A DNA stretch of 64,000 nt from Anaerolineales bacterium. GTDB lineage: Bacteria > Chloroflexota > Anaerolineae > 4572-78 > J111. Position numbers and translations under genes: made by a program. The stretch is taken from contig JABTUW010000004.1 in assembly GCA_015075185.1 (NCBI GenBank), forward strand, positions 992,001 to 1,056,000, read 5' to 3'. The notes beneath the pieces are model-generated. The model was not told the DNA's origin. It searched no databases and saw only the letters and a list, made by a program, of their open reading frames with translations. Below are positions 1 to 64,000 of this stretch, in pieces. The number at the start of each line of letters is the position of its first letter. Position 1 is the stretch's first letter.

Positions 1-2
1 GC

Positions 3-368
3 CGGGCCGGCGTTCCGCCGGTCGATGAGGCTAAATCAGCCCTTATTCACATAGGTGATTTGAAGATTGACTCGACAGCGCATTGGGTCACCGTCCAGGG
101 GCGGCCTGTGACGCTTACGGTTAAAGAATTTGAACTGCTCTGGTTTTTAGCCAGCCACCCCGGCCAGGTCTTTTCTCGCGATCAATTATTGGACAAAGTC
201 TGGGGGTACGATTTTTATGGCGATAGCGGGACCGTCACAGTGCTGGAACGCCGTCTGCGCGAAAAAATAAAAGCCGACCCAGCTAATCCTCAATATCTCC
301 TCACCGTGTGGGGCATTAAATTTGCCAAACCCTACCCCATTTCAGGAGAAGAATCGGTCGAGCCATGA
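3..368 (+). CDS. DNA-binding response regulator, C-terminal part (5' truncated)
   Basis: The reading frame is open from the first bases of the window and ends at 368, so the gene is cut by the window edge. What remains is an OmpR/PhoB-type winged helix. It has the expected opening beta strands, the segment VKEFELLWFLASHPGQVFSR, the recognition-helix region GTVTVLERRLREKIK, and the terminal wing ending in a Gly-Ile-Lys-Phe hairpin. In this family the missing N-terminal half is a receiver domain phosphorylated by a sensor kinase. No kinase gene lies to the right, so any partner is upstream. It converges with the next gene, whose stop codon is 6 nt away. Confidence 0.85.
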   Translation, partial: RAGVPPVDEAKSALIHIGDLKIDSTAHWVTVQGRPVTLTVKEFELLWFLASHPGQVFSRDQLLDKVWGYDFYGDSGTVTVLERRLREKIKADPANPQYLLTVWGIKFAKPYPISGEESVEP

Positions 369-373
369 CCGTA

Positions 374-736
374 TCATGGCTGCCTTCGATTTAAGCCCCA
401 GGCCCGAGATACCGGAACGGTAAACAGGATCCCCGTGTTTGGCTCGTCGAAGGCGCCGGTAATGTTCTCGGTCGCTGCAACCAAGGCCGCCACATCAAAG
501 CCATCAGGCACAACAACGAAAAGCGTGCGATGAGGCGTCTCACGACTTTGCAGCAGGTCTTCCAGGGAGGGAAATAAGGGCAAATCATCGCGCAGGCTGC
601 GCTGGCCCATGTATTGGCTCAACCCCTTACTACTCAAGATCGTCACACCTGCTACCCCCATCTCCAGCCAGGCAGACAGAACATCCTCGGTCTGGTCAGG
701 ATCATTAAGTACCAACATGACGAGTTCTGGCAACAC
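374..736 (-). CDS. PII-like small protein coupled to the antiporter gene
   Basis: This 120-residue protein begins with an alternating strand (LPELVMLVLNDPDQTEDVL), then a helix and AGVTILSSKGL, which resembles the beta-alpha-beta core of PII/GlnB-like signalling proteins. I recognise the fold type rather than a named family. Its start lies 32 nt inside the 3' end of the antiporter gene, so the two are almost certainly co-transcribed and translationally coupled. PII-like proteins are known to regulate transporters by binding nucleotides. A regulatory role for the antiporter is inferred from this context only. Confidence 0.6.
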   Translation of the reverse strand: MLPELVMLVLNDPDQTEDVLSAWLEMGVAGVTILSSKGLSQYMGQRSLRDDLPLFPSLEDLLQSRETPHRTLFVVVPDGFDVAALVAATENITGAFDEPNTGILFTVPVSRAWGLNRRQP

Positions 737-1925
737 TAACCTCCTTTCCTCGAAACACCAGTCGCAGCAAAGGTGGGGTAGCTAAGGTGGTCACCAGCAC
801 CATGATCACCACCACCGTGAAAACATCAGCCTCGATGACGCCCGCCGTCACCCCTACCCCGGCGACAATCAAACCAACTTCACCCCGCGAGACCATCCCC
901 ACGCCCACCCGCAGCGCCTCGGACCAGGTTGTACCACCAAGCCTGGCCCCAGCACCCGCACCGATCAGCTTGGACAGCACCGCCACTACGCAAACCGCTA
1001 CGACCAACCCAAGGTCATCGGCTGATAATAAGCGCGCGTTGGCTCTTAAGCCAATACCTACCAGGAAAATGGGCACAAAAAAAGCATAGGTCAGGGTATG
1101 AATGCCGGTTTCAAGATCATCTTTGACCCGGCTGCTGGAGAGGGCCACTCCGACAATGAAAGCGCCGGTAATGGCGGCAACGCCACCGACAGCTTCAGAG
1201 GCCCAGGCAAAGATGAGGACGCTCACGACAGCAAAAGACATCAAGCCTTGACTCACCTGCAGCCGCTCCGCCCAGAGGGCCAGCCTGGGTAACAACCACC
1301 GGCCCAAGAGAAAAGCCCCGGCAAGAAAAAGGAGCATGCGGGCTACAATCCAGGTTAGACCCAGGAGACCACCCCCTCCACCTGTTTCGATAGCCACATA
1401 AGCCGAAAGGACAGCAATAGCCAAAACATCATCCACGACGGCAGCGCCTAATAAAATCAACCCTTCCCGGCTGCGCAGGAAGCCCAGTTCCATCAAGGTT
1501 TGGGCGGAGATACTGACCGAGGTGGCGGCCAGCACAATACCCAGAAACAGCGCCTGGCTGGAACTGTAACCAAACGGCAGCGCCACAGCCATCCCCAGGC
1601 CAATCGGCACAATGACGCCCAGCACACCGGCGAACAGGGCCGGTCTGCCCGTTTTGGCAAAATCCGAAAGATGGATCTCCAGGCCGGCGGCGAACATCAA
1701 TAAAATCACGCCGAGTTCCCCCAACTCGTGAAGGGTATCTACCGTATGGGCTGTTTCAAAATAGGGTTGCCCGAAGATATTGAACACCGAGGGTCCGAGC
1801 AACAAGCCAACGATCAGCTCACCCAGCACCGCTGGCTGGCCAGTCCGGTTGGCTAACCACCCTCCCAATTTAGCTGCAGCAATGACCAGGGCCAGCGCCA
1901 GGAGCAAAGGTACAATGGACGGCAA
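705..1925 (-). CDS. Kef/CPA2-type cation:proton antiporter
   Basis: Integral membrane protein of about 406 residues with roughly twelve hydrophobic segments. It has the signatures of the Na+/H+ exchanger (CPA2) fold: AKLGGWLANRTGQPAVLGEL near the N-terminus, FAAGLEIHL, and AAVVDDVLAIAVLSA with the two acidic residues typical of the ion site. No RCK/TrkA domain follows, so it is a short form. The frame extends to 1943, but those six codons are themselves the ribosome-binding sequence (AGGAAGGAG). I therefore place the start at the TTG at 1923-1925. It is read first, ahead of the overlapping PII-like gene. Confidence 0.85.
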   Translation of the reverse strand: MPSIVPLLLALALVIAAAKLGGWLANRTGQPAVLGELIVGLLLGPSVFNIFGQPYFETAHTVDTLHELGELGVILLMFAAGLEIHLSDFAKTGRPALFAGVLGVIVPIGLGMAVALPFGYSSSQALFLGIVLAATSVSISAQTLMELGFLRSREGLILLGAAVVDDVLAIAVLSAYVAIETGGGGGLLGLTWIVARMLLFLAGAFLLGRWLLPRLALWAERLQVSQGLMSFAVVSVLIFAWASEAVGGVAAITGAFIVGVALSSSRVKDDLETGIHTLTYAFFVPIFLVGIGLRANARLLSADDLGLVVAVCVVAVLSKLIGAGAGARLGGTTWSEALRVGVGMVSRGEVGLIVAGVGVTAGVIEADVFTVVVIMVLVTTLATPPLLRLVFRGKEVSVARTRHVGT

Positions 1926-2247
1926 CTGAATCTCCTTCCTCAAAAAGGTCAGGCCACCAATATTGATGTGTTAGGTTAGAGGACAGGGCTGATGGGACGC
2001 TTTTACGGGACCGGTATTATGCCCGATAAAGACGGGATTGGCAAAACCTGTCCCACATATGGGTCCGTCCCGATTTATGATAGCGTAGGACACACGAAGC
2101 GGACAACTTGTCCTAATTTAGGGTAACGAAAGTGCCTTCTCGTCCCAGATTTACCCCATAAAATACACTTCCACATACTGTATATTGTACTTCCCGGCCC
2201 TAGTACCACTATATACGAGATATGAACATAAAAATTAGCGGTATCGT
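1926..2247. other. Divergent intergenic region with a 13-bp palindrome
   Basis: This gap separates the antiporter (minus) from the penicillin-binding protein (plus). It contains the palindrome GGACAACTTGTCC at 2101-2113 (6-bp arms, one central base), a plausible operator. GGGAC/GTCCC words recur between about 2010 and 2080. No gene-like frame with a credible start was found here. Confidence 0.35.
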
Positions 2248-2276
2248 TTTACACCTGGCTGGCTCGGTGCTATAAT
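2248..2276 (+). promoter_or_regulatory. Sigma-70-type promoter giving a probable leaderless mRNA
   Basis: TTTACA at 2248-2253 and TATAAT at 2271-2276 are separated by 17 nt. The -10 box ends only 7 nt before the ATG at 2284, so transcription would begin on or next to the start codon. No Shine-Dalgarno sequence precedes the gene. Confidence 0.7.
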
Positions 2277-2283
2277 TTGGATT

Positions 2284-4419
2284 ATGATGGGCCCAAAGAT
2301 TCCGCGACGCATCTTTCTTAAAGGCTTGGGGGTAGCCCTGCTGGTAACAAGCTGTTCCCCTGAAATTGCCACGCTCCCCTTCCAGCCGCCGACCCCCACC
2401 CCAACCCCCCTGCCAACGCCGACCCCCACCCCCTTGCCCAGCGCCGATGCCGTTTCCCAAACCTACCTGTCAGCCTGGGCGCGGGGCGATTACGGCACAA
2501 TGTACAGCCTCTTGACGCCCGAGTCGCAACTTCGCCTCAACTTCACCCAGTTTCAAAGTGTCTACACCGACGCGTTAACCCAGGCCACAGTCAAGCAGGT
2601 GGCGACCCAGCCCCAATCCCTCTTGCATACCGGCGACCAAGCCTCGGTCACGTTTCGCTCCGTCTGGCAGACCCACCTTTTTGGTAATCTCAGCGCCGAC
2701 AACTCTATGCGTTTAAAATTTAGCCAGGGCCGTTGGGGTGTCGAATGGCAACCTACCCTGGTTTTGCCACAGTTGGGTGAGGGAGTCAGCCTGGTCTTTC
2801 TGAGCGAACAACCGGCGCGGGGCAATATCTACGACAAAAATTTTCACGCGCTGGCGACCCAGGGCCAGATGGTGACGGTCGGCGTCATTCCTCAATTTCT
2901 GAAGGATGAGCAAAAAGTCATTAATTACCTGTCCACCCTGACCAAAGTGCCACCCGACAAAATCAAGGTCCAAATTGACGCCGCCCGGCCCGACTGGTTT
3001 GTGCCGGTCGGTGAAATCACGTTTGAAGCCAGCCTGGAAAATGACAACATGCTGGTTAACCTGGCCGGGGTAGATCGCCGCGCGCATGAGGTCCGCACCT
3101 ATAATGACGGCGAGACCGGCGCTCATATTATTGGTTACATGGGCAAGATTCCGGCTGAAGAAAAGCAGGAGTACCTGGCCCAGGGGTATCAAGGCGATGA
3201 ACTGGTCGGGCTGGCCGGCATCGAAAGGTGGGCCGAACGTGACCTGGCCGGCCAGCGGGGGGGCCGCCTGGTGACATTGTCGTCGTCACGCCAGGTCTTG
3301 TCTGAAATCGCCACGCTTCGGGCGCGCGCGGGCAGCAGCGTCTACTTGACGGTAGATACCCCGTTCCAGGCCACCGTCGAGCAACTTTTGGGGACACGTC
3401 TTGGTGCGGTCGTGGTGATGGACCCCAACAGCGGCGCCCTTTATGCCCTGGCCAGTTATCCCCGCTTCAAACCGGCCGTCTTCACCACCGGCTTTGATGT
3501 AGATGCCTGGGCCAAACTGTATAGCAGCGAGAAACGTCCCCTGCTGAATCGAGCCACGCAGGGCCTCTACCCGCCTGCTTCCGTCTTTAAAGTGGTGACA
3601 ATTAGTGCCGCCTTGGAGGCGCTTGGCCTCCAACCAGACATGATGTTTGTTTGCACCGGCAAGTGGGACGGCCTGGGCAAGCAGTTTGAAAAGAAGTGCT
3701 GGTTGCAAGGAGGACACGGCCGGATCAATCTGGTAGACGGTCTCACCCAGAGTTGTGATGTGGTTTTTTACGAACTGGGTCTGGCCTTGCACAGACAAGA
3801 CCCCCAACTACTACCCAACTGGGCCCGCGCCTTTGGCCTGGGCGTGCCGACCGACCTCCTGGGTTTGACCGAAGGCGCCGGGGTAGTGCCGGATGAAGCC
3901 TGGAAACAGGCCAACCTCAGCCAGCCGCTTTTTGACGGCGACGCGGTGAATACGGCCATCGGGCAGGGATACATGTTGGCCACGCCGCTGCAAATTGCTC
4001 GTCTGCTGGCCGCGGTGGGCAACGGCGGGCGACTGCTCCGGCCCCGGGTCATTGATAAAATTGTCGCCGTAGACGGCAGCGAACAACCCTTTGAACCGGA
4101 AGTAGCCGGAACATTACCCCTCTCCCCCGAAAGCCTGGACCTGATTCGGCGCAGCCTGGAGGCGGTTGTCAGTGGGGCACGGGGGACCGCCCGCTCTGCT
4201 TTCAATAATATTACCTACACTGTCGCCGGCAAGACCGGGACGGCCGAATCGGGCCAGGAGAAACCGCACGCCTGGTTTGCCGGTTACACCCCCGCCGACG
4301 AACCCCGTGTAGCCATTGCCGTCATTCTGGAGCACGCCGGCGAAGGCTCCAAAGAAGCTGCCCCCCTGTTTAGACGAGTTGTTGAAGCCTTTTTTGAGTG
4401 GGAAGCCAAACAGATTTAA
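2284..4419 (+). CDS. Class B penicillin-binding protein (MecA/PBP2-like transpeptidase), lipoprotein
   Basis: This 711-residue cell-wall transpeptidase cross-links peptidoglycan outside the membrane. The N-terminus has an Arg-Arg pair, a hydrophobic stretch and a lipobox ending VTSC, then the linker PPTPTPTPLPTPTPTPLP. Next comes an NTF2-like domain (from SADAVSQTYL), as in MecA. A dimerisation domain follows, including RGNIYDKNF and YMGKIPAEE. The transpeptidase domain carries the SxxK motif SVFK at about residues 434-437, the triad SCD where SxN is usual, and KTGT at about 650. The catalytic elements look intact apart from Asp replacing Asn in the second motif. Two ATGs are adjacent at 2284 and 2287; either could be used. 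Confidence 0.93.
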   Translation: MMGPKIPRRIFLKGLGVALLVTSCSPEIATLPFQPPTPTPTPLPTPTPTPLPSADAVSQTYLSAWARGDYGTMYSLLTPESQLRLNFTQFQSVYTDALTQATVKQVATQPQSLLHTGDQASVTFRSVWQTHLFGNLSADNSMRLKFSQGRWGVEWQPTLVLPQLGEGVSLVFLSEQPARGNIYDKNFHALATQGQMVTVGVIPQFLKDEQKVINYLSTLTKVPPDKIKVQIDAARPDWFVPVGEITFEASLENDNMLVNLAGVDRRAHEVRTYNDGETGAHIIGYMGKIPAEEKQEYLAQGYQGDELVGLAGIERWAERDLAGQRGGRLVTLSSSRQVLSEIATLRARAGSSVYLTVDTPFQATVEQLLGTRLGAVVVMDPNSGALYALASYPRFKPAVFTTGFDVDAWAKLYSSEKRPLLNRATQGLYPPASVFKVVTISAALEALGLQPDMMFVCTGKWDGLGKQFEKKCWLQGGHGRINLVDGLTQSCDVVFYELGLALHRQDPQLLPNWARAFGLGVPTDLLGLTEGAGVVPDEAWKQANLSQPLFDGDAVNTAIGQGYMLATPLQIARLLAAVGNGGRLLRPRVIDKIVAVDGSEQPFEPEVAGTLPLSPESLDLIRRSLEAVVSGARGTARSAFNNITYTVAGKTGTAESGQEKPHAWFAGYTPADEPRVAIAVILEHAGEGSKEAAPLFRRVVEAFFEWEAKQI

Positions 4420-4439
4420 ATGTTGTTTTGAGTGCTTTA

Positions 4440-4473
4440 GACCCTAAGGTTTTAAAAACCTTTAGGGTCTTTC
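4440..4473 (+). terminator. Rho-independent terminator after the PBP gene
   Basis: The arms GACCCTAAGG and CCTTTAGGGTC, with additional T/A pairing toward the loop, form a hairpin (one bulge) followed by a short T-rich tail, 20 nt after the stop codon. Confidence 0.75.
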
Positions 4474-4678
4474 CATAACGCCAAATTCTTGAATCTCTGC
4501 CCTTCGCTTAACAACAACCATTTTTTATCCCACCTGTTCGTCTTTAACATAAAAAATTAGGGAACACAGCTTCAATAATCGTTTTTTTACTCTCCTTTTA
4601 TCCCACTCAGGCTGTTTCAGCAGTCCTTTTTAACAGCGTTATGTAATTTCACAAATTAGAAATTACTTAATAAACACA

Positions 4679-4707
4679 TTGACATAGTTTTTTTCTTATG
4701 CTATTAT
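4679..4707 (+). promoter_or_regulatory. Strong sigma-70-type promoter for the Roadblock gene
   Basis: A perfect TTGACA (4679-4684) lies 17 nt upstream of TATTAT (4702-4707). The ribosome-binding sequence GAAAGGAG is at 4734-4741. The rest of the 335-nt gap back to the PBP gene is AT-rich and shows no gene. Confidence 0.8.
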
Positions 4708-4754
4708 GACCCCAGGGTTACAAACCACCGTTTGAAAGGAGATAACGGACACCA

Positions 4755-5123
4755 ATGGCATCTCGTACTGAGCAAATGATAGCCCGTTTGAGAGATTTAC
4801 AGGCTGGCACGGCTGATATTGAGGCTTCGGCCGTAGTGAGCGTGGATGGGTTAATTATGGCCTCTTCCCTACCCGCCGATGTTGAGGAAGACCGGGTTTC
4901 GGCCATGTCGGCCGCGATGCTTTCCCTGGGCGAGCGAATTGCAGCGGAATTAGGGCGCGGCATTCTGGACCAGGTTTACATTCGCGGTAACAAAGGATAT
5001 GTCATTCTCATGTCCATCGGCGAAGAAGCGGTGCTCACTGCCCTGGCTCGCGGTGATGCCAAGTTGGGCCTGATTTTCCTGGATATGAAACGCGCCGCCG
5101 AGGATTTGGCCAAGCTGGTTTAA
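4755..5123 (+). CDS. Roadblock/LC7 domain protein
   Basis: A single-domain protein of 122 residues with the Roadblock/LC7 fold pattern. It has a helix, the strand AVVSVDGLIMASSLP, the long helix MSAAMLSLGERIAAELGRG, and strands QVYIRGNKGYVILMSIGE and AVLTALARGDAKLGLIFLDM. In bacteria such proteins usually regulate small Ras-like GTPases (MglA type) or act in polarity and motility. No GTPase gene is adjacent here, so the partner is unknown. It is a single-gene transcription unit with its own promoter and terminator. Confidence 0.88.
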   Translation: MASRTEQMIARLRDLQAGTADIEASAVVSVDGLIMASSLPADVEEDRVSAMSAAMLSLGERIAAELGRGILDQVYIRGNKGYVILMSIGEEAVLTALARGDAKLGLIFLDMKRAAEDLAKLV

Positions 5124-5157
5124 CCGGACTGCCGTAGCAGTAACTGATGTAAATAAG

Positions 5158-5190
5158 GCCGCTCATTTGTGAAGAGCGGCTTTTATTATT
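5158..5190 (+). terminator. Rho-independent terminator after the Roadblock gene
   Basis: Perfect 7-bp arms GCCGCTC (5158-5164) and GAGCGGC (5174-5180) are followed by TTTTATTATT, 34 nt after the stop codon. Confidence 0.85.
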
Positions 5191-5305
5191 AACGAAAAAA
5201 CATCCTCAACCTCTTCCACCCTCGTAACCTAACTTTGGATAGGTGACGCTTTATCTGCCCTGCTGGTATAGTGGAAATACCAAACTCACTCCAGGTGATA
5301 AAGCC

Positions 5306-5545
5306 ATGTCAAACCAAGAAGCTGCTTTCGTAAAGTTCAACAAAACCAAAGCCAGGTGCTGGAATGGGTCCAGTTGTCTGGCGGTAATAGGCGTCATTAT
5401 CGCGCTGATTTTAATCACGCCTCCCGTGGCTCGATTTGGTTACTGCCACGGCTGGTGGCTCAAGCCAACTCGCTGGGCTTACTACTGGTGGCTGTGCGAC
5501 TGCGGCCCGGAATTTGAGCAAAGTTTGTCTATCAAAACTGCTTGA
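5306..5545 (+). CDS. Small single-span membrane protein, Trp/Cys-rich C-terminus
   Basis: This is a 79-residue reading frame from MSNQEAAFVK. It has one hydrophobic segment (CLAVIGVIIALILITPPVA) followed by an aromatic and Cys-rich tail with WWLKPTRWAYYWWLCDCGPE. I do not recognise the family. The unusual composition makes translation plausible, and the tail reads like the start of a longer extracellular domain, so it may be the front of a truncated gene. The frame extends upstream to 5243, but the ATG at 5306 gives the cleaner membrane-protein start. Confidence 0.45.
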   Translation: MSNQEAAFVKFNKTKARCWNGSSCLAVIGVIIALILITPPVARFGYCHGWWLKPTRWAYYWWLCDCGPEFEQSLSIKTA

Positions 5546-5636
5546 AGATTATTATAGGGGTGTTCACAAACCTGTGGCACACCACCAATTATGAAAAGGT
5601 AGCAGAGTAACAAATGTAACAGAGGTATAATACCCC

Positions 5637-5665
5637 TGTCTACTGTCTACTGTCTACCGTCTACT
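5637..5665. repeat. Tandem 7-mer micro-repeat (GTCTACT)
   Basis: Four units of the 7-mer GTCTACT/GTCTACC lie directly upstream of the AAAGGAGG ribosome-binding sequence of the next gene. A TATAAT-like hexamer at 5626-5631 precedes them. The same kind of repeat occurs at 56393-56424. Confidence 0.7.
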
Positions 5666-5687
5666 ATTTTCAAAGGAGGTAGTCAAA

Positions 5688-6800
5688 ATGTCGAAAATTA
5701 ATCCACCCTTTCGAGCTGACCATGTGGGCAGCCTGCTCCGGCCCAAGGGACTGCTGGAGGCCCGCGCGCGCTATCAAAACAACGAAATAGCCAAAGAGGA
5801 GCTGCGCCAGGTTGAAGACGAGCACATCCGCGAGGTCATCAAAAAACAGGAAGCCATCGGCTTAAAAAGCATTTCCGACGGCGAATTCCGGCGGACCTAT
5901 TTTCACATTGATTTTCTGGAACGTCTGCAGGGCGTGACGACGAGCGGCGGCATCGAGGTAAAATTCAAAGGCAAGCAGGGCGAGGTCAACTTTGCGCCGC
6001 CGCGTTTATCGGTCACCGGCAAACTCCGCCATGGGGAGGATATTCAGAAAGCGGACTTTGAATTCCTCCAATCCGTGACCACCCAGACTCCCAAGGTGAC
6101 GATTCCTTCGCCGACGATGGTCCATTTCCGGGGCGGGCGCCAGGCCATTGATATCGAGGCTTATCCCGATTTGGACGAGTTTTTTGCCGACCTGGCCCAA
6201 TGTTACCGGGACGAAATTGACTCGCTCTACCGGGCCGGCTGCCGCTATATCCAACTGGACGATACCAACCTGGCCTACCTGTGCGATCCCAAGCTGCGGG
6301 CCGGGGCCAGAGAGCGGGGCGACGACCCTGATGAGCTGCCTCACGCTTACGCGGCCTTAATCAACGCGGCAATTGATAACCGCCCGGATGATTTGACTGT
6401 AGCCGTCCATCTCTGCCGGGGCAATTTCCGCAGCGCCTGGGTCGCCGAGGGCAGTTACGAGCCGGTGGCAGAAGTGTTGTTCAACGAATTAAACGTGGAT
6501 GCTTACTTTTTGGAGTACGACGACGAGCGCTCCGGGGATTTTGCCCCTTTGCGCTTTGTGCCGGCGAACAAAACCGTCGTCCTGGGTCTGGTCACAACCA
6601 AGGTGGCTGCCCTGGAATCGAGCCAGGAATTGATCCAACGGGTTAAGGAAGCCGGGCGCTATCTGTCGCTTGAGCAGATGTGTCTCAGCCCCCAGTGCGG
6701 ATTTTCCAGCACCGTTCACGGCAACCAGATTACCGCCGACGATCAGTGGGCCAAGCTGGAACGGGTCATCGGGACCGCCCGCGAAATCTGGGGCGATTAA
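5688..6800 (+). CDS. MetE-like (cobalamin-independent methionine synthase family) methyltransferase
   Basis: This 370-residue protein matches the C-terminal catalytic barrel of MetE and its YxjG/YxjH-type relatives. It has the opening FRADHVGSLLRP, ISDGEFRRTYFHIDF, and QLDDTNLAYLCD. The likely zinc ligands are the His and Cys of VHLCRGN and the Cys of LSPQCGFSS. Family members transfer methyl groups to thiols. Being about half of full MetE length, it lacks the N-terminal barrel and may use another methyl donor. It has a strong ribosome-binding site (AAAGGAGG). Confidence 0.85.
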   Translation: MSKINPPFRADHVGSLLRPKGLLEARARYQNNEIAKEELRQVEDEHIREVIKKQEAIGLKSISDGEFRRTYFHIDFLERLQGVTTSGGIEVKFKGKQGEVNFAPPRLSVTGKLRHGEDIQKADFEFLQSVTTQTPKVTIPSPTMVHFRGGRQAIDIEAYPDLDEFFADLAQCYRDEIDSLYRAGCRYIQLDDTNLAYLCDPKLRAGARERGDDPDELPHAYAALINAAIDNRPDDLTVAVHLCRGNFRSAWVAEGSYEPVAEVLFNELNVDAYFLEYDDERSGDFAPLRFVPANKTVVLGLVTTKVAALESSQELIQRVKEAGRYLSLEQMCLSPQCGFSSTVHGNQITADDQWAKLERVIGTAREIWGD

Positions 6801-6827
6801 AAGAAGCTGCGCCGCTTAAGGTTAACG

Positions 6828-8180
6828 ATGCGCTTGGAAAAGTTTTGGGACGATTTGCGGGCCAGCCTGTGGTTCCGGCCCGCCGTGTGGGTTGTTCTGC
6901 TGGGAGCGACGGCGTTAATTTTGATCGCCTTGGAGCGGAGTTGGTCCCCAAGCCCCCTGGCACTCCAACTTTATGGATTATTGGCTATGGAGGCCGATGG
7001 CGCGCGCATTGTCCTGGGCACCATCAGCGGGGCCATGATCACTGCTACCACACTCGCTTTCTCGCTGGTTATTGTGGCGGTCATGCAGACGGCGAATGCT
7101 TACTCACCCCGAATTTTGCGCCTCTACCTGAGCGATAACGTTAACCAGAATGTCCTGGGCATCCTCATTGGCACCTTTTTGTTTAGCCTTCTGACGCTGC
7201 GGGCAGTGAACACTTCTGAAGAGAGCCGATTTCTGCCCAGTCTTACGGTCATCATTACCATCTTTTTGTCGCTCTTCTCCATCGCCGCCTTTATTTATTT
7301 TCTTGACCACGTCGCCCATTCCGTCGAAGTAGACAACATCATCAGCCTGATCATGCATGACACTGTAGGGCTGCTGGATGATCTGTTCCCCAGCACCCTG
7401 GGCCAACCTTTCCCGGCTGAATTCCCTCCCCCTTTACCTGATGACGCTTCCACCGCAGTCACCGCCAAGCACAGCGGCTATCTGCAATATATTGATCCAG
7501 ACACATTGCTGGATGCGGCTACCCGGCAAGATTTACTCATCCGCGTAGAGCGTGTTACCGGAGATTATGTGCTATCGGGAACGCCTTTGGCCCAGGTTTG
7601 GCCGGCTGCCGCCCTGGACGAAGTGTTGGTAGAGACGATCCAGACTGCGTTTCAACTGGGCACGGAACGCACCCTGGTGCAAGATTTATGCTTTGGCGTG
7701 CGCCAACTCTCCGATATTGCCCTGCGTGCTATCTCCCCAGCCGTCAATGATCCGAGCACAGCAGTCAACGTGATTGATGCTCTGGCTACTCTACTGGTCA
7801 AGCTGGCTCAATTAGAGCCTGTTTCCCCGTATCGCTGCGATGCTATGGGCGCCCTGCGGGTCATTGCGCCCGGTCCAACCTTTGAGGCTGTGCTCGATCT
7901 GGCCTTCAACCAAATCCGCCAGTATGCTGCCCGGGATTACGCCTGCACGCTGCGCTTGATTGAAGTCTGCGGCGAAATTGGCTATGTTACCCGGTGTCCG
8001 GCCTATCGCGTTGCTTTACGGCAGCACGTGCAGATGCTGGCCCGTTCGGCTGACCAAAATTTTGACGAGCCAAACGACCGGGCTGAGGTAAACAAACGCT
8101 TGCTGCGAACAGCCGAATTACTCCAACAGGAGGCAAAATCTGTCCTATTGGTTATAAACCTGCCTCAACCCACGATGTAG
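6828..8180 (+). CDS. DUF2254 family membrane protein
   Basis: This 450-residue protein has about four N-terminal membrane spans between residues 15 and 165 and a large soluble remainder. The second and third spans carry the family-typical GTISGAMITATTLAFSLVIV. The soluble part contains SGYLQYIDPDTL and the conserved AISPAVNDPSTAVNVIDAL. The function of the family is not established. It begins 28 nt after the MetE-like gene and may be read through with it. Confidence 0.85.
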   Translation: MRLEKFWDDLRASLWFRPAVWVVLLGATALILIALERSWSPSPLALQLYGLLAMEADGARIVLGTISGAMITATTLAFSLVIVAVMQTANAYSPRILRLYLSDNVNQNVLGILIGTFLFSLLTLRAVNTSEESRFLPSLTVIITIFLSLFSIAAFIYFLDHVAHSVEVDNIISLIMHDTVGLLDDLFPSTLGQPFPAEFPPPLPDDASTAVTAKHSGYLQYIDPDTLLDAATRQDLLIRVERVTGDYVLSGTPLAQVWPAAALDEVLVETIQTAFQLGTERTLVQDLCFGVRQLSDIALRAISPAVNDPSTAVNVIDALATLLVKLAQLEPVSPYRCDAMGALRVIAPGPTFEAVLDLAFNQIRQYAARDYACTLRLIEVCGEIGYVTRCPAYRVALRQHVQMLARSADQNFDEPNDRAEVNKRLLRTAELLQQEAKSVLLVINLPQPTM

Positions 8181-8217
8181 TCCTTAACACGTATTCTTTT
8201 TTACAGCCAAGATGTTT

Positions 8218-8246
8218 TTGACAAGCTCTCCAAGCAGGACTAAAAT
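8218..8246 (+). promoter_or_regulatory. Promoter of the FadR-type regulator gene
   Basis: TTGACA (8218-8223) and TAAAAT (8241-8246) are separated by 17 nt. Predicted transcription starts about 12 nt before the ATG at 8265, leaving almost no leader. Confidence 0.75.
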
Positions 8247-8259
8247 GGTCTTACCATTT
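8243..8259. promoter_or_regulatory. FadR/GntR-type operator overlapping the -10 box
   Basis: The palindrome AAATGGT-CTT-ACCATTT has perfect 7-bp arms. It fits the TGGTnnnACCA core bound by FadR-subfamily GntR regulators. It overlaps the -10 element and start region of the regulator's own promoter, which implies autorepression. Confidence 0.8.
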
Positions 8260-8264
8260 GACCA

Positions 8265-8996
8265 ATGACTGCCACTGGTAAATCAATGGACAAAACCTTC
8301 GAGCCGTTCGAAAAAGCTGTCCTCCCCAAAAAAATCACGACCCGGCTGCTCTCCCTGATCAAAGAAAAACACCTCAAGCCGGGGGACAAGCTGCCGCCTG
8401 AGCGCGAATTGGCGACCATGATGCAGGTCAGCCGGCCCTCGCTGCGCGAGGCTTTGCAGGCGCTGGCCCTGATGAATATCATCGAAGTCCGGCAGGGCGA
8501 CGGCACCTATGTTACCTCGCTGGAGCCGGAGCTGCTCTTTGAACCCCTCCATTTTGTCTTTTCCCTCGATGATTCGACCCTCCACCAACTTTTCGAAGCG
8601 CGAAAAATTGTCGAAGTCGCTCTGGCCGACCTCGCCGCCCAGCGGATTACGGCCGAAGAAATCGCCGGCCTGGAAGCGTGCCTGACCCAATCCCTCCAGG
8701 CTGTTGAAGACCCGGAAGCTTTTCTCCGGGCCGACCTGGAATTGCACAAGCGAATTGTGGCGGCCGCCCGGAATCCGATTATGCAGCGCTTTATGGACTC
8801 AATCAGCCAGCTTGGCCTGGCCAGCCGCTCCCGAACGACCCATATTCCCGGCCTGCTTCACCACAGCGCTGAGGACCACTGCGCTATTGTCGCCGCCCTC
8901 AAGCGGCACGATGCTGAGGCGGCGCGCGAAGCCATGCTAGACCATCTGAACCATGTGGAGCAACGACTCAAGGATTTAGAATCGCCGCAAGCGTAA
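8265..8996 (+). CDS. FadR-subfamily GntR transcriptional regulator
   Basis: 243 residues. The N-terminal winged helix contains HLKPGDKLPPERELATMMQV, SRPSLREALQAL and IEVRQGDGTYV. The C-terminal all-helical FCD-type domain includes EARKIVEVALADLAAQRI, DLELHKRIVAAARN and AEDHCAIVAALKRHDAEAAR, with His residues suited to metal or carboxylate binding. Such regulators usually respond to an organic acid and repress nearby catabolic genes. It is the first gene of the run leading into the molybdenum hydroxylase, 3 nt before the next start. An internal ATG at 8286 is an alternative start; neither has a clear ribosome-binding site. Confidence 0.92.
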   Translation: MTATGKSMDKTFEPFEKAVLPKKITTRLLSLIKEKHLKPGDKLPPERELATMMQVSRPSLREALQALALMNIIEVRQGDGTYVTSLEPELLFEPLHFVFSLDDSTLHQLFEARKIVEVALADLAAQRITAEEIAGLEACLTQSLQAVEDPEAFLRADLELHKRIVAAARNPIMQRFMDSISQLGLASRSRTTHIPGLLHHSAEDHCAIVAALKRHDAEAAREAMLDHLNHVEQRLKDLESPQA

Positions 8997-8999
8997 CCG

Positions 9000-9461
9000 A
9001 TGAAGATCGCCAATCATTACACTTTTGCCGCCCCCAGAGAACGCATTTGGCCGCTGATTTATGACCCGGCGACCCTGGCCGGCCTGATCCCCGGCTGCGA
9101 AAAACTGGACCAGGTCAGCCCCGATGAATACCGGGGTCAAATCCAGCTCCGGCTGCCTGCGGTGGTCGGTCTGTATCAAACCTATGTCAAGCTGCTTGAG
9201 CGCGAAGAACCCGATTACTGTCTTTTTGCGGGCGAGGTCAGCGGCTCGCCCGGTACGATTAAGGGCACCGCTTCGTTCAAATTGGAGGCTCTCAATGAGC
9301 AAGAGACCTTGATGACCTACGAAGGCCAGGCCGTCATTAGCGGGCCGCTGGGCCAGCTAAATTCGCGTTTTATTGAGGGCATTGCCAATACCCTGATCAA
9401 GCAGGGTTTGAGTAAGTTGAACCAGCAGGCGCAAGGACGACCGCAGACCGCAGACCGATGA
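9000..9461 (+). CDS. CoxG-like SRPBCC protein
   Basis: This 153-residue START/SRPBCC-fold protein has the opening FAAPRERIWPLIYDPATLAG, the CoxG-typical LIPGCEKL, and the C-terminal helix SRFIEGIANTLIKQGLSKL. CoxG proteins accompany molybdenum hydroxylases of the CO dehydrogenase/xanthine dehydrogenase type and have been linked to their assembly or membrane attachment. Its position in front of such an enzyme fits. The stop codon (9459-9461) and last codons lie inside the inverted repeat that follows. Confidence 0.85.
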   Translation: MKIANHYTFAAPRERIWPLIYDPATLAGLIPGCEKLDQVSPDEYRGQIQLRLPAVVGLYQTYVKLLEREEPDYCLFAGEVSGSPGTIKGTASFKLEALNEQETLMTYEGQAVISGPLGQLNSRFIEGIANTLIKQGLSKLNQQAQGRPQTADR

Positions 9462-9503
9462 CCGCTGTTATCAGAGGCGGTCTGCCGTCGGTGGTCGGCG
9501 GTC
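9439..9503. repeat. Intergenic inverted repeat with internal GACCGCA micro-repeats
   Basis: A 27-nt left arm (9439-9465) pairs with 9477-9503 at 21 of 27 positions around a 11-nt loop. The left arm is itself built from GACCGCA-like units. It overlaps the upstream stop codon and ends just before the next ribosome-binding site. Confidence 0.75.
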
Positions 9504-9527
9504 ATTTCAATGGAGGATAATCGTCTT

Positions 9528-10199
9528 ATGGCTCGTATCGTTGATCTATCCGTCCCTATCGGCGAAGACACGCTCAGCCCGCCGTCGGTCAGCACGCGGC
9601 TCAAGCTGACCAGTTTTCACCGCGGACCTGGTTTCTGGCAGGCCAGCAAGGTGGAGATGGTGCTGCACACCGGCTCGCACGTGGATTTTACCAAGCACGT
9701 CCAGGAGAACGGCGAAACCGCCATTGATGTTTCCCTGGACCGGGTTTGCGGCCCGGCCCTGGTGGTTGACCTGAGCTTCGCCGGAGCCAACCACGAAATC
9801 AGCGTGGCCGATATGGAGGCCCACGCCCAAATGGTCAGTAAAGGCGATATCGTGCTGGTTCGCACCGACTGGACCGAGAAACAGTGGGGCAATTTTCCGA
9901 CCTATTATATGGAGTCGCCTTACTGCTCCCCGCAGGCCGCCCAGTGGCTGATTGACCGCGGGGCCAAGGCCGTCGGTTTTGACTGCTTCAGCGAATACTG
10001 CGCCCGCCTGCCCGATTTCACCTCCGAAGAATTCATTATCCACAAAATCATCCTGGAAAACGGGGCCATTTTGATGCAGCAGTTGACCAACTTTTCCCAA
10101 CTTCCGATCGGCCGCCGTTTCCAATTTTTCGCCCCCTTCATTAAAATGCGGGGGGCAGAAGGATCGCCGGCAAGATTCTTTGCCTGGTTAGAGGAGTAA
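9528..10199 (+). CDS. Cyclase family protein (kynurenine formamidase-like metal hydrolase)
   Basis: 223 residues. The metal-binding signature HTGSHVD (residues 47-53) matches the HxGTHxD motif of the cyclase/kynurenine-formamidase fold. GDIVLVRTDWTEK and AKAVGFDCFSEY are also typical. Family members hydrolyse amide or lactam bonds, for example formylkynurenine or isatin. With the neighbouring hydroxylase, a role in ring-compound breakdown is likely but unproven. I chose the ATG at 9528 because GGAGG lies 11 nt upstream; the in-frame ATG at 9510 lacks any such site. Confidence 0.85.
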   Translation: MARIVDLSVPIGEDTLSPPSVSTRLKLTSFHRGPGFWQASKVEMVLHTGSHVDFTKHVQENGETAIDVSLDRVCGPALVVDLSFAGANHEISVADMEAHAQMVSKGDIVLVRTDWTEKQWGNFPTYYMESPYCSPQAAQWLIDRGAKAVGFDCFSEYCARLPDFTSEEFIIHKIILENGAILMQQLTNFSQLPIGRRFQFFAPFIKMRGAEGSPARFFAWLEE

Positions 10200-10202
10200 G
10201 AC

Positions 10203-10250
10203 TCGTGCTGCGTGTTCCGTGAGCCTTCAAGCAACACGCAACACGCACTA
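10203..10250. repeat. Intergenic inverted repeat with AACACGCA micro-repeats
   Basis: TGCGTGTT (10209-10216) can pair with AACACGCA at 10233-10240 or at its overlapping repeat at 10240-10247. The element begins 4 nt after the upstream stop codon. Confidence 0.6.
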
Positions 10251-10303
10251 CACAACAGTATCATCCTATGGATAACCCATAATCCACACAAGGAGGTGTC
10301 AAT

Positions 10304-11143
10304 GTGTCTGTAAAAGAATACTTTCTGCCTCAATCATTGACTGAGGCCACCGGCTTGCTGGCCGAACACGGCCCCTCGCTGCTGGTCATGGCCGGCGGGA
10401 CGATTGCCATGCCGCTGATCAACGAGGGTATTTCCATGCCCGAACGGGTGATGGGGCTGCGGCGGGCCGGGCTGAATTACACTCAGCGCAGCAACGGCGC
10501 CGTCGCGATTGGCGCGACCACGACGTTAACCCAAATTGTGAGCCTGGAGGCTGTGCCTTTGCTGCAGACGGCTGCCGATAACGCCGGGAGCTGGTCCATC
10601 CGCAACATGGGCACGATTGGCGGCAACATCTTTGCCCCGCCGCCGGCCGGCGATGTGGCCGTGGCGCTCCTGGCCCTCGACGCGCAGGTCAGGCTGGTCA
10701 AGCAGGGCGGCGAGCGGCTCATGCCCCTGGCCGATTTCTACACCGGTTTTATGACCAATGCCCTGGAACCGGATGAGCTGCTGGCCGAGATTCGAGTCCC
10801 GGCCGCCGTAGGAAAAACGGCCTACCTCAAATACGGCCGCAAGCACGCCGTCACCCCGGCAATTGTGACGGTGGCCGCTCACCTGGTTTTGGATGGATCG
10901 AAGGTGAAGGAAGCGCGGCTGGCCCTCAACGGCGTCGGACCGCATCCCCTGCGGGCTAGAAAGGCTGAACGCGTTCTGGCCGGTTCAGCCCTGACTACCG
11001 CCTCGATTGCGGCGGCAGCCCAGGCGGCCAGTGAAGAGTGTAACCCCTTTACCGACGCCATTGCCACCGAGTGGTACCGGCGCAAGATGGTCGGTGTTTA
11101 CGTCAAACGCGCTTTGGCGCAAATCGCAGGATTGGAGGCATAA
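10304..11143 (+). CDS. Molybdenum hydroxylase FAD-binding (medium) subunit
   Basis: 279 residues. The FAD-binding features are MAGGTIAMPL near residue 30 and MGTIGGNIFAPPPAGDVA around residue 105. They match the xanthine dehydrogenase/CO dehydrogenase medium subunit, which carries electrons from the iron-sulfur clusters to the acceptor. The start is a GTG with AGGAGGTG upstream. It is the first of four consecutive subunit genes, in the order FAD, FeS, Mo-L, Mo-M. This is the gene order I know for nicotinate dehydrogenase (ndhFSLM) of Eubacterium barkeri. Confidence 0.93.
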   Translation: MSVKEYFLPQSLTEATGLLAEHGPSLLVMAGGTIAMPLINEGISMPERVMGLRRAGLNYTQRSNGAVAIGATTTLTQIVSLEAVPLLQTAADNAGSWSIRNMGTIGGNIFAPPPAGDVAVALLALDAQVRLVKQGGERLMPLADFYTGFMTNALEPDELLAEIRVPAAVGKTAYLKYGRKHAVTPAIVTVAAHLVLDGSKVKEARLALNGVGPHPLRARKAERVLAGSALTTASIAAAAQAASEECNPFTDAIATEWYRRKMVGVYVKRALAQIAGLEA

Positions 11144-11145
11144 CA

Positions 11146-11634
11146 GTGGCCGCTAAAATCATCAGTTTTACCCTGAATGGCCGCGAGGTCGAAGTTATGG
11201 TTAAACCGCTGGTCACGCTGCAAATGCTGCTGCGCGAGCAGTTGGACCAGACCGCTACCAAAACGGGCTGCAAACAGGGCGGCTGCGGCAGTTGCACCGT
11301 GCTGGTCAACGGCGAGCCGGTGCTGTCGTGCCTGCTGCCGGCCGAAGAAGTGGCCGGGCAGGCGGTAACAACCCTGGAAGGAATTACCCCGGTAAATGAT
11401 TTACACCCGCTGCAAGCCGCCTTTTTCGACAACTTTGCCGTGCAGTGCGGTTACTGCTCTCCGGGCATGATCATGGTTTCCAAGGCGCTGCTGGATCGCA
11501 ATCCCACCCCCTCGCGGGAGGAAATCGTCAAGGCGCTGACCGGCAATCTCTGCCGCTGCACCGGTTACGAGCCGATTATCAAAGCCGTCGAAGATGCGGC
11601 GGAACGGCTGAAAGGAGCACAAAATGGGCGCTAA
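11146..11634 (+). CDS. Molybdenum hydroxylase 2Fe-2S (small) subunit
   Basis: 162 residues with two [2Fe-2S] sites. The plant-ferredoxin-type cluster uses Cys42, Cys47, Cys50 and Cys62 (CKQGGCGSC plus SC). The second cluster uses Cys101, Cys104, Cys136 and Cys138 (CGYCSPG and CRCTGY). It relays electrons from the molybdenum site to FAD. The start is the GTG at 11146, 2 nt after the preceding stop and behind GGAGG. The 3' end overlaps the next gene by 11 nt. Confidence 0.95.
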   Translation: MAAKIISFTLNGREVEVMVKPLVTLQMLLREQLDQTATKTGCKQGGCGSCTVLVNGEPVLSCLLPAEEVAGQAVTTLEGITPVNDLHPLQAAFFDNFAVQCGYCSPGMIMVSKALLDRNPTPSREEIVKALTGNLCRCTGYEPIIKAVEDAAERLKGAQNGR

Positions 11635-12994
11635 AGACATCGAAGCCGTGGCTGAGAAAAAACACAACGTTATCGGGCAGTCGGTGCTGCGCCGTGACGG
11701 CATGGGCCACGTGACCGGCAAGACGGTCTTTGTGGATGACCTCAAGTTCCCCGGCATGCTGCATCTCAAGATGGTGCGCAGCCCGCTGCACCATGCCAGA
11801 ATCAAGGGCATTGACTTCTCCGAAGCGGAGAAAGTGCCGGGCTTTGTCAAGGCTCTGACCTACAAGGATGTGCCCAAGAATATTTACACCATCCTCTGCC
11901 TGATCGGCGTCGGCCCCGACGATGAGCCGGTGCTGGCCCAGGACCGGGTCCGCTTCAAGGGCGAGCAAATCGCCGCCATCCTGGCCGAAACGGAAGAAGC
12001 GGCGATGGAGGCGGCGGCCAAAGTCAAGCTGGATTTGGAAGAACTGCCCGCCGTCTTCGACATGGAAGAGGCGCTCAAGCCCGGCGCGCCCATTGTCACC
12101 GATTGGGGCACCAACTACTTTGTCTACGAAGGGCATCACTGCCGCCGGGTGCGCTACGGCGATGTGGAGCAGGGTTTTGCCGAGGCCGACTTTATCGTCG
12201 AGGAGCGGTACAGCACCAGCCCGATCGAGCATGCCCCGACCGAAACCACCGCCTGCATTGCCAAGCCGGAGCCGGATGGCCGCTACACGGTCTACACCAA
12301 CACCCAGGCCCTCTTTTTCAGCCTGGACAATGCCGCCCTGATCCTGCAGATCCCCTTTAACAAGCTGCACTTTGTCGGCGGCACCGTCGGCGGCGGCTTT
12401 GGCGGCAAGGTAGACGTCATCACCGAGCCGATTGCCATCCTGGGGGCGATGAAAACGGGCCGCCCGGTCAAGTACAAATATACCCGCAGCGAAGAGATGC
12501 AGGTTTCCTCGACCCGCAGCGCCTGGACCATTTACATCAAGGATGGCGTGACCAAGGATGGGCGCATCATTGCCCGGCAGGTCACCTCTTACGCTGATGC
12601 GGGCGCGTACAACCGGCACACGCCCTACGCCGTGACCAAGCACGCGGCCAATGCCGCCGGCCCTTACGCCATTCCCAACGTCTCGATTGACGTGCACTGC
12701 GTCTTCACCAACCGCCAGCCGACCAGCGCCATGCGCGGCTTTGGCGTGACCATGGCCTCGTTTGCCCTGGAGGTGCAGATGGACAAGATTGCCGAAACGG
12801 TCGGTATGGACCCGTGGGAAATCCGCCTGCTCAATGCCTATCGCAACGGCGATATGAAACCGCACCGCAAGGAAGTTGAAGACGCCACCCTGGTCGAGAC
12901 GATTCAGGCGGCGGCCAAGATGGTCGGCCACGAATTACCCGACCACCTCAAAGCAATGAATTCCTGGGACAGAAATGGAGGCAAGCATGGCTAA
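11624..12994 (+). CDS. Molybdenum hydroxylase molybdopterin subunit, N-terminal half (NdhL-like)
   Basis: 456 residues, corresponding to the first part of the roughly 770-residue large subunit of the xanthine dehydrogenase family. It carries the molybdopterin-binding GGGFGGK (about residues 256-262) and AMRGFGV (about 369), and ends soon after a conserved helix. The frame stops cleanly and the rest is encoded by the next gene. Such a split is known in nicotinate dehydrogenase (NdhL 50 kDa, NdhM 37 kDa), and the size here matches. Substrate cannot be read from the sequence; a heteroaromatic ring or purine-like compound is likely. Confidence 0.9.
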   Translation: MGAKDIEAVAEKKHNVIGQSVLRRDGMGHVTGKTVFVDDLKFPGMLHLKMVRSPLHHARIKGIDFSEAEKVPGFVKALTYKDVPKNIYTILCLIGVGPDDEPVLAQDRVRFKGEQIAAILAETEEAAMEAAAKVKLDLEELPAVFDMEEALKPGAPIVTDWGTNYFVYEGHHCRRVRYGDVEQGFAEADFIVEERYSTSPIEHAPTETTACIAKPEPDGRYTVYTNTQALFFSLDNAALILQIPFNKLHFVGGTVGGGFGGKVDVITEPIAILGAMKTGRPVKYKYTRSEEMQVSSTRSAWTIYIKDGVTKDGRIIARQVTSYADAGAYNRHTPYAVTKHAANAAGPYAIPNVSIDVHCVFTNRQPTSAMRGFGVTMASFALEVQMDKIAETVGMDPWEIRLLNAYRNGDMKPHRKEVEDATLVETIQAAAKMVGHELPDHLKAMNSWDRNGGKHG

Positions 12995-13997
12995 AAAGCG
13001 CGGCGTCGGCATGGCCGCCGTCAACTATCCCACTGGCATGAACCTGGGCGGCGACCCGTCCCAGGCTTTGATCCACTCGACCACCACCGGCACCTTTGTC
13101 ATCAGCCTGTCCAGCACCGATCTGGGCCAGGGCCTCAAAACCGTTATCGCCCAAATTGGGGCCGAGGCGCTGGGCGTGCCCTTTGAAAATGTCCTGATTG
13201 ACACCGCCGACACCGATACTGGCCCGCACTGCATGGGCACTTTCGCCAGCCGGGCCACGCACCGGGTCGGCAATGCGGTCATCGCTGCCGCCGAGGAAGC
13301 CCGCAAAGTGATGCTGGAAGTCGCCGGGGACGAGCTGGAGGTCAGCGCCGAGGACCTGGAAACCGACGGCCAGGGCAACATCCGGGTCAAAGGCTCGCCC
13401 GACCGCTCGATCAACATCGTCAACCTGGCCCTGGCCGCGCACTTCAAGCACGGCAAAACCATATCCGGGCGGGGCATGTTCATGAAGCCCAAGAGCGAGG
13501 TTGATTCCGAAACCGGGGCCATGGACCCCGACTCGACCGAGGCCCATGCCTGCACCGTGGCCGAGGTCGAAGTGGACACCGAAACGGGCGAAGTGACGGT
13601 GTTGAGCCTCAAGAGCGCCTATGAAATCGGCTGCGAGGTCAATCCGGCGCTGGTCAAGGGGCAAATCACCGGCGGCTCCTTTATGGGCATGGCCCACGCC
13701 CTGTACGAAACCACCGCGCCCTACTACCCGGTCCAGGAGCACAATCCGAGCAGCTTCAGCGACTACGTCCTGCCCGGCCCGACCGAGCTGCCGGTCATCG
13801 AGAGCGTGGTCCTGGAATATCCCTCGTCCACCGGCCCGTTCGGCGTCAAAGGCGTCGGCGAGATGACCGCCAACCCCCCGATTCCGGCGATTGTCAACGC
13901 CATCAACAACGCTCTCGGCGTGCGGATTACCGATTTGCCGGTCACACCGGAGAAGATACTGCGGGCGTTGGAGGCTAAGGCTGAGGCGAAGGCGTAA
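12987..13997 (+). CDS. Molybdenum hydroxylase molybdopterin subunit, C-terminal half (NdhM-like)
   Basis: 336 residues, corresponding to the second half of the large subunit. It has LGQGLKTVIAQIGAEALG near residue 45. Near residue 290 is GVGEMTANPPIPAIVNAI, containing the catalytic Glu of the family (GVGE). It has its own ribosome-binding site (GGAGG at 12977-12981) ahead of the ATG at 12987 and overlaps the preceding gene by 8 nt. This argues for a real gene split with translational coupling rather than a sequencing frameshift. The enzyme should need both halves to bind the cofactor. Confidence 0.9.
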   Translation: MAKKRGVGMAAVNYPTGMNLGGDPSQALIHSTTTGTFVISLSSTDLGQGLKTVIAQIGAEALGVPFENVLIDTADTDTGPHCMGTFASRATHRVGNAVIAAAEEARKVMLEVAGDELEVSAEDLETDGQGNIRVKGSPDRSINIVNLALAAHFKHGKTISGRGMFMKPKSEVDSETGAMDPDSTEAHACTVAEVEVDTETGEVTVLSLKSAYEIGCEVNPALVKGQITGGSFMGMAHALYETTAPYYPVQEHNPSSFSDYVLPGPTELPVIESVVLEYPSSTGPFGVKGVGEMTANPPIPAIVNAINNALGVRITDLPVTPEKILRALEAKAEAKA

Positions 13998-13998
13998 A

Positions 13999-14046
13999 GC
14001 GTGATGCGTGATGCGTGAGGTTTTGCTCACGTATCACGCATCACAT
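13999..14046. repeat. Intergenic hairpin with GCGTGAT micro-repeats
   Basis: The left arm 13999-14019 (three GCGTGAT/GCGTGAG units) pairs with 14026-14046 at 18 of 21 positions around a 6-nt loop. It starts right after the upstream stop codon. Confidence 0.75.
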
Positions 14047-14081
14047 ATCATCTAACAATCTATTCGGAGGCAAAACAACTT

Positions 14082-14393
14082 ATGCTAAAAGTAATTTCCC
14101 TGATGAAACGGCGCGACGATATGAGCCTGGAAGAGTTCCGTCACTGGGCAACGGTAGAACACCCCCCGTTTGGCCTGAAGCTGCCCGGCATCCGGCGCTA
14201 TTTTATGAGCGTGGTGCTGGAAGACAGCCCCGACTTGCCCTACCACGCCGTGTCGGAGTTCTGGTTTGACGACAAGGAGGCCATGATGGCCGCCTTCGCC
14301 ACCCCGGAAGGCAAGGCCGCCGCCGAGGACGCCATCGCCCACTGCTCGCAGCGAACGCGGCTGTTGACGGAAGAGACGACGATCATAGCGTAA
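14082..14393 (+). CDS. EthD domain protein
   Basis: This 103-residue protein is a ferredoxin-like dimeric alpha/beta-barrel type. It has MLKVISLMKRRDDMSLEEFR, VEHPPFGLKLPGIRRYF and VSEFWFDDKEAM, matching EthD family proteins. These are small proteins found beside oxidative degradation genes, often without known catalysis. It closes the molybdenum hydroxylase gene run and is followed by a terminator. Confidence 0.85.
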   Translation: MLKVISLMKRRDDMSLEEFRHWATVEHPPFGLKLPGIRRYFMSVVLEDSPDLPYHAVSEFWFDDKEAMMAAFATPEGKAAAEDAIAHCSQRTRLLTEETTIIA

Positions 14394-14448
14394 GGTTAAG
14401 AACGGCCCACAGACGCGAAGCGCACAGATTACATAGATTTTTGGTTTT

Positions 14449-14487
14449 CAAAAGAGGCACAGAAAAAATCTCTGTGTCTCTTTTGTT
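14449..14487 (+). terminator. Hairpin terminator ending the hydroxylase operon
   Basis: AAAAGAGGCACAGA and TCTGTGTCTCTTTT form a long A/T-flanked hairpin about 55 nt after the EthD stop codon. It ends the GC-rich region and precedes the AT-rich island. Confidence 0.75.
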
Positions 14488-14621
14488 AATTGGAGTGTTG
14501 CCAGAACGCTGGAATTTAGCCAGGAAGTGTGGTAATATGAGGATGCCTGCTAATCCAATAGTCGGGATGCCCGCTAAGGCAAATTAGGTGTCTCAGTGAT
14601 GCATTTTAGAATATTTGCTGA

Positions 14622-14650
14622 TTGATATTTATCTTAAATTTCCCGATAAT
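14622..14650 (+). promoter_or_regulatory. Candidate promoter of the SMEK-Argonaute operon
   Basis: TTGATA (14622-14627) and GATAAT (14645-14650) are 17 nt apart, about 60 nt upstream of the first gene. The flanking 14488-14716 sequence is AT-rich and shows no gene. Confidence 0.5.
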
Positions 14651-14716
14651 ACTTTATGTGCTCTAAATTGAAACTTTGGATAATGGTTAGATAAAAAGGA
14701 TTTGGTAATTACAATA

Positions 14717-16192
14717 ATGCACCTTCAGAACTCCTTAAAACGCATCAGCGAATTATTCTCAATCTTCATAACCCAAGTTAAGTCACAAAAAGCATTAGGC
14801 TTAACAGATTTAAATAAACTAAGTGAAAATGTTTTAGTGCCCCTATTTAGGGAAATATATAATTTTATCCACATCGAAAAACTAGAAGCCTACCACGAAA
14901 ACTTTCCTGCAATTGATTTGGGCGACGACTTCGCACGGGTTGCCAGTCAAATTACCGCTACACCCTCTAGTGAAAAAGTAAAAAAGACCTTGAAGGGGTT
15001 TATTGAACATCGTTTATTTGAACGTTATGACCGATTAATAATCTACATCATTTCGGAGAAACAAACCCTATATTCTGGAAAAGGATTCGACGAAATAATT
15101 GAGGACCGTTTTTCCTTTAATACGGAAAGCGACATTCAAGACTGGACAGATTTGTTGGGGGAAATTAAGAATTTTCAACTTGCAAAGACAAGGAAAGTTG
15201 AATCTATTCTGGAACAAAACTTCGGCGAATCGGATATTGGTATATTTGGAAGTGTTGAGTTAGAGCCAAAAGAGAATGTCTCTCTGAATTTCATTGATGT
15301 GACTTTCCCATCAATACTTTATATCGCCGATATTTCTATTGAGCGACAAGAAGTAATCGCCAACTCGAAACATTATAAAATCCAGCTCAACAGTAACAGT
15401 GATACCAGAAAAATCGTGAGAGCTGCGTTGGAGCAATTGGGGTTTGGTACCGACGTTGACTTCGATTGGGTTTGCCATGAGAATAAGATAATAACATTCC
15501 ATGATTTAGACGATAAATCCCAACCACTAAACCACGTTATTGACATTGGCACCTTGACCCCAATGAATTCCCAAGAATTCTTTGAAATCGATGAAGATTA
15601 TGAAAGACTATTTATTCAGCTACTCCGTTGCTGTTTGCAACAAATGCTTATGTTGAAGTCCGTTATATGGCACAAGAAAGAAAAGCTATTCATTTTTGTT
15701 CCTACAGGTGATGAAGATATACGAAAAGAAAAATGGGTAGGGGAAAGATCTAGTGAAAGGGATGTTTTTGTAAAAAAATGGCGAAAGGATGAACCGGATA
15801 AAGTCGATTTTTGTAAACATTTGGCTTTTTCAGCCCAATTCCGAAGAGTTTCAGATAATTGGTATTTAATAGTTAAACCAGACTGGCATTTTAGCTTTGA
15901 TGGCTATAAAAGGCATTTTAAAAGTGATGATAAAGTTGCATGGTTAAAGCGTCAGGAAAGAAACCCCCATATCCTTAACCACCTCCGTTTCATTACTCAT
16001 TTCTTATCTTATAAAGAACCGCCTGGTTTATTTGATGAAACATACAATTATCCATTTTTGACATTTGGGGAATTACAGACATTTTCAAATTCTCCACCTC
16101 TGGACGATAAATTGTGGCTAGGACATGAAGAAAAAGAAGTAAGGGAGAAGTTGGACCCAAATCAGATGCCACTTTTTACTGAGGACATATGA
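14717..16192 (+). CDS. SMEK-domain/APAZ-like effector partner of short Argonaute
   Basis: 491 residues from the ATG at 14717. An upstream TTG at 14702 is possible but sits too close to the AAGGA. Residues 1-165 resemble the SMEK domain: LGLTDLNKLSENVLVPLFRE, FPAIDLGDDFARVASQIT with Asp67 and Gln78-Ile-Thr80, and a helix/strand pair ending YDRLIIYIISEK. The spacing of Asp and Gln-x-Thr recalls degenerate PD-(D/E)xK nucleases (inference). The C-terminal part has FCKHLAFSAQFRRVSDNWYL, FSFDGYKR, QERNPHILNHLRF and FLTFGELQTF, which I read as the APAZ-type domain that pairs with short Argonautes. Codon use is AT-rich, unlike the neighbours. Its stop overlaps the Argonaute start by 4 nt. Confidence 0.8.
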   Translation: MHLQNSLKRISELFSIFITQVKSQKALGLTDLNKLSENVLVPLFREIYNFIHIEKLEAYHENFPAIDLGDDFARVASQITATPSSEKVKKTLKGFIEHRLFERYDRLIIYIISEKQTLYSGKGFDEIIEDRFSFNTESDIQDWTDLLGEIKNFQLAKTRKVESILEQNFGESDIGIFGSVELEPKENVSLNFIDVTFPSILYIADISIERQEVIANSKHYKIQLNSNSDTRKIVRAALEQLGFGTDVDFDWVCHENKIITFHDLDDKSQPLNHVIDIGTLTPMNSQEFFEIDEDYERLFIQLLRCCLQQMLMLKSVIWHKKEKLFIFVPTGDEDIRKEKWVGERSSERDVFVKKWRKDEPDKVDFCKHLAFSAQFRRVSDNWYLIVKPDWHFSFDGYKRHFKSDDKVAWLKRQERNPHILNHLRFITHFLSYKEPPGLFDETYNYPFLTFGELQTFSNSPPLDDKLWLGHEEKEVREKLDPNQMPLFTEDI

Positions 16193-17610
16193 AACTGCAT
16201 TTTATTGAAGAACCAGAACTTGAATTTGGAAATGGCACACACGTTTGTCCAAGAGGTGGGATAAGTAAACATCAGGTTTATGATGTTAAAATGCCTGTAA
16301 GGAGAGAAAGGCTACTTGTTGGTGGGGTTGGCACTAATGAAAACCTATCGAAACTTGCGACATGGATAACAAGATGTACAAAGTTCATGCCTGCTCGCCT
16401 GGATGTAGCACAGCCCAATTTATATCCAAGTTTCTGCGGATTTAACAAAGACATTGGGTATAAAGCTGAATTAGTTCATGAAGATAGTATAACTCGTTAC
16501 CTAATGAATAGGGATGTTAGTAAAGTGCTTAGTGAAGACAATTGGAATCAAAGGGTAGAAATAGCAGTTGATTTGTACTACCGTCAAATTAAATTCTTAG
16601 CACAAAACAGACCTGTTGATGTCATTGTTTGTGTTATTCCCAACAAACTCTATGATGCAATTGCATCTAAACAGCCGAAATCTCTAGAAGAAAATATTGA
16701 AGATCAACCAGACGACGAACTGGAAATGAACTTTCGGCGCGCGTTAAAAGCGAAGACTATGCATCTTGGTAAGCCAATTCAATTAGTTCAGGAATTATCA
16801 CTGGAACCAGGTCCAAGGGGAAAATCCGATGATGCTGTACGTGCCTGGGATTTTTGCACTGCTCTATACTACAAGGCTAACCAAACAGTTCCTTGGCGGT
16901 TAGTCACAAATATTAATCGTCCTCAGGTATGCTTTGTTGGAATTGGTTTTTATAGAAGCCGCGATAAGAAAGTTTTACATACGAGTTTAGCTCAAATATT
17001 CGACGAATTGGGAAACAATGTCATTCTTAGAGGAACTCCTGTTGAAACAGATAAAGATAATCGTCGCCCTCATTTATCTGAAGAACAATCATATCAATTA
17101 CTATCACACGCCTTAAATGAATATGAAATAGCAATGGGAAGCCTTCCAGGTAGGTTAGTTATCCATAAATCATCAAATTTTAATCAAGCTGAATTATATG
17201 GTTTTCAGTCAGCAGCGAGTGATGTCAGGGTAGGAGTTACTGACTTTGTGACAATTCTTGATACCAATATACGGCTTTTACGACGCGGAAGCTATCCCCC
17301 TTATCGAGGAATGCACATTGAGCTTGATAGAGTGAATCACATACTTTATACGCGCGGTTCTGTCGATTATTATATGACCTATCCTGGCAAATACATTCCT
17401 CATCCTCTTGAGGTGCGAATCGTTGAATCTGAGGAATCTCCTCAAACAATTTGTCAAGAAATACTTGCCCTCACTAAAATGAACTGGAATAGTACGCAAT
17501 TTGATGGAAGATTGCCAATAACTATTGTCTGTGCCAGAAAAGTCGGAGAGATACTTAAATATTTGCCCTTGGATGAAAATCCCCAAATCAGCTACAGTTT
17601 TTATATGTAA
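16189..17610 (+). CDS. Short prokaryotic Argonaute (MID-PIWI), catalytically inactive
   Basis: 473 residues with only MID and PIWI regions. The MID part includes RPVDVIVCVIPNKLYDAI, LVQELSLEPGP, and AWDFCTALYYKANQTVPWRL. The PIWI part includes CFVGIGFYRSRDKKVLHTS, RLVIHKSSNFNQAELYGF, LLRRGSYPPYRG and the C-terminal NWNSTQFDGRLPITI preceding ARKVGEIL. The first catalytic Asp of the DEDX tetrad is replaced (GIG instead of GID) and no complete tetrad is visible. It should therefore bind guide and target rather than cut. Known short pAgos use the guide to trigger a partner effector, here the coupled SMEK/APAZ protein (ATGA overlap). The gene is AT-rich, which suggests horizontal acquisition. Confidence 0.9.
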   Translation: MKLHFIEEPELEFGNGTHVCPRGGISKHQVYDVKMPVRRERLLVGGVGTNENLSKLATWITRCTKFMPARLDVAQPNLYPSFCGFNKDIGYKAELVHEDSITRYLMNRDVSKVLSEDNWNQRVEIAVDLYYRQIKFLAQNRPVDVIVCVIPNKLYDAIASKQPKSLEENIEDQPDDELEMNFRRALKAKTMHLGKPIQLVQELSLEPGPRGKSDDAVRAWDFCTALYYKANQTVPWRLVTNINRPQVCFVGIGFYRSRDKKVLHTSLAQIFDELGNNVILRGTPVETDKDNRRPHLSEEQSYQLLSHALNEYEIAMGSLPGRLVIHKSSNFNQAELYGFQSAASDVRVGVTDFVTILDTNIRLLRRGSYPPYRGMHIELDRVNHILYTRGSVDYYMTYPGKYIPHPLEVRIVESEESPQTICQEILALTKMNWNSTQFDGRLPITIVCARKVGEILKYLPLDENPQISYSFYM

Positions 17611-17665
17611 TTTGAACTAAACGATTTTAAGAGCATAAAATTTGTCCCTTTTTAGTCAGCACAAC

Positions 17666-17794
17666 ACCTAACAAAGCCCATGCACACGAATTGCTGCTCT
17701 GCGTTTTTTAGGAATTGGTTCTGTCTGCGGTGTCACTTGGCATTGAATGTGACCTTGCTGGCCCGCAATCGTGTGATGGTCGGGCGTTAGCTGG
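17666..17794 (+). other. Integron attC-like recombination site
   Basis: The element starts with ACCTAAC (RYYYAAC type) at 17666-17672 and ends with GTTAGCT (close to GTTRRRY) at 17786-17792. Its ends are imperfectly complementary: TAACAAAGCCC with GGGCGTTA, and CACACGAATTG with CAATCGTGTG. Total length is about 129 bp, similar to the long attC sites of the Vibrio type. It lies 56 nt after the Argonaute stop in the orientation expected for the 3' end of a gene cassette. No integrase gene is in the window. Confidence 0.6.
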
Positions 17795-17847
17795 AAATAA
17801 AAATTATGGTGTATCACAAGGTAGTGGAGTATCCTGAATGAGGCGTT

Positions 17848-18267
17848 ATGAGTCAGACAAGCATCAACCAGACTTTGGTTACTGAAATCGAACAACTTTT
17901 GCCCCCTGAAATTACCACCGCGCTGACCGATTTCCAGCGCCAACTCCTCGACCTGTTCCCCGGCGAAATCGAGCAAATCATCCTCTACGGTTCTTATGCC
18001 ACCGGCCAGGCCACATCCGACTCTGATGTGGATGTGCTGGTGGTCGTTCCCTGGCGCGACCCGACTCATTCACAAGATTACTACCTCGGTGGCCCTGGTG
18101 ACCCTCGCTGGCAGCAAATTGTTGATTTGGCAATGGACGTGCTGATTGCGCACGGCCCTTACATTTCCGCTTTGGTTGTAGGTGAAACCTTGTTTAATAG
18201 CAACTGGTCCGTGGCCGAGGCAGCCAAACGAGAAGGCAAAATTCTATGGCAGAAGCCGCTAACCTGA
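17848..18267 (+). CDS. Minimal nucleotidyltransferase (MNT) of a HEPN/MNT pair
   Basis: 139 residues with the nucleotidyltransferase signature YGSYATGQATSDSDVDVLVV: Gly48-Ser49, then Asp60 and Asp62 as metal ligands. Proteins of this kind (COG1708 type) form toxin-antitoxin pairs with HEPN proteins and can adenylylate them. GAGG lies just upstream of the ATG. It overlaps the HEPN gene by 22 nt. GC content is intermediate, unlike the AT-rich Argonaute operon, so the two units may have separate origins. Confidence 0.88.
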   Translation: MSQTSINQTLVTEIEQLLPPEITTALTDFQRQLLDLFPGEIEQIILYGSYATGQATSDSDVDVLVVVPWRDPTHSQDYYLGGPGDPRWQQIVDLAMDVLIAHGPYISALVVGETLFNSNWSVAEAAKREGKILWQKPLT

Positions 18268-18653
18268 AAGACCCGCAAACGTGGCTCGAAGTAGCTGAAA
18301 TCAAGTTAGAAAATGCACGTCAAATCTTCAATCTTGGTTTATATGACGATGCTATTTCGCGGCTCTATTATGCTATGTTTTATGCAGCCAAAGCAGCCTT
18401 ACTAATCGAAGGTTTGGATTTGCGCAAACACTCATCGGCGGTGACAAAGTTTCGGGAGCTTTTTGTGCTCACCGGTCGCGTCGAGGCTGAATATCTGCGC
18501 TACCTGGAACGCAGCGACTACGCTCCCTTCATACCCACCAGTCACGCCGATGCCAAAGAAATGCTCGCTACAGCAGAAACCTTTATTGCTAAAATGAAAG
18601 AAGTCGTTAAGAATTATCCGCGCTCGGCTTCTTTGGAAAATGAATCTCCTTAA
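18246..18653 (+). CDS. HEPN domain protein (COG1895/UPF0332 type)
   Basis: 135 residues, all-helical. LYDDAISRLYYAMFYAAKAAL, KHSSAVTKFRELFV and a C-terminal SDYAPF segment match the COG1895 branch of HEPN proteins. I do not see an unambiguous RX4-6H ribonuclease motif, so whether it is an active toxin is open. In paired systems the MNT protein neutralises the HEPN protein. The final codons (from about 18636) run into a fragment derived from another gene, so its native C-terminus may have been altered. Confidence 0.85.
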   Translation: MAEAANLKDPQTWLEVAEIKLENARQIFNLGLYDDAISRLYYAMFYAAKAALLIEGLDLRKHSSAVTKFRELFVLTGRVEAEYLRYLERSDYAPFIPTSHADAKEMLATAETFIAKMKEVVKNYPRSASLENESP

Positions 18654-18709
18654 ACGCCACTGCCTGCTCTTGCAGCGGCGCCTCAATCGCCATACGCTCG
18701 ATGCTATAG
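18636..18709 (-). pseudogene. Duplicated 3' fragment of the TIM-barrel (Tm-1-like) gene
   Basis: This stretch is about 85% identical by eye to 19201-19273, the 3' end of the TIM-barrel gene at 19179-20036, in the same orientation. On the minus strand it still reads SIERMAIEAPLQEQAVAFK. No start or remaining barrel is present. It overlaps the end of the HEPN gene. It is best seen as a relic left by insertion or recombination at this locus. Confidence 0.75.
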
Positions 18710-18752
18710 GAACTAGCGGTCATAGGCTTTGCGGCTGAAAGCGAGAGATGTT

Positions 18753-18991
18753 ATGGAGTATGATAAAGACAGAGTGGATGAAATGGTCCGGCCCTGCTCT
18801 ATCTCACCAGCTCTCACGATAAATATGGTACCAGGGCATGGAAGGGTCTGGATTGGGGAGTGCTGGACAGGTTATACCAAAAAGGATACATTGGCGATCC
18901 AAAGGGAAAATCCGCGTCAATGGTTGTGACTGAAGCAGGGGCAAAACTTTCAAAAGAGTTATTTTTCAAGCATTTTGGCGCAAAAGAATAA
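18753..18991 (+). pseudogene. DUF6429-like gene with a frameshift
   Basis: The frame opens as MEYDKDRVDEMV and then breaks near 18788. One nucleotide appears to be missing, because the next frame continues as LLYLTSSHDKYGTRAWKGLD, then GVLDRLYQKGYIGDPKGKS and VVTEAGAKLSKELFFKHFG, ending at a TAA at 18989-18991. The reconstructed protein is about 79 residues and matches what I know of DUF6429, whose function is unknown. A sequencing error could also explain the shift. Confidence 0.65.
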
Positions 18992-19030
18992 AGCACTATG
19001 TTTGCACTTTTCACAACCGGCCAAAATTTG

Positions 19031-19121
19031 CACGCAGATGACGCGGATTCCACCGATTTGCGCTGATTCTTTCTAAATTTCTCTGCGCAAATCTGCGTTT
19101 CTCTGCGTTTATCAGCGTTCT
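19031..19121. repeat. Intergenic inverted repeat rich in CGCAGAT/TCTGCG words
   Basis: A perfect 9-bp inner stem, GATTTGCGC (19055-19063) with GCGCAAATC (19085-19093), is flanked by further complementary ACGCAGA/TCTGCGT words. It lies in the gap between the DUF6429 relic and the 3' end of the TIM-barrel gene. Confidence 0.65.
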
Positions 19122-19178
19122 ATTTAAAAAATTACAAAGATAGTGATAAAGCAGCGCACCTATCTGCATAAGTTTTAT

Positions 19179-20036
19179 CTACCCACGTTGGACTCCCTGA
19201 GAAAAATAAATCCCCTTAAACGCCGCCGCCCGCTCTTGCAGCGGGACCTCAATGGCCATGCGCTCGATGCTGGAGCCGAGCTGCACCCCGTGGCAGCCGG
19301 TATGGTCGAGCATGTACTGGGCATCCTCCGGGTTGACCAAGGCCGCCCCATGAGCCAATAAAATGACGTCCGGCTTGATTTTCTGGGCCAGGTCATAATG
19401 GGCCTGGCTGCGGGCGGCCATTTCTTCCATGGAACTGCCGGCGGCATAGCCGGTCGAGCCGCCGCGGGTAATCCCGGCGTGAAAGATAAAGATGTCCGGG
19501 GCCGCTTCGGCCATCAGCTTTTCGGCGTCAACCTCGTTGAAGGCGTAGCCAATGGTCAGCATGTCCAGCTCGCGGGCCAGGTTGAGCATGTCAATTTCCA
19601 GTTGGTAGCCCAGGCCGGTCGCTTCCAGGGTGCGCCGAAATTCGCCGTCGAACCAGGCCACAGTGGGGAAGTTATGCACCCCGGAAAAGCCAATCCGGCG
19701 GCAGTCTTCCAGGAACAGGCGCATGTCGCGCAGCACATCCACCCCGTTCAGCCCGGCGATGACCGGGACTTCTTTGACCTGCGGCAGCACCTCGCGCCGG
19801 CCCATCTGAAAGACCATCTCGTTGGCGTCGGCCATGGGCAGCATCCCGGCCAGCGAGCCGTACCCCTGCATGCGAAAATAGCCGGTGTTGTAAACACCCA
19901 GGATATCCACCCCGCCGCGCTCGATGAACTTGGCGGCAATCCCGTTGCCCGCCCCGGTCATGACCAGGGGCTTGCCCCGCTTGATCTCAGCCCACAAGCG
20001 GTCTAGAAACTCTTGACGTGTGTAACGTTTTGCCAT
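19179..20036 (-). CDS. TIM-barrel protein, phosphoenolpyruvate hydrolase-like (Tm-1 C-terminal half)
   Basis: 285 residues. The N-terminal MAKRYTRQEFLDRLWAEIKR is followed by PLVMTGAGNGIAAKFIERGG, VPVIAGLNGVD, SGVHNFPTVAWFDG, FIFHAGITRGGSTGY and GVQLGSSIERMA. This is the pattern of the PEP-hydrolase-like barrel that forms the second half of plant Tm-1. Its enzymatic role is not established. The frame extends to 20072, but the ATG at 20036 follows GAGG. It is read after the UPF0261 gene at 20279-21505; in plants the two are one protein. Confidence 0.87.
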   Translation of the reverse strand: MAKRYTRQEFLDRLWAEIKRGKPLVMTGAGNGIAAKFIERGGVDILGVYNTGYFRMQGYGSLAGMLPMADANEMVFQMGRREVLPQVKEVPVIAGLNGVDVLRDMRLFLEDCRRIGFSGVHNFPTVAWFDGEFRRTLEATGLGYQLEIDMLNLARELDMLTIGYAFNEVDAEKLMAEAAPDIFIFHAGITRGGSTGYAAGSSMEEMAARSQAHYDLAQKIKPDVILLAHGAALVNPEDAQYMLDHTGCHGVQLGSSIERMAIEVPLQERAAAFKGIYFSQGVQRG

Positions 20037-20062
20037 TTTTAACCTCGTATAAATAGATCTAT

Positions 20063-20118
20063 AGATAAACACGGATGAACCCAGATTCCTTATGTTTATA
20101 CTTCATCTGTGTCTATCT
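20063..20118. repeat. Intergenic hairpin with 17-nt arms
   Basis: Arms 20063-20079 and 20102-20118 pair at 15 of 17 positions (AGATAAACACGGATGAA type). The element lies between the two Tm-1-like genes. Confidence 0.7.
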
Positions 20119-20154
20119 GTACGCTACGCAGTCTATGGACTCCTCTGAAAGTAG

Positions 20155-20270
20155 CCTCACCCCCAACCCCTCGCTCTGCCCTCCCTATGGTCGTCCCAAT
20201 GGGAGAGGGGAGTCGCGCCAGCGACGGGGTGAGGGCTTTTTCGTCGCTGGTGGCGAAGCCAGGGCTTCGT
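20155..20270 (+). repeat. Dispersed palindromic repeat, copy 1
   Basis: It starts CCTCACCCCCAACCCCTC, includes GGGAGAGGGGAGTCGCGCC and AGCGACGGGGTGAGGGC, and ends near GAAGCCAGGGCTTCG. Copy 2 lies in inverted orientation at 57297-57391. Copy 1 carries about 24 extra bases in its centre. Both copies sit between genes of one transcription unit. Confidence 0.85.
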
Positions 20271-20278
20271 GAACACTC

Positions 20279-21505
20279 CTATTGTTTTTGCTTTGCCTCA
20301 ATCAACGAGATCAACAACTCCACCGCTTCAGTGGCGAAAACCGGGTCCTCGATGTGAGTGTCGCGCTCGATGACGCGGATGTTGGGCGGCAGGCCGGCTT
20401 TCAACTCGGCCACAAAGGCCGCGTCCGCTTCAGGATCGTAGAAGCCCTCCCCTTTGACCGCATAACTATCGTAGCCAGCCGTGGGGATCATGAAGACGGC
20501 GTCGGTCTGGGTGTGCTGGAGGCGGCGGGCGACTTCGCGGCCCACTTCGGCCATTTCTTCCTTATTTAAACGGACATCGGTGATTTGGGAGCTGTGGGCA
20601 ATCAGGGTGCGATCCCGGTATGGGGCCGGGACGGTTTCCGGTTCATTAAAGACCAGCACCTCGATGGCGCCGGGGCAGAGCACCTGCGGCAGGCCCAGCT
20701 TCCCGGCGACCGTCAAGCGCTCCGGACCGCCCGCCAGCAGGGCATGGTACATTTCGTTGGAGACTTCAATGGTCGAATAATCGAGGACCGCCCCGATGAC
20801 CCCTTCTTTCATCAGTTGTTCCATCGCCCGCCCACCGGGGCCAATCGCGTGGAAAACGATGGTTTCATAACCGGCCGCTTCGAGGAGTTCGATGGCTTTC
20901 ATCGCACCTTGAGTGGTGATGCCAACGGTAGTTACCCCGACCAGCGGCTTATCGCCCTGTTCCAGCTTGACCTCGACCGCAGCCATGCCACAAACTGCCC
21001 CGGCCGCGTTGGCCAGAACCTTGCGGCTAACCGGGTTGAGACCCAGAATGTCGGTCACCGAGAACATCATGGTCAGGTCTTTGATGTCCACCCAGGGCGC
21101 CACATTGCCGGAAGCCATCGTCGAAACCATCACCTTGGGAAAACCGTAAGGCAGAGCGCGCATGACCCGGGTGCTGAGGGTTGTCCCCTGGGTGCCACCC
21201 ATGGCCACAATACCGTGGGCTTGACCAGAAGCGGCCAATTGGCTCACGATTTTGGTGGCTCCGGCGGCCATCACCGGCGCGGCGACTTCCCGCGTTGGGT
21301 TAGCCAACAGATTGACCAGGGGGACACCCCCCGCCGCGGCCACTTGCTCGCGCGTTATATCGGCCTGAGTGGCCGGCGCGCCGACCACACCGGTGTCAAT
21401 CACCAAGGCCCTATCCCCCAACTTTTCGATCTGCTCGCGCAGATAGTGGGCCTCGCGGCCTTTGGTATCGAGCGTCGCCAAAACGACAATTGTTTTCCCA
21501 CTCAT
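20279..21505 (-). CDS. Tm-1-like ATP-binding protein (UPF0261)
   Basis: 408 residues. The opening TIVVLATLDTKGREAHYLRE, VIDTGVVGAPATQADITRE, HGIVAMGGTQGTTLSTRVM and PYGFPKVMVSTMASGNVAPW match the UPF0261/Tm-1 N-terminal family, a two-domain ATP-binding fold. Tomato Tm-1 protein inhibits a viral replicase; the bacterial role is unknown. It is the upstream partner of the separate TIM-barrel gene. The nearby YgeY-type hydrolase is divergent. Confidence 0.9.
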   Translation of the reverse strand: MSGKTIVVLATLDTKGREAHYLREQIEKLGDRALVIDTGVVGAPATQADITREQVAAAGGVPLVNLLANPTREVAAPVMAAGATKIVSQLAASGQAHGIVAMGGTQGTTLSTRVMRALPYGFPKVMVSTMASGNVAPWVDIKDLTMMFSVTDILGLNPVSRKVLANAAGAVCGMAAVEVKLEQGDKPLVGVTTVGITTQGAMKAIELLEAAGYETIVFHAIGPGGRAMEQLMKEGVIGAVLDYSTIEVSNEMYHALLAGGPERLTVAGKLGLPQVLCPGAIEVLVFNEPETVPAPYRDRTLIAHSSQITDVRLNKEEMAEVGREVARRLQHTQTDAVFMIPTAGYDSYAVKGEGFYDPEADAAFVAELKAGLPPNIRVIERDTHIEDPVFATEAVELLISLIEAKQKQ

Positions 21506-21600
21506 GCTAACCTTACCTCCTTGTAGGGTTTCTGATTGTATGCTATGGGCCTCCCAATTTTACACCCCAGCCGCCTGACTTGCAATAGACATCGGGATTA

Positions 21601-21685
21601 AGGTGACAGGCACTTACCGGGCCAAGAATTGGGCCTGTTCGAACAAAAAGGCCCCTGTATTAGTGTAGAAAAGTGCCTGTCACCT
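21601..21685. repeat. REP-like palindrome with GGTGACAGGCAC arms
   Basis: Perfect 15-bp arms, AGGTGACAGGCACTT (21601-21615) and AAGTGCCTGTCACCT (21671-21685), enclose an inner GGGCC/GGCCC stem. The arm sequence is of the kind seen in dispersed REP elements linked to REP-associated transposases; none is present here. Confidence 0.8.
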
Positions 21686-21797
21686 GGTTTTTTTCCGATA
21701 GAGTCTAATGCAAAAAAGGTCTTTTCAGGCAAATTCGTCCAAATAAAAAAGACGTTGTATGATAGGGCTACAAGACTACCTTGTGGAGGAGGCTTTT

Positions 21798-22955
21798 ATG
21801 CCTATCAATTTTGACGCTCTGACCGCCTTGCTGCAAGCCATGGTTCGTCTGCACACCCCGCCCGGCGAGGAAAAACCGCTGATCGAACTACTGGCCGGCG
21901 AGATGCGCCGTCTGGGCTTTGACCGGGTCTGGGTCAATGCCGAGGGCAGCCTGATCGGGCTGCTCGAGGGAGCGCAGCCCGGCCCAACTTTGTTACTTGA
22001 TACCCACGGCGATACAGTCGGCGTAGCGCCGGGAGTGCCCTGGCAGCACGACCCGTTTGGCGCGGACATCGAGGGCAGCCGCATGTACGGGCGCGGCACG
22101 TCGGACATGAAAGGTGCGCTGGCGGCCATGATTTTCGCGGCTCTGGCCGCCGAGCGGAGCCGCCTGGCCGGACGGGTCGCCATCAGCGTGACGGTTATGG
22201 AGGAAGTTCTGGAGGGCATCGCTCTAAAAACAGTGATGGACGAGGTCAAACCCGATTTTGTCGTCATCGGCGAGTCAACCGAATTGAACCTGAACCACGG
22301 CGGGCGCGGTCGGGCCGAAATTCACCTGGAAACGATTGGCCGGCCAGCGCACTCGTCGTCGCCGCACCTGGGCCTGAACGCAGTCCACCTGATGCTGCCG
22401 GCGGTGCAGGCACTCAAAGACCTCTCACTGCCCACCGACCCGCTCCTCGGCCCGGCCATCCTGGCCCTGACCGACATCATCTCCGACCCTTACCCCGGCT
22501 ACTCCGTTGTCCCCAGCCGCTGCCGGGTGACGTATGATCGCCGCTTGCTGGCCGGGGAGACGAGGGAGAGCGTGCTTGGCGCAATCCAGCAGCTCCCGGA
22601 ACTGGCCGGGGTGAAGGTGACCATCGCCCAAGGCGAGCACACCACTTACACCGGGGCCACGCTCCGCCATGAAAAATTTTTCCCGGCCTGGAAATTTGCG
22701 CCCAACCATCCCTTTGTCGAGACTGCTCTGGCCGGTCTGCGCGCCGCCGGGCTGAATCCGGGCCTGGGGGCTTACCGTTTTTGCACCAATGCGGCTTACA
22801 GCGCCGGCATGGCCGGCGTGCCGACCATCGGTTTTGGGCCGTCATCTGAAGGGCATGCCCACGTGGTTGACGAGCATATTGAGCTTGAGCAGTTATTTAG
22901 CGCGGCGCGCGGCTATCTGGGTATCATCGAGAGCATCCTTAAAGCAATGTCATGA
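21798..22955 (+). CDS. M20 family metallohydrolase, YgeY-like
   Basis: 385 residues. The metal-binding pattern is complete: LLLDTHGDTVG (His and Asp), MYGRGTSDMKGALAAM, VTVMEEVLEG (Glu pair), VIGESTE, and the C-terminal GHAHVVDEHIE. The sequence style resembles the YgeY group, which is often near selenium-dependent molybdenum hydroxylases. Members cleave amide bonds of amino acid or ureido derivatives. The start is set by GGAGGAGG ahead of the ATG at 21798; the longer frame from 21759 has no such site. Confidence 0.88.
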   Translation: MPINFDALTALLQAMVRLHTPPGEEKPLIELLAGEMRRLGFDRVWVNAEGSLIGLLEGAQPGPTLLLDTHGDTVGVAPGVPWQHDPFGADIEGSRMYGRGTSDMKGALAAMIFAALAAERSRLAGRVAISVTVMEEVLEGIALKTVMDEVKPDFVVIGESTELNLNHGGRGRAEIHLETIGRPAHSSSPHLGLNAVHLMLPAVQALKDLSLPTDPLLGPAILALTDIISDPYPGYSVVPSRCRVTYDRRLLAGETRESVLGAIQQLPELAGVKVTIAQGEHTTYTGATLRHEKFFPAWKFAPNHPFVETALAGLRAAGLNPGLGAYRFCTNAAYSAGMAGVPTIGFGPSSEGHAHVVDEHIELEQLFSAARGYLGIIESILKAMS

Positions 22956-23113
22956 TACCTTGACAATTTCTTCAACTCTCTAACTGTTTTCTGGTAAAGT
23001 TCAAGTCAGATTCAAATATAAAGTTGTTAATATGAGGGAAAGTGATGTATTATTAGCCCCGGGAATTATCTTTGCTCATTAATAATCACTCATTGTAGGC
23101 AAGGCAACTGGCC

Positions 23114-23635
23114 ATGGTTAAGTGTCAATTTTGTCAAACAGTCCACGTAGATAATACGATCTTTTGCAGCGAATGCGGCTACTATATGCTGGAAAATACC
23201 GGCCGTGAAACCGACCCCCTGGACACTCTTGAGGTGCGTGATGAGGAGGAAAAGCCGGTTAGTCACTCTGACCCGTCAGCCGCCATACAGCGGGCTGGCG
23301 AGTCGCTGGCTATTCGGCTAAAAATTGGCTCCAGGCAGCGTGAAGTGGAAATGCCCCTGAATGTGATTACTCACCTGGGGCGAGTTGATGCGGCGGCCAG
23401 TGTCTTTCCAGAGGTGGACCTGAGCGATGACAGCGAGGCTGCCCTGGGAGTGTCTCGCCGCCATGCCCGCATCCTCAAACAGGGCGGGATGGTGGTGGTC
23501 GAGGACATGGGCAGCATCAACGGCACGTTTATCAACGGCAAACGGCTTGACCCCTATCTCCCCGAAATCCTCAGCGACGGCGATATTCTCCAACTCGGCA
23601 AACTCAAAATAGAAGTTAAGATTCGTAAAAGATAA
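23114..23635 (+). CDS. Zinc-ribbon FHA domain protein
   Basis: 173 residues. An N-terminal C4 zinc ribbon (Cys4, Cys7, Cys18, Cys21) leads through an acidic linker to an FHA domain. The FHA motifs are VITHLGR, VSRRHARI and EDMGSINGTFINGKRL. FHA domains bind phosphothreonine, so this is a likely target or adaptor of a Ser/Thr kinase such as the PASTA kinase at 30-32 kb. No secretion signal is seen. Confidence 0.9.
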   Translation: MVKCQFCQTVHVDNTIFCSECGYYMLENTGRETDPLDTLEVRDEEEKPVSHSDPSAAIQRAGESLAIRLKIGSRQREVEMPLNVITHLGRVDAAASVFPEVDLSDDSEAALGVSRRHARILKQGGMVVVEDMGSINGTFINGKRLDPYLPEILSDGDILQLGKLKIEVKIRKR

Positions 23636-23680
23636 AACCCCTCCCAACCTCTCCTGGTTCGCTCTGTTCCAGCGAAAGTT

Positions 23681-23718
23681 ATGTCAAAGTTTGACATTCT
23701 TGCTGAAACGGTTAAGAT
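23681..23718 (+). promoter_or_regulatory. Promoter with a 17-bp palindromic operator ahead of the xylose genes
   Basis: TTGACA (23691-23696) and TAAGAT (23713-23718) are 16 nt apart. The perfect palindrome ATGTCAAA-G-TTTGACAT (23681-23697) covers the -35 box, which suits repression. The predicted transcript has a leader of about 280 nt (23725-24007) before xylA. I see no known riboswitch or gene in it. Confidence 0.65.
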
Positions 23719-24007
23719 AGGCAAGAGGTCTTTTAGCAGCTTCCCTTAGCCATGCAAGTTAGCCTTGTCTCTATCCCCCAGGCAAAAAGCCCAATTTGTG
23801 CAAAAGGCGCTCGTTTCAAGAACGTGTTTCTTACCCTCTTAGCCCAACGGCTCTAAAACTCTGGTGATGCGCGAAAATCTTAGTCCCTACAACCCATTGT
23901 GACTTTTCCTGATGGTGCTCGCCACCTCCCCTTCAATCAAGAGCAAGGTTAGCGGCACAATTACGCTTATAAGAAAAAATCATCAGTAAATCGGAGGAAA
24001 AACAGTC

Positions 24008-25168
24008 ATGTACGAACCAAAACCCGAACACAGGTTCACTTTTGGCTTATGGACAGTGGGCAACGTGGGCCGTGACCCCTTTGGCGAGCCGGTACGCTCT
24101 CCGATGTCGCCGCTCGATATTGTTCACATGCTGGCCGAAGCCGGCGCTTATGGGGTCAATTTCCATGATAATGATCTCATTCCGATAGATGCCACTGGGG
24201 CCGAGCGAGATAAAATTGTGGCTGATTTCAAGAAAGCGCTGGCTGATACCGGCCTGGTTGTCCCGATGGCAACGACCAATCTCTTCAGCGACCCGGTTTT
24301 TCGGGATGGCGCTTTTACCAGCAACGATCCCAAAGTGCGGGCTTACGCCTTGCAGAAAACGATGCAGGCCATGGATCTGGGGGCCGAATTGGGCGCGCAG
24401 GTCTACGTTTTTTGGGGCGGCCGCGAAGGAACAGAAACCGACGCCGGCAAAAGTCCTCTCGATGCGGGCAAATGGTTCCGCGAGGCGCTCAATTTCTTGT
24501 GCGAATACAACCTGGATCAGGGCTACAATTTCAAGTTTGCCCTCGAAGCCAAGCCAAACGAGCCGCGCAGCGACATCTACCTGCCGACAACCGGGGCCAT
24601 GCTGGGCTTTATTGCTACCCTCGACCACCCGCACATGGTCGGCGTCAATCCTGAAGTCGCCCACGAACATATGGCCGGACTGAATTTTATGCATGCCGTC
24701 GCCCAGGCCTGGGATGCCGGCAAGCTTTTCCACATTGACTTGAACGACCAGAAATTTGGCCGTTACGATCAAGATTTCCGCTTTGGGGCCGAATCGATCA
24801 AGCAGGCCTTCTACCTGGTTAAATTCCTGGAGGAAGTTGGCTATGAAGGCAGCCGTCACTTTGATGCCCACGCCTACCGCACCGCCGACCTCAACGATGT
24901 CAAGGAGTTTGCCCGCGGCTGCATGCGCACCTATCTCATTTTGAAAGAGAAAGCCCAGCAGTTCCGGGCCGATCACGAAATTCAGGCGCTGCTGGCCGAG
25001 ATCAAAGCCGACGATGGCTCAATGAACCCATACTTTGGCTCCTACTCCAAAGACAAGGCCCAGGCGCTCAAAGCCCACTCGTTTGACCGGGTGACCCTGG
25101 GCCAGCGCGGCCAACCCTATGAAAAGCTGGACCAACTGCTCATCGAACTGCTGCTGGGGGTGAGATAG
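24008..25168 (+). CDS. xylA: Xylose isomerase
   Basis: 386 residues, the size of class I (actinobacterial-type) xylose isomerases. The catalytic His53-Asp56 pair lies in GVNFHDNDL. Other marks are [12 protein letters not shown], the metal-ligand segment [28 protein letters not shown], and FHIDLNDQK. It converts D-xylose to D-xylulose in the cytoplasm using Mg2+, Mn2+ or Co2+. GGAGGA precedes the ATG. It heads a three-gene module with an isomerase paralogue and xylulokinase. Confidence 0.96.
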
Positions 25169-25298
25169 CCAGCTTGAGCCAACCCAGCGCCAATTATTTA
25201 ACCCCCGGCGGCGGATCGCTGAGCACCGGAAGATTCTCGGCGGTCAGTGGTCGCCCGTCAGTGGTCGTTATACCAAATCAAACAAAGGAGTTTAAGGT
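25169..25298. repeat. xylA downstream spacer with GTCAGTGGTCG tandem repeat
   Basis: The spacer contains two close copies of CGTCAGTGGTCG/GGTCAGTGGTCG at about 25241-25267, just before the ribosome-binding site of the next gene. Confidence 0.55.
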
Positions 25299-26336
25299 AT
25301 GCCAGGCACATTTCGCTTCTCATTTGGCCCCTGGAATATTCATGAAGGAGCCGACCCGTTTGGGCCAACCGTCCGGCCCAGCGTCCCTTTTGCCGAAAAG
25401 CTAAAATTTTACAAAAAACTGGGCTTCGACGGAGTCCAGTTCCACGATGACGATGCCGTGCCCAACATCAACGCTCTCTCGCGGGCGGAGGTTGAAAAAA
25501 CCGCGCAAGAGATGCGCCGCATGCTCGACGGCGAGGGGTTGGTGACCGAAATCATCGCCCCCCGGCTGTGGGAAGACCCACGCACCATTGACGGCGGTTA
25601 TACCTCCAACAATACCGCCGAGCGGCACTATGCCCTTGAGCGAACCTTGCAGTGTATTGATATCGGCAATATCCTTGACTGCCATAAATTGGTGCTGTGG
25701 TTAGCCCGTGAAGGGACCTATATCCGCGAGGCCAAAGACGCCAGCAAAGCCGTGGAGCTGCTGGTCACGGCCATCAACAAAATGCTGGCCCATGATCCTG
25801 GCCTCAAAATCCTGATCGAACCGAAGCCCAACGAGCCGATGGATTTGGCTTACATCCCCACCATTGGCCACGCGGTGGGGCTGTCCTACTTAACAGACGA
25901 TCCCAGCCGGGTAGGCGTGCTGATGGAGTCGGCCCACGCTATTTTGGCCGGCCTCGATCCCTCCGATGAACTGGCCTACGCCATCGCCCACAAAAAACTG
26001 TGGAGTGTCCACCTCAACGACCAAAACGGCCTTAAGTTTGACGAAGACAAAGCCTTTGGCGCGGTTGATCTGCGGCGGGCCTTTATGCAGGTCTGGGTGT
26101 TGGACCGCAATGGCTACGGCAACAACGGCGAGTTTGTCGGCCTGGATGTCAAGGCCATGCGGACCCAGAAGGCTGAGCAGGCCACCCAGCACCTGAGCAA
26201 CAGCCGGGAAATTTTCCTGGCCCTGTTGGATGTTGTTCGCGGGCTGGATACGGCCCGGCTCGAGGCCCTCATTGCCGAGCGCAATTACGAACAGTTGGAA
26301 ATGGAAATTATCCGCGCCCTGCTGGGCCGGAAGTGA
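25299..26336 (+). CDS. Xylose isomerase-like TIM-barrel sugar isomerase
   Basis: 345 residues. It is paralogous to the adjacent xylA: GVQFHDDDAVP matches the active-site His/Asp segment, HKLVLWLAREGTY matches the FWGGREG strand, and ILIEPKPNEPMD and VHLNDQNGL are the metal-binding segments. It is about 40 residues shorter than XylA, mostly at the C-terminus. The metal ligands appear conserved, so it is probably an active isomerase, perhaps for a different aldose. It sits between xylA and xylB. Confidence 0.88.
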   Translation: MPGTFRFSFGPWNIHEGADPFGPTVRPSVPFAEKLKFYKKLGFDGVQFHDDDAVPNINALSRAEVEKTAQEMRRMLDGEGLVTEIIAPRLWEDPRTIDGGYTSNNTAERHYALERTLQCIDIGNILDCHKLVLWLAREGTYIREAKDASKAVELLVTAINKMLAHDPGLKILIEPKPNEPMDLAYIPTIGHAVGLSYLTDDPSRVGVLMESAHAILAGLDPSDELAYAIAHKKLWSVHLNDQNGLKFDEDKAFGAVDLRRAFMQVWVLDRNGYGNNGEFVGLDVKAMRTQKAEQATQHLSNSREIFLALLDVVRGLDTARLEALIAERNYEQLEMEIIRALLGRK

Positions 26337-26404
26337 AGCGAGGACAGGTGAGGCGAAGAGGCGATATTTCCTCGCCTCTTCGCCTCCTCATGTCTTCGCT
26401 TCAC
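26333..26404. repeat. Long intergenic hairpin with GGCGAAGA micro-repeats
   Basis: The 32-nt left arm (26333-26364) and 33-nt right arm (26372-26404) pair at about 29 positions around a 7-nt loop. The left arm contains the stop codon of the upstream gene. The right arm ends 7 nt before the ribosome-binding site of xylB. Confidence 0.85.
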
Positions 26405-26422
26405 TATAAACAGGAGGTTATA

Positions 26423-27919
26423 ATGACTTACTTTCTCGGTATTGACTCCTCAACGACTGGGGTGAAAGCCCTGGTCATTGATGCTAAAGGGGAAGTGATT
26501 GGGGCGGCGACAACGGAGATTCCCCTCTCGACGCCCAAGCCGCTGTGGAGCGAGCAAGACCCGGCGGACTGGTGGCAGGGCACGGTCAGCAGTATTCGCC
26601 GGGTTTTGCAGGAAACAAAGCTCAGCGGGACGGATATCGCCGCTGTTGGCTTGACCGGCCAGATGCACGGCCTGACTCTGCTGGACGAAACGGGCACGGT
26701 GCTGCGCCCGGCTATCTTGTGGAATGACCAGCGCACCGGCGCGGAGTGCGACGACATCCGCGCCCGGCTGGGCAGAGCGCGGCTCATCCAGATCACCGGC
26801 AACGATGCCCTGACCGGCTTCACCGCGCCCAAAATCCTGTGGGTGCAGAAAAATGAGCCGGAGGTGTATGCCAGGGTCAGGCATATTTTGCTGCCCAAAG
26901 ATTACGTTCGCTATAAACTGACCGGTGATTTCGCCGTAGACAAGGCCGACGGCGCGGGCATGCTCCTGTTCGATCTGGCCAAACGGGACTGGTCGCCGGA
27001 GGTGCTGCAAACCCTAGAGATTCCGGCGGAGTGGCTGCCCAAAACTTACGAAGGGCCGGACGTGACCGGCCAGATTTCGGCGGAAGCGGCCGAGGTGACC
27101 GGCTTGAAAGCCGGTACGCCGGTCGTGGGCGGCGGCGGCGACCAGGCGGCGCAGGCAGTGGGTGTCGGCGTAGTTCAGTCGGGCATTATTGCACTGACCC
27201 TGGGCACGTCCGGGGTGGTGTTTGCCAGCACCAACGAACCTTTCATCGAGCCGGAAGGCCGGCTGCATGCCTTTTGCCACTCCGTGCCGGGCCGCTGGCA
27301 TTTGATGGGGGTGATGCTTTCGGCAGCGGGCAGCCTGCGCTGGTACCGCGACACCCTGGCTCCCGGCGTTGACTTTGACCGCTTATTGGCTCCGGCGAAC
27401 GATGTTCCACCCGGCAGCGAGGGGCTGCTCTTTTTGCCTTATCTCACCGGCGAGCGCACGCCCCATCCTGACCCGCTGGCGCGGGGAGCATTTGTCGGCC
27501 TGACCGTGCGCCACACCCAGGCCCACCTCAGCCGGGCGGTGCTGGAAGGCGTCGCCTTTGGCCTGCGCGACAGCTTTGAGCTGATGAAGTCGGCCGGCCT
27601 GGCCGAAATCAAGCAGGTGCGGGTGTCGGGCGGCGGGGCCAAGAGCCAACTGTGGCGGCAAATTCTGGCCGATACGCTTAACGCCGAACTTGTCACGGTC
27701 AACACCACTGAAGGCGCCGCTTACGGGGCAGCCCTGCTGGCCGGGGTTGGTGTTGGGGCATGGCCGGATGTGGATGCCGCCTGCCAGGCCGCGATTAAAG
27801 TGACCGGCTCGACCGGGTCGCAAGCGGATCAGGCCACAAAATATGAGCAGGTCTATGCGGAGTACCGGCAGCTCTATCCCGCGCTGAAGGCGATTTCACA
27901 CAATCTGAGCCATATATGA
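26423..27919 (+). CDS. xylB: Xylulokinase
   Basis: 498 residues, the normal length for FGGY-family xylulokinase. It has the phosphate-binding GIDSSTTGVKALVID, AVGLTGQMHGLTLLD with the substrate-contacting Met-His-Gly, ILWNDQR, GTPVVGGGGDQAAQA, and the C-terminal VSGGGAKSQLWRQILAD. It phosphorylates D-xylulose to xylulose 5-phosphate for the pentose phosphate pathway. I chose the ATG at 26423, behind CAGGAGG; the frame upstream runs through the hairpin. Confidence 0.95.
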   Translation: MTYFLGIDSSTTGVKALVIDAKGEVIGAATTEIPLSTPKPLWSEQDPADWWQGTVSSIRRVLQETKLSGTDIAAVGLTGQMHGLTLLDETGTVLRPAILWNDQRTGAECDDIRARLGRARLIQITGNDALTGFTAPKILWVQKNEPEVYARVRHILLPKDYVRYKLTGDFAVDKADGAGMLLFDLAKRDWSPEVLQTLEIPAEWLPKTYEGPDVTGQISAEAAEVTGLKAGTPVVGGGGDQAAQAVGVGVVQSGIIALTLGTSGVVFASTNEPFIEPEGRLHAFCHSVPGRWHLMGVMLSAAGSLRWYRDTLAPGVDFDRLLAPANDVPPGSEGLLFLPYLTGERTPHPDPLARGAFVGLTVRHTQAHLSRAVLEGVAFGLRDSFELMKSAGLAEIKQVRVSGGGAKSQLWRQILADTLNAELVTVNTTEGAAYGAALLAGVGVGAWPDVDAACQAAIKVTGSTGSQADQATKYEQVYAEYRQLYPALKAISHNLSHI

Positions 27920-27936
27920 CACGGGCGAATGCCCAC

Positions 27937-27975
27937 AAAAAAAGCGGCACTACCGAGTCAGCAGTGCCGCTTTTT
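27937..27975. terminator. Bidirectional terminator between xylB and ftsH
   Basis: AAAAAGCGGCAC and GTGCCGCTTTTT form a 12-bp stem with A and T tracts on both sides. It can terminate the convergent xylB (plus) and ftsH (minus) transcripts. Confidence 0.9.
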
Positions 27976-27987
27976 GATTCATCCAGT

Positions 27988-29913
27988 TTAGACCGGCAGA
28001 GGCGCGGTTGAAGGCGGTAGTCGTCGCGGCGGTGCATCGGGCGAGTCTTTGGAGCTTGTGCCTGATTGGGGGGGAACAGGCTGGGGAGAAGTCTCACCCT
28101 CGCCAAAGAGAGCTGCAAACTCCTGGGCGTCAATGGTTTCTTCTTCAATCAAGCGCTGTGCAATCAAATGCAGTTTATCAATATGGTCACGCAGAATTTG
28201 CAGGGCACGCTCGTGGGCTTCATCAACCAGTTGCCGTACCTCAAAATCAATTTGCTCGGCCACTTCCTCGCTGTAGTTGCGTTGCTCGCTGAGCTGCCGC
28301 CCCAGAAAGATCAATTCCTCTTTGTCACCAAAGGTGATCGGACCTAATTTTTTGCTCATCCCAAATTGGGTCACCATGGCCCGGGCCATGCGGGTCACAC
28401 TTTCCAGGTCACCGCTGGCGCCGGTGGTGACGCTCTCAAAGATAATTTCCTCGGCAGCGCGTCCCCCCAGGCTGACCGCCAAGCGAGCTTTAAAGGCAGA
28501 ACGGCTAATCAGCGTTTGATCATCTTCCGGCAGGAACATGGTAAAACCACCGGCGCCGCCCCGAGCAATGATACTGATCTTATGAACCGGATCGGCCTCC
28601 GGGATCATGGAGGCAACCAGAGCATGGCCGGCTTCGTGATAAGCTACAATCTCTTTTTCTTCCTGACTGATCACCCGGGTGCGGCGCTCCGGTCCCAGGC
28701 GTACTTTTTCAATCGACTCCTGCAAGTCGGTCATCGTGATTTGCTTTTGGTTGCGGCGAGCCGCCAAAATTGCGCCCTCATTGATCACGTTTTCCAGGTC
28801 CGCGCCGGAAAAGCCAATCGTCGCTTTAGCCAGGGCTTCCAGGTTGACATCGCTGGCCATCGGTTTGCCACGGGCATGGACCTGCAAAATTTGCTTGCGG
28901 CCCTGCCAATCGGGCCGGTCCAGCACGACACGCCGGTCAAAACGGCCAGGCCGCAGCAGCGCCGGGTCAAGAATATCAGGACGGTTGGTGGCAGCAACAA
29001 CAATCACATTGGTATCGGTATCAAAACCGTCCATCTCGACCAGAATCTGGTTGAGGGTTTGCTCACGCTCGTCGTGGCTACCGCCCAGGCCCGCCCCCCG
29101 ATGTCGCCCCACGGCGTCAATTTCGTCCACAAAGATGATGCAGGGGCTGTTGCGTTTAGCCTGATCAAACAGGTCACGCACCCGGCTGGCCCCAACACCG
29201 ACAAACATCTCGACAAATTCAGAGCCGGAGATACTAAAGAAGGGCACACCCGCTTCCCCGGCCACGGCTTTGGCCAGCAGCGTTTTACCGCAGCCGGGCG
29301 GCCCAACCATTAGTACCCCCTTGGGAATGCGCGCCCCCAGCGAAATGAATTTTTCCGGCTCACGCAAAAATTCGACCACTTCGGCCAGTTCTTGCTTGGC
29401 TTCGTCCGCACCGGCCACATCGTCAAAGGTGACGGTTGGTTTGTCGCCGGTGAGCATCCGCGCCCGGCTTTTGCCAAAACTCATGGCCTGGTTGTTAGAT
29501 CCCTGCGCCTGGCGAACCATAAAAAAGAGCAGGCCGCCAAAAATGAGCAAAGGCAAAATGGTGATAGCCAGCGTTCCCCAGTCACTCCAGGCGCTGGGCG
29601 GAACAACCTCGATGTCAACTTTACTCAACTCTTCATTGGTCACACCCAGCTTCTCAAATGTGGTAAAGATGCTGACCCGCGACTCCTTGCGCGACTTGAC
29701 CGGAATCTTGTTTGACTGGATATACTCTACGGTTACATCGTCATCCTTAACACTAATCTTTGACACTTTGCCTGCCTTGATGTCGCTGGCAACCGTGGTA
29801 ATATCAAGATCATTATTATCTCTGGGATTGGAGAAGATGCTGAAGATAAGCGCGGCTACGGCCAACAAGATCAGCAAATAAACAATACTGTTCTTAAACA
29901 AACCTGAATTCAC
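27988..29913 (-). CDS. ftsH: ATP-dependent zinc metalloprotease FtsH
   Basis: 641 residues. It has two membrane spans (residues about 9-27 and 111-134) around a short periplasmic domain. An AAA+ module follows with Walker A GPPGCGKT (Cys instead of the more common Thr), Walker [12 protein letters not shown] and the second region of homology [18 protein letters not shown]. The zinc site HEAGH is at about residue 425. It degrades membrane and regulatory proteins. The start is a GTG with GGAGG 5 nt upstream. The tail is Pro/Ser-rich. Confidence 0.97.
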
Positions 29914-30041
29914 ACATTCCTCCCGTGGATATTCTAGATACCCGTTTTCTCAGCGAAAGCCAGGTATCCGGCCTTCACTTCAGAACTTAAAGAAGTTGAC
30001 CGTAATTATACCAAAACAAATGGGATTCGCCAACCATATAA

Positions 30042-30069
30042 AACGTTAAACGTTGAATGTTTGAACGTT
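30042..30069. repeat. Short hairpin over the kinase stop codon (AACGTT repeats)
   Basis: Arms 30042-30054 and 30057-30069 (AACGTT words) pair at 10 of 13 positions. The element overlaps the stop codon of the minus-strand kinase gene. Confidence 0.55.
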
Positions 30070-32011
30070 ACGGTACAACCTGGATTGTCCGCAAAATAAG
30101 CGCGCCCAAATTATCCGGTTGGCCTCGGCCTGGCTCAAAAATGGGCAGGCGAGCCTTGGTTTCGGCGTTATAAAAGCCGATGCGGATTTGGTAATCACCA
30201 GGGGCAGTCGTGGGAGGGATGGGGAGTTGATAAGGATCAACGATGAGGTCGCCCACGCCCCAGTTACCGGTCGGCCTGACGCCTCCTTGAGGTTGGGTAT
30301 CAATCTGTGAAACTATACCACCCTGGGGAGTGGTCAGGTGGATAAACAGGTTGTAGTTGGCCGTGGGAGCAGTGACAGCCTGCCAAAAAAAGGTCACACT
30401 GACTGCTTCGCCGGGTTTGTACTGGATACGGGGAATCTCATAAGCATTCAACATAATCTGGCCGCCGAGATTAGCCCCGACCGGAACGCGGGACCCACTG
30501 CTGACAACCAGCGTCACTAAAGTACGATTAGCCACCAGCGAAGCCGCCGGTGGGTCTTGATTGATCACATTCCCGGGTGTTTCTGCGCTCCAATCCTCAT
30601 AACGCTGCACCACCAGATCCAGACCTTCCAGGCGCGGCTGGGCTTCTTCGTAGCGCAGGCCAACCACATTGGGCACCTCAATTAAGGGCGGCCCCTGGCT
30701 TAGCACCACACCGACACTGCTGCCCGGTGTTACCGGCTGGCCGGCCTCAATGGATTGGCGTACAATAGTAAATGCCGCCAGTTCCGGGTGGGGTTCTTCA
30801 CCCTCGACCACCAGTTCCAGCCCCATATTTTGCAAGGCCGAACGGGCCGCATTTTCTTCCAGGCCGACGATATAAGGCATCCGAATCTGGCCTGGAGCCA
30901 GGGTGGGCAGTCCAGAGGTTGGATTATCAGCGGCCGGTTCCCGAAAATAGGCCGCATAAACGGCTACAAACAAAGGGATCAAACCCATAATTGCCAGGAT
31001 AGCGATAATACCCAGGGCAAACATCAACCCATCAAAACCGCCTTTTTTACGGCGGGCGGCCTGGGCGGCCGGGATATAATGGCGCGGAGGAGGCGGTGGG
31101 GGCGGCGGCGCTGCCTGAGCAACTTTTGGCACCGGTAAACCCATCACCGACGAAATGGGCGCGCTCATAGCCGGCGTATTCAAGCCACCCTGCTGGTACA
31201 AAATTAATGCCTCGCGCAAATGGTCACCGGAAAGGAAACGCTCATTGATATTCTTGGCCATCGCCGCATCCACAATCCGGGCCAATGGCTCAGAAATGCG
31301 GGGATTGATTTGGTCAACCGGAATGTGAGCTTCGTAAAGCTGTTTGCGGGCCACATCCTGGTCGTCAACGCCCACAAAAGGAACACGCCCGGTCAGCATC
31401 TCGTATAAAATAATGCCGATGGCATAGACATCGGTGGCAGGCAGAACCCGGTCGCCGGCAGCTTGCTCTGGGGCAAAGTAGGCCGGCGTTCCCCAGACAA
31501 CTTCCCCGGCATCCATGGCGCTCTCACCCAACGCCTTGGCCAGGCCGAAATCGGTCACCTTGACTTTGTTGGCGGCCGTAATCAAAATATTGCCCGGTTT
31601 CAGATCCCCGTGAACCAAACCGGCCCGGTGAGCAGTCCCCACTGCTCCGCTGATTTGAATCCCATAATCAACCACCTGATCAACCGGCAGCGCACCCTGG
31701 GTATCAAGAATGGAGCGCAGATCAGAGCCAGCCACCCATTCCATCACAATGTAGGGGCGATTTTTATCCTGGCCAAAATCATATACGGCCACGATATGCG
31801 GGTCGCTCAAACGAGCGGCGCTTTGGGCTTCGCGATGAAAATTGACCAAAAAGTTGGGATCGCGGGTATATTGCGGCCGCAGCACTTTCACCGCGACCAG
31901 CCGCCCCAGGGCCATATCCTGGGCTTGATAAACTTCGGCCAGGCCGCCTTCGCCAATTTTCTTGATGAGTTGGTAGCGATCGTTGAATACGACCGGGAGT
32001 TGCAGTTCCAT
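30068..32011 (-). CDS. Serine/threonine protein kinase with two PASTA domains
   Basis: About 647 residues from MELQLPVVFN. The Hanks-type kinase domain (1-270) has IGEGGLAEVYQA, the Lys of VAVKVLRP, GLVHGDLKPGNILI (HGD in place of HRD), and TDFGLAKALG. A Pro-rich linker and one membrane span (about 330-355) lead to two extracellular PASTA domains (IRMPYIVGLEENAAR and IEVPNVVGLRYEEA). A C-terminal beta-rich domain of about 120 residues follows. PASTA kinases sense muropeptides or lipid II. A GTG at 32035 would add 8 residues. It is transcribed toward ftsH. Confidence 0.93.
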   Translation of the reverse strand: MELQLPVVFNDRYQLIKKIGEGGLAEVYQAQDMALGRLVAVKVLRPQYTRDPNFLVNFHREAQSAARLSDPHIVAVYDFGQDKNRPYIVMEWVAGSDLRSILDTQGALPVDQVVDYGIQISGAVGTAHRAGLVHGDLKPGNILITAANKVKVTDFGLAKALGESAMDAGEVVWGTPAYFAPEQAAGDRVLPATDVYAIGIILYEMLTGRVPFVGVDDQDVARKQLYEAHIPVDQINPRISEPLARIVDAAMAKNINERFLSGDHLREALILYQQGGLNTPAMSAPISSVMGLPVPKVAQAAPPPPPPPPRHYIPAAQAARRKKGGFDGLMFALGIIAILAIMGLIPLFVAVYAAYFREPAADNPTSGLPTLAPGQIRMPYIVGLEENAARSALQNMGLELVVEGEEPHPELAAFTIVRQSIEAGQPVTPGSSVGVVLSQGPPLIEVPNVVGLRYEEAQPRLEGLDLVVQRYEDWSAETPGNVINQDPPAASLVANRTLVTLVVSSGSRVPVGANLGGQIMLNAYEIPRIQYKPGEAVSVTFFWQAVTAPTANYNLFIHLTTPQGGIVSQIDTQPQGGVRPTGNWGVGDLIVDPYQLPIPPTTAPGDYQIRIGFYNAETKARLPIFEPGRGQPDNLGALILRTIQVVP

Positions 32012-32213
32012 GCCTGCCGCCTTAAAATGGTTCACAATGTTTGCCCTATTTTACCCCATGTCCTCAACTCTATCAAACAGAGGGATTTCTGATTTTAATT
32101 TATGGTATTTGTCGAACTGTAGAAGTGCCAATAAAATGAGGCAAACGTAAGACTTTTTGTGATTATGCTTCACGTTTTACCCGCAGGGCGATCAGTTTGC
32201 GTTTTACAGTGTT

Positions 32214-32660
32214 ATGACTCAACCTCCATTGTTCTCTAGCGCGATGAACAACGACCTTCACCCCTCACCCTTGCGTCGGGCCTGGCTCTATTTTTGGCGC
32301 AGCTTACAATTGAAATGCCCGGTCTGCGGGGTGTCGCCGCTCTTTTGCCCAGTGAGCCAGGTCCGCAGCGTGACGGATTGGTTTCAAACTCTCTCTGGCT
32401 GTCCCCGCTGCAATTACCTCTACGATCCTGAGCCTGGATATTTTTTGCTGGCTTTCTGGATGTTTGACTATAGCTTTGCCGGTCTTTTTGGGATTGGGCT
32501 GTTTTTAACCCTTTACCATTATTTTCAGCTCTCCATGCTCCAGGTGTTATGGGTAACTCTCATCGCCGTCACTATCTTCGCCTTGTTGATTGTGCGCCAC
32601 TGTAAGGCCTTCTTCCTGGCGATGGACCATTTCTTCTTCCGGCATTCCAAAGGAAGTTAG
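32214..32660 (+). CDS. DUF983 family membrane protein
   Basis: 148 residues. Two zinc-knuckle-like pairs (CPVCGVSPLFC and CPRCNYLY) precede EPGYFLLAFWMFDYSFAGLF and two membrane spans, as in DUF983 proteins. The function is unknown. The start is uncertain because neither the ATG at 32214 nor the one at 32244 has a convincing ribosome-binding site. It lies 25 nt before the nucleotidyltransferase gene. Confidence 0.8.
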   Translation: MTQPPLFSSAMNNDLHPSPLRRAWLYFWRSLQLKCPVCGVSPLFCPVSQVRSVTDWFQTLSGCPRCNYLYDPEPGYFLLAFWMFDYSFAGLFGIGLFLTLYHYFQLSMLQVLWVTLIAVTIFALLIVRHCKAFFLAMDHFFFRHSKGS

Positions 32661-32685
32661 CCGGATAATTTAAATGAGGTAAACC

Positions 32686-33546
32686 ATGAAAATCACTAAA
32701 GCCGTTATCACCGCCGCCGGGCGAAATCAGCACACCCTGCCCCTCCAAACTCTCATTGACCGCGATGGCGCCGAAAAATCCGTCCTCGGCATCATTCTCG
32801 AAGAGGCGCTCCGAGCCGGGATCGAAGAAATTGCTGTCGTCGTCCGGCCCGGCGACGAATCTGCCTACGCCGCCGTGGCTGGGGATCATGCCGGCCGACT
32901 CCACTTCGTCTACCAGGAAACGCCGCTGGGTTACGGCCATGCCGTTTACTGCGCCAAAGCCTTTGCCGGCCACGACCCCTTCCTGCACCTGGTCGGCGAT
33001 CATCTTTACGTCAGCCGCCGGGAAAGCGGCTGTGCCCACCAACTGGTTGAGGTGGCCGAAGCTGAAGCCTGCGCCGTCTCGGCAGTCCATGCCACGCGTG
33101 AGAGCTTGCTGCCCTACTACGGAGCTGTTGGCGGGCGGCGGATGCCGCGGCGGTCCGACCTCTACCGGATCGAGACCGTCATCGAAAAACCCACGCCGAC
33201 CGAAGCGGAGCAGCGCCTGGTTGTGCCCGGTCTGCGGGCCGGCCATTACCTCTGTTTCTTTGGCATGCACGTCCTGACCCCAGCAATTTTCGACATCCTA
33301 GCCCAACAAATCGAACTTGCAGGCGAGCGAGGCGGCGTCACCCTCTCCGCGGCCCTGGCCGAGTTAGCCACACGAGAGCAGTATCTGGCCCTGGAAATCC
33401 AGGATTGGCGCTACGATGTCGGGGTTAAATACGGCCTGCTGACCGCCCAATTGGCCCTGGCCCTCAGCGGGCAGGATCGGGATGAGGTACTGTCCAAGCT
33501 GTTAGAACTTCTAGCTGTACGCGAGCTAGGAGCTACGGGAAGATAG
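32686..33546 (+). CDS. GalU-type sugar-phosphate nucleotidyltransferase
   Basis: 286 residues. The nucleotide-binding front is [20 protein letters not shown], somewhat degenerate from the usual GxGTRxxP loop. Next come [38 protein letters not shown] and the metal-binding LVGDHLYVS, as in UTP-glucose-1-phosphate uridylyltransferases. The predicted product is a UDP-sugar. The altered signature loop (no Arg-Met-Leu-Pro) makes the exact substrate uncertain. It is followed by a gene with a second pyrophosphorylase-type domain. Confidence 0.85.
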
Positions 33547-33550
33547 AGAT

Positions 33551-33616
33551 TTATGAATTATGAATTATGAATGGTGAGCGACGGGATTCACAATTCATCT
33601 TGTTCACTATTCACAA
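33551..33616. repeat. Intergenic inverted repeat with TGAATTA micro-repeats
   Basis: TGAATTATGAAT (33561-33572) pairs with 33586-33597 at 11 of 12 positions. Further ATTCACAATT words follow up to 33616. It lies between the stop codon at 33546 and the start at 33634. Confidence 0.65.
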
Positions 33617-33633
33617 TTATCCTGGGGACATTT

Positions 33634-36600
33634 ATGAGCGAACTAACTCAAATCATCACCGCTGCCGACCCAGCCATCCGCAACCGCTCTCTTGACGCCT
33701 TCGCCCGGACAGCCTCGCTGTCCGAACTGCTGGCCGAGTGCGACGCCCTTGACCGGCTCCGGCGTACCAATGACAATCTCTATGAACGGGTCCGCGCTCT
33801 GTTTTTCCTCTATGCCATCCATCGCTTCCACCTGCCGCTGAAACCCGGCATGCAGACCAAGAGCCTGATCCCCTTCGACGGCTACACCAACCTGCTCAAA
33901 CGCCGTTTTGAAGAAGCGATTGAAATTTTTCTGGCGCTGCAAACGGTCCACGGCCCCAACGAGGGCATCTCCAGCGCCCTGGCCTCCGCCTACCACAATC
34001 TCGGTTTCCAAACCCTGGCCGACCAGGTCCGGCGCAGCGTCCGCTCGGTGCGCGGCAACCAGTGGATGTTTCGAATCGGCCACCCCGCCGATCACCCGCT
34101 GCGGGTCCGCCCCGAATTATTCGAGCGCTCCGCGGCCAACCCGCTCTTTCCTATTTTAAAAGAAGCGACGCCGGTGCGGATGGATCTGACCCACAGCGGC
34201 TGGAGCGACATCTTCTTTCTCGGCATGGACTTCCCCGAAGGAGCGCGGGTGCTTAACGTCTCCATTGACCTGGCGGTGCGCGATGGCAGCGCCACTGCTC
34301 CCCAGCCCCCGGTCGAAGCCTATTTCCGGGTGATTGACCGGCCTGTGCTGCGGCTGGTCAGCGTAGACCTGGGCGCCAGTGCCGAAATTACCACCCTGGC
34401 CGAAATTTTTGATTTTGCCCGCGATTACCTGGGACTGCTCAAGGCGGCCATCATCGCCTCCGGCATCATCCCGCCGGGCATGGAGGGCGCCGACCAGCCC
34501 CTGGCCGATCTCCTTGCCCACCTGGTCAAGCCAGGCCACGGCCTGGAAATTGTCAGCCGGGTCAACGGTATCCCCAAAGGCTCGCGCCTGGCTGTCTCCA
34601 CCAACTTACTCGCTTGTCTCATCGCCGTGTGCATGCGGGCCACTGGCCAGACGCGTACCCTCACCGGCCAACTGGCCGAAGACGAACGCCGTCTTGTCGC
34701 GGCCCGGGCTATCCTGGGCGAGTGGTTAGGTGGTTCCGGCGGCGGTTGGCAAGATTCCGGCGGCGTCTGGCCGGGGATGAAGCTTATCCAGGGGGTCAAA
34801 GCAACCGAGGTTGATCCTGAATTTGGCATCAGCCGGGGACGGTTATTACCCAGCCACCAGATTTTTACCCTCGCCGATGTGCCGACAGAAACCCGGCAAA
34901 AGCTGCAAGACAGCCTGGTCTTGGTGCATGGCGGGATGGCCCAGGATGTCGGCCCGATCCTGGAGATGGTTACCGAAAAATATTTACTCCGCTCCGAAGC
35001 CGAGTGGCAGGGCCGCCAGGAAGCCATCCGTATCCTCGACCAGGTAGTAGCCCACTTGCGCCAGGGCGATGTCCAATCTATTGGGGCAGCCACACATCGA
35101 AACTTTTTCGGCCCCATCCAGGCGATTATCCCCTGGGCCAGCAATCTTTACACCGAAACCCTGGCCGAGCGGGCCAGGGCCGAATTTGGACCTGATTTTT
35201 GGGGCTTCTGGATGTTGGGCGGTATGTCCGGCGGCGGCATGGGGTTTATCTTTGACCCGACCAAAAAACCGGCAGCTCAAGACCGCTTGCAGACGATTAT
35301 GAGTGAGACCAAGCGCCGCTTGGAACACGCCGTGCCTTTTGCCATGGAGCCTGTGGTGTACGATTTTGCCATCAACGAACGCGGCACCTGGGCCGACTTG
35401 CTGGCCGGTCCGGCGGCGCTGATGCCGCCCGGCTACTATACGCAAACGGTTCCCGGCCTGCTTCGGCTGGAAGCGCGGCAGTTATCTGCCTCCCGCCGGG
35501 CCGAGTTAGACCGCTTTGGCGAGGCCTGCCGCACCGACCCAACCCTGTCGGGCATGGTCCAGACTCTCTTTGATCGCCTCTTGCCGCGCTCCGACGTAGC
35601 GGAGGCCGGCGGACAGAGTTTGGCGGCCCTGCTCGATGAGTACGGCTTTGACCGGGTTCAGCATGAACAGATCAAGGCCGACCTGCGCAGCGGGCGAGTC
35701 GGCCTGGCTCAAAATCGCCTGCCGGTCAGCAGCAAAATTGAGGATGCCGGGCCGGACGACGTGGGCGATGCCACGCTGGGCTTGCCCAGCCGTTATTATG
35801 ACCTCGGTCTGGAGGCGCTGGCGGCGGGCACAGTGGCGGTCGTTTCGCTGGCCGGGGGCAGCGGCAGCCGCTGGACCAAAGGAGCCGGGGTCGTCAAGGC
35901 GCTCAACCCGTTCTGCAAATTGAGCGGGCGGCCGCGCACCTTTATCGAAGCCCACCTGGCCAAAAGCCGGTGCACCAGCCGCTTGTGCGGCACCCCGCTG
36001 CCCCACCTGATCACCACCAGCTACCTGACCCATACCCCGATTGAAGCCTTTTTACAGGCAGAAGAGCAGTATGGCTACACCGGGCCGCTCTACCTGTCGC
36101 CGGGCCGCAGTGTGGGCCTGCGCCTGGTACCGATGGCCCGCGACCTGCGCTTTGCCTGGGAGGAGATGCCCCAGCAATTGCTGGACGAGCAGGCCCAAAA
36201 AGTGCGTGACAGCTTGCACCACGCCCTGATTGAGTGGGCGCGGCACACCGGCGAGGGCAGCGATTATACGGACAACCTGCCCCTGCAATGCCTCCACCCG
36301 GTTGGCCACTGGTACGAAATCCCCAATTTGTTTCGCAACGGCGTGCTGGCCCGCCTGCTGGCCGAGCGGCCCCAGTTGAAGTACCTCATGCTGCACAACA
36401 TTGACACCCTGGGGGCGGATGTGGACCCGGCTCTGCTCGGCTACCACATGGACCAGGAAGCCGACCTGACCGTCGAGGTCATTACCCGGCGCATTGACGA
36501 TCGCGGGGGCGGCCTGGCCTGTATTGACGGCCACCTGCGGCTGATTGAAGGCTTAGCCCTGCCGCGCGAAGAGGTCGAGTTTGAACTATCCTACTACAAC

Positions 36601-36957
36601 TCCAACACCTTTTGGGTTGACCTGGACCGGCTGCTGGTCACGTTTGGCCTGACCCGCGCCGACCTGGCCGACGAGGAAAGAGTCGCTACGGCGGTTCGCA
36701 CGCTGGCCGCGCGCATGCCGACCTACATTACGCTTAAGGATGTCAAGAAACGCTGGGGCAAAGGCCAGGAAGACATCTTCCCGGTGGCTCAGTTTGAAAA
36801 GCTGTGGGGGGATATGACAGCCCTACCGGAACTGATCTGCCGTTTTGTCGCCGTACCTCGCATGCGCGGCCAGCAGCTCAAGGAGCCGGCCCAACTCGAT
36901 GGCTGGCTGCGTGATGGCTCGGCGGCCTATTTGGAAACGCTGTGCGAGTGGGGCTGA
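33634..36957 (+). CDS. GHMP-kinase-like/UDP-sugar pyrophosphorylase-like fusion protein
   Basis: 1107 residues from MSELTQ. Residues 1-175 are helical and unassigned. From about 176, [20 protein letters not shown] resembles the sugar-binding start of GHMP kinases. [16 protein letters not shown] (about 311), [18 protein letters not shown] (about 367) and [10 protein letters not shown] (about 530) match the ATP and C-terminal motifs of the fucokinase branch. From about 700, [30 protein letters not shown] and [13 protein letters not shown] match UDPGP-family pyrophosphorylases. It could phosphorylate a sugar at C1 and then make the NDP-sugar, as FKP does for fucose with unrelated domains. The 3' end overlaps the convergent UxaE gene by 31 nt. 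Confidence 0.82.
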
Positions 36958-38399
36958 ACAAATGGGGCAAGATGCCGGATGAAATGCACTTCAAGGGCAG
37001 CCTGGTAATCTCTTTCGTGTTGGTTGATGAAATCGTGGAACCCTGGCCCAAATTCATCCAGAATGGAGCCAAATGTAACGTGCAAAACCTGCCGCGCATC
37101 AAACTGTTCCAACAGGTCCGGCAGGGCAGTGTCGGGGAGGGCGCCGTTTTCCGGGACTTTGCCCAACTGGGCGTCCAGGGAGTGGGTCTTACTTTCTTTT
37201 TCAAAGCGGGCACGGGCGAGGTCTAACATGCGCCGAAAGAGGGGTGGGTTTTGAGCGGCGACGCGCACGGCTTCCAGGTAGCTTGTACCGGCAGTTTTGA
37301 CGTGAACCAGCCCTTGCGCATGCCGGGCGATGACAGGGTAGAGGCTGAACTTGTCGGAGCCGGTGTGGAGGCTGAGCTTGTAGCTGCCAAAATGGCGCAT
37401 GATGGCCGTGTGCCGCACAAGGTTGCGCTCAAATTCGTCGAGGTCGCCGATGTAGTCCACTCCCTTCTGGAACTTGCCCACAAACCGGGGCGCGATGCTG
37501 ACAATGGGGACGCGGCAGCGGGTTAACTCGTTGACGATGAAAAAATGTTCGTGGGCGGAGGTGGGCGTATCGGTTTCGTCCAGGGACACCTCTAAATCGT
37601 AGGATTTGCCATTCAGCCGGGTGCTGAGTTCGTGAGCAAGGGTGATGGTCTGGGCCAGGGCGCAACCATATTTGGCCAGCGCCCGCCGCAAAATTACCTC
37701 GTCAAAGACCAGGGTCAAGCTATCCAGCCCAAATGGCTTCCGGCAGTAGCGGTTGTAGAGGTCATTATAACTGCTTTGCAGGGTGTCCCAGGGCAAAACG
37801 GCTGTTTTCATGCGCAGTCTGTCTAGCGAGTCGGTTCGGGCGGCGTTGTCCAGGTGGCTACAGGGGTCAATGGTGAAGAAGGTATACCCGGCGGCGACAA
37901 AAGCGTCGAAGTCAGCCAGCTCCTGCCCGTGGTCGGCGTCGGCCCCCCAGGGCGCACGCCAGCCTTCCCGGAAGATGCCCCAGACGGCGTCATCCAGCAC
38001 CTGCTGTGGAGTCCGGCCGGTGCGCGTGTTTTCCCGCACCGATTGCTGGGCGAAGATGGGGGAGATTTTGCCGTCCGGATCGGCGGTACGCAGTGCCTGA
38101 ATGTGTCCCGGCGTAGCCAAGCCCAGCCGGTCGCCAAAGCCGAAGGAGGTTTTTCGTCCCAGGGGAACCGGGTTAAGCCAGGGCAGGTGTGTCCGCAGGG
38201 CAGCAGCATTGTGCAGCGTAAGCGGGCAGAGGGCAATGTTATCAGCAACAACGATTTCCGAAAAATCGGCCGCGTCCCCAACGATACCTAATCGCCGTTC
38301 ACCGTTCTCATGCAAGCGAGCCAGAAAATAGGTCGTTCCCTCCTGGGTGACAACAGAGTGGGGATAGATGGCTCCCGCAGAGAAATTGAGGGTGTTCAT
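36927..38399 (-). CDS. Tagaturonate epimerase family protein (UxaE-like)
   Basis: 490 residues matching the tagaturonate 3-epimerase family of Thermotoga-type hexuronate pathways. Segments include [71 protein letters not shown] and [17 protein letters not shown]. Acidic and His residues there could bind the metal. The enzyme interconverts tagaturonate and fructuronate, joining galacturonate and glucuronate catabolism. It is the last gene of the minus-strand pectin locus, 15 nt after the oxidoreductase. Confidence 0.85.
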
Positions 38400-38414
38400 G
38401 GGATAAAAAACCGG

Positions 38415-39731
38415 TCACTTCTTCATCATGGACGACAACGGGAACAGATCGTCAATGAAAACCATCTGGCCGGTACGCATGGACTGGTTAGCGGCAATCC
38501 CCACCAACACCGAGGCCGCACCGTTTATATGCGAAGCAGCACGGTGATAAGGATCGGGCGGCGGCGTGGGTGAGAAAATCTGCTCCAGCATGACCGGGTC
38601 TGCGCCGCCGTGCCCCCCCTCACCTATCGGCACATTCACTTCGTACTCTTGCCCAAACATGGGAAAAACTCGCATGCGCGCCCGCTTAAACGGTCCCTTG
38701 CTGGCCGACACCTGCCCATCTCCCAGCAGATGGGTAATGCTTTCTTCTATGTCCATTTCGATACGCCCTTTGGTGCCGGTAACAGCCACCCGCAACCCTT
38801 CCCAGGGAGAGTAAGCCACCAGCGAGTACGAGAGCAGCACCCCGTTGCTGTAACGGGCCACAACCGCCAGGGTATCTTCAATGGTGATAGGTTCACCAAA
38901 GACATTGCGGTCGCGGATGTAACCTGTTTCAGCTTCGGCCTCCAGGTACAAGCCGCGCAGCGCCTCTTTAGAGGTCAGAAAGAGGGCGAAGGAATCGTTT
39001 TTTGCTTCGGGAACGCCGGTATAACGGGAATAGGGGTAATGTTCGCCGCGGGCTGCGGCGTTTTCACGGCCATAAAAGCTCAAGGCCCCCATGGCGAACA
39101 CACTGATCGGGTAGGCATCCACCCACCAGTTCACCAGATCGAAGTGGTGGGTGGCTTTGTGGACCAGCAGGCCGCCGCTGTTCTGTTTTTCCCGGTGCCA
39201 GCGGCGGAAGTAGTCCGCTCCGTGGCTGGTGTTCAGAATCCAGGAGAAGTCTATCGCTAAGGGCTGTCCTACCGCCCCATCCATGAGCAGTTGGCGAAAC
39301 TGGGTATAGGCCGGAGCATAACGGTAGTTAAACGTCACCCGCAGCGTGCGCCCGGTTTGTTCGATGGCCGCAAAAATTGCCTGTAATTTAGGCAGGTCGG
39401 TGGTCATCGGCTTTTCGGTGATCACATCGCAGCCCAGGGCCATCGCCCGGATGATATAGATATGGTGAGTGCTATCTATCGTGGTGACGATGACCGTGTC
39501 CGGCTTTACCTCGGCGATCATCTGGTCAAACTGTTCGGCAAAGTAGGTGGGACGAGGGCCTAGCCCGTTAGTTTTCACTAACTGCTGGTTATACCAATTC
39601 ATCCGGACCTGGCTGTGGTCGCAAAAGGCGACCAGTTCGGCCACGTCGGCATAGGTCGTGGTTATGGCGTTGACAAACATGCCGGCGCGGCTCCCTGTAC
39701 CGACAATGGCATATCGTTTTCGGTGACTCAT
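38415..39731 (-). CDS. Gfo/Idh/MocA family oxidoreductase
   Basis: About 438 residues from [19 protein letters not shown], an N-terminal NAD(P)-binding Rossmann fold. [19 protein letters not shown] and the catalytic-type Lys in [17 protein letters not shown] follow. The C-terminal part is the beta-sheet substrate domain. Family members oxidise or reduce sugars and uronic acids. The exact substrate is unknown, but the setting between a GH105 hydrolase and an epimerase points to an oligouronide or rhamnose-linked product. The frame extends to 39869, inside the upstream gene, without sense. Confidence 0.87.
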
Positions 39732-39741
39732 AGCTGGTTTT

Positions 39742-40875
39742 TCACACCCCCGGAACGCTTTCCAATTCGACAGCGGCAAGGATGAACGGCCCGACCCCAT
39801 GCAGATCGTTGGTGATGATTGGCTCGCTGACGTAATATTCAAAGGAGCCGTCGCGGTACGGATCGCCACCCAATCCGGCGGTAGAGCAGATGCTATGCAG
39901 ATTGACCAGGCCCTCGCTATCTACCGTTACCAGGTGCTTGAGCAGCCCGGCGAAGCCCCTGGCGGCGATGGGCAGCCAGCTTTTGTCAAGATACCCGTTG
40001 CGAACGCCTTTGGCGATAGCGTACACAACCATGCCCGTGCCGGACGCCTCCAGATAATTCCCAGGACGGCTGCCCTGGTCAAGGACCTGCCACCACAGGC
40101 CCGTAGCCTCGTCCTGAACGCGGGCAACGGCTGAGAGGGTGCGCTCGAAAATAGCCAGAAACTCCTGGCGGGCGGCATGTTCTTGCGGAAAATGATCCAA
40201 CACATCCACCAAGGCCATCAGGTACCAGCCTATGGCCCGACTCCAGAAATGGGCCGAGCAGCCGCTGACAGGGTCGGCCCAGCGCTGCTGGCGGCTTTCA
40301 TCCCAGGCATGGTAGAGCAGGCCGGTGCGGGGGTCGCGGGTATGTTTTTCAATAGCAATGATCTGGAAGGCGATGTCGTCAAAGGCGGCTGGCTCAGCAA
40401 AGGTGGCGGCAAATTCGGCATAAAAAGGGGAGGCCATGTAGATTCCGTCGAGCCACATCTGAAACGGATAAATTTGCTTGTGCCAGAAACCACCTTCACG
40501 CGTGCGGGGCTGTCCACGCAGTTGTTCGCGGAGCAGCCAGATTGCCCGGCGATAACGCTCCTGGCCTGTGGCCCGATAGAGGGGAAAGAGCAGCTTGCCC
40601 GGGTTGATCTGGTCAATATTGTACTCCTCCAGCGAATAGGTAGCGATCGCGCCGGAGGCATCCACATAACGATCCACATAGGCGGCCAGACTCTGCCAAT
40701 AGCGGCTGTCTCCCGTTTGCGGCCAAAGGTGGTAAATACTCTTGAACAGAAGCCCATCTTTGTAATGCCAGCGGCCTTCAGACAAGAAGTAGCGGTTCAG
40801 GGCAGAGGCGGCCATCCGCAGCGACCAAGGGGTAGGGGCAGCGTCGGCCGGCTGGCTCAAGGCGCGGTATTGCAT
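39742..40875 (-). CDS. Glycoside hydrolase family 105 (unsaturated rhamnogalacturonyl hydrolase)
   Basis: 377 residues, the YteR/YesR-type (alpha/alpha)6 barrel. It has [35 protein letters not shown] containing the catalytic-type Asp, [20 protein letters not shown], and [20 protein letters not shown]. It removes the unsaturated uronic acid from products of pectate or rhamnogalacturonan lyases. No signal peptide is seen, so it acts in the cytoplasm on imported oligomers. I chose the ATG at 40875, preceded by AAGGA; the longer frame to 41022 reads through a palindrome-rich spacer. Confidence 0.9.
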
Positions 40876-41179
40876 GGAATATCGTTCCTTACCTGCAGGA
40901 CTTACGCAGTTCGCATCCTGAGTAGCCCCACGACTGAAGGGAGTCGGCGTATCGAAGGGTGCGAACTGCTCAAAACGCCGCTTCGACACTTGCGCCTGCA
41001 CGCAAGTGCAGGTGTACGGCATTCGCTGCGCTCAGCCTACTCAGCATGCGTTTTGAGCATTCAACTACGTAAGTACTTGTTACTTAAGACATCAGTAGTT
41101 GAGGTTGGAAGGGGCCATTTTAACCGGTCAGCGCCAGGCAAAGTAACTCCTGGCACTGACCTAAAACGGCGGCAAAAAG
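40876..41179. repeat. Spacer with nested palindromes between transporter and GH105 genes
   Basis: Several perfect inverted pairs are nested here: GCAGTTCGCA (40906-40915) with TGCGAACTGC (40960-40969), CTGAGTAG (40918-40925) with CTACTCAG (41037-41044), and TGCTCAAAACGC (40967-40978) with GCGTTTTGAGCA (41048-41059). Local hairpins are CGACT/AGTCG (40931-40946) and CACTTGCG/CGCAAGTG (40987-41008). The pairs conflict with one another, so two alternative folds are possible. No gene is evident. Confidence 0.7.
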
Positions 41180-43045
41180 TTACTCCAGCAGTCCTGCTTC
41201 CTCCAGACTCTGTTTGGCAGAGGCTTCGTATTCCTTAGCGCCCAGGCTGTCCAAGCCAGCCAGATACTCGGCCCAGGTCTCTTCGTTCAGTTCCTTCTGC
41301 CCCAGGACAAACTGGAGCTGGCCCTCGCTGTAGAAGCGGTCGAAGTCGGCGGCATTGGTCGGTGGCAGGATAACCTGAATGCCGCGGCCATCCACCCAGG
41401 GCTGTTCCTGGAAGTAGCTAAGGAATTTCATCGGCTCCATGGTCCGGCCGTTGATCGTTTCGTAGGAGGGATAGCGGGCATTGATCTCCATCTCGGTATT
41501 GTAGTAGATCAACTGATTGCGCATCTGGGTGAACGGCTGGCGCTCGGGCGAATTCCAGGCCAATGCCTCGTCAATCCCCTCGGTTGACACGTTGCCATCC
41601 TCGTCCAGGACGAAGTTGACCCCTTCCTCGCCAAAACCGAGCAAGTAATAGCCATCTGTGGCCATCCATTCCAGCAGCCGGGCGACCGCCTCGCCCTTGC
41701 CCTCGTCAGCCGCTTGCTGCGACAGGGCAAAGATATTACCACGACCGGTATAAACGCCGTAGAAGGCCTCACCATCTGGACCTTTCGGTGCAGGCAAGGG
41801 GATCCATTCGGCCTCAGGGAAGTTCTCATCAAACGGGGTGTAGTTGGACTGGTTGGTGAGAGCCGCAAAGTCCTCCCACATGATGCCGAACTGGCCCTGC
41901 TTCCAGCGAGCGCGGAACTCGTCACGGCTGAGGGTAGGCCAGTCGGGATCAATGACCTTGGCGTCAACCAGCTTCTTCATGAACGCCAGCGCCTCCGGGT
42001 ACTGGGAATCGCGCACGGTCAGCCCAAAGTTAGCCGGATCAGCGAAGTTCCAGATGCCCGGTACGCCATAGGCGCCAAGAATGAAGTCAAATCGGTTGCC
42101 GACGCCCTGGCCATTGATGAAACCGCCGACACCGTAGGTATCGTCCTGGCCATTGCCATCGGGGTCTTGCTCAGTAAAGGCCTGGGCGACTTCAAACAGT
42201 TCATCGAGCGTCGCTGGCGGCTCGAGGCCGAGCTTGTCCAGCCAATCTTTGCGAATGACCAGGCCCTCGCGTTTAGGGAGCGGAGGTGGTTCTGGAAAAC
42301 CATACTGGTGACCGTTAAACGTGACCAGGTCAAGCAGGAGCTGATCAGGATAGTGGGTTTTGACCCGCTCCGGCATCAGGGGCATTAGATCCTCAACCGG
42401 CGCCACCAGACCCAGATCCACAAACCTGAACAATTGGCCGCGCTGGTCGTTGCTGGCGACCACCATCTGAAAGAAGTCGGGCAGCGCATTGGCCGCGGCT
42501 GCGGCATTCAATTTGGCTTCCCCGTCTTCGCCGGTCGGGACGATGACGTAGGTGAGATTGATCCCCAGTTCCTCACGAATGATGTCATAGGCAATCCAGT
42601 CGTCAGGGGGTGGGCCGGCCTCGGTCACTGTGGCCTGCGCCCATAACTCAATATCCACCGGTTCAGCCGGCGCTACTGGCTCTTCTACTTTGCCTGCTTC
42701 AATTTCGGCTTTAGCGGCTTCGGCTTCGGCTTTAGCCGCTTGAGCGGCGGTTTCAGCTTCCGCCGCCGCCTTCTCGGCAGCCTCTAAAGCTGTTTGTGCT
42801 TCTGCCAGTTTTGCCTCTAACTCAGCCCGGGCGGCCTGGTCTCCCTCGGTCGCTGCCTCAAGAGCAGCCTGGGCAGCGGCGGCGGTTGCCTGGGCATCTG
42901 CCGCAGCCTCTTTAGCGGCGTCCATCTCCGCTGTATCTACCTGTGGCACGCCTGATGAACAGGCAGCGAACAACAAGGCAGACAGAATCAGCATGAGTGC
43001 GACAAACCGGGCTGTCTTCCAATTGTTCATTTTCTTACTTTTCAT
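41180..43045 (-). CDS. Extracellular sugar-binding lipoprotein of an ABC importer
   Basis: 621 residues. A signal peptide ends in the lipobox LFAAC with Cys29. Residues about 35-115 are an Ala/Glu-rich heptad-like segment with repeats such as AEAQTALEAAEKAAAEAETA, predicted to form a long coiled coil. The rest is a family 1 binding protein of the LplA type (VTEAGPPPDDWIAYDIIREE, TFNGHQYGFPEPPPLPKREG, EPMKFLSYFQEQPWVDG). It should capture oligosaccharides and deliver them to the two permeases encoded upstream. The coiled coil between anchor and binding domain is unusual. AAAGGAG precedes the ATG. Confidence 0.92.
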   Translation of the reverse strand: MKSKKMNNWKTARFVALMLILSALLFAACSSGVPQVDTAEMDAAKEAAADAQATAAAAQAALEAATEGDQAARAELEAKLAEAQTALEAAEKAAAEAETAAQAAKAEAEAAKAEIEAGKVEEPVAPAEPVDIELWAQATVTEAGPPPDDWIAYDIIREELGINLTYVIVPTGEDGEAKLNAAAAANALPDFFQMVVASNDQRGQLFRFVDLGLVAPVEDLMPLMPERVKTHYPDQLLLDLVTFNGHQYGFPEPPPLPKREGLVIRKDWLDKLGLEPPATLDELFEVAQAFTEQDPDGNGQDDTYGVGGFINGQGVGNRFDFILGAYGVPGIWNFADPANFGLTVRDSQYPEALAFMKKLVDAKVIDPDWPTLSRDEFRARWKQGQFGIMWEDFAALTNQSNYTPFDENFPEAEWIPLPAPKGPDGEAFYGVYTGRGNIFALSQQAADEGKGEAVARLLEWMATDGYYLLGFGEEGVNFVLDEDGNVSTEGIDEALAWNSPERQPFTQMRNQLIYYNTEMEINARYPSYETINGRTMEPMKFLSYFQEQPWVDGRGIQVILPPTNAADFDRFYSEGQLQFVLGQKELNEETWAEYLAGLDSLGAKEYEASAKQSLEEAGLLE

Positions 43046-43102
43046 CTTACCTTTCTCCTTTGAATGAATTTAGAGCAAACAGGATTTATACAAAGCCCAA
43101 CG

Positions 43103-43981
43103 TTACTCTTTGACACCGCCGACCAAGGTGCCTTTGGTGAAGTAGCGTTGGATCCAGGGATATACCATGAGCATGGGCAGCATCGTCAGCAGCACGCCGG
43201 CTGATTTCAGCGATTCGACGGAGGTGGAACTAAAGGCATTGAACTCGACATATTCGTTGAAGCTGGCCGAGATGAGAATGTTACGGAGCAGCACCGGCAG
43301 GGGCATCAGGTCCTTGTCGTTTAAGTAAAGGATAGGGGTGAAGAACTCATTCCAGAAGTGGACGGCATAAAAAAGGCCAATCGTGAGCAAAATCGGTCTG
43401 GAAAGCGGCAGGATAACGTACCACAACACCTGCAGCTCATTGGCCCCATCAAGGCGCGCCGCTTCTTTAAGCTCGTCGGGCAGGCTCTCAAAGAAACTCA
43501 TCATGACCAGCGTGTTATACACGCTGACCGCTGGCGGCAGAATGATGGCGAGAAAGTTGTCTGACAGCTTCAAATTTGTGACCAGCAGATAGACGGGCAC
43601 CAGGCCCGGATTAAACAGAAAGGTGAACAGAATCAAAAATAAGATGATTCTGCGCCCTGGCAGGGTACGCGTCGAGAGGCCATACGCCAGGGGCACCGTC
43701 AGGATGAGGCTGAGCGCAGTGCCGGACAGGGTGATGATAATGCTGTTGAGCATCGCCCGTGGGAAAAGGGGGTGTCCCAGGAGTTGCTTAAAGGCTGTCG
43801 GCGTCCAATCTAACGGCGACAGGAAGAAGGGCACCCCATGTCTGGTGTAAATGTCCAACGGGGTGAAAGCGGTAACCACTACTCGCCAGAATGGGATAAC
43901 GATAGCGATTAATACAAAAAACAGAAAGATGGCGACAAGGAGCTGATAGATAACCGCATCACGTGTTTTGACCTGCACCAT
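43103..43981 (-). CDS. Carbohydrate ABC transporter permease (MalG/LplC type)
   Basis: 292 residues with six membrane spans. The ATPase-docking EAA loop is EAARLDGANELQVLWYVILP. It matches the second permease of CUT1 importers. The ATG at 43981 has AGGAG upstream; the longer frame overlaps the preceding gene. The C-terminal QRYFTKGTLVGGVKE is typical of the LplC/YtcP group. No ATPase gene is in the locus, so a shared MsmK-type ATPase encoded elsewhere is likely. Confidence 0.92.
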   Translation of the reverse strand: MVQVKTRDAVIYQLLVAIFLFFVLIAIVIPFWRVVVTAFTPLDIYTRHGVPFFLSPLDWTPTAFKQLLGHPLFPRAMLNSIIITLSGTALSLILTVPLAYGLSTRTLPGRRIILFLILFTFLFNPGLVPVYLLVTNLKLSDNFLAIILPPAVSVYNTLVMMSFFESLPDELKEAARLDGANELQVLWYVILPLSRPILLTIGLFYAVHFWNEFFTPILYLNDKDLMPLPVLLRNILISASFNEYVEFNAFSSTSVESLKSAGVLLTMLPMLMVYPWIQRYFTKGTLVGGVKE

Positions 43982-43991
43982 GAGATAACTC

Positions 43992-44984
43992 CTAGAAGAG
44001 ACTCTGTTGAGCGACCCGCTTGGCAATTTGATTGGCAAAGAGGATCATGATCAGGCCAATCACACCTTTGAACAGGCCGACCGCAGTGGCCAGACCGAAT
44101 TGAAATTGCAGAATACCCTGACGATAGACCCAGGTGTCAATAATGTCCCCCACGCTGTAAACCGGCACCGAATATAAAACGAATATCTGGTTGAAGCCCG
44201 CATCAAGGATGTTGCCCAGGCGCAGGAGGGTCACCAGCACGATGACCGGCATGATACCCGGTAATGAGATATGCCAAATGCGCTGCAAGTGCGAGGCGCC
44301 ATCCACCGTAGCGGCCTCATAAAGGTGGGGACTGATAGACAGCAGTGCCGCCAGGTAGATAATGGTGCTCCAGCCGGTTTCCTTCCAGATATCGGAGAGG
44401 ATGACGACCCAGCGGAACCATTGGGGCGATGTCAGAAAAGAGATGGGGTCACCCCCGAACTGCTCGATAATCGTGTTGATCAGGCCGTTGCCCGGCGAAA
44501 GCATCATCAACAGGATGCCGAACATGATCACCCACGAAAGAAAGTGGGGCAGGTAGACCACCGTCTGCACCAGAGTGCGATAACGCACGAACCATGTCTC
44601 GTGCAGGGCGATGGCGAGGATCACCGCCAGCGGCAGTCCCAGCACGAGTTTGGCCGTACTGAAGATGACCGTATTGATGATAAGTTCGTTGAAATAAAAT
44701 GAATTGACGAAGGTCTCGAAATGCTGGAAGCCCACCCAGGGGCTTCCCATTACCCCAAGCAGCGGCTTGAAGTCCTTAAAAGCAATCTGAGCGTTCCAGA
44801 TAGGGGCATATCTGAAGATTAAGAAGTACAGCAGCGAAGGCAACATCAGCAGGTAGAAGCGGCGGTTTCGCCACAGCGGGCGAACCCAGCCCCTGAGCCG
44901 TGCTGACCACGATGTGCTGTTCAAGCCAGCGACCTTGGTAAGTGCTAGAGAGGAAAAATGCGAGGGGACTTCCTCATGCTTCAT
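43992..44984 (-). CDS. Carbohydrate ABC transporter permease (MalF/LplB type)
   Basis: 330 residues with six membrane spans. The EAA loop is EAATVDGASHLQRIWHISLP, and RFYLLMLPSLLYFLIFRYAP and the C-terminal QFGLATAVGLFKGVIGLIMI fit the LplB/YteP group. It forms the channel with the next gene product, 10 nt downstream. GGAGG lies 7 nt before the ATG at 44984. The first 40 residues form a cytoplasmic extension. Confidence 0.92.
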   Translation of the reverse strand: MKHEEVPSHFSSLALTKVAGLNSTSWSARLRGWVRPLWRNRRFYLLMLPSLLYFLIFRYAPIWNAQIAFKDFKPLLGVMGSPWVGFQHFETFVNSFYFNELIINTVIFSTAKLVLGLPLAVILAIALHETWFVRYRTLVQTVVYLPHFLSWVIMFGILLMMLSPGNGLINTIIEQFGGDPISFLTSPQWFRWVVILSDIWKETGWSTIIYLAALLSISPHLYEAATVDGASHLQRIWHISLPGIMPVIVLVTLLRLGNILDAGFNQIFVLYSVPVYSVGDIIDTWVYRQGILQFQFGLATAVGLFKGVIGLIMILFANQIAKRVAQQSLF

Positions 44985-45175
44985 CGGGCCACCTCCCTTG
45001 GCTCGCGCATCTTTGCGCATCTAGACGCACAGCATCTCTGACAACTCAGACCATAGTCTGGCGTCTGCAAACAAAAAATTACTACACTACAATTATATCC
45101 GATGAGTCTTGGATTTTTGGGGTCAAGAGTTGGACAAAACCGACTCACCCGCCCCTGGCTGCCCGATAAGACATC

Positions 45176-48100
45176 CTAAGGATCAGGATGCTCGCGGTAG
45201 GCGCGCGGCGACAAGCCGGTGATGCGGTGAAAGACGCGGCTGAAGTAAGCCGGGTCAGTGAAGCCAACCCGGCGGCTGACCCGGCTGATGCTGTCGTGGG
45301 TCAGGCGTAACAGCTCCCTGGCCCGAGATATCCGGTAACGATTCAGGTAGTCCCAGGGAGAAATTCCTAACTCGCGGTTGAATACCCGGCTCAAGTAATC
45401 TTCACTCACCCCAATGCCCTCGGCAATCTCCCACCGAGCCAGGGGGCGCTCATAATTTTGGTGCAGGTAGGCAACAGCCCGCTTGGCCAGGGCGCTTGTT
45501 TGCGGCGGTAAGGTATCGTCGCCAAACAGGGAGCGGTGCAGCGACACAATGATCTCCTCCTCGGACAGGATGCCTTTGCTCTGGAGGGTGACCGCAGCGT
45601 GCTGCTCCAGGCGCTTGACATCGTTCAACGAAAGCTGGCGGCCGCTCAGGATCACCACCGGCACCTGCCGTGTGCGCTCATCGGCCCGCATCCGGTCCAG
45701 CACCTCAAATCCGTCCAAGTCAGGCATCATCAAATCAAGGATGACCAGGTTAGGCGGGTTCGCCAGCATGGCCACCAGACCTGCTTCGCCGCCCTCCGCA
45801 GTACGGATGGTGTAACCCGGCGGCAGTCCTTTGCTTACCGCTTCGCAGGCCAACTGGCGCGCTTTGGCGTCGTCGTCAATGATCAAAACAGAGCCGCTTG
45901 TCTGCCGGGGGGTGATGGGGCGGATGGCTTCCCACAACGTCTGGCTGCTGGCCGGTTTGACGACGAGACTAGTGAGACCAGTCGCAACCTCACCCTCCCC
46001 CTGCTGATACAGAATGAAGGGCGTCTGGTTCAGTTGCGGATGATTATGCAAGCGGCGGATCAAATGCCAATCGTCGGAGACAGCGTCGGCTATGTCCCAG
46101 CCGATCACGGCCGGCAAACTCCCGGCAAGCAGCGCTTCCAGATCCTCCTGTGGCCTCAAACGTTGGATTGTTAAATGTTGGCTCTGACTGAAGTCAATGA
46201 TCTCAGAGGGGGGTATCTCGGCACTGGAGATGAGCCACAACATTGCTCTTATAGGCTGGGCCGACAGCGCAGGCTGATCGCTTAGCTTAGGCAGAGGCAG
46301 GTAGATGTGAAAGGTACTGCCCTGCCCCGGCTGGCTGTCCAGGGCCAAAAAGCCTTTATGAAGCGCCACCAGGTGCCGGGTAATTGATAATCCCAGACCG
46401 ATACCGCTTGCTTGCTGGTCTGTCCGCTCGCGGGTAAAAAACGGTTGGTAGATCCGCTCGCGCAGCTCAGGTGGGATGCCGAGACCGGTGTCCGTCACCC
46501 AGATGTGTAGATAGGGGGGCGCCACCTCTGCCGCCAGCCTGATCTGCCCGTGTTCGGTGAACTTGGCGGCATTACTGAGCAGATTGAGCAAGATCTGGCG
46601 CAAACGCACCGGGTCGGCCTCGATCAGCGGCAAGCGAGTGGGAAGCTCCAACTCCCAGACAACTTCGCCTGACTCAGAAGCGTCCTTGGCCAGCGCGGCA
46701 AACGCCTCCTCCAGTAATGCCTTCGGGTCGAGTATCACAGGGTAAAGGTCCAGGGCGTTGATCTCAGCCCGAGACAAATCGAGCAAATCATTGATGATCC
46801 GCAGTTGATGTTCGGCGCTGTGCTGGATATGCTCCAGGTCTTTAGCCAGACCCGGCGGCGGCGAAACCAGGAGGCGCTGCGTGTGTCCGATAATGATATT
46901 GAGCGGTGCGCGCAGCTCGTGGCTAACATTGGCAAGCAGCCGGGTTTTGATCTGATCGGCCCGCTCCGCCACGAGGCGAGCTTCGTGGGCCTCACGAAAG
47001 AGCAGCGCGCCTTTCAGGGCGCTGCTGATATGCCCGCGCAACACCTCATAGATGTCGCCATCGTAGGGGCCAACCTCGAACACGACGAAGCCGAGGGGGT
47101 CTGTCTGAAAATAGAGGGGTTCGACTAAAAGACTGTAACGCCGGCCAGGCAGAAGATCAGGGGGTACCAGTTGGCGGGAAGGAAAGCACGAGCCAGCCGG
47201 CCCCAGGTCTGCACGGCGGCCCTCCCTAAAGGCCAGCATCAGCCTGGCCGTTTCTATCGAGTCGGCCGGGTTTTCATACAAGGCCAGATAACAACTCCCG
47301 ATCCCCAGGTCCGGCAGTCTTTCGGCCAGCACGTCGGCCAGCTTGTCCACGTCAAAAGCGGTAATCAGCGCCTGGCCCAAATCGCGTAGGACACGGGTTT
47401 GACGTTCAGCCTGCAACTGTCGGGAAATTTGCGCTCGCTGAACCGCCTCGCCAATCACAACCCGGGCCTGTCCAAACAAATCTTCGGCCTGCAAGCGCGT
47501 CCGGCTGTCAAGCGCAGGCAGAAGTTCGCGACGCAACACAGAGATCACATCCTGCCAGGCGGCCGTTTCGTCGGCATACAGCATTCCTTGCGGTAACATG
47601 CTGTCCAGGGTAGATAGGAACAGGTCACCCGGCACAGCGCCCAACTGGCTGCGCAAGGCAGCCAGTAATTGCTCGGCCCACTGTGCGGCCACAATCCCAC
47701 TACCTGTGGCGCGGACGATCTGCTCCACAAGCTGTTCTTGGGCGCGACTCCAGGCGAGCTTGGGGTCATCCGCCTCACTTTCGGTCCATTCGGCGGCCAG
47801 TTCGACTGACCGTGAAGGACATCCGCATGACTGCCGCACCAGCAAGCGGGAATTAAGAATCACTTGGCCGGGCACATCTTCGCCGGCCAGCGTTTCCAAC
47901 AGAAGTTTCACCGACTGCCGGCCCTGGTCGTAAAATGGGAGCGATACCGAGGTCAGGGGAGGGCTGACCAGCCGCCCTTCCTCAATATCGTTGAATCCGA
48001 CGACAGCCACATCGGCAGGAACACGGACCCCACGCTCAGCCAGCATGTTGAGAGCGCCAATGGCCAGCAGATCGCTTACAGCCACAACGGCCTGGAAGTC

Positions 48101-48694
48101 AACGCCTGGTTGCAACTGGCGTTCGTCCAGCAGGACTCGCATGGCCTCCGAGCCTTTTTCCCAACTGGCATAGGGGGTGATGAGGGTTGGGTCAGGCGAC
48201 AGTCCTCTTTTTTTGAGTGCATCCAGGTAGGCGTGATATCGCTCCAGGGCATACGGATGGCCTTCTGGCCCACGAATAAAGGCCACTCGACGATAGTTGT
48301 GAACATCAATCAGGTGGAAAATGAGGGCGCGCATGCCGTGGTAGCCGTCAATGGAGACGAGCGAGCCATGGCCCAAAGGCGACGCCAGGCTCACAATGGG
48401 TAGGGGCTGATAGTGCTGGTGGAAGGTGATAACTTCTTCTGGCGTCGCTGCTCCGGCCAGCGCCGAGGTCCAACTCACCAGGCCATCAAGGCGTTCTGTA
48501 TCAATGAGATGGTAGATGATGTTGCGTTCAGCCTCGAAGTCTTCCGAGGTATGTAAGCGACCCCCTGGATAGCAGATCAGGTTAGTGTTTCCAGCCTGAG
48601 CTGCGTCAAGCACGCCGGACCACAGCCCTCGAGCCGCCCCGATGTGGATGTTTGCCGTCAGGAAGCCGATTGTAGGACGTGTCGCCTTGTCCAT
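45176..48694 (-). CDS. Hybrid sensor: LacI-type sugar sensor, GAF, histidine kinase, receiver, AraC domain
   Basis: 1172 residues from MDKATRPTIGFLTAN. Residues 1-300 form a LacI/PurR-type sugar-binding fold without its DNA-binding helix (LASPLGHGSLVSIDGYHGMR, VVGFNDIEEGRLVSPPLTSV). A helical and GAF-like region (about 330-580) follows. The dimerisation helix has the phospho-accepting His in NVSHELRAPLNIIIGHTQR (about 592), then an ATPase domain (NLLSNAAKFTEHG, GLGLSITRHLVAL). The receiver has Asp in LVILDLMMPDLDG (about 986). The C-terminal AraC helix-turn-helix pair starts about 1060. One polypeptide thus spans sensing to transcription. No membrane segment is seen, so it senses cytoplasmic sugar. 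It likely controls the adjacent importer and pectin genes. Confidence 0.93.
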   Translation of the reverse strand: MDKATRPTIGFLTANIHIGAARGLWSGVLDAAQAGNTNLICYPGGRLHTSEDFEAERNIIYHLIDTERLDGLVSWTSALAGAATPEEVITFHQHYQPLPIVSLASPLGHGSLVSIDGYHGMRALIFHLIDVHNYRRVAFIRGPEGHPYALERYHAYLDALKKRGLSPDPTLITPYASWEKGSEAMRVLLDERQLQPGVDFQAVVAVSDLLAIGALNMLAERGVRVPADVAVVGFNDIEEGRLVSPPLTSVSLPFYDQGRQSVKLLLETLAGEDVPGQVILNSRLLVRQSCGCPSRSVELAAEWTESEADDPKLAWSRAQEQLVEQIVRATGSGIVAAQWAEQLLAALRSQLGAVPGDLFLSTLDSMLPQGMLYADETAAWQDVISVLRRELLPALDSRTRLQAEDLFGQARVVIGEAVQRAQISRQLQAERQTRVLRDLGQALITAFDVDKLADVLAERLPDLGIGSCYLALYENPADSIETARLMLAFREGRRADLGPAGSCFPSRQLVPPDLLPGRRYSLLVEPLYFQTDPLGFVVFEVGPYDGDIYEVLRGHISSALKGALLFREAHEARLVAERADQIKTRLLANVSHELRAPLNIIIGHTQRLLVSPPPGLAKDLEHIQHSAEHQLRIINDLLDLSRAEINALDLYPVILDPKALLEEAFAALAKDASESGEVVWELELPTRLPLIEADPVRLRQILLNLLSNAAKFTEHGQIRLAAEVAPPYLHIWVTDTGLGIPPELRERIYQPFFTRERTDQQASGIGLGLSITRHLVALHKGFLALDSQPGQGSTFHIYLPLPKLSDQPALSAQPIRAMLWLISSAEIPPSEIIDFSQSQHLTIQRLRPQEDLEALLAGSLPAVIGWDIADAVSDDWHLIRRLHNHPQLNQTPFILYQQGEGEVATGLTSLVVKPASSQTLWEAIRPITPRQTSGSVLIIDDDAKARQLACEAVSKGLPPGYTIRTAEGGEAGLVAMLANPPNLVILDLMMPDLDGFEVLDRMRADERTRQVPVVILSGRQLSLNDVKRLEQHAAVTLQSKGILSEEEIIVSLHRSLFGDDTLPPQTSALAKRAVAYLHQNYERPLARWEIAEGIGVSEDYLSRVFNRELGISPWDYLNRYRISRARELLRLTHDSISRVSRRVGFTDPAYFSRVFHRITGLSPRAYREHPDP

Positions 48695-48747
48695 TCTCAC
48701 CGCCTCATTTGCTAATTCTACCTCAATTTCTTGTTTTCGGATATTGC

Positions 48748-48994
48748 AGATAGCCAACCTTCTGATGACAAATGTCACTGAGGATGGCGAGCCTTGTCAC
48801 TGTTTTTTGGCGACAAGTTATATTAAACTCCTCATGTATTACTTTTCAAAGCCCAATTTCTCTTGGGTGATACCTTTCGAATGTTTTGTGTTAGGCTAAT
48901 TTCTCGCTTTCTACCCTACCTCTAAGTTCTCACTATTCAGCCTATAACAAACCGGAGCAAGACTGATGCCATCCCTACGCTCCAGACCTATCAG
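48748..48994 (+). repeat. Regulatory-region direct repeat, copy 1 (upstream of fixA)
   Basis: 48748-48943 matches 53064-53258 at about 83% by eye. 48944-48994 matches 54487-54537, the leader and first codons of the RACo-type gene. Copy 1 therefore ends in a decayed start of that gene (ATG at 48965, stop after ten codons). It shows what copy 2 looked like before the IS630 insertion. The 414-nt gap holding it has no intact gene. Confidence 0.85.
48766..48824 (+). promoter_or_regulatory. Conserved palindrome and promoter ahead of fixABCX
   Basis: The palindrome TGACA-AA-TGTCA is at 48766-48777. TTGTCA (48794-48799) and TATATT (48819-48824) are 19 nt apart. The palindrome centre is near -60, a usual activator position. 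The same elements, with identical sequence and spacing, occur in copy 2 at 53080-53139, while flanking bases differ. Confidence 0.6.
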
Positions 48995-49108
48995 ATGACC
49001 CCTCGATAAAGGAACAAGCCTGCTTGGATTTATAAGGAAAAAATGATAAAATTTGCCCGGAATATGTGAAATTATTCACAACAAATGACCCCAGAAAGAG
49101 GCTAAACT

Positions 49109-49963
49109 ATGCATGCAGTTGTGGCGATTAAACAAGTGCCGGATACCTCTAACGTACGGATCAATCCTGAGACAGGGACCTTGATCCGTGAGGGCGTCCC
49201 GGCCATTATCAATCCCTATGATGCTCACGCAGTTGAGCTGGCCGTCCGTCTGAAAGAGAAATTTGGCGGCAAAGTGACGGTCCTGACGATGGGGCCACCC
49301 AAAGCGGCAGAGGCCATTGTCGAGTGCATCGAACAGGGCGCAGACCGGGGTATTGTCATCACCGACCGCAAATTTGCCGCCGCCGATACCCTGGCTACCT
49401 CCTACGTCCTGGCCCAGGCCATCGAGGCCATCCGGGCTGAAGAGCCGGTGGACCTGCTACTGTTTGGCAAGCAGGCCATTGACGGCGACACCGCCCAGGT
49501 GGGGCCGGGCGTGGCCACCCGCCTGGGCGTTCCCCTCATCACCTACGCTGTCGCCGTGGAGGCTTTTGATCCTGAAACCCGGACTGCCCTCGTCCACCGC
49601 AAAACCGAGCGTGGTATCGAAGTCTGGCAAACCGCCCTGCCGGCTCTGCTGACGGTGGAAAAAGAAATCGCCGAAGTTAGCCGGGCGCCGCTGCCCAACC
49701 TGGTTAAAGCGGCCCACTACCAGCCGGAAATCTGGAGCAGCATTGAGCCGGTGCCGTTTGAACCGAACAAGATTGGGATCAAAGGCTCGCCGACCATTGT
49801 CGGTAAAGCCTTTACCCCCCCACCCAAACAGGCGGGCGAGATGGTGCCGGTAGCAGACAAAGGCTTACAAGAGACGGTGGCCTATGCCCTGGAGCAAATT
49901 AGCCAAGCCGGGGTAGTTGAGACTCTCAAGTCGCTGACTCACCCGAATGGAGGCACAAAATGA
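49109..49963 (+). CDS. fixA: Electron transfer flavoprotein beta subunit (FixA)
   Basis: 284 residues. It starts MHAVVAIKQVPDTSNVRINP, as in EtfB/FixA, with INPYDAHAVELAVRLKEKFG, VTVLTMGPPKAAEAIVECIE and the nucleotide-binding LLFGKQAIDGDTAQVGPGVA. It pairs with FixB. In the FixABCX complex it takes electrons from NADH and splits them between quinone and a low-potential acceptor. The gene overlaps fixB by 4 nt. Confidence 0.93.
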   Translation: MHAVVAIKQVPDTSNVRINPETGTLIREGVPAIINPYDAHAVELAVRLKEKFGGKVTVLTMGPPKAAEAIVECIEQGADRGIVITDRKFAAADTLATSYVLAQAIEAIRAEEPVDLLLFGKQAIDGDTAQVGPGVATRLGVPLITYAVAVEAFDPETRTALVHRKTERGIEVWQTALPALLTVEKEIAEVSRAPLPNLVKAAHYQPEIWSSIEPVPFEPNKIGIKGSPTIVGKAFTPPPKQAGEMVPVADKGLQETVAYALEQISQAGVVETLKSLTHPNGGTK

Positions 49964-51006
49964 CTGAAACGATGCAAGCAAACAAACGCATCTGGGTTTA
50001 CTTGGAACAGGAGGAGGGCCAGGCCCATCCGGTTTCGTGGGAACTGCTGGGTGCAGCGCAACGCCTGGCTATTGACGTGCCCGGCAGCGTGGTCGAAGGG
50101 GTTCTGCTGGGAGATAACGTAGCGCATATCGCTGAGGAAGCTTTTCACTACGGAGCCAGCCGGGTTTACCTGATTGATGATCCGGTGTTAGGTGTTTACC
50201 GTAATTTGCCTTACGGTTTTGGCATCAGCAACCTGGTGCAAAAGTATCAGCCGGAAATCTTCCTGGTTGGAGCGACGACGTTGGGCCGCGGACTGGCCAG
50301 CGTGATTGCCACCCGGGTGCAGACCGGCCTGACCGCCGACTGTACCGAGCTGACCATTGACCCGGATAAAAAAATCCTGGCAGCCACCCGGCCCACCTTT
50401 GGCGGCAACTTGATGGCCACCATTCTCTGCCAGAAGCAGCGGCCGCAGATGGCCACGGTTCGTCCGCGGGTGCTGCCAACGCCGCAGCCGCTGCCCCAGG
50501 CCAGCGGCGAACTTATCCGCGAACCTTTGGGCATGAGCGAAGCCGAGGTGGCGGTCAAACTGGTCCGTTTTATGCCAGCCGATACCGAAGAACGGATCAA
50601 CCTTGAATATGCCGATGTGATCGTTTCCGGCGGACGGGGCGTCGGCGACCCGGCCGGCTTCAAGCTGCTCGAAGAGCTGGCCGGCTTACTGGGCGGCGTT
50701 GTCGGGGCTTCACGGCCGGTGGTAGATGCCGGCTGGGTTTCCTACGCCCACCAGGTTGGTCAGACCGGCAAGACTGTCCGGCCCAAACTGTACATCGCCG
50801 CCGGGATTTCCGGCGCTATCCAGCATCGGGTGGGCATGAGCGGCTCTAATTTTATCCTGGCGATCAACAGCGACCCCCAGGCGCCCATTTTCCAGGTGGC
50901 CGACCTGGGTTTAGTGGGTGACCTCTACCAAGTCATCCCGGAGCTGATCAACCAGGTCAAAAGTGTCCAACCATCTCAGCCGGAACAAGGAGGCCAGCAT
51001 GTCTGA
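49960..51006 (+). CDS. fixB: Electron transfer flavoprotein alpha subunit (FixB)
   Basis: 348 residues. The C-terminal FAD domain is clear: [60 protein letters not shown] and [20 protein letters not shown]. The N-terminal domain ([20 protein letters not shown]) completes the EtfA architecture. It forms the heterodimer with FixA and overlaps fixC by 8 nt, so the operon is tightly coupled. Confidence 0.95.
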
Positions 51007-52315
51007 GAAATTAGTTTTTGATGTCATTGTCGTGGGGGGTGGTCCGGCCGGAATAGCCGCCGCGATTACGATGGCTAAAGAGGGCCTGAAGGTGATTCTG
51101 ATCGAGCGAGGTCGTTTTGCCGGGGCCAAGAATTTCTTTGGCGGGGTGCTCTATACCCACGCCCTGGCCGACTGCCTGCCCGATTATTGGGAACGCCGCC
51201 CACCCTTCGAGCGGCCGGTGACCGAGCAGGGCTATTGGCTGCTCTCGCCTGACGGTGTGGTGCGCTTTATGCACAAAAGTGAGCACTACAAGCAAGAGCC
51301 GGCCGACGCTTACACCGCCCTACGCGCCCAGTTCGACGGCTGGTTTGCCCAGCAGGCCGCCAGTCTGGGCGTCCTGGTGATTACCAAAACAACCGTCACC
51401 GAGTGCATTCGGGATGGCCGGGGGCGGGTCAGCGGGGTCAAGACCGACCGGCCTGACGGCGAGGTTTACGCGCCGCTGGTCATCCTGGCCGAAGGGGTGA
51501 ATAACTTACTGACCCAGCAGTTGGGGCTGGCCAAAGCCGACTTGCCGCCGCGTTTTGTGGCTTTAGCGGTCAAAGAAGTGATCGGCCTGCCGGCAAAAGA
51601 GATTGAAGCTCGCTTTGGCCTGGCCAGCGCTAAAGAAGGGGTGGCCATTGACATTTTTGGCGACGCCACCCTGGGCCTGCCCGGCACAGCTTTTATCTAC
51701 ACCGACAAGACCGCCATTTCGATTGGGGTGGGCCTGCTGCTGGAGGAGTTTGTGCATCATAAACTGCGGCCCTACGAGGTGCTGGCCCGCTTCAAAAATC
51801 ATCCGGTTGTCCGGCCCTACCTGGCCGGAGGTGAGTCGCTGGAATACGGGGCGCACCTGATCCCCGAAATGGGTTACAACCGCATGCCGGCTTTAACCGC
51901 CGACGGGGTCATGGTAGCCGGCGACGCCGCTGGGATGGTGGATGCGCTCCACCGTGAGGGCACGAACTTGGCCATGACCGCCGGCCGGCTGGCCGGGGAG
52001 ACCGCCCTGGAAGCACACCGCCAAAGCGATTTCTCGGCCGGATTTTTGAAACAGTACCGCCGCCGGCTGGAAGAGAGCTTCGTGTTAAAGGACTTGAAGC
52101 AATACCGCCGCATGACCGATTTTCTCGACAGCACGCCCTATTTTATGAAGACTTACGTCAACTATCTGAATGAGGCTGCACTGCGCTATTTTACCGCGCA
52201 CGGCATCCCCAAACGCACGATGGAAAAAGAAATTATGGGCATGCTCTTCGAACGCCGCTCCTTCTTTGGGGTGGCCCGCGATATGTTGAAATTACTGCAA
52301 GGGATGCGAGGTTAG
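50999..52315 (+). CDS. fixC: ETF:quinone oxidoreductase-like flavoprotein (FixC)
   Basis: 438 residues. The N-terminal dinucleotide-binding motif is VVGGGPAGIAAAITMAKEGL. GAKNFFGGVLYTHAL, VMVAGDAAGMVDALHREGTN and the C-terminal ALRYFTAHGIPKR are typical of FixC. It carries FAD and passes electrons to quinone with FixX. The ATG at 50999, after AAGGAGG, is chosen over the upstream ATG at 50963. Confidence 0.94.
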   Translation: MSEKLVFDVIVVGGGPAGIAAAITMAKEGLKVILIERGRFAGAKNFFGGVLYTHALADCLPDYWERRPPFERPVTEQGYWLLSPDGVVRFMHKSEHYKQEPADAYTALRAQFDGWFAQQAASLGVLVITKTTVTECIRDGRGRVSGVKTDRPDGEVYAPLVILAEGVNNLLTQQLGLAKADLPPRFVALAVKEVIGLPAKEIEARFGLASAKEGVAIDIFGDATLGLPGTAFIYTDKTAISIGVGLLLEEFVHHKLRPYEVLARFKNHPVVRPYLAGGESLEYGAHLIPEMGYNRMPALTADGVMVAGDAAGMVDALHREGTNLAMTAGRLAGETALEAHRQSDFSAGFLKQYRRRLEESFVLKDLKQYRRMTDFLDSTPYFMKTYVNYLNEAALRYFTAHGIPKRTMEKEIMGMLFERRSFFGVARDMLKLLQGMRG

Positions 52316-52316
52316 T

Positions 52317-52652
52317 ATGGCTGAAAGAAAACATTACCCCATAGACTCTGAAGTGGAAGCCAGCCTGCCCCACGTCAATGTTGACGATATGGTGGCTGCG
52401 CTGAAATATTATGTAGATGAGGATTTTGCGCATCTCTGGATTAAGGATCATCAGGTTTGCAGCCAATGTCAGGGCCGGCCCTGTCTTTACTTTTGCCCCG
52501 TCGGAGTCTACCAGTTGGACCGGCAGGGAAAAGTGATGGTAGGCTACCAGGCTTGTGTAGAGTGTGGTAGCTGCCGAGTGGGCTGCCCTTTCAACAATAT
52601 TGGCTGGGCGCTGCCTCGTGGGGGGTATGGGGTGGCCTACAAATTTGGCTAA
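52317..52652 (+). CDS. fixX: Ferredoxin-like protein FixX
   Basis: 111 residues with eight Cys in two groups: Cys48, 51, 56, 60 and Cys80, 83, 86, 90 (CVECGSCRVGC). The second group is a canonical [4Fe-4S] motif. FixX works with FixC. Here it is a candidate source of low-potential electrons for the corrinoid activator encoded downstream (inference). It starts 1 nt after fixC. Confidence 0.94.
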   Translation: MAERKHYPIDSEVEASLPHVNVDDMVAALKYYVDEDFAHLWIKDHQVCSQCQGRPCLYFCPVGVYQLDRQGKVMVGYQACVECGSCRVGCPFNNIGWALPRGGYGVAYKFG

Positions 52653-52664
52653 CAGAGTCACAGA

Positions 52665-52724
52665 GTCGCAGGGTAACAGGTTTTTCTGCGACCTGCTACC
52701 TTGCTACCCTGCTACTTTGTAACA
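52665..52724. repeat. Intergenic stem plus CCTGCTAC tandem repeat
   Basis: GTCGCAG (52665-52671) pairs with CTGCGAC (52686-52692). Three 8-mer units of the type CCTGCTAC follow (52692-52715). The element fills the gap between the fixX stop codon and the next ribosome-binding site. Confidence 0.65.
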
Positions 52725-52736
52725 GGAGAGAAGATC

Positions 52737-53036
52737 ATGCACGAGACCGCAATTCAACAATTGGATCGGGCGGCATTGACCCTGATCCAGGCTCTGGATC
52801 AATATAGCGAGGAACTTAAACCGTATCTGGAAGGTGATCAACTGGAGGCGCTCCAACGAGATGTAGTTAATCTCCGCCGGGCGTTGTTGGGCCTGCAAAT
52901 GGGTCCACTCTATTGGGAAACTCCCGCCGAGATTGTCGAGAAAGTGGTCAACAGTGAGGCGCTGCCGATAGCAGACGCTGCTGCGCGCGCCGCCGAAATG
53001 TTGCAGCAGCACCAAAACGATACGGATAAAGCGTAA
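52737..53036 (+). CDS. Small helical protein of the fix operon, unknown function
   Basis: 99 residues from MHETAIQQLDRAALTLIQAL, predicted largely helical, with no Cys and no membrane span. I do not recognise the family. AGGAGAG precedes the ATG at 52737. Position as the last gene of fixABCX suggests an accessory role, but nothing in the sequence shows what it does. Confidence 0.65.
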   Translation: MHETAIQQLDRAALTLIQALDQYSEELKPYLEGDQLEALQRDVVNLRRALLGLQMGPLYWETPAEIVEKVVNSEALPIADAAARAAEMLQQHQNDTDKA

Positions 53037-53063
53037 GGCCATTGACGCATTTCCCCCATAACA

Positions 53064-53258
53064 AATAGCAGCCTTCCGATGACAAATGTCACTGAGGAAT
53101 GGCGAGCCTTGTCACTGTTTTTTGGCGATGAGTTATATTAAACTTTCCAATGTACTACTTTTCGGAGCCAGATTCTCCTGGGTAATACTTCCTGAACATT
53201 TCGCGTTAGGCTAATGTCCCGCTTTCTATCCTACCTCTAAACCCCCACCATTTAGCCT
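53064..53258 (+). repeat. Regulatory-region direct repeat, copy 2 (upstream of RACo-type gene)
   Basis: This matches 48748-48943. It contains the same palindrome (TGACA-AA-TGTCA, 53080-53091) and promoter boxes (TTGTCA 53109-53114, TATATT 53134-53139, 19-nt spacing). An IS630 element now separates it from the gene it presumably served, which begins at 54507. Confidence 0.85.
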
Positions 53259-53301
53259 CGTTTTCTACTATCAGAGCAGTCACTTGGATTGAAGGCAATA
53301 C

Positions 53302-54471
53302 TAATGCAAGTAACAAGCTGATAATTTGAATAATTATGTAAAAAGTGGTTTGATAAGGGTATTATGAGACCCTTATACGTCGGTAGATTAACCGAAGAAG
53401 AAACCACCGTATTAAAAGCAGGATTACGTTCGCCCTCGGCCTTTACCGTCAGACGATGCCAAATTCTGCTCAAGAGTGCCAAATGGCAGACAGCCAGCCA
53501 AATTGCCAAAGCATTGGACTGTAGCGATCAAACGGTCAGAGAAGCCATCAGGGCTTACCATCAGGAAGGCCTAGATTGCCTCCGAGAGAAGTCGCACGCT
53601 CGGCACGATCAACAACCAACTATCAATGAGGCGGGCTGCGGCAGGCTCAAGGAAATCAGCCGCTTATCGCCCCGGACCTTTGGTTTTCAGACCAGTGTGT
53701 GGACCCGCCCTTTATTGGCTAAAGTGCTGTCCCAAGAAGGTTACACGGGCCAACAGGTTAGTCCGAGTGCCATCACCGCCGCCTTGAAACGAGTAGATGT
53801 GGCCTGGCGAAGGGCCAAACAGTGGCTTCGTAGCCCTGATCCGCATTATGAACGCCGAAAAAAAGACGAGATCAGTTAAAAAAATGGGCTACCCAACAGG
53901 ATGATTGGCTCTTGGTCGACCAGGATGAGTGTTGGTTTAGTCGTTTTGCCCAACCGGCGATGCATGCCTTTGCTAAAACTGATGACAATTTACGGCTGGT
54001 TGAACGGACGCCAGCGAAAAATGAACCGGACAAGGCCATTGCTTGCTATGGCGCTGTTTGTCAAGGCTCTCAAGAACGCTGGTTATTTTTTGCTGAGGGT
54101 CAACCGGATAGTGACAAAACCATCGCCTTTTTGCAGGCTTTGTTACAGATAGCCAAGCTGAAAGCGAAACGAGTTTTGGTCATCATTTGGGATAGAGCTT
54201 CCTGGCATGCCAGCAAACAAGTTAAACAGTGGGTTCGTCAACATAATCGCCAAGTTCGCCAGGAGGGTGGGGTTCGGCTGCTGACCTACCTGCTACCCTC
54301 CAAAAGCCCGTGGCTCAATCCCATGGAACCGATTTGGCTTCATTCCAAACGTAAAGTAGTCGAGCCGGATGGCCCACTTTCGGTTAATGTTCTTAAAGAG
54401 CGATTGTGTTTTCTGTTCAACACTACTTTGGCTGATGCAACTCTCAAACTATCAGCCTGATGTTTGCACTA
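53302..54471 (+). mobile_element. IS630-family insertion sequence
   Basis: The element is about 1.17 kb. Terminal inverted repeats at 53305-53323 and 54450-54468 match at 15 of 19 positions (TGCAA...GCTGATA). TA dinucleotides lie outside both ends (53302-53303 and 54470-54471), as expected from the TA target duplication of this family. It carries one transposase in two frames. It is inserted between a promoter region and the RACo-type gene. Confidence 0.85.
53364..54460 (+). CDS. IS630 transposase, two frames joined by probable -1 frameshift
   Basis: The first frame (53364-53879, 171 residues) has helix-turn-helix segments: TASQIAKALDCSDQTVREAI and the winged-helix region RTFGFQTSVWTRPLLAK. 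The second frame (open through 54460) has the DDE catalytic core: VDQDECWF, VIIWDRASWHASK, and LPSKSPWLNPMEPIW. The frames overlap after a run of seven A at 53858-53864, phased A-AAA-AAA. A -1 slip there would join ERRKKR to RDQLKKWATQQDDW without gaps. Programmed frameshifting at A-tracts is known in IS630 elements. All catalytic acids are present, so the element may be active. Confidence 0.85.
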
Positions 54472-54506
54472 AGCAGCAGGTCACTTAACAGAGCGGAGAC
54501 AGACTG

Positions 54507-56372
54507 ATGCCTACCCCTGCGCCCCAGACCTATGAGGTTGATTTTGAGCCAATCGGCAAGCGGGTTAAGGTGCTGCCCCATACAACCCTGCTTGAGACAG
54601 CCCAGCAAGCTGGATTGGCCCTATCGTCGGCCTGCGGCGGGGTGGGGAACTGCGGTCAGTGCCGGATTGCGGTACTGGAAGGCCAGGTATCCTCCCCCAC
54701 TCTCGACGAAGAATACATCCTGACCGAAGCAGAATTACTGAACGGGGAACGGTTAGCTTGCAGCACTCAGGTTCAGAGTCACGTCAAGGTTCATGTCCCC
54801 AAGGGTTCTCTCGTCACCGAACAGCGCCTGCAACTGGGGGGCGAGGCCGGCGCGCTGACGCCCGATCCACTCATCCAGACCTACCAGCTTGAAGCGCCGC
54901 CCCCCACCCTGCACGACCCTCGCTCAGACCTTGAACGCATTACAGCCGTCCTGACCGAACTTCAGAGCGAAGCAAATCTGGTAGCGGAACCCGCCGTTAT
55001 CCGCCAGATAGCCCCTCTCGCCCGCCGGTATAACTGGCGTTTGACCGTCTACCTGCACGGTGCTGAAATTGTCGGGCTGGCTCCTCCCGAATCAACGGCA
55101 GTTGGATTGGCTGTTGACCTGGGAACCACCAAAATTGCGGCCAGCCTGGTTGATTTAGCCACCGGCGCCGAGCTGGCCGTGACCGGCGCCTTGAATCCGC
55201 AGATTGGCTACGGCGAAGATGTGATCAGCCGTCTGACCTATGCGCACCGCAACCCTGAGGGAGCTTCTCTCCTGGCTCTGAAGGTCAGGGAAACATTGGA
55301 TGATCTGCTGGGCCAGTTAACCGCCCAGGCGGGAGTTAGCCGAATCCAGGTAGCCGATATCTGCATTGTCGGCAACACCGCCATGACCCACCTGCTGATG
55401 GAACTGCCCATCCAGCAGCTTGCGCTGGCTCCTTATGTAGCTGCAACGAATGCCGCCATTGATCTGAAAGCCCGTGATTTGGGCCTGACCACTGCCCCTG
55501 GCGCCTACGTCCATGTGCTGCCCTGTATCGGCGGCTTTGTCGGCGCTGACCACGTGGCCATGATTCTGGCCAGCGGCCTTGACCAAACTGAGCGGACCAC
55601 GCTCGGCATTGACATCGGCACCAACACCGAAATTGTGCTGGCCCGACCAGGCCAGCTCCGTCTCACGGCAGCGTCATGTGCCTCCGGTCCAGCCTTTGAG
55701 GGGGCGCATATCAGCGATGGCATGCGAGCCGCGTCCGGGGCCATTGAAGCGGTCAGCCTGACCGGCGCCGGCCTGACTCTCAAAACCGTGGATAACGCCC
55801 CGCCTGTGGGGTTGTGCGGTTCCGGTATTATTGATGGGGTGGCTGAATTGCGCCGCTGGAAGCTGATCAACGAGCGCGGGCGCTTTGACCGGCAGAACGA
55901 GCGGGTGCGCAGCGGCCGCCATGGCGCGGAGTTTTTGCTGGTTCCGGGGAGTCAGAGTGGCAGCGGGCGTGATGTGACCCTTACCCAAAATGATATCAAC
56001 GAAATTCAACTGGCTAAAGGAGCCATCCGGGCCGGGCTGGAGGTTCTCCTGGATGCCACCGGTACTCCGCCTGAAGAAGTGCAAGAAGTCATCATTGCCG
56101 GGGCGTTCGGTTCATTTCTCAAGGTGCACAGCGCCCTTGATATGGGGCTGCTGCCCCGGCTACCGCACGCCCGCTACCGGCAGGTTGGCAACGCGGCCGT
56201 GGTCGGCGCGCGCTGGGCCTTGCTGTCCCGCCAGGTGCGGGAACGCGCCCGGCAGATTGCCAGCCGGACGAATTACCTGGAATTGACGACCTATCCCAAG
56301 TTTAACCGGCATTTTGCCCTGGGGATGCTGTTTCCCCCTCTGGATGAAAATGGGAAAAATACGGCAGGGTAG
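54507..56372 (+). CDS. RACo-type corrinoid protein reductive activator (2Fe-2S plus ASKHA ATPase)
   Basis: 621 residues. The N-terminal [2Fe-2S] ferredoxin domain uses Cys43, Cys49, Cys52 and Cys85 (SACGGVGNCGQCR, RLACSTQ). A linker leads to the DUF4445/ASKHA ATPase, with VGLAVDLGTTKIAASLVDL, GYGEDVISRLTYAH, ICIVGNTAMTHLL and LGIDIGTNTEIVLARPG. In this family ATP hydrolysis drives reduction of inactive Co(II) corrinoid protein to Co(I). It leads the methyltransferase operon. Its original leader region is interrupted by the IS630 element. Confidence 0.93.
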   Translation: MPTPAPQTYEVDFEPIGKRVKVLPHTTLLETAQQAGLALSSACGGVGNCGQCRIAVLEGQVSSPTLDEEYILTEAELLNGERLACSTQVQSHVKVHVPKGSLVTEQRLQLGGEAGALTPDPLIQTYQLEAPPPTLHDPRSDLERITAVLTELQSEANLVAEPAVIRQIAPLARRYNWRLTVYLHGAEIVGLAPPESTAVGLAVDLGTTKIAASLVDLATGAELAVTGALNPQIGYGEDVISRLTYAHRNPEGASLLALKVRETLDDLLGQLTAQAGVSRIQVADICIVGNTAMTHLLMELPIQQLALAPYVAATNAAIDLKARDLGLTTAPGAYVHVLPCIGGFVGADHVAMILASGLDQTERTTLGIDIGTNTEIVLARPGQLRLTAASCASGPAFEGAHISDGMRAASGAIEAVSLTGAGLTLKTVDNAPPVGLCGSGIIDGVAELRRWKLINERGRFDRQNERVRSGRHGAEFLLVPGSQSGSGRDVTLTQNDINEIQLAKGAIRAGLEVLLDATGTPPEEVQEVIIAGAFGSFLKVHSALDMGLLPRLPHARYRQVGNAAVVGARWALLSRQVRERARQIASRTNYLELTTYPKFNRHFALGMLFPPLDENGKNTAG

Positions 56373-56392
56373 CAAACTCATCTTCATTTGTC

Positions 56393-56424
56393 TGACTACT
56401 GATTACTGACTACTGTCCACTATT
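56393..56424. repeat. Tandem micro-repeat TGACTACTGATTAC
   Basis: Variants of TGACTACTG/TGATTACTG/TGTCCACT are repeated between the RACo-type gene and the methyltransferase, ending before AAGGAG. It resembles the repeat at 5637-5665. Confidence 0.65.
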
Positions 56425-56441
56425 CTTTAAGGAGCAAGCCT

Positions 56442-57254
56442 ATGGAAATAATCGGCGAAAAAATTAACGGCACACGCAAACGGGTCGCTCAGGCCATTGC
56501 CGAGCGAGATGCCGGTTTTATCCGCGACTTGGCCTGCAAGCAAGCCGAGGCGGGTTCAGCCTGGCTCGACGTCAATGCCGGGACTCATCCCAAACAAGAA
56601 GCGGATGACCTGGTCTGGTTGATTGATAATATCCAGGCTGTGGTTGACACGCCTCTCTGCCTGGACAGTGCCAACCCGGAGGCCCTGGCTGTGGCTATTA
56701 AGGCCGTCAACAAAACCCCTATAATCAACTCGATCAGTGGCGAGCCGCAACGCCTGGAAGGGATTCTACCGTTGGTGGCTGAGTACGGGTGCCGAGTCAT
56801 TGCCCTGGCGATGGGTGAGAAGAAGATCCCGGGAACAACAGAGGCGCGGGTGACTGTGGTTCATACAGTAATGGAGGCCACCCGTCTGGCCGGTATCCCC
56901 GATGAGCATGTCTACATTGACCCGCTGGCGATGACCATCAGTACCAATACCCAAAGCGGGTCAATCTTCCTGGAAACAATGCGGGTGGTCCGTGAAGCCT
57001 ATCCAAAAGTTCATTTTACCGCCGGGTTGAGCAATATTTCTTTTGGGTTACCGGCTCGCTCTTACGTTAACCGGGCCTTTTTAACCCTGACCCTGGCCGC
57101 CGGCCTTGATAGCGCCATTCTTGATCCTTTAGACCGGGACCTGCGCGCAGCCTTGCTGGCGGCTGAGCTGGTTTTGGGGCGTGATCGTCACTGTCTTAAC
57201 TACACCCGGGCTTACCGGGCCGGCGTGTTTGATAACGCCAAGGATAAAGCGTAG
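56442..57254 (+). CDS. Methyltetrahydrofolate:corrinoid methyltransferase (MeTr/AcsE-like)
   Basis: 270 residues, a pterin-binding TIM barrel. It has IIGEKINGTRKRVAQAIAER, WLDVNAGTHPKQEADDL, TPLCLDSANPEALAVAIKA, PIINSISGEPQRLEGILPL and FTAGLSNISFGLPARSYVNR. It moves the methyl group between the corrinoid protein and tetrahydrofolate. In the demethylation direction this delivers methyl-THF to C1 metabolism. Confidence 0.94.
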   Translation: MEIIGEKINGTRKRVAQAIAERDAGFIRDLACKQAEAGSAWLDVNAGTHPKQEADDLVWLIDNIQAVVDTPLCLDSANPEALAVAIKAVNKTPIINSISGEPQRLEGILPLVAEYGCRVIALAMGEKKIPGTTEARVTVVHTVMEATRLAGIPDEHVYIDPLAMTISTNTQSGSIFLETMRVVREAYPKVHFTAGLSNISFGLPARSYVNRAFLTLTLAAGLDSAILDPLDRDLRAALLAAELVLGRDRHCLNYTRAYRAGVFDNAKDKA

Positions 57255-57296
57255 AAAATTCTGCTTTCTACATCATAGTTACAAAGGAATCCGTTA

Positions 57297-57391
57297 CGAA
57301 GCTTTGGCTTCAGCACCAGCGATGAAAAGCCCTCACCCCGTCGCTGGCGCGACTCCCTTCTCCCAGTGGGAGAGGGGTTGGGGGTGAGGGC
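57297..57391 (-). repeat. Dispersed palindromic repeat, copy 2
   Basis: Reverse complement of the element at 20155-20270, sharing CCTCACCCCCAACCCCTC, GGGAGTCGCGCC and AGCGACGGGGTGAGGGC, plus the flanking GAAGCC/GCTTCG end. It lacks the 24-nt central insertion of copy 1. It sits between the methyltransferase and corrinoid-protein genes. Confidence 0.85.
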
Positions 57392-57412
57392 TATTTACAA
57401 AGGAGTAAGCTT

Positions 57413-58042
57413 ATGTCACAACAACTTATCGAAGCCATCACCGACATGAGAGAGGAGGATGCGCTTAAAATTACCGACCAAATGCTTGAGAGTGGAACCA
57501 ATCCGCTCGATGTCCTCGAAGCCTGCCGCCAGGCGATGGACATCATTGGCAAACGGTTTGAGGAAGGCGCCTGTTTTATCCCGGAATTGATTTTGGCCGG
57601 AGAAGTGCTCAAGGAGATTGCCGGCAAAGTCAAGCCGCTGGTGCAGGAGCAGGTCGGGGCAACGGAAAAGCGGGGCAAGGTGGTCTTTGGCACGGTAGAA
57701 GGAGATATTCACGATATTGCCAAGGATATTGTGGTCTTTATGCTGGATATCAACGGCTTTGAAGTCACAGACCTGGGGGTAGACGTGCCGCCGGCCAAGT
57801 TTGTGGAGGCAACCAAAGAAACAGGGGCCACCGTGGTGGGCTTGAGCGGTTTTTTAACGCTAGCTTACGACCCCATGAAGGAGACGGTAGCGGCACTAAA
57901 AGCAGCCGGTCTGGACAAGGTCAAGGTGATGATTGGCGGCGGTCAAGTTGATGATCAAATTCGCCGGTACACCGGAGCCGATGCCTTTGGGCGCGATGCG
58001 ATGGCGGCCGTGTCCCTGGCCAAGCAATGGATAGGAGGCTGA
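57413..58042 (+). CDS. Corrinoid (B12-binding) methyl carrier protein
   Basis: 209 residues. A helical cap (residues 1-85) is followed by a B12-binding Rossmann domain. The lower-ligand motif is GTVEGDIHDIAKDIV with His100. The usual DxHxxG reads DxHxxA here. VGLSGFLTLAYDPMKETVAA and VMIGGGQVDDQIR complete the fold. It shuttles the methyl group between the substrate methyltransferase and the THF methyltransferase. AAAGGAG precedes the ATG. Confidence 0.94.
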   Translation: MSQQLIEAITDMREEDALKITDQMLESGTNPLDVLEACRQAMDIIGKRFEEGACFIPELILAGEVLKEIAGKVKPLVQEQVGATEKRGKVVFGTVEGDIHDIAKDIVVFMLDINGFEVTDLGVDVPPAKFVEATKETGATVVGLSGFLTLAYDPMKETVAALKAAGLDKVKVMIGGGQVDDQIRRYTGADAFGRDAMAAVSLAKQWIGG

Positions 58043-58047
58043 TAGCA

Positions 58048-59397
58048 ATGTTTACCAAACCTGAAAACTGGAACAAATTAACCCCTAAAGAAAAAATGGA
58101 GGCCCGCTTTAATAGCTGGATGTCACTTAACATTGAGTTTGCCAGCCCCGAGAAGGCCCAGGCTTACAAACAGCGGGTCCAGATGATCAAAGATGCCACC
58201 TATTTGCAGAAGCCGGAACGTATTCCGATCATCCCGTGGTGGGGCGTTTACCCGGCTGAATACGGCGGCATCACCATGCAGGAAGCCATGTATGACTACG
58301 ACAAGCTGGGCAGGGCCTGGAAAAAATTCAACGCAGACTTTGAAAACGATGGCCTGGTTACATGCAGTCTGGTGGGGCCGGGTAAGGTTTTTGACATACT
58401 TGATTACAAGCTTTATAACTGGCCCGGCCACGGCACCCCCCCCAACACCTCGTACCAGTGCGTGGAAGGCGAGTACATGACCGGTGACGAGTATGACCTC
58501 CTCATCACGGACCCCTCCGGCTATTTTATGCGCTATTATCTGCCGCGCATCTTTGGCGCATTGGGACCGTGGCAGATGCTTGGACCTTTTACCGACATTC
58601 TTGAACTGCCCTTTGTGGGGTTAGGCTTGATCCCCACAGGTATCCCCCCGGTCCAACAAGCCTTCAAAACCTTTTTGGAGGCAGGCCAGGCCGTGATGGA
58701 ATGGATCTCGGCCATTGGCCCCATTGACGGCTATTCCATGGCCACGTTGGGCGTGCCCAATATCATCGGCAGTTTTTCCAAGGCCCCGTTTGATACTCTG
58801 GGCGATACCATGCGCGGCACCCGGGCCATTATGCTGGATATGTACCGCCGCCCCGAAAAGTTGATCGAGGCCATGGAACGAATCGTGCCGATTGCCGTAG
58901 AAATGGGCGTGCGTTATGCTACCGTCAGCGATACCCCGATGGTCTTCATTCCACTGCACAAAGGGGCCGACGGTTTTATGTCGAACAAGGATTTTGAAAA
59001 GTTTTACTGGCCGACCTTAAAAGGAGTGCTGTTGGGCCTGATCAACGAGGGCACCGTTCCCTATCTGTTTGTAGAGGGCGGTTACAACCAGCGCCTGGAC
59101 ATCATTACCGACCCGGATATTCCTGCCGGTCACACCATTTGGATGTTTGACCATACCGACATGAAGGAAGTCAAGCGAAAGTTGGGCGGCTGGGCCTGCT
59201 TTGGCGGCAACGTGCCGGGTTCGCTACTGAAGGCGGGAAAACCCCAGGAGATTGAGAACTACGTCAAGGAGTTGATTGACGGGGTGGCTCAGGATGGTGG
59301 TTATATCCTGGCCAACGGCGCCGTTCTCGATAACACCACTCCCGAAAATTTGCACGCTATGCTTGATACGGGTAAGAAATACGGGGTCTATAAGTAG
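58048..59397 (+). CDS. Uroporphyrinogen decarboxylase-family methyltransferase
   Basis: 449 residues from MFTKPENWNKLTPKEKMEAR. The TIM barrel of the UroD/MtaA family is recognisable in PERIPIIPWWGVYPAEYGG, MGVRYATVSDTPMVFIPLHK, VPYLFVEGGYNQRLD and GGWACFGGNVPGSLLKAGKP. In corrinoid systems such proteins are the substrate-specific methyltransferase or the acceptor methyltransferase. Here it is the best candidate for the enzyme that takes methyl from the unknown substrate. The expected HxC zinc motif is not clear (HTD, then a later Cys). GGAGG overlaps the upstream stop and sets the start at 58048. Confidence 0.87.
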   Translation: MFTKPENWNKLTPKEKMEARFNSWMSLNIEFASPEKAQAYKQRVQMIKDATYLQKPERIPIIPWWGVYPAEYGGITMQEAMYDYDKLGRAWKKFNADFENDGLVTCSLVGPGKVFDILDYKLYNWPGHGTPPNTSYQCVEGEYMTGDEYDLLITDPSGYFMRYYLPRIFGALGPWQMLGPFTDILELPFVGLGLIPTGIPPVQQAFKTFLEAGQAVMEWISAIGPIDGYSMATLGVPNIIGSFSKAPFDTLGDTMRGTRAIMLDMYRRPEKLIEAMERIVPIAVEMGVRYATVSDTPMVFIPLHKGADGFMSNKDFEKFYWPTLKGVLLGLINEGTVPYLFVEGGYNQRLDIITDPDIPAGHTIWMFDHTDMKEVKRKLGGWACFGGNVPGSLLKAGKPQEIENYVKELIDGVAQDGGYILANGAVLDNTTPENLHAMLDTGKKYGVYK

Positions 59398-59417
59398 TAA
59401 CCTTACCAGACAAACAG

Positions 59418-59458
59418 GGCCTTGACGGTCCCAGGATGAGGAGCGTCAAGGCCTTTTT
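59418..59458 (+). terminator. Rho-independent terminator of the corrinoid operon
   Basis: Perfect 10-bp arms GGCCTTGACG (59418-59427) and CGTCAAGGCC (59444-59453) are followed by TTTTT. Confidence 0.9.
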
Positions 59459-59502
59459 GTTTATCCAACCACTCTCACCATTACAAGTAGGGGAGACAGC
59501 CT

Positions 59503-60744
59503 GTGTCACAATTACAAATCATTTCTTCTGATCAGAACCTGCCCCAGCCTAAAACGTCTATGGTAACCGGTTATGCCTGGGTTATTTTGTTGGTCGTATT
59601 TCTGGCGAGTGTAGCGGCGCCTCTGAATCAATTCAAAGTTCCACCACTGATGCCCGTGCTCATGGAGACATTCCGCTTAAATCTCAGCCAGGCCGGCCTG
59701 CTGATGTCCGTCTTCGCCTTTACCGGCTTGATTTTGGCCCTGCCCGCCGGAATTGTCCTGCAAAAACTGGGTCCAAAAGCCGCCGGGTTGATTGCCGTGG
59801 GCTGTCTGGTGGTTGGCTCAGCCTGGGGAGCGCTTTCCAGCAGCACAGGCATGTTATTAGCCAGCCGCATCCTTGAGGGTGTTGGTATGGGACTGATCGC
59901 CGTCGTCGGGCCGGCTTCAATCGCGCTGTGGTTTCCGCGCGAGAAACAAGGCACGCCGATGGGCATCTGGGCTACCTGGGTGCCGGTGGGAAGTGTCATC
60001 ATGTATAACCTGGCTCCGGTTCTGGGGACTTCCGCCGGGTGGCAGGCCGCTTGGTGGAGCGGGGCCGGTTTTGCCCTGGTCGCCCTTATCCTGTATTGGC
60101 TGCTCATGCGGCTGCCGCCCTCCCCGGTGACCGTCCAAAAACCTGGACCGACAAGCCCAAGTGAAGATACCCGTCCCAAACTCGGCGAAGCCTTGGCCAA
60201 CCGGAACATCTGGCTGCTTGCCCTGCAATTTGGGTGCTTCAACCTGGTCTTCATCGGCTTTGCCACATTTTTCCCCACCTTCTTGACCGAAGCGCATGAT
60301 TACCCATTGGCCCAAGCCGCCTTTCTTGCCAGCTTGTCAAGCATGGTGGTACTAGGTTCAGCCCCACTGGCCGGCTGGCTGTCTGACCGGATTGGCTCGC
60401 GCCGCTTAGTCTTTACCCTGCCTCTCCTGGTAGTCGCAGCGATGATGACCTTGCCCTTTCACCTGACCGGCTGGTCTCTCTATGCTTTTATGACTCTGCT
60501 CGGGGTTGTTAGCGGCGCCGTTCCTACGGCAACCTTCGCCGCAGCCCCCGAGGTGATGGGTAATCCCAGGTTAGCCGGTATGGGGTTGGCGGTTGTCTCC
60601 TTGGGGCAGAATCTGGGTATGGTTATTGGGCCTATCCTCTTTGGGAGGTGGGTGGAGAGCATGGGGTGGGCTGCGGCGGGGTACTGGCTCGTCCCCGTCT
60701 GCCTGCTTGGCTTTGCTGCCGGATGGATGGTGAAAGTCCGCTAA
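59503..60744 (+). CDS. MFS transporter
   Basis: 413 residues with twelve membrane spans. The MFS loop motifs are PAGIVLQKLGPKAAGLIAV after span 2 and LAGWLSDRIGSRRLVFTLPL in the second half. The start is a GTG with GGGGAG upstream. Substrate is unknown. Its place after the corrinoid operon suggests import of the methylated substrate, although a terminator lies between them. Confidence 0.9.
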   Translation: MSQLQIISSDQNLPQPKTSMVTGYAWVILLVVFLASVAAPLNQFKVPPLMPVLMETFRLNLSQAGLLMSVFAFTGLILALPAGIVLQKLGPKAAGLIAVGCLVVGSAWGALSSSTGMLLASRILEGVGMGLIAVVGPASIALWFPREKQGTPMGIWATWVPVGSVIMYNLAPVLGTSAGWQAAWWSGAGFALVALILYWLLMRLPPSPVTVQKPGPTSPSEDTRPKLGEALANRNIWLLALQFGCFNLVFIGFATFFPTFLTEAHDYPLAQAAFLASLSSMVVLGSAPLAGWLSDRIGSRRLVFTLPLLVVAAMMTLPFHLTGWSLYAFMTLLGVVSGAVPTATFAAAPEVMGNPRLAGMGLAVVSLGQNLGMVIGPILFGRWVESMGWAAAGYWLVPVCLLGFAAGWMVKVR

Positions 60745-60810
60745 ATTCGGACCGCACTCGGATTGAGGATTCTCTCAGCTTTATCTCATTTTCAATTTAG
60801 GAAAGCGTGC

Positions 60811-60816
60811 TATAAT
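60811..60816 (+). promoter_or_regulatory. Probable -10 element for the S1C protease gene
   Basis: TATAAT precedes a leader of about 95 nt and the strong ribosome-binding site AAGGGGGGAAA. No convincing -35 box is at the right distance. Confidence 0.4.
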
Positions 60817-60915
60817 TATGGTTACTTCTTGCACTGATTCCGTAGAGGTAGTTCCAAGCGCCTGCTGAATAGCTGCTCCAAACTGAATGCAGGTCAGTTT
60901 CCTCAAGGGGGGAAA

Positions 60916-61755
60916 ATGGATGAATCTTCTGCTTCACAAGCGGAGTTGTGGCGAGGACGCCTGCAACGTCTCCACCCATATATCCGCAGTACAGCGCCCT
61001 TCGCCGCCGGGGTGTCGGCTGCGCTCGTGGCGATCCTGCTTTACAACATTCTGTTTCCCGCTCCAGCCCAACTGACAACGCGTGAGGTCAACGACTCAGT
61101 TGTTCAAGCTCTCGCCTCGGCCACACCGCCGCCCGCCTTTTCAGCGCGGGTGTACCAGGCCATCCGGCCCTCGCTTGTTTTTATTGAAACGGAAGTTTCT
61201 GGCAAAGACGGTGAGGTGGATAATGGTATCGGCAGCGGGGTGGTTATTAACGACCAGGGCGACATCCTGACCAGCCTCCATGTTGTCGCCAACGCTTCTG
61301 ACATTCAGCTCATCTTCGCCGATGGCAGCGAGTCGAGCGCAGAGGTGATTGCCACCCAGCCGGAGAACGATATCGCCGTTCTACGCGCCGGCCAGCCCCC
61401 AGGGCTGCTCGTGCCCGCCATACTGGGGAACCCGGGTGCGATGCACATTGGCGATGAAGCGTTTGCCGTCGGCCATCCCCTTGGTCTCTACGGCTCGATG
61501 AGCGCGGGCGTTATCTCCGGTCTCGACCGCTCCTTCAGACCCCCTGACAGCAAGCAAAGACTGAACGGCTTGATTCAGATTGACGCTGCCGTGAATCCCG
61601 GCAATTCGGGCGGCCCGCTGCTTAACCGTGATGGCCATGTGGTCGGTATTGTCGCCGCGCTGGTGAATCCCACCGAACAGGATGTCTTTATCGGCATCGG
61701 TTTTGCGGTGCCAATCAATGTGGCGGTTGGGGCTGTAGGCTCGCCGCCCTATTAA
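60916..61755 (+). CDS. S1C (HtrA/Deg-type) serine protease without PDZ domain
   Basis: 279 residues. A single membrane anchor (APFAAGVSAALVAILLYNIL) follows a short cytoplasmic tail. The trypsin-like domain has the triad His about 122 (LTSLHVVANA), Asp about 152 (ENDIAVLRAG) and Ser about 231 (NPGNSGGPLLNRDG). The frame ends right after the protease domain, so no PDZ domain is present, shorter than typical DegP/HtrA. It probably acts on misfolded or regulatory proteins outside the membrane. Confidence 0.92.
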   Translation: MDESSASQAELWRGRLQRLHPYIRSTAPFAAGVSAALVAILLYNILFPAPAQLTTREVNDSVVQALASATPPPAFSARVYQAIRPSLVFIETEVSGKDGEVDNGIGSGVVINDQGDILTSLHVVANASDIQLIFADGSESSAEVIATQPENDIAVLRAGQPPGLLVPAILGNPGAMHIGDEAFAVGHPLGLYGSMSAGVISGLDRSFRPPDSKQRLNGLIQIDAAVNPGNSGGPLLNRDGHVVGIVAALVNPTEQDVFIGIGFAVPINVAVGAVGSPPY

Positions 61756-61761
61756 GTATTC

Positions 61762-61813
61762 AGTGAGCAGTAATCAGTGGAACAGTAGGTAATTAAACTG
61801 ATTACTGCTCACT
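61762..61813. repeat. Intergenic inverted repeat, perfect 17-bp arms
   Basis: AGTGAGCAGTAATCAGT (61762-61778) and ACTGATTACTGCTCACT (61797-61813) are perfectly complementary around an 18-nt loop. The element lies between the protease stop codon and the MoxR ribosome-binding site. Confidence 0.85.
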
Positions 61814-61856
61814 ATCCCTTACATGACTGTTTACTAGATTTCGCAGGAGAATGCCC

Positions 61857-62867
61857 ATGGATCAATTTATGAACCCCGAGAAAAGAAAACCGATGGAACG
61901 GGTACTGTACGAGGTGAAGAAGATCATCGTCGGGCAGGACCACCTGTTGGAACAGTTGGTCGTCGCGCTGCTGGCGCGCGGGCACATTCTGGTCGAAGGT
62001 GTGCCGGGTTTGGCCAAGACGATGGCAATCAAGACCCTGGCGGAAGCAATTGGCGGCGAGTTCAAGCGCATCCAGTTCACGCCCGATCTGGTCCCCGCCG
62101 ATTTGATCGGCACGCGCATCTACAATCAAAAGACAGGCGAATTCAATACCTCGCTCGGCCCGGTCTTTACCAACCTCCTGCTGGCGGATGAAATCAACCG
62201 CGCCCCGGCCAAGGTCCAAAGTGCGCTGCTCGAAGTGATGCAAGAGCGGCAGGTAACGATTGGGCGCGAAACCTTCAAGGTGCCGCATCCTTTCCTGGTG
62301 CTGGCGACCCAGAATCCAATCGAGACCGAAGGCACCTATGCCTTACCCGAAGCGCAGGTGGACCGTTTTATGCTCAAGGTGCTGGTCGGTTATCCCAGCG
62401 CAACGGAAGAATTTGTTATCGTCGAACGCATGACGGGCATGCTCCAGGCCGTACAAAAGGTGCTGACCACCGAGCAACTGGTGGAGTTACAGCAAGAGGC
62501 CGATAAAGTTTACGTGGATCCGGCGCTTATCGAGTATGCCGTCCGTATGGTGACCGCTACCCGAACGCCGAAAGATGTCGGCTTGAAAGAACTGCAACCC
62601 TACATTATGTTCGGCGCCAGTCCGCGCGCTTCGATCAACCTGATCCTCACGGCGCGGGCGCTGGCCTTTGTGCGTGGGCGGACTTATGCGCTGCCGCAGG
62701 ACGTGCTGGATATGGCGCTCGACGTGATGCGGCACCGCATGGTGCTGTCGTACGAGGCGCTCTCGGACAATGTGAGCGCCGATGATCTATTGAAAAAGAT
62801 TCTCGATCGTATTCCTATCCCGGTGGTGCCGTTGCATGAGCATGTCAATCTCCGCGTCAACGCCTGA
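61857..62867 (+). CDS. MoxR-family AAA+ ATPase
   Basis: About 336 residues. Walker A is unusual (GVPGLAKT), as is typical for MoxR. Walker B is LLLADEINRAPAKVQSALLE, with EMMQERQVTIG-like LEVMQERQVTIG, VLATQNPIETEGTYALPEAQ, and the sensor-2 region GASPRASINL. MoxR proteins act as chaperones with VWA-domain partners encoded downstream. The ATG at 61857 sits 8 nt after GGAG; the in-frame ATG at 61851 is too close. It overlaps the DUF58 gene by 32 nt. Confidence 0.95.
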   Translation: MDQFMNPEKRKPMERVLYEVKKIIVGQDHLLEQLVVALLARGHILVEGVPGLAKTMAIKTLAEAIGGEFKRIQFTPDLVPADLIGTRIYNQKTGEFNTSLGPVFTNLLLADEINRAPAKVQSALLEVMQERQVTIGRETFKVPHPFLVLATQNPIETEGTYALPEAQVDRFMLKVLVGYPSATEEFVIVERMTGMLQAVQKVLTTEQLVELQQEADKVYVDPALIEYAVRMVTATRTPKDVGLKELQPYIMFGASPRASINLILTARALAFVRGRTYALPQDVLDMALDVMRHRMVLSYEALSDNVSADDLLKKILDRIPIPVVPLHEHVNLRVNA

Positions 62868-63735
62868 ACGTATCCTGCAGCGCCTCGACTGGCAGGTTAT
62901 CCGCCGGCTGGACGGCCTGCTGCAAGGCGATTATCGCACGCTGTTTTACGGCTATGGGGTGGATTTTGCCGATCTGCGCGAATACCAGCCCGAAGACGAT
63001 ATTCGCTACATAGATTGGAATGTGACCGCGCGGCTGAATACTCCCTATGTCCGGCAGTACATGGAAGACCGGGAAATCACCGGCTGGTTTTTGCTGGACC
63101 TGAGTCCCTCTATGGACTTTGGCCCGGTGCAAACGCTCAAGCGGACGGTGCTGATTGATTTCGTCACCACGATTGCCCGACTGCTCACGCGCCACGGCAA
63201 TCGTATCGGAGCAATCTTCTACGGCAGCCGTGTTGAGCGGACAATTCCCGCCAGCGGTGGGAAGCTCCAGGTTCTGCGCCTGGTCAACGACCTGCTCAAG
63301 CAGCCGCCTTTACGACAAACAGCCTTTACCAACTTGAAGCCGCTGCTCGAAGCCGGGCTGCACGCCATTAAAAAGCGCTCTTTGATCTTCATCATCTCGG
63401 ATTTTATCAGCGAGCCGGGGTGGGAGCGGCCGTTGAAGTTACTCAACCAACGGCACGAAGTCCTAGCTGTCCGCTTGTGGGACCCGCGCGAGGTAGAACT
63501 GCCGGATATGGGGCCGATCATTATGGAGGATGCGGAGACAGGCGAGCAGCTCTATGTAGACACGCACGATCGGAGATTCCGCCAGCGGTTTCAAGAGGCG
63601 GCGCGGCGGCGCGAAGCAGCCTTGAATGAAGCATTTAAACATGCCGGAGTGGAGGCGCTGTCCCTCTCGACCGAAGAAGACCTGGTCAAGGCCATCGTGC
63701 GCTTTGCCTCGCTGCGACGGCAACGCCGGAGATAA
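62836..63735 (+). CDS. DUF58 domain protein
   Basis: 299 residues. DUF58 features include GLLQGDYRTLFYGYGVDFAD, LREYQPEDDIRYIDWNVTAR, and a VWA-like fold with the MIDAS start LLDLSPSMDFG. It follows moxR, as is usual in the MoxR-DUF58-Bat cluster, where the proteins are thought to assemble or activate envelope complexes. ATGs at 62836 and 62842 are both possible. Confidence 0.93.
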   Translation: MSMSISASTPERILQRLDWQVIRRLDGLLQGDYRTLFYGYGVDFADLREYQPEDDIRYIDWNVTARLNTPYVRQYMEDREITGWFLLDLSPSMDFGPVQTLKRTVLIDFVTTIARLLTRHGNRIGAIFYGSRVERTIPASGGKLQVLRLVNDLLKQPPLRQTAFTNLKPLLEAGLHAIKKRSLIFIISDFISEPGWERPLKLLNQRHEVLAVRLWDPREVELPDMGPIIMEDAETGEQLYVDTHDRRFRQRFQEAARRREAALNEAFKHAGVEALSLSTEEDLVKAIVRFASLRRQRRR

Positions 63736-63747
63736 GTGGATTTATCC

Positions 63748-64000
63748 ATGTCATTCATTTGGCCCACGATGCTTTTATTATTGTTGCTGGTTCCGCTGTT
63801 CGTCTGGTTGTACCTACGGATGCAGCAGCGGCGGCGGCGCTTTGCCGCCAGTTTCGGGACGCTTGGACTTGTACAAGAGGCCGCGGGACGTAAGCTGGGC
63901 AGCCGTCACCATATTCCTCCGGCCTTCTTTTTGGCCGGTCTGACCATCCTGCTGCTGGCCATGGCCCGCCCGCAAACGGTTGTCAGTCTGCCCCGGGTAG
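63748..64000 (+). CDS. BatA-like VWA protein, N-terminal part (3' truncated)
   Basis: Open from the ATG at 63748 to the end of the window. The first span MSFIWPTMLLLLLLVPLFVW, a basic stretch and the second span IPPAFFLAGLTILLLAMARP match the N-terminus of BatA/Aerotolerance proteins, whose VWA domain would follow beyond the window. It lies 12 nt after the DUF58 gene. Confidence 0.8.
   Translation, partial: MSFIWPTMLLLLLLVPLFVWLYLRMQQRRRRFAASFGTLGLVQEAAGRKLGSRHHIPPAFFLAGLTILLLAMARPQTVVSLPRV

Follow-up and report, generated by a model that had tools for sequence, protein, structure and literature searches.

The window analysed is a 64-kb stretch of DNA (G000:C5:992001-1056000) from an Anaerolineales bacterium, whose assembly (G000) comprises 9.4 Mb in 10 contigs. 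Contamination of the assembly is estimated at 7.35%, yet contigs C1, C5 and C7 all hold members of both the attC family and the element family described below. The locus contains a two-gene operon of a short prokaryotic Argonaute (pAgo), an integron-type attC site behind it, an attI-like element in front of it and a second gene pair further downstream:

14505-14583, + strand: orphan attI-like element (core model match 14529-14581); ends ...CCCGCTAAGGCAAA at the crossover, with the G of G/TT missing
14584-17786, + strand: proposed pAgo gene cassette, 3203 bp; 5' end TTAGGT, 3' end the G of the attC R' box
14702-16192, + strand: SMEK/Mrr-like nuclease and APAZ protein, 496 aa; start TTG at 14702 or in-frame ATG at 14717
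16189-17610, + strand: short prokaryotic Argonaute, 473 aa; 4-bp overlap with the upstream gene
17666-17792, + strand: attC site, 127 bp; R'' ACCTAAC 17666-17672, stem 17679-17694 with 17765-17778, R' GTTAGCT 17786-17792, crossover 17786/17787
17787-17847, + strand: sequence past the crossover, starting TTAGCTGG...; R' half and leader of whatever came after the insertion site
17848-18653, + strand: MNT nucleotidyltransferase (17848-18267) and HEPN protein (18246-18653); Pfam NTP_transf_2 and HEPN
18637-18705, + strand: 69-bp partial copy, 87% identical to 19203-19271; marks the right border of the variable region

The Argonaute operon and its attC site

The 496-aa protein was identified by PADLOC as Aga_REase-PNTD1-PNTD2 (E=2.6e-144) and by Pfam as SMEK_N (E=2e-38). 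The 473-aa protein was identified by PADLOC as pAgo_I (E=1e-174) and matches the pAgo chain of SPARDA in the PDB (9jsb, E=5e-72). SPARDA-type systems consist of a short pAgo homologous to that of SPARDA and an APAZ-nuclease partner, and both are present here, encoded by overlapping genes and strongly similar to solved SPARDA chains. The difference lies in the partner. Its APAZ half matches the DREN-APAZ chain of 9jsb (E=3e-17), whereas its N-terminus is SMEK/Mrr-like rather than DREN and matches the Mrr domain of the Mrr-APAZ pAgo 26bh (E=2e-21). In SPARDA, a guide RNA directed at invading DNA sets off collateral nuclease activity (PMC12205087). By analogy, the operon of the window may act like SPARDA, as a predicted defence system. 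Near relatives of the pAgo are found in Anaerolineae MAGs, and only this genome among 12 of the family contains a full-length close homologue. The same genome also encodes a second, more distant pAgo (G000:C1:1730041-1731219; 36% identity over residues 81-473).

The original prediction placed an attC-like palindrome of 129 bp behind the Argonaute gene, with one odd base in its 3' core. The structure is present, trimmed to 127 bp. Its letters, in order, are ACCTAAC-AAAGCC-CAT[G]CACACG[A]ATTGC...GCAATCGTGTGATG-GTCGGGC-GTTAGCT, with the R boxes outside, then unpaired spacers and then the stem, in which the L'' arm (17679-17694) pairs with GCAATCGTGTGATG (L', 17765-17778). As read from the sequence, two bases on the left arm (in brackets) are partnerless and lie 6 nt apart. 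Classical attC sites have their extrahelical bases in the same arrangement, with two unpaired left-arm bases at a spacing of 6 nt.

Five attC sites from the C1 and C7 arrays of this genome served to build a covariance model (R1), with the window left out and the structure drawn by hand. R1 matched the window site with 61.3 bits (E=3.6e-14), far beyond chance, and the second-best match in the window reached 13.5 bits. Double changes occur at 13 of the 22 pairs of the training alignment, and none of 500 shuffles reached the observed values. Among 35 attC sites of the genome, 92.4% of the cells of the 22-pair stem are paired and 171 cells are double-changed, compared with 60 in shuffles, in an alignment that was fitted to the structure and is therefore biased towards it. 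A structure-based palindrome scan that permits an unpaired R-L spacer also picks out the site (shuffled control at equal threshold, 2 matches per 786 kb), and a second copy, 78% identical, is found in the genome. No family was matched in an Rfam scan of the window. The stability of the single-stranded fold is not unusual (z +0.43 and -0.93), as expected with a loop of about 70 nt; the structure was therefore assessed by covariation instead. Thus, positions 17666-17792 are confirmed as a genuine attC site, the bottom strand of which would be recombined by IntI.

The odd base of the 3' core is also seen and can be accounted for. The R'' box ACCTAAC fits RYYYAAC. The R' box as present, GTTAGCT, deviates from GTTRRRY at one base, and the same base is carried by the native attI and attC sites of the C7 array and by the C1 attI, so that GTTAGCT is a native form in this genome. 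The R' half from 17787 onward belongs to whatever comes after the cassette, which explains the deviation. The TTAGCTGG start recurs in the C1 and C7 integrons, where attI meets the first cassette. The cassette's own R', once joined, is GTTAGGT, which fits GTTRRRY fully.

As originally noted, there is no integrase gene in the window. A curated integron-integrase model detected two intact intI genes above its cut-off on other contigs, C1:1268695-1269636 (484.8 bits) and C7:157684-158625 (483.3 bits), and a third, broken intI on C9; in 14 control genomes, all scores were below the cut-off. The C1 and C7 genes are adjoined by attC arrays, with attI cores GTTAGCTGG. Across the whole genome, R1 gave 45 matches at E<=1, many of them solitary and distant from any integron, and R1 matches are also present in 15 of 41 relatives.

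Other traces of integron activity were observed in these genomes. The decayed intI (G000:C9:215680-216045; L024 18680-19045) has an attI-like GTTGGGCC core, with attC sites at C9:219-224 kb. The sister genome G001 contains a superintegron with an intact intI and more than 20 attC sites (L077-L080; G001:C1:264476-315771). Two related transposase-like insertions, one in the C7 array (L020 7333-8975) and one on C8 (L179 7508-7632), each interrupt an attC site within the right stem arm and have the identical junction GCTAATTACTATGGTAGAGTCAAATTTAG; the C7 insertion resembles the IS110 type. These junction sequences suggest that attC sites of this genome are the target of an IS.

The left boundary and its conserved element

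The left boundary had been predicted at approximately 14.5 kb. This was roughly right; the exact position is 14583/14584, at a conserved attI-like element that had been overlooked. This element (14505-14583), outside the palindrome first described, is the more interesting part of the locus. The sequence 14505-14593 has two counterparts elsewhere in the genome, on C4 and C7, with 72-74% similarity; each lies upstream of an attC site, and the similarity stops at ...TTCAAA|GTTAGC and ...TTCAAA|GTTGGG. A search with the element revealed more copies, which likewise precede lone attC sites, and the aligned copies have in common TGTGRTATTATCGGGATGCCTGATAAAAAATAGGCGGGTTTCCCGCTACTTCAAA|GTTAGS and variants thereof. 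A sequence model (R2) derived from 11 copies, with the window excluded, gave a single match in the window (14529-14581, 37.2 bits, E=1.1e-10). With R2, 17 copies of the element (about 60-85 bp) were found in 6 of 150 relatives, 7 of these 17 in this genome. Over 67 bp, the window copy shares 84% identity with the copy at C1:584.8 kb, and the alignment has a single-base gap at the position of the crossover G, reading CAAA-TTAGG versus CAAAGTTAGG; the window copy thus lacks the intact G of an attI.

Directly past the 6-nt core behind the crossover, the pairwise identity of the copies drops to random level (0.23-0.30), and different genes lie behind the different copies. Thus, different cassettes follow one conserved sequence at G/TT, as at an attI. 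Of this genome's seven copies, five (C4, C7, C1a, C8a and the window) have an attC site within 3.1 kb on the same strand; simple arithmetic from 45 attC matches in 9.4 Mb gives a chance of about 0.7% for each copy. In genome G009, two arrays without intI start with the element, one on C42 with 11 attC matches and one on C35 with 5. Behind roughly half of all element copies, no attC can be recognised.

The element resembles an integron attI in its G/TT crossover, its GTTRG core and its conserved upstream repeat with a repeated GGTTTCC/CCCGMTA motif. Also, a promoter-like -10 sequence before the crossover (TGNTATTAT/TGGTAATAT) points into the cassettes directly behind. This TG-N-TATTAT/TAATAT motif was not listed by a generic promoter scan of the window, and is a putative promoter. 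Unlike an attI, which is adjacent to intI, the element of the window has its nearest intI on contigs C1 and C7. It also occurs in several copies per genome and differs in sequence from the intI-adjacent attI sites of the same genomes. The element acts like an attI yet fails the usual positional definition.

The 5' end of a gene cassette holds the R' half that pairs with the cassette's own R''. In the window, the element homology ends at 14583/14584, and TTAGGT (14584-14589) together with the G of 17786 forms GTTAGGT, the exact complement of the R'' box ACCTAAC. Among eight cassettes behind elements, the match between 5' end and R'' is perfect in five and 6/7 in two more (51/56 in total), and only 16 of 40320 permutations of the pairing are as good. 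This complementarity and the end of the element homology delimit the pAgo cassette as 14584-17786. As in other gene cassettes, the ends lie exactly at G/TT, one attC is present and both genes have the orientation of the attC. The cassette orientation and the two-gene content proposed at the outset are therefore supported, with the SMEK/Mrr-APAZ and short pAgo genes between 14584 and their own attC. A start at the perfect GTTAGAT at 14689 was ranked lower, having one mismatch with R'' and no homologous element before it.

When R1 was run over 85 neighbourhoods of other pAgo loci (1.28 Mb), a single attC match was obtained, closing a different cassette. The other loci of the pAgo group are thus essentially not cassettes; the pAgo lineage is not cassette-borne in general and was turned into a cassette here. 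The single match is a 59-bp attC in Litchfieldella qijiaojingensis (L121 9874-9932), 3.7 kb downstream of a SMEK-pAgo pair and behind another gene. This SMEK-pAgo pair could sit in a cassette array.

No empty version of the pAgo locus was found, and the presence/absence comparison is uninformative here since synteny with the sister genome G001 ends at 14403. An exchange of contents can be seen at an orthologous pair of loci, G000:C8:267 kb and G001:C2:1410 kb. A 62-bp element (-57 to +4) is 97% identical between the two up to GTTAG, the next 2.8-3.3 kb are unrelated, and the flanks then resume at 83%. The first cassette at the G001 locus (L233 6069-7680) encodes an N6/N4 methyltransferase and an EcoO109I-type endonuclease (E=9e-73), with an attC right behind. 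By sequence similarity it is another two-gene defence cassette, a putative restriction-modification (R-M) system.

On the right side of the pAgo cassette, the MNT-HEPN pair begins 56 bp past the attC site. No attC was detected after this pair with filters off; the pair is possibly a second cassette, its attC perhaps lost. The 69-bp duplication at the right-hand edge derives from the 3' end of a PEP-mutase-like gene on the right flank of the island. The right flank resumes at 19214 in genome G018, and the left flank stops at 14403 relative to G001. Window positions 18991-19147 are a short dispersed repeat, with copies of 81-87% identity elsewhere in the genome and in the sister genome.

Origin of the cassette locus

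The original observation of an attC site is confirmed, and its main interpretation as the end of a cassette is supported. The proposed reading, to which we assign a probability of about 0.8, is that a SPARDA-like two-gene cassette (14584-17786) with its own attC was inserted at an attI-like site without intI, the integrase acting in trans. The folded single-stranded attC of the pAgo cassette would have recombined at G/TT with the attI-like site 14505-14583, which would be one of the dispersed landing sites of this family. The integrase would most likely have been supplied by one of the intact integrons, at C1:1268.7 kb or C7:157.7 kb. As the promoter-like TGNTATTAT/TGGTAATAT stands before the crossover, the element may drive expression of the inserted cassette too. 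The crossover G would have been lost after insertion. With this G absent, the present-day left junction is no longer intact as a recombination site; excision via the left end is probably blocked and the cassette probably locked in place.

A decayed complete integron, in which an attI was left behind when its own intI was deleted and the pAgo cassette had integrated in cis long ago, is an unlikely source of the locus. Intact integrons do occur in the family and the C9 intI is visibly decaying. The MNT-HEPN pair, which might then be a cassette minus its attC, is also placed as a next cassette would be. However, tblastn (E<=1e-3) revealed no intI or intI remnant near the element copies examined in 6 genomes, including 1.6-14.6 kb upstream at 14 copies, and the difference in sequence between the element and the intI-adjacent attI sites likewise argues against such an origin.

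Insertion at an arbitrary GWT site of the attG type is more doubtful still. The upstream similarity between the copies would then be coincidental, or the dispersed repeat would simply be a good target. The attG sites are secondary integration sites into which cassettes are reported to insert commonly (Loot et al., 2024, as cited by PMC12901181 and PMC12444791). As with attG, cassettes are found at chromosomal positions outside the integron platform, and about 14 other dispersed lone attC loci have no element upstream. However, PMC12901181 describes attG sites as divergent, whereas the element is a repeat of which approximately 60 bp are conserved among 17 copies, between genera as well as at an orthologous locus, and the surroundings of its crossover are conserved rather than non-conserved as around the GWT of attG. 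Both the roughly 14 attC loci without the element and the half of the element copies without attC indicate that the orphan attI accounts for only part of the dispersal.

It is highly improbable that the attC came in by another mechanism (an IS, or homologous recombination between dispersed repeats) within a larger island, its pAgo genes never having formed a cassette. In favour of this view, the region 14403-19213 is a mosaic with a partial duplication at its border, three other lone-attC loci (L168, L169 and L178) have inserts exceeding one cassette or rearranged flanks relative to the sister genome, and the nearest pAgo relatives have no attC behind them. Against it, 14584-14589 is exactly complementary to R'' at the very position where the homology of the element stops, which would be unexpected. 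The larger or rearranged inserts at these three loci indicate that further routes operate too.

Among known arrangements, the locus shares with CALINs an attC with extrahelical bases, the cassette orientation and an intI elsewhere in the genome. The G009 arrays on C35 and C42 fit the CALIN definition of at least two attC sites and no intI. The window locus differs in having one attC, below the two-site threshold of IntegronFinder 2 (PMC9024848), and an attI-like element before the cassette. No description of attI repeats without intI or of pAgo cassettes was found in a literature search, which is weak evidence of novelty as few subscription papers were covered.

The insertion in trans proposed for the pAgo cassette could be one case of a distributed integron, a wider model whose chances appear about even. 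In this Chloroflexota-like family, several orphan attI sites with their own promoters would be spread around the chromosome, and one or two trans-acting integrases would load them with single cassettes or small arrays that include two-gene defence operons, such as the SPARDA-like pAgo operon here and the EcoO109I-type R-M system in the sister species.

Implications for integron biology

In the usual picture, an integron is a single platform consisting of intI, one attI and one array. If the proposed reading is true, a conserved attI-like element without intI, present in several copies, would mean that cassettes can be stored and expressed at many chromosomal addresses, with the integrase located elsewhere. 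The attI sites are described as poorly characterized outside class 1 (PMC9024848), so that sites of this kind are not sought by tools based on intI and attC, and IntegronFinder 2 neither detects attI beyond class 1 nor reports a CALIN with fewer than two attC sites (PMC9024848). Loci like that of the window therefore escape it. In addition, an Argonaute system would be added to the defence functions that move as integron cassettes, here in the form of a complete two-gene operon.
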